In this document: positions 1 to 12,253 of the stretch, piece by piece
How positions within the stretch are numbered: position 1 is the stretch's first letter
Layout: every line of letters starts with the position of its first letter
Assembly: GCA_016763895.1 (NCBI GenBank)
Contig: JAESSV010000240.1
Span: forward strand, 1-12,253
DNA: 12,253 nt
Reading direction: 5' to 3'
Source of the DNA: Magnetovibrio sp.
Lineage (GTDB): Bacteria > Pseudomonadota > Alphaproteobacteria > Rhodospirillales > Magnetovibrionaceae
Notes under the pieces: model-generated
The model's input: the letters and a program-made list of their open reading frames with translations, nothing else
Told to the model about the DNA's origin: nothing
The model's database searches: none
Made by a program: the position numbers and the translations under genes

Positions 1-933
<933 letters not shown>

Positions 934-940
934 CGCCTAA

Positions 941-1744
941 GTGATGGAATCCCTGACCTTAGAGCTTGTAGGCATGTTGTTTTTTGCCGGCCTTGTGGGC
1001 GGGTTTGTCGATTCCATTGCCGGCGGTGGGGGGCTGATTACGGTTCCCATGCTGTTGGCGTTGGGGGTGCCACCCGTATCCGCCCTGGCCACCAACAAGG
1101 CTCAAGCTATGTTTGGTTCGTTTATCGCCATGCAACGGTACGCCCAAAAAGGTCATGTGAACTTAAGGGAAATGAAACTTGCCATCGGCTTTACGGTGGT
1201 GGGAGCCGCCACGGGTACGGTGTTGGCGCAACGAATCCCCGCTGATTTGCTTATGCAAGTGATGCCCTTTTTATTGATCGCGGCTGCATTGTATTTTAGT
1301 TTGGGGCCTAAGATTGGGGACCATAATCGTCACCACAAAATGGAAACAACACCTTTTTATGCGGTATTTGGGTTAATCATTGGCTTTTACGATGGTTTCT
1401 TTGGCCCCGGCACAGGATCATTTTGGACCCTCGTTTTTGTGATGATTTTGGGCTTTAACATGTTAAAGGCCACGGCTCATACAAAAGTGGTGAACTTCAC
1501 CTCGAACATCACTTCGTTTTTGTTTTTTGCCTTTTCTGGCTATGTTTTATGGCTGCCTGCGGCGGTGATGGCTTTGGGCCAGCTTGTCGGGGCCAGGCTT
1601 GGGGCAAACATGGCAATGAAGCATGGCACAAGCCTGATCCGCCCCTTGCTGGTGACCGTGTCTTTGGTCATTACCGCACAGCTTGTTTATAACGATCCGC
1701 ATAATATTATGCACATTTGGATACAAAATTTATTATCCCTGTGA
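941..1744 (+). CDS. TSUP / YfcA-type (TauE/SafE) membrane permease
   Basis: A 267-residue, strongly hydrophobic inner-membrane protein of the TauE/SafE (TSUP, DUF81) family, whose characterised members move sulfur-containing or organic anions. The diagnostic duplicated glycine-rich motif is present in both halves: GGFVDSIAGGGGLI at residues 20-33 and GFYDGFFGPGTGSF at 148-161. This matches the family's internal two-fold repeat, and the length is typical. The start is either GTG at 941 or ATG at 944. No strong ribosome site stands before either, which fits translational coupling to thiC, whose stop is 7 bases upstream. Placement directly after thiC might mean transport of a thiamine precursor or of a sulfur compound, but that is inference; the substrate cannot be read from the sequence. 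Confidence 0.9.
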   Translation: MMESLTLELVGMLFFAGLVGGFVDSIAGGGGLITVPMLLALGVPPVSALATNKAQAMFGSFIAMQRYAQKGHVNLREMKLAIGFTVVGAATGTVLAQRIPADLLMQVMPFLLIAAALYFSLGPKIGDHNRHHKMETTPFYAVFGLIIGFYDGFFGPGTGSFWTLVFVMILGFNMLKATAHTKVVNFTSNITSFLFFAFSGYVLWLPAAVMALGQLVGARLGANMAMKHGTSLIRPLLVTVSLVITAQLVYNDPHNIMHIWIQNLLSL

Positions 1745-1754
1745 GCTTCATCAC

Positions 1755-1806
1755 TGAGAATCGGTCGCGAGAATGTGAATGTAGTTGTATTGAACAACGG
1801 TTCTCA
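1755..1806. repeat. Nested inverted repeats between permease and lipoprotein genes
   Basis: An outer pair TGAGAA (1755-1760) and TTCTCA (1801-1806) encloses an inner hairpin GTTGT / ACAAC (1784-1788 and 1794-1798) with a five-base loop. No T-run follows, so this is not a standard intrinsic terminator. It could be an operator or mRNA fold ahead of the lipoprotein gene, or chance. Confidence 0.25.
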
Positions 1807-1835
1807 CAACTCTTGGCACATGAAGGCTTACGGCA

Positions 1836-2189
1836 ATGACAAAACGGTACAAATCAATCGGCTGCATACTTGGTTTGATCTTGATGTCTTCCACTTTAAA
1901 CGGTTGCATTGCCCTCGCTCTGGCGCCGACGGCTTTGAGCTTGGCTGCTGAGGGGCTTTCGGTTCACGCCACCGGGCAAACCATTACGGAAAACCTCAAA
2001 GAAGCCATTTTGAACTCTCAAAAGGACGACGAGCCGAAAGACGAGCTCCAGGTTGCGAGCCTAAACTACCCGGGTTTCCCGCCCCGCAAGCCCACGCCGC
2101 CCCAAAATAAGCAAGACGAATTAAGCATTACAGGCCCCATCGGAACCATCGGGTTTAGCCCGCTTGACACCCTTCCTGACCGCTTCTAA
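1836..2189 (+). CDS. Small orphan lipoprotein, function unknown
   Basis: A 117-residue protein that I do not recognise. Residues 1-24 form a lipoprotein signal peptide: a basic start (MTKRYK), a hydrophobic stretch, and the lipobox LNGC with the lipidated cysteine at residue 24. The mature part begins with an alanine/leucine-rich helix-like segment (about 25-45). Then comes a charged patch rich in Lys, Asp and Glu (about 61-70) and a proline-rich, probably unstructured tail containing PPRKPTPPQNK. Residue +2 after the cysteine is Ile, not Asp, so outer-membrane sorting is likely if the organism follows the enterobacterial rule. A GAAGG ribosome site lies about 9 bases before the ATG. It stands alone, with 91 bases before it and 195 after it. 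Confidence 0.75.
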   Translation: MTKRYKSIGCILGLILMSSTLNGCIALALAPTALSLAAEGLSVHATGQTITENLKEAILNSQKDDEPKDELQVASLNYPGFPPRKPTPPQNKQDELSITGPIGTIGFSPLDTLPDRF

Positions 2190-2203
2190 ATCAGCCGCTG
2201 CAC

Positions 2204-2219
2204 GCCATTATGCGATGGC
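2204..2219. repeat. Short hairpin after lipoprotein gene
   Basis: GCCAT and ATGGC face each other around the six-base loop TATGCG, 15 bases after the lipoprotein stop. No T-tract follows, so intrinsic termination is doubtful. The remaining intergenic sequence up to 2384 shows no convincing promoter hexamers or further repeats. Confidence 0.25.
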
Positions 2220-2384
2220 CTTGCACACCGTCTGAATCCCCAAATTCGATTAACTTGATGCACAACGCTTTTTGAATGCAAAATGAGTTGAAATGCAGAA
2301 CCTAAACAACAATATACAAAGCCATGGAACAAGTGATCTGCTGAACACGCAATACGGATGGTAACTTGGATTTAAGGTGTTTAG

Positions 2385-4817
2385 GTGTCTGAAAACCAAT
2401 ACATAAGTCAAACCTCACCACAGCTTTACCGGCTGTCTCTTGTCTTGTCGAGCGCCGTTGGCTTCATTGTGTTGGTTCTCCTCATTGGTTTTTTTGTTTT
2501 TTATGCCGTTCAACAAACACAAGGTCTTAAAGAAACAGTCTATGACAAAACCAATCGAATTTTAACGGCATTGGAAATTGCTCATAGTCAAAGCATGTTG
2601 CACCGAAGCAGCAAAAAAGATAACACCCCCGTCATCAAAGCCATGGACGCAACACTTTTAGGCATGAGCCAATCACAAAAACACATCAAAGTGTGGTTGG
2701 TTATGGGGCCAAAAGTTCTGGCTTTTCAACGCTTGCATAATCAAGAAACCGAATTGGCGCTTGATGCCGTTGATGAACAGACGTTGCGTTCAGGACAAAT
2801 CACCGAACGTTTTTCAGACGCCAACCTTTACCGTCTTTCAAAACCCATTGTCTTAGGCCAAGGCCATGCCTCTAATCCTAAATGTTTTTCGTGTCACAAC
2901 AAAGATATGGGAATCAACGAAGGCGAAGTCATTGGGATCATGTCAGCCTCTTATGATGCAAACGACGAAGCCCTTGCCGTGCGCGATCGGATTATAATTG
3001 CGGGCATATTTTTCATCCTGATTTCGGCAACCTTGATGGCGCTGGCGTATGTCTTGACGCGAAAGCTTGTCGGTGAACCCATCGAAGAAATTTCAACAGC
3101 CATGCAATTGTTGGCCTTTGGCGAAGATCAAATTATTCTTCCCAAGCACAATAAAATTATTGAAATCAGAGAGATCGTCACGGCGGCAGAGGTCTTAAAA
3201 GGCGTCACACATTCCATCAGAAACGATCTTTTGTCGCAAAAAAAGGCCCTAGACGAACATGCCTTTGTTTTCATTTCAGAAACGCATGGGCAAATCACCT
3301 ACGTCAACGATAAACTTTGTCGCATCAGCGGTTATGATCGCGAAGATTTAATTGGCGCCAGCCACCGCATCTTGTTGATGGCCGAACATGACCCGGACCT
3401 TTACGTTAACGTGTTAAAAAACATTCATAACGGAAAAATCTGGCATGGCGAAATTCAAAAAAAGCACAAATCCGGGGGCCATTTTTATTGGTTGCAAACA
3501 ACCATAGTCCCCATCATCAGAAGTGACGGATGTTCGATTGCCTATGTGTCCATCAGCACCGACATCACGGAAGCCAAAAAGCTTCAAAAAGCATTGAGTG
3601 ATGCTAAAACAACCATGGAAACACATGTTTTGGAACTTGCCCTTTCTGAGACCAAACTGGAACGCAAGATCAAAGAAATCCAGGCAAGTGAGACGCGCAT
3701 CAAGGCCATCGTTGATACAGCAACCGACATCATCATGACCATTTCTCCGCGCGGCGAAATTTTGTCCGCAAACCCGGCTGCCGAAAAGGTTTTTGGCTAT
3801 TCAAAGATAGAAATGATCGGCAAAAAAGTATCCAAGCTCTTGGAATTTTCTGATGGCAGTGCCAAAAATAGCCTTGTGCCCCAGTCCATCAAAATAGATC
3901 TTAACAAAACCATCGGAACAAAACGCGAAATTACGGGACAGAAAAAAAATGGTGAATGTATCCCCCTGAGCATTACTCTGTCCTATGTCACGTCCAATGA
4001 GGAAGATTTTTACTGTGGTATTCTTCGCGACCTCACAGAAGAAAAATTTGTGCAAGCCCAACTCATTCAATCTGAAAAATTGTCCTCCCTTGGTCAAATG
4101 GTTGCGGGGGTCGCCCATGAAATCAACACGCCGGTTGGGACAGCCGTGACCAATGTTTCAGAATTAATCGATAAAACATCCGTTTTTCAAAACAAACTCG
4201 GCAGCGCAGGCATCAGCAAAAGCGATCTGGATGACTTTCTCAGAGACACTCAAGATTTTTCATGTATGGCGTATTCAAACCTTATTCGAGCCGCAGAACT
4301 GGTGCGTAGTTTTAAAAATGTTGCCGTCGATCAATCTTGTGAAAGATCAAGAGAATTCAATCTTTTTGAAACCATTGAAGCCATCATCAGAACCATTCAT
4401 CATGATTTCAAGCAAACAAAAATTACGTTTAATATTGATTGTGAAAAAGATATCGTTCTGTTGAGCAACCCCGGAGCGATCAGCCAAATCATATCAAACC
4501 TGGCCAACAATTCCCGTATTCATGGGTTTAACAACGGCACCGAACAAGGAGAGATAAAGATATCCGTTAAACAGAACAAACAACAAAACACGATTTGTCT
4601 GACGTATTCAGATACCGGCTGTGGTATTTCCGCAGCCGATCAAAAACGCATTTTCGACCCTTTTTTCACAACCCGCCGAAACGAAGGCGGTTCGGGGCTT
4701 GGCATGCATATCGTCCACAATTTAGTCACGGAAACCCTTGGGGGATCGATAGAGGTCAACAACAATACCGACCATGGGGTTCAGTTTAAAATCATCCTAC
4801 CGATGGGACACCCCTAA
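2385..4817 (+). CDS. Membrane sensor histidine kinase with periplasmic haem-c (CxxCH) sensor, HAMP and two PAS domains
   Basis: An 810-residue inner-membrane sensor kinase. A membrane helix at about 18-42 is followed by a periplasmic domain (43-202) holding CFSCH at residues 167-171, a class c haem attachment motif, in a context (LYRLSKPI...CFSCH...GIMSASYD) resembling the DUF3365/Tll0287-like sensor. The second helix is at about 203-225, then HAMP (222-275), PAS (about 288-398), a coiled coil, and a second PAS (about 435-555). The kinase core has the H-box VAHEINTP with phospho-acceptor His578, an N-box with Asn709, G1 box DTGCGI (743-748) and G2 box GGSGLGM (768-774), all intact. The GTG start is chosen because AAGG (2374-2377) lies 7 bases before it. 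A redox, NO or oxygen signal is likely through the haem, which is inference. It has no receiver of its own; the convergent CheY-like protein is a candidate partner. Confidence 0.94.
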   Translation: MSENQYISQTSPQLYRLSLVLSSAVGFIVLVLLIGFFVFYAVQQTQGLKETVYDKTNRILTALEIAHSQSMLHRSSKKDNTPVIKAMDATLLGMSQSQKHIKVWLVMGPKVLAFQRLHNQETELALDAVDEQTLRSGQITERFSDANLYRLSKPIVLGQGHASNPKCFSCHNKDMGINEGEVIGIMSASYDANDEALAVRDRIIIAGIFFILISATLMALAYVLTRKLVGEPIEEISTAMQLLAFGEDQIILPKHNKIIEIREIVTAAEVLKGVTHSIRNDLLSQKKALDEHAFVFISETHGQITYVNDKLCRISGYDREDLIGASHRILLMAEHDPDLYVNVLKNIHNGKIWHGEIQKKHKSGGHFYWLQTTIVPIIRSDGCSIAYVSISTDITEAKKLQKALSDAKTTMETHVLELALSETKLERKIKEIQASETRIKAIVDTATDIIMTISPRGEILSANPAAEKVFGYSKIEMIGKKVSKLLEFSDGSAKNSLVPQSIKIDLNKTIGTKREITGQKKNGECIPLSITLSYVTSNEEDFYCGILRDLTEEKFVQAQLIQSEKLSSLGQMVAGVAHEINTPVGTAVTNVSELIDKTSVFQNKLGSAGISKSDLDDFLRDTQDFSCMAYSNLIRAAELVRSFKNVAVDQSCERSREFNLFETIEAIIRTIHHDFKQTKITFNIDCEKDIVLLSNPGAISQIISNLANNSRIHGFNNGTEQGEIKISVKQNKQQNTICLTYSDTGCGISAADQKRIFDPFFTTRRNEGGSGLGMHIVHNLVTETLGGSIEVNNNTDHGVQFKIILPMGHP
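2883..2897 (+). other. Haem c attachment motif CxxCH in the sensor domain
   Basis: Codons for Cys167-Phe-Ser-Cys170-His171 lie in the periplasmic segment between the two membrane helices of the kinase, where cytochrome c maturation could attach haem. There is a single motif, so one haem per monomer is expected. Confidence 0.8.
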
Positions 4818-5254
4818 ATCACGGGGGGCGAAATAAAGGGTGTCGTTAACGCATTGATGATTTGTTGTTTGAGAATTTCAATCGTGATCGGCTTTTCAAC
4901 AAATCCTGAAATACCCAGATCAATCGAATCGTGAAAGTTCTGCATTTGACCATTCCCGGTTAAAATAATAACGGGGATTTTGGCACACACCTCATTGGTA
5001 TTGAAGCGCAACGTCCGAACGAACTCAAAGCCATCCATTTCGGGCATTTCAAGGTCACAAATAATGAGGTCAATATCCACATTGTTGGCGATGACGTCTA
5101 AGGCCTCGACACCGTTTTTGGCCGTTAATATTTTTGAAATGCCCGCCATCCCAAGGGATCGTTCAATCATTTTCAACATAAACGGGGCATCATCAATCGT
5201 TAGAACATTTAAGTTTGCAAAATCGATCTCGGCGGGTATTGCGATATTTGACAT
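4814..5254 (-). CDS. Single-domain CheY-like response regulator
   Basis: A 146-residue stand-alone receiver with no output domain. The acidic pair is Asp21-Asp22 (TIDDAP), the phospho-acceptor is Asp67 (IICDLEMPEMDG), the switch Thr is Thr99 (ILTGN) and the conserved Lys is Lys121 (VEKP), so the active site is complete. A 14-residue N-terminal extension precedes the fold. Its ATG follows directly on the stop codon of the upstream hybrid kinase (no bases between), and its ribosome site GAGGGA lies inside the kinase's last codons, so the two are translationally coupled. It probably takes phosphate from the kinase's HPt domain or from the convergent haem-type kinase, and acts by binding another protein. 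Its stop overlaps the stop of the convergent kinase gene by 4 bases. Confidence 0.95.
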   Translation of the reverse strand: MSNIAIPAEIDFANLNVLTIDDAPFMLKMIERSLGMAGISKILTAKNGVEALDVIANNVDIDLIICDLEMPEMDGFEFVRTLRFNTNEVCAKIPVIILTGNGQMQNFHDSIDLGISGFVEKPITIEILKQQIINALTTPFISPPVI

Positions 5255-8200
5255 CTATAGTCCCTCTATATATTCAACAACATCGCCCATGGACACGCTT
5301 AAACGGGGCATGCCGACACTGACCTGTTGTTTATTGCCTGACTTTCCAGACTTTTCAAGACCAACACATAAATCAGCCAAATCATTAGCCCCCACCGCGC
5401 GAGCCGCAGACTTCAATTTATGAGCCCCAGCCGAAATTCCGTGCATATTTTCATCGGCGAACGAGCCTTTAATTTCGCTTATAATGCCCAGCGAAGAATC
5501 TTTGAATTCCAAAAGGATTTCCTTATAAGTATCATCGTCGTCCCCAAACATATCTTTTAAGGTTCTGGGGTTAATCGGGCCTTCGGCGGGCGGTTCAGTT
5601 TCACGTTCAGGTCCTAATCTTGGCACATTAATCTCAATCTGTCCGCCCGCATAAGACGGCATCCACTTGGATAATGTTTTTTCAAGGGTTAAAAGCACCA
5701 ATGGCTTGCTCAAATAATCATCCATGCCGGTTGCCAAACAATAATCGCTTTCCCCATCAAGGGCATTTGCCGTGATCGCAATAATAGGAAAACGAACATC
5801 GGATTCTTTTTCTTCTGCCCGAATGGCTTTGGTCAGGGCATAGCCATCCATGTGTGGCATGTGGCAATCGGTTAACAACAAGGCGTATTTTTTGCTTTTC
5901 CACATCTCGAAAGCTTGTTGCCCATCAGCCGCTATTTCACAGGCGAAACCCAACAGTTTCAGTTGGCGCATAATGATGTCTTGGTTGGTGGAATTGTCTT
6001 CGGCAACCAAAATTAATTGCCCCCTTTGTAACGCTTCCTCAAGGCTTGGAACGGTTCGAATGCCCTTTATGATATCAAAGGCTTGATCCGTAACTTGCGG
6101 ACTGGCCCGGCCCATGATCATGGCCACACAGTGCAAAAAATGGGACCGCTTTAAGGGGGAATTTGCCACCACCACCGTGTCGGCACCCACCAAGCCTTTT
6201 GTCGCCCCAGCATCTTCGGTCAACAAAATAAACTTTAAATCTTCAAGCTCAACATGAGCCCGCATTTTATCGACCACCAGGTCACGTTGACCCGCGTCCC
6301 ATGACGAACAAAATATAGCAATATCAAAGGGTTTTCCTGATTCTTTTTCTTTTTGTGCCATATCAAATAAAGACGTAAAATCACGGGCCGGGACCACGTC
6401 ACAGCCCTTGTTTTTCAAATAACGGGTAATGATATTTTGTTCTACATCGTCAAAAACCGCCGATAAAACACGAACACCGCTGAGGTCGACTTCTCCTAAG
6501 GAGGCCGATTTTAGTTCAATGACATCAAATGGTATGTGCACGCGAAAGGACGAACCAACGCCTAATTTACTGCTTATATCGATGGTGCCCTTCATAAGGT
6601 CGGTCAGGCTTTTGGATATGGAAAGCCCAAGTCCTGTCCCCCCAAAGCGACGCGTGGTTGAACTTTCGGCTTGGGAAAAGGGTCGAAACAATTCGGTCAT
6701 GGCCTCACCGGAAATACCGATGCCGTTACCTTCGACCGAAAAAAGCACACAAACGTCCTTAGCAGACATCATTTTTTCTAATTCAGCCCGGACCATCACA
6801 CGCCCCGACGCATCATTGGTCTGATCCGTAAACTTGATCGCATTGCCGCAAAGATTAAACAAAACCTGACGAATACGCCCCGGATCACCTGTGACCAGAT
6901 CGGGAATATCTGGATCAATAAAAATATTGAACTTAATTTTTTTAGCCGCAGCATTCGGCTGTAATGTTTCGGCAACACTTTCTACCGCGTCTCGAATGGA
7001 CACCGGGATTGATTCCAGTTCCATTTGGCCCGCTTCAATTTTTGAAACGTCCAAAATATCATTGATAATGCACAACAATGAAAAAGCTGAATCCCGTACC
7101 GTACGTGTCATCCGAGATTGTTCAGCATCCATTTTGGTTTGGCGCAACAAATCAATCATGCCAATAACGCCATTCATTGGCGTCCGAATTTCATGGCTCA
7201 TGGCCGCCAAAAATGACGATTTGGCATCGCTGGCCGATTCTGCGGATTCCTTGGCGATGACAAGTTCAGATGTTCTTTCTTCAACACGTTTTTCCAGATC
7301 TTGATTGATCCTTTGCAAGGCATGTTGAGCTTCTTTTCGTTCAATCGCATGCATTTTAAAAACCCCGATCGATTTGGCCATGTCACCAATTTCATCGGTT
7401 CTGTCATTGCCGGGGATTTGCACCAAATTATTACCATCAGCCAAGTCATGCATAACTTCGGTGATGGCTTTCAAGGAATTGATGATGGATCGAGACAACG
7501 CAATAACGGACAAAAGCACCGTCAGAATAAAAATGCCCACAATAAGATTGGTTTTTTGCGTCGCATTCGCAGAACTTTTAGCGATGGCTTGCTTGATTTC
7601 TTTTTCCAAGGCCGCCGCTATTCCTTGGGCTTTGGCAAGCTCATTCCCCATACGGCCTTGCAGGCCTTCTTCTGAGGTTAAACCAATGGCCAAGGCCTCT
7701 TTTTGCAAGTTGTCAAAGGCTTCTATATAGAGCTCAAGTTCCGTTTGGATGTTCAATCGGATCTTGGGCTCTTTCACCAACAGCTGAATATCATCCATCA
7801 TAAGTTTGGAATAATTTTCAAACTTTTTCACGTACTTGTCCTCATGGCGTAACATGAGATCTTTTTCCGGGCGTTGGGTCATCAACATCCTGCGATGCAA
7901 CGCATACCGAACACCCTTGTCTTCAAGGTGTTTCAAGTATTTTTCCATGCCATGGATATGATTGCGCAAACTTCCGCGTATGCCTTCACGCTGATTGCGA
8001 CCAATTTTTTTAATGATCGAAACCAGTTCGTCAAAGGATCGCTTATAAGCGCCAATAATTAACATGAAATCTTTGATATTTTTTGTGCTAACATTGTGTT
8101 CGCGAAGATATTGACCAATTTCTTGAGTGCTGTTGAGCAAATCATCATATCGGCTGTTAAATTGCTCTGCATACAAGAAATCATGGGTGCCAATAAATGA

Positions 8201-8377
8201 CTTTTCTTGTTGCTGAAGCTCGATAAGGCGGGTCTGAAATTCAATAACGTCAACGCGACGTTCATTCATTTTTTCAAGCAGGCCGGTATGTTGAGAATCG
8301 AAAAAGACCAAGGCGGAAACACCGACCAAAACGATCAGTGACACGACGTGAAGTTTAGCATTAATCGATATAGACAC
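5255..8377 (-). CDS. Hybrid histidine kinase with HBM sensor, two receivers and HPt
   Basis: A 1040-residue membrane phosphorelay protein. Residues 8-27 form a membrane helix. A helical periplasmic sensor (about 30-270) contains [17 protein letters not shown] (167-183), the signature segment of HBM (helical bimodular) sensors, which in characterised chemoreceptors bind small organic acids. Then come membrane helix 277-294, HAMP (about 295-345), a coiled coil, HisKA with His395 ([11 protein letters not shown]), and HATPase with Asn512 and the GGTGLGL box (579-585). In the G1 box the usual D-x-G-x-G Asp is Gly550 (VEGNGIGIS). Receiver 1 (about 635-755) is degenerate, with Cys690 where the phospho-acceptor Asp belongs. 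Receiver 2 (about 787-905) is intact (Asp837, Thr869, Lys891). A C-terminal HPt has His986 ([12 protein letters not shown]). Translation starts at GTG 8377, with a GGGGGAG ribosome site 10 bases away. It forms an operon with the downstream regulator. Confidence 0.96.
5261..5266 (-). promoter_or_regulatory. Ribosome binding site of the response regulator inside the hybrid-kinase 3' end
   Basis: On the minus strand GAGGGA lies six bases before the regulator's ATG and is itself part of the hybrid kinase's last sense codons (…IEGL). Translation of the regulator should therefore depend on ribosomes finishing the kinase. Confidence 0.75.
6728..6730 (-). other. Codon for Gly550 replacing the conserved G1-box Asp
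   Basis: The minus-strand codon is GGT where the family has GAT or GAC (consensus VxDxGIGI). That Asp hydrogen-bonds the adenine of ATP in GHKL ATPases. A single base change would explain it; see findings. Confidence 0.85.
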
Positions 8378-8387
8378 CGTTTAACAG

Positions 8388-8413
8388 CTCCCCCAAGTGT
8401 TAAGCTCTCCCCC
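8388..8413 (-). promoter_or_regulatory. Duplicated GGGGGAG ribosome-site-like element before the hybrid kinase
   Basis: On the minus strand GGGGGAG occurs at 8413-8407 and again at 8394-8388, 19 bases apart and each followed by a similar AGCTTAA / GCTGTTAA stretch. The nearer copy is 10 bases before the GTG start and is the likely ribosome site. The farther copy may be an imperfect duplication of the leader. Confidence 0.5.
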
Positions 8414-8566
8414 GATCGCAATTCTAATACTAACGTGGTCTTCGCAACCTGCAACAAAATTAAACCAAATGTTATATTTATGAATGGCTTAAAATGTCTA
8501 ATATAAAGGGCAACATTCAGGGCCAGTTCAGATTAACAGACGTAATATTTGGCATCAAAAAAAATA

Positions 8567-8581
8567 TTGTTTATTAAACAA
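8567..8581. repeat. Perfect 7-bp inverted repeat upstream of the DUF6134 gene
   Basis: TTGTTTA and TAAACAA flank a single central T. The palindrome ends at the ribosome site (AAAGGA, 8580-8585) of the gene starting at 8596. It lies in the 218-base divergent spacer between the hybrid kinase and the operon. It could be an operator for either unit; the A+T-rich composition makes chance possible. I found no clear sigma-70 hexamer pair in this spacer. Confidence 0.4.
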
Positions 8582-8595
8582 AGGATTCGATCATC

Positions 8596-9261
8596 ATGAC
8601 CAAGCTTTCCCGTTCCGTTGTAATATTTGGCGCAATCTTTGGTGCTCTTTTGCTCTCTATCATGAGCTTTGATGCTTTGGCCGCCACCAAAAACCTTGAA
8701 TATACTGTTCTGCGTGATGGAAACGAAATTGGAACACACGCTTTTGTCATCGAAACCAAGGGTGCAGACACGAATGTAACGGTCACCACCAATATCCAGA
8801 TCAAGAAGCTCTTCATTACGTTTTACAAATTCACCCATGAATCCAGAGAAACCTGGAAAAATGGACAACTGATTGCTTTGTCTTCCACCACCGACGACGA
8901 TGGCATAGCAAAGGCTGTTTCCGTGAAAGCCGAAAATGGGAAAATAACCATTAATGCCCAAGTCCAAGGACATGATCGTCGCCAATATGCCCCCGCAAAC
9001 GCAATCCCTGCGAGCCTTTGGAATGCTGAGACTGTCAAACAAAGCATGATCGTCAACACCCTTGACGGTCAAATGATGAAAGTTAAAATTGAACGCGTGG
9101 GCACAGAAGACGTTACCGCCAGCGGCACCACGGTTGTGGCAAACCACTACAAACTCACCGGCGAATTAACCCGTGATTTGTGGTACAATTCTGCGGGGGA
9201 TTTGGTCCGCATGAGTTTTCCGGACAAAACGGATACAAAAATCGTTTACAGCTTGAATTAA
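8596..9261 (+). CDS. Exported DUF6134-family protein
   Basis: A 221-residue periplasmic protein with a clear signal peptide: MTKLSR, then a hydrophobic core, with predicted cleavage after ALA at residue 29. The mature part is predicted to be beta-rich, beginning LEYTVLRDGNEIGTHAF. It contains a pattern I associate with the uncharacterised DUF6134 family: FITFYKFTHESRETWKNGQL, then LSSTTDDDG, PASLWN, the VANHYKLTGEL segment, and LWYNSAGDLVRMSF near the end. Such proteins resemble outer-surface or lipid-carrier-like beta sheets, but no activity is established that I know of. An AAAGGA ribosome site precedes the ATG by about 10 bases. It is the first gene of the plus-strand row; a 59-base gap separates it from the next. 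The family assignment is from memory, not a search. Confidence 0.8.
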   Translation: MTKLSRSVVIFGAIFGALLLSIMSFDALAATKNLEYTVLRDGNEIGTHAFVIETKGADTNVTVTTNIQIKKLFITFYKFTHESRETWKNGQLIALSSTTDDDGIAKAVSVKAENGKITINAQVQGHDRRQYAPANAIPASLWNAETVKQSMIVNTLDGQMMKVKIERVGTEDVTASGTTVVANHYKLTGELTRDLWYNSAGDLVRMSFPDKTDTKIVYSLN

Positions 9262-9316
9262 AAGTTACGTGCCAAACGTTATCTATACATCACGTCTGTT
9301 TTTGAAGGTACTCCGA

Positions 9317-9352
9317 TACAATGTCCAAGGCTTTTACAATGTCCAAGGCTTT
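9317..9352 (+). repeat. Perfect 18-bp tandem duplication spanning the start codon
   Basis: The unit TACAATGTCCAAGGCTTT occurs twice back to back (9317-9334 and 9335-9352). Each copy carries an ATG in the same frame, so the gene has two possible starts 18 bases apart and a protein beginning MSKAFT-MSKAL. Confidence 0.95.
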
Positions 9353-9947
9353 ATCGCCCATTCTAATTGACCGCAATCACCCGTCGCGGGCCGAGGCAGA
9401 ATCCTTGATTTCCGGGGTTTACGAGCGTGAGTACGGCGCTAAGATTGTTGCGTTTTCCGATCTGTTAATTGCCCTTCCAGGTGATGATGGTGTGTTAAAG
9501 GCGGCGGCAGGATTGCGGATTGGCGGCAACTTCTTTTCCGAAATTTACCTTGATCGTCCCATCGAACGCGTTCTTTCCGATCACTGGCTTCCCCCCGCAA
9601 CCAGAGCTGAGATTGCCGAAGTCACGACTTTGGCGGCGTTGCACCCCAACGCTTCTCACGCCTTGTTTTCCGGCATCATTGGTTATTTAAATGCCTTGAA
9701 TGTTCGCTTTGCTTTTTTCACGGTGACCGAACGTCTGCACCGGATGCTCATTCGCGCCGGCATTCCCGCCGAGGAACTGGCCACGGCAAAAGCTGAACAT
9801 GTTCACAATGCTGAAGAATGGGGACGTTATTACGCCACCAATCCCAAAGTTGTTGCCATTCACGATGCGTTTGTTTCCATGCCCGCAACGCACGTTGACA
9901 CTTGCGTTGCCCCTCTCATTCGCGTCAAGAGCTCTCGCCTTGCGTGA
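9321..9947 (+). CDS. Thermostable-hemolysin-family protein (putative GNAT/autoinducer-synthase-like acyltransferase)
   Basis: 208 residues from the first ATG, or 202 from the second ATG at 9339. The protein matches the pattern of the thermostable hemolysin family: AAAGLRIGGNFFSEIYLDRP (61-80), AEIAEVTTLAAL (96-107), FAFFTVTERLHRMLIRAGI (130-148), and a C-terminal WGRYYATNPKVVAI (167-180). The family usually shows EVGNLA where this has EVTTLA. There is no signal peptide or membrane helix, so it is probably cytoplasmic and the name hemolysin should not be read as a pore-forming toxin. The fold is thought to resemble N-acyltransferases or acyl-homoserine-lactone synthases; that is my inference. 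GAAGG at 9304-9308 is 12 bases from the first ATG and 30 from the second, favouring the first. Its end overlaps the probable start of the acyl ligase. Confidence 0.83.
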   Translation: MSKAFTMSKALSPILIDRNHPSRAEAESLISGVYEREYGAKIVAFSDLLIALPGDDGVLKAAAGLRIGGNFFSEIYLDRPIERVLSDHWLPPATRAEIAEVTTLAALHPNASHALFSGIIGYLNALNVRFAFFTVTERLHRMLIRAGIPAEELATAKAEHVHNAEEWGRYYATNPKVVAIHDAFVSMPATHVDTCVAPLIRVKSSRLA

Positions 9948-11361
9948 GATTGTCACAGCACTTGCCGATCATGCGAAAACCATGCCCGAAGCACTTGCCG
10001 TTGTCGATGTGTCTGTCGCTGGTTCTGTCAATGGATTGGGGGGTTCTGTCAATGGATTGGGGCGCTTAAGCTTTAAAGAATTGGCCGGGCGCGTTGCCTA
10101 CCTTGCAAAAAGCCTTCAAAAAAGTCCCGAAACCATTGCCATTTTCGCACCCAATTGCGCCCTGTGGGTGATTGCCGATTTGGCCTTGGCGGTAGCCGGC
10201 AAAACCATGGTGCCGCTGCCCACTTTTTTTTCGCCAGAACAACTGTCTCATATCCTTCAAGATTCCAAAGTTGACCTCATTTTAACCGTTGCAAGCCTAG
10301 AAGACCAAGCCAAGGCCCTTGGTCGACCCTGTAGGGTGTTAAGTGAAACCGATGACACCCGCCTGCCCTTGCCAGACGATTTAAGCGCTGCGGACAAATC
10401 TGGGCGCATCATTTACACATCTGGCACAACAGGAACCCCCAAAGGGGTGCGCATAGGCTCACGTCAAATTTCAGCCAGTGCCCAAGGCCTGGTCGCCGCC
10501 AGTGGCGCCACCAAAGAAGACCGTTACTTGTCGGTCTTGCCTTTTTCATTGTTGCTGGAACAAATCGCGGCGATTTGTGTGCCGCTGATCGCCGGTGCCC
10601 CCCTTTATATTGAGGCCAGCGCTGCGGCGGCCGCGACCCAGGGCGATATTAAACCCCTTGTCCAAGCCTATCAAACCCATCAACCCACGGCCTCCGTCTT
10701 GGTTCCCAGCCTGTTAAGTGCCTGGGTTCAAGGTTTGTTGGCGATGAGATTAGAAGCCCCCGAAAGCTTGCGATTTGTCGCCGTTGGCGGGGCTCCGGTG
10801 TCCCCGGCTCTTGCGGATACGGCATGGGCTTTGGGCATTCCCGTCCACGAAGGTTATGGTTTGTCGGAATGTTGTTCCGTGGTCAGCGTCAATCGCCCCG
10901 GCGCCCGCAAACCCGGCACCGTGGGCCTCCCCCTTGATGGAACACACATCAGCATTGTCGATGGGGAAATCGTCATCAAAGGCCCCACGGTTATGGATGG
11001 GTATTTAGGCCGCGAGAATTTAGACGGGCAAGTTTGGCATACGGGCGATTTGGGTGAAATAACCGAACACGGTGAAGTGCGCATTTTCGGGCGCAAAGAC
11101 AAATTGATCGTCACCCAAAATGGCCGCAACATCAATCCCGAATGGATTGAAACCCTGGCCCAAGATGCACCCGGCGTGGTTATGGCCAAGCTAACCCTGA
11201 CACCTGAACAAGACTTGGTGTTAAATGTAACGCATGTGCCAGGCATTGAAATTGAAGACTTGCCAAACACCGTTCGTGCAGCCCTAAGCGGTGCGCCAGA
11301 TTATGCCCAACCGACACAAATTACGTTGACGAATATGACAAGTTTAAGGACCGCACCATGA
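9940..11361 (+). CDS. AMP-forming acyl ligase (ANL superfamily), lacking the A10 lysine region
   Basis: A 473-residue adenylate-forming enzyme expected to activate a carboxylic or fatty acid with ATP. Motifs, numbered from the TTG start: phosphate-binding IIYTSGTTGTPKG (157-169), VAVGGAPVSP (280-289), GYGLSE (305-310), WHTGDLGE (366-373), and the hinge GRKDKLIVTQNGRNINPEWI (384-403). The chain stops about 20 residues after PDY (452-454), and no A10 lysine motif (PxxxxGK) is present, so the acyl-adenylation step may be impaired or rely on another residue. The frame is open upstream to ATG 9799, but that would overlap the preceding gene by 149 bases and add residues unlike the family. TTG 9940 with AAGAG 8 bases upstream gives the family-like start REIVTALADHAK; ATG 9982 is an alternative. 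The stop overlaps the next ATG (ATGA), a sign of coupling. Confidence 0.88.
   Translation: MREIVTALADHAKTMPEALAVVDVSVAGSVNGLGGSVNGLGRLSFKELAGRVAYLAKSLQKSPETIAIFAPNCALWVIADLALAVAGKTMVPLPTFFSPEQLSHILQDSKVDLILTVASLEDQAKALGRPCRVLSETDDTRLPLPDDLSAADKSGRIIYTSGTTGTPKGVRIGSRQISASAQGLVAASGATKEDRYLSVLPFSLLLEQIAAICVPLIAGAPLYIEASAAAAATQGDIKPLVQAYQTHQPTASVLVPSLLSAWVQGLLAMRLEAPESLRFVAVGGAPVSPALADTAWALGIPVHEGYGLSECCSVVSVNRPGARKPGTVGLPLDGTHISIVDGEIVIKGPTVMDGYLGRENLDGQVWHTGDLGEITEHGEVRIFGRKDKLIVTQNGRNINPEWIETLAQDAPGVVMAKLTLTPEQDLVLNVTHVPGIEIEDLPNTVRAALSGAPDYAQPTQITLTNMTSLRTAP
10021..10062 (+). repeat. Perfect 21-bp in-frame tandem duplication (GSVNGLG twice)
   Basis: Two identical 21-base units, 10021-10041 and 10042-10062, lie in frame near the 5' end of the acyl-ligase gene and add one extra copy of the heptapeptide GSVNGLG just before the conserved RLSFKELAGRV segment. 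Identity of the copies, including all wobble bases, indicates a recent event. Confidence 0.95.
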
Positions 11362-12035
11362 CATTTTTTAAAAAATTAATGGATGAAACAGCTTCCCAAC
11401 GCGAAGAATTCCAATCCATTGCTTTGATCCAACACACCGTTCAACATGGCGTCACGCCAGAACTCTATGCGTCATATCTTGAACAAGCTTATCGCCATGT
11501 ACGTTATACGGTGCCCTTGTTGGAACAAGCCCGCGACACCTGTCTTGCCCAAGGGGATGAAAGCTACATTGAAGCGCTTAACGAATACATCGAAGAAGAA
11601 ACAGGGCACGACGAATGGATTTTAGAAGACATTTCAGCCTTGGGATTCGATTCAGAATCGGTCCGCAACGGACAAGGCGGTTTTGCGTGTCGCATCATGA
11701 TTGGCTATGCCTATTACGCGATTGAACGCATTAGCCCCTATGCTTTGTTGGGCATGGTCCATGTTTTAGAAGGCATGTCTGTCGTCTTGGCGGACAAAGC
11801 TGCGGGTTCAATTGCCAAAAGTTTTGGCGACACCCCTCCCGATGCGTTTTCCTATCTCACCAGCCACGGCGCGTTAGATATAGAACACGTCCAGTTTTTT
11901 GAAGATTTGGTCAATGGCATCAAAACCCCGGAAATTGAACGTATTATCATCTCTGCTGCCAAGGACTTTTACACCCTGTTTGGAAATATTTTTCGCGAAC
12001 TTGGCACAAATCGCCTTAGCCCAACAACACCTTAA
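11358..12035 (+). CDS. Haem-oxygenase-like probable diiron oxidase (iron-containing redox enzyme / TenA-like fold)
   Basis: A 225-residue soluble, all-helical protein of the haem-oxygenase/TenA-like superfamily, here of the iron-containing redox (HDO) type. Candidate metal ligands sit where that family has them: ExxH at Glu81-His84 (EEETGHDEW), Asp91, Glu138 (HVLEGMS), and DxxH at Asp174-His177 (ALDIEHVQFF), with a further acidic residue possible in the first helices near His47. Characterised relatives oxidise or decarboxylate acyl or amino-acid substrates with O2. Residues RHVRYTVPLLEQA (46-58) and an aromatic YAYYAIERISPYAL stretch (117-130) are also typical. The ATG overlaps the ligase stop by 4 bases, strongly suggesting that the ligase product or its acyl chain is the substrate. 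Annotation pipelines may call it TenA or a TenA transcriptional regulator; the ExxH/DxxH pattern argues against thiaminase. Confidence 0.83.
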   Translation: MTFFKKLMDETASQREEFQSIALIQHTVQHGVTPELYASYLEQAYRHVRYTVPLLEQARDTCLAQGDESYIEALNEYIEEETGHDEWILEDISALGFDSESVRNGQGGFACRIMIGYAYYAIERISPYALLGMVHVLEGMSVVLADKAAGSIAKSFGDTPPDAFSYLTSHGALDIEHVQFFEDLVNGIKTPEIERIIISAAKDFYTLFGNIFRELGTNRLSPTTP

Positions 12036-12058
12036 ACCTTAGATGAATAGGATTTTCC

Positions 12059-12253
12059 ATGAACATTAACGGTAAAATAATTGTTGTCACTGGCGCTGAT
12101 CTGGCATTGGATTTTACTGATGCCGGTTATGCAACTTCAGTCGGGCTTTCTCTCAATGAACTGCTCGATGTGGCTAGAAAGCTGTATGGGGCCGCCGGGA
12201 ATAAATGTGACATAGTGATCGCAGAGCTTGCCGATGGCCTTTACCAAAGCGAA
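12059..12253 (+). CDS. Start of an unrecognised gene; SDR-like first 13 residues, then a different segment (runs off the window)
   Basis: 65 codons are visible, open to the last base. TAGGA (12048-12052) is 6 bases before the ATG, so the start is well supported and 23 bases separate it from the diiron oxidase. The protein begins MNINGKIIVVTGA, the usual opening of a short-chain dehydrogenase, but the TGxxxGxG nucleotide loop does not follow. Instead it continues ADLALDFTDAGYATSVGLS and ends IVIAELADGLYQSE, which reminds me of the central part of dethiobiotin-synthetase-like P-loop proteins (LDFTDAG, EIADGL), whose N-terminal P-loop would then be missing. Leucine codons also shift: CTG 3 of 9 here against 1 of 20 in the preceding gene. 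A fusion, a deletion scar or an assembly join are all possible. Function not assigned. Confidence 0.6.
   Translation, partial: MNINGKIIVVTGADLALDFTDAGYATSVGLSLNELLDVARKLYGAAGNKCDIVIAELADGLYQSE

What the first reader, a model, noticed from the sequence alone, without database searches (positions are those of the whole stretch)
8596..12253. Compact uncharacterised operon: DUF6134, thermostable-hemolysin-like, truncated acyl ligase, diiron oxidase
Five plus-strand genes are spaced or overlapped so as to suggest one transcript: an 8-base overlap and a 4-base overlap inside, gaps of 59 and 23 bases outside. The parts fit a pathway: a ligase activates an acid, a haem-oxygenase-like oxidase works on it, and the hemolysin-family protein (possibly an acyltransferase with an autoinducer-synthase-like fold) transfers it. 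An exported beta-rich protein may carry or display the product. I know of no assigned product for this set.
Basis: partly seen in the sequence, partly recalled or inferred. Interest (0 to 1): 0.75.

Follow-up and report, generated by a model that had tools for sequence, protein, structure and literature searches.

The report
Conserved acyltransferase–oxidase operon of unknown product
A gene group whose second member is misleadingly named a "thermostable hemolysin" turns out to contain most of a nearly invariant four-gene cassette, found in many different bacteria, that probably builds a modified fatty-acid-based small molecule not yet identified.

The parts
8596..9261 (+). DUF6134 protein, 221 aa, signal-like N-terminus; accessory gene seen here only in the alphaproteobacterial-type version of the locus
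   Evidence: PF19630 E 1.3e-49; just upstream of TH or one regulator/kinase pair away in 16 of 130 loci, never together with the TPR gene
9321..9947 (+). TH: 'thermostable hemolysin' family, predicted LuxI/FeeM-like acyltransferase; invariant Glu100
   Evidence: PF12261 E 4.6e-44; AlphaFold2 pLDDT 90.8; Foldseek and VIA-align best hits AHL synthases, then FeeM and general GNAT enzymes; Glu100 50 of 50
9940..11361 (+). LIG: adenylate-forming (ANL) acyl ligase, TTG start, C-terminus ends before the A10 motif
   Evidence: PF00501 E 1.7e-60; profile nearest MenE and NRPS adenylation domains; A10 position Arg 101, Lys 12, other 11, missing 4 of 128
11358..12035 (+). HO: haem-oxygenase-like dimetal oxidase with 3H/3C ligand set E81 H84 E138 H170 D174 H177
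   Evidence: PF14518 E 5e-17; all six invariant in 47 sequences; aligned with 3dde, CADD 1rcw and MboA 9ypi
12059..12097 (+). first 13 codons of the SDR gene, the fourth core gene
   Evidence: aligns with SDR starts of L016, L019, L015, L017; intact SDRs of relatives match PF00106
12098..12253 (.). contig-end sequence unrelated to the SDR: chimera or inserted element
   Evidence: abrupt divergence; no relative in 20 other genomes; phage-protein match E 1e-3
8378..8595 (.). 218-base divergent intergenic region before DUF6134, where the operon's promoter would lie (inference)
   Evidence: between ORF limits; no promoter scan was run

Best explanation
The locus is the alphaproteobacterial-type version of a widespread biosynthetic cassette, TH–LIG–HO–SDR. 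TH is not a pore-forming toxin but a cytoplasmic LuxI/FeeM-like acyltransferase, probably with Glu100 in the active site, that joins an activated acyl group to an amine-bearing acceptor such as an amino acid. LIG activates a carboxylic acid for it or for the oxidase (inferred). HO uses a dimetal centre and O2 to oxidise the acyl or amino-acid part (inferred from ligands). SDR sets the oxidation level of a resulting carbonyl/hydroxyl (inferred). The product would be a small amphiphile, handled outside the cytoplasm by an exported accessory protein (DUF6134 here, TPR elsewhere) and often controlled by a linked QseBC/PmrAB-like two-component system. Shown by computation: linkage, fusions, predicted fold, ligand residues. 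Inferred: substrates, order of steps, product, export.
Against: No activity of any member was tested here. Profile comparison of TH with LuxI is weak (hhalign probability 5.6%), with FeeM nil (0.1%); the link rests on a predicted structure, and FeeM's Z (15.2) is within 1 of a general GNAT enzyme (5jph, 14.8), so acetyltransferase-type chemistry is not excluded. N-acetylglutamate synthase also ranks seventh in Foldseek. TH lacks the LuxI arginine after the Glu (0 of 50). LIG has no A10 lysine in 116 of 128 loci and no A10 motif at all in the window, so it may not adenylate in the usual way. HO is missing in L014 and both HO and SDR in L072. Of the four HDO/N-acyltransferase pairs, two (G127, G196) were fetched because I had seen the coordinates coincide, one (G277) is of the same genus as G196, and in one (G377) the genes face opposite ways. 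The P. alcaligenes genes were matched by product name and order only, its TH gene is not mentioned, and the transposon insertion may be polar.
Confidence: 0.6

Rival explanations
1. Fatty-acid breakdown accessory: LIG is a FadD-type acyl-CoA synthetase and the cluster helps use fatty acids from the surroundings, as the authors of the P. alcaligenes study read it.
For: PMC8304167 calls the cluster beta-oxidation and says its fadD was previously found essential in fungal exudate (PMC6344628 passages). LIG homologues L022 and L114 carry the C-terminal domain PF23562.
Against: Of the ten recurring neighbour clusters annotated, none is an acyl-CoA dehydrogenase, hydratase or thiolase; clusters in fewer than 5 loci were not examined. 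A LuxI-like fold and a dimetal oxidase have no known place in beta-oxidation. The A10 lysine is absent in 116 of 128 LIGs.
Confidence: 0.12
2. Signal synthase: the product is a diffusible autoinducer-like molecule sensed by the linked histidine kinase/response regulator pair.
For: TH is nearest in fold to AHL synthases; regulator and kinase hits both occur within the fetched stretch in 69 of 130 loci, in L114 closest to PmrA/QseB and QseC/CztS/PmrB models.
Against: The LuxI arginine is not kept; no LuxR-type gene was among the ten annotated neighbour clusters; 46 of 130 loci show neither regulator nor kinase, and the window has only kinases of other types; the kinase also resembles metal sensors.
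Confidence: 0.15
3. Hydrocarbon or desaturated fatty acid formation: HO acts like UndA or MboA on a fatty acyl chain, TH moves the product to an acceptor.
For: 3H/3C ligand set and the E-x2-H spacing shared with MboA and 3dde (ligand set of the superfamily from PMC13108848, passages); the other three genes fit an acyl substrate.
Against: No chain named UndA is among the 29 PDB sequences matched by the HO profile. UndA works on free fatty acids without ligase or SDR (recalled).
Confidence: 0.1
4. A genuine secreted haemolysin with helper enzymes.
For: The family name; the Vibrio delta-VPH literature, where the role in disease is called unclear (PMC5592226, passages).
Against: GNAT/LuxI fold, no signal-like N-terminus in TH (by eye), presence in Polynucleobacter, Pseudoalteromonas and Variovorax (free-living habit recalled).
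Confidence: 0.03

Closest known systems
LuxI-family acyl-homoserine-lactone synthases (TofI, LasI, RpaI, BjaI; PF00765)
   Different: Not matched by PF00765; lacks the Arg three residues after the Glu (0 of 50 against 13 of 13); LuxI's invariant E, D, D residues have no counterpart among TH's invariant columns; sits in a ligase/oxidase/SDR operon
FeeM-type N-acyl amino acid synthases (PF21926) and OlsB (PF13444)
   Different: No sequence-level match (hhalign 0.1% and 1.2%); no LIG or cassette SDR hit beside those pairs in the loci seen
Haem-oxygenase-like dimetal oxidases (UndA, CADD, MboA, AetD, SznF)
   Same: PF14518, 3H/3C ligand set in the same order
   Different: Separate tight subfamily (293-369 bits, next HDO 145 bits); below the CADD model cut-off; with TH in all 66 genomes that have it
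ANL acyl-activating enzymes (MenE, FadD, NRPS A domains)
   Same: PF00501 core with TSGTTG..PKG, YGLSE and TGDLG motifs
   Different: A10 lysine replaced by arginine in 101 of 128, C-terminal motif missing in the window's genus

Membership tests
PF12261 T_hemolysin | score over the curated cut-off | tested here: met
   150.7 bits against 27
LuxI AHL synthase | LuxI/GNAT fold | tested here: met
LuxI AHL synthase | PF00765 match | tested here: not met
   only PF12261 reported at E 0.001; PF00765 finds nothing in the own genome
LuxI AHL synthase | invariant Arg of the W-E-x-x-R motif | tested here: not met
   13 of 13 LuxI, 0 of 50 TH (N/T/S/H/C); the column match rests on the weak alignment
LuxI AHL synthase | SAM-dependent acyl-HSL formation | not testable with these tools
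   needs biochemistry
FeeM N-acyl amino acid synthase | fold | tested here: met
FeeM N-acyl amino acid synthase | PF21926 match | tested here: not met
   not reported for TH; hhalign 0.1%
FeeM N-acyl amino acid synthase | active-site Glu | tested here: inconclusive
   Glu100 is invariant and at a strand start, but no residue-level superposition on FeeM Glu95 was available
Haem-oxygenase-like dimetal oxidase (3H/3C) | six ligands in order on an HO-like family member | tested here: met
   E81 H84 E138 H170 D174 H177 invariant in 47, aligned to CADD and MboA
Haem-oxygenase-like dimetal oxidase (3H/3C) | metal binding and O2 activation | not testable with these tools
   needs purified protein
CADD pABA synthase | TIGR04305 cut-off | tested here: not met
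   24.7 bits against 200
ANL adenylate-forming ligase | PF00501 core | tested here: met
   205.3 bits against 29.9
ANL adenylate-forming ligase | A10 catalytic lysine | tested here: not met
   motif absent in the window; Lys in 12 of 128 loci
SDR | PF00106 domain | tested here: inconclusive
   window holds 13 codons only; intact homologues match PF00106 and, in L114, NF006565 over cut-off

The most novel reading that the evidence does not exclude
The 'thermostable hemolysin' family is a further branch of LuxI-like acyltransferases beside LuxI, FeeM and OlsB, and TH–LIG–HO–SDR makes an undescribed class of oxidised N-acyl lipid, spread across alpha-, beta- and gammaproteobacteria, that acts as a signal or envelope lipid and is read by its own two-component system and handled by an exported accessory protein.
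Probability: 0.2. Interest if true: 0.9.

Novelty: new variant of a known kind. Interest (0 to 1): 0.7.

Why it matters
A gene family carried on virulence lists as a haemolysin is probably an enzyme of small-molecule synthesis; surveys that count it as a toxin would then mislead. The cassette is common, compact and invariant enough to be worked out in one strain, would add a new reaction to the growing dimetal oxidase superfamily, and may already have expression and mutant data in a biocontrol bacterium that were read as fatty-acid breakdown. The pairing of such oxidases with FeeM/OlsB-type acyltransferases in a few other genomes points to a broader, little-explored chemistry.

Tried and rejected
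Anti-phage defence: no PADLOC match for the four window proteins and one TPR protein. RNA families at gathering threshold and tRNAs: none in the window. A. baumannii DtpC (PMC13232832, abstract and passages): another HDO, in an operon with katE; hemolysin, acyltransferase and SDR do not occur in its text, so not this cassette. Sequence searches of TH against the PDB found nothing meaningful; profile comparison with LuxI, FeeM and OlsB was weak, so the fold claim rests on the model. DUF6134 structure was never accepted by the machine. Neighbours of DUF6134 in genomes or contigs away from TH were fetched but not analysed, apart from use as control loci. The HDO review PMC13108848 (passages) mentions neither hemolysin nor ligase. 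All ten allowed literature searches bear on the cassette or its families; and part of 65 were lost because the underscore was dropped from the term.

Corrections and dropped rows: one search cut LIG at 560 residues and so counted some A10 positions as missing; one search recounts without the cut and replaces it. L013 and L100 are the same contig, so the 130 loci are 129 distinct ones and DUF6134 is in 15 distinct loci; counts are given for 130 as run. One search treats G309 (fragment under the cut-off, 22.5 bits) as TH-only. HO hits under 290 bits (16 places) were left out of the co-occurrence count; 15 of them lie in genomes without a high-scoring HO, and I fetched 10 of these. Of the 69 TH places outside the window, 40 were fetched as larger loci (39 analysed; the 3.4 kb contig of G203 was left out) and two more (G038, G045) among 10 loci from near relatives; the other 27 were judged only by the TH–HO distance.

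Full report
WHAT IS THERE. The window is a complete 12,253-base contig of a 59% complete genome. The fifth ORF is not a whole gene: its first 13 codons are the start of a short-chain dehydrogenase (SDR), and from base 12098 the sequence is unlike that of four close relatives, has no match in 20 other genomes and one weak match in the phage collection (E 1e-3). I treat this as a contig-end junction.

IT IS A CONSERVED UNIT. PF12261 (TH) is in 11 of 60 near relatives, own genome included, and in 68 of 397 genomes across the phylum. A profile of the HO subfamily gave a clean split in the same 397 genomes: 66 genomes at 293-369 bits, and nothing else above 145 bits. All 66 have TH; 2 genomes have TH without this HO (one is a fragment below the cut-off). 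In 65 of 66 the two matches lie 1,447-1,789 bases apart in the same orientation; in the other they are on two contigs. Some genera are heavily sampled, so the p-value is nominal, but the pattern is close to all-or-none. LIG and HO are fused in 9 of 130 loci and TH and LIG in one (two of the 130, L013 and L100, are one contig). Distances of the four proteins correlate over 118 loci (r 0.46-0.77; 0 of 200 permutations reach any of them), to which common descent of the species contributes. Exceptions: L014 lacks HO, L072 has only TH and LIG, L064 is a lone second TH.

THE ACCESSORY GENES. Usually just after the SDR, 98 of 130 loci have a protein of about 200 aa with TPR-like repeats and a signal-like start; 16 of 130 have DUF6134 instead; none has both, 16 have neither. 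DUF6134 is broader than the cassette: 29 of 60 relatives have it, including all 11 TH-bearing ones, adjacent in 8 of those 11. An OmpR-type regulator hit and a kinase hit both occur within the fetched stretch in 69 of 130 loci, with DUF6134-regulator-kinase-TH order in L099, L103, L108 and L111 (in one search antisense ORFs hide part of the pair in L099 and L111). About a quarter (31 of 130) add a cupredoxin, an FTR1/EfeU-like permease and an unknown protein. The window's own upstream kinases and regulator are of other types and have only domain-level matches of 26-33% identity in the seven nearest loci, so they do not appear to travel with the cassette there.

THE OTHER ENZYMES. HO keeps E81, H84, E138, H170, D174 and H177 in all 47 sequences, the 3H/3C kind of set that a 2026 review gives for most dimetal oxidases of this fold (PMC13108848, passages); its nearest solved relative is 3dde, a protein of unassigned function (E 4e-22). 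LIG is an ANL enzyme near MenE and NRPS adenylation domains, with the C-terminal domain PF23562 in L022 and L114. Its A10 position, the usual catalytic lysine (recalled), is arginine in 101 of 128 loci, lysine in 12, another residue in 11, and missing in 4: the window, L015, L016 and L019, all of one genus. So activation of an acid by LIG is likely but not certain.

A RECURRING PAIRING. Among the lower-scoring HDO places I fetched 10: G127 and G196 because their coordinates coincided with hits, and 8 without such knowledge. Four of the 10 adjoin a FeeM- or OlsB-type N-acyltransferase: L267 (FeeM, E 1.3e-29), L268 and L270 (PF13444, same genus), L271 (FeeM, E 2.4e-9, opposite strand); the other 6 do not. 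No such ORF occurs in 147 control loci of 1.73 Mb, most of them cassette loci. Oxidases of this fold and N-acyltransferases thus seem to work together in more than one setting.

PUBLISHED DATA THAT FIT. In P. alcaligenes AVO110, five genes with successive tags annotated acyl-CoA synthetase, iron-containing redox enzyme, SDR, TPR protein and response regulator rise 389, 373, 318, 107 and 38 times after 4 h in Rosellinia necatrix exudate (PMC8304167, Table 4 and passages). The order is that of 15 loci here (TH-LIG-HO-SDR-TPR-RR-HK, such as L066 and L073). The authors call it beta-oxidation; the fadD they place in it came from a signature-tagged screen in which metabolism mutants had competitive indices of about 1e-3 to 1e-1 in exudate (PMC6344628, passages). 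I matched these genes by name and order, not by sequence; the hemolysin gene is not mentioned there. Public annotation of two copies on large plasmids reads thermostable hemolysin, AMP-binding protein, iron-containing redox enzyme, SDR, then a TPR or hypothetical protein.

VERDICT. A real, widespread and highly conserved cassette, most likely for making an oxidised acyl conjugate; product, substrates and order of steps unknown. No description of the cassette as such was found in ten searches of the open library (listed under Tried and rejected); subscription journals are largely not covered. The corrections made on checking did not change any odds.

Noticed in passing
window 12059-12253: SDR reading frame leaves the family after 13 codons; contig-end chimera or inserted element.
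   Followed up: yes
window 2385-4817: PAS-domain histidine kinase whose sensor part contains a CxxCH (c-type haem) motif; possibly a haem-bearing sensor.
   Followed up: no
window 4814-8377, minus strand: Hybrid kinase with receiver and Hpt domains directly followed by a single-domain response regulator, divergent from the operon.
   Followed up: partly
window 9321-9352 and 10021-10062: Short direct repeats inside coding sequence: the first 14 bases of TH recur at 9339, so the true start may be the second ATG, and a 21-base unit is doubled in LIG.
   Followed up: partly
L267, L268, L270, L271: Haem-oxygenase-like oxidases next to FeeM- or OlsB-type N-acyltransferases outside this cassette.
   Followed up: partly
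L102 10088-11857, L114 10071-11938 and 29 other loci: Cupredoxin, FTR1/EfeU-like permease and an unknown exported protein after the two-component pair: a possible iron or copper link.
   Followed up: partly
128 LIG homologues: ANL ligases with the A10 lysine replaced by arginine in 101 of 128 loci.
   Followed up: partly
L064 and G123:C26: Second TH copies away from the HO cassette in two genomes of one genus.
   Followed up: no
plasmid records H10-H29 and two unlisted: HO homologues occur on 22 of 72,556 plasmid-collection records, ten of them Pseudoalteromonas; two records were opened.
   Followed up: partly
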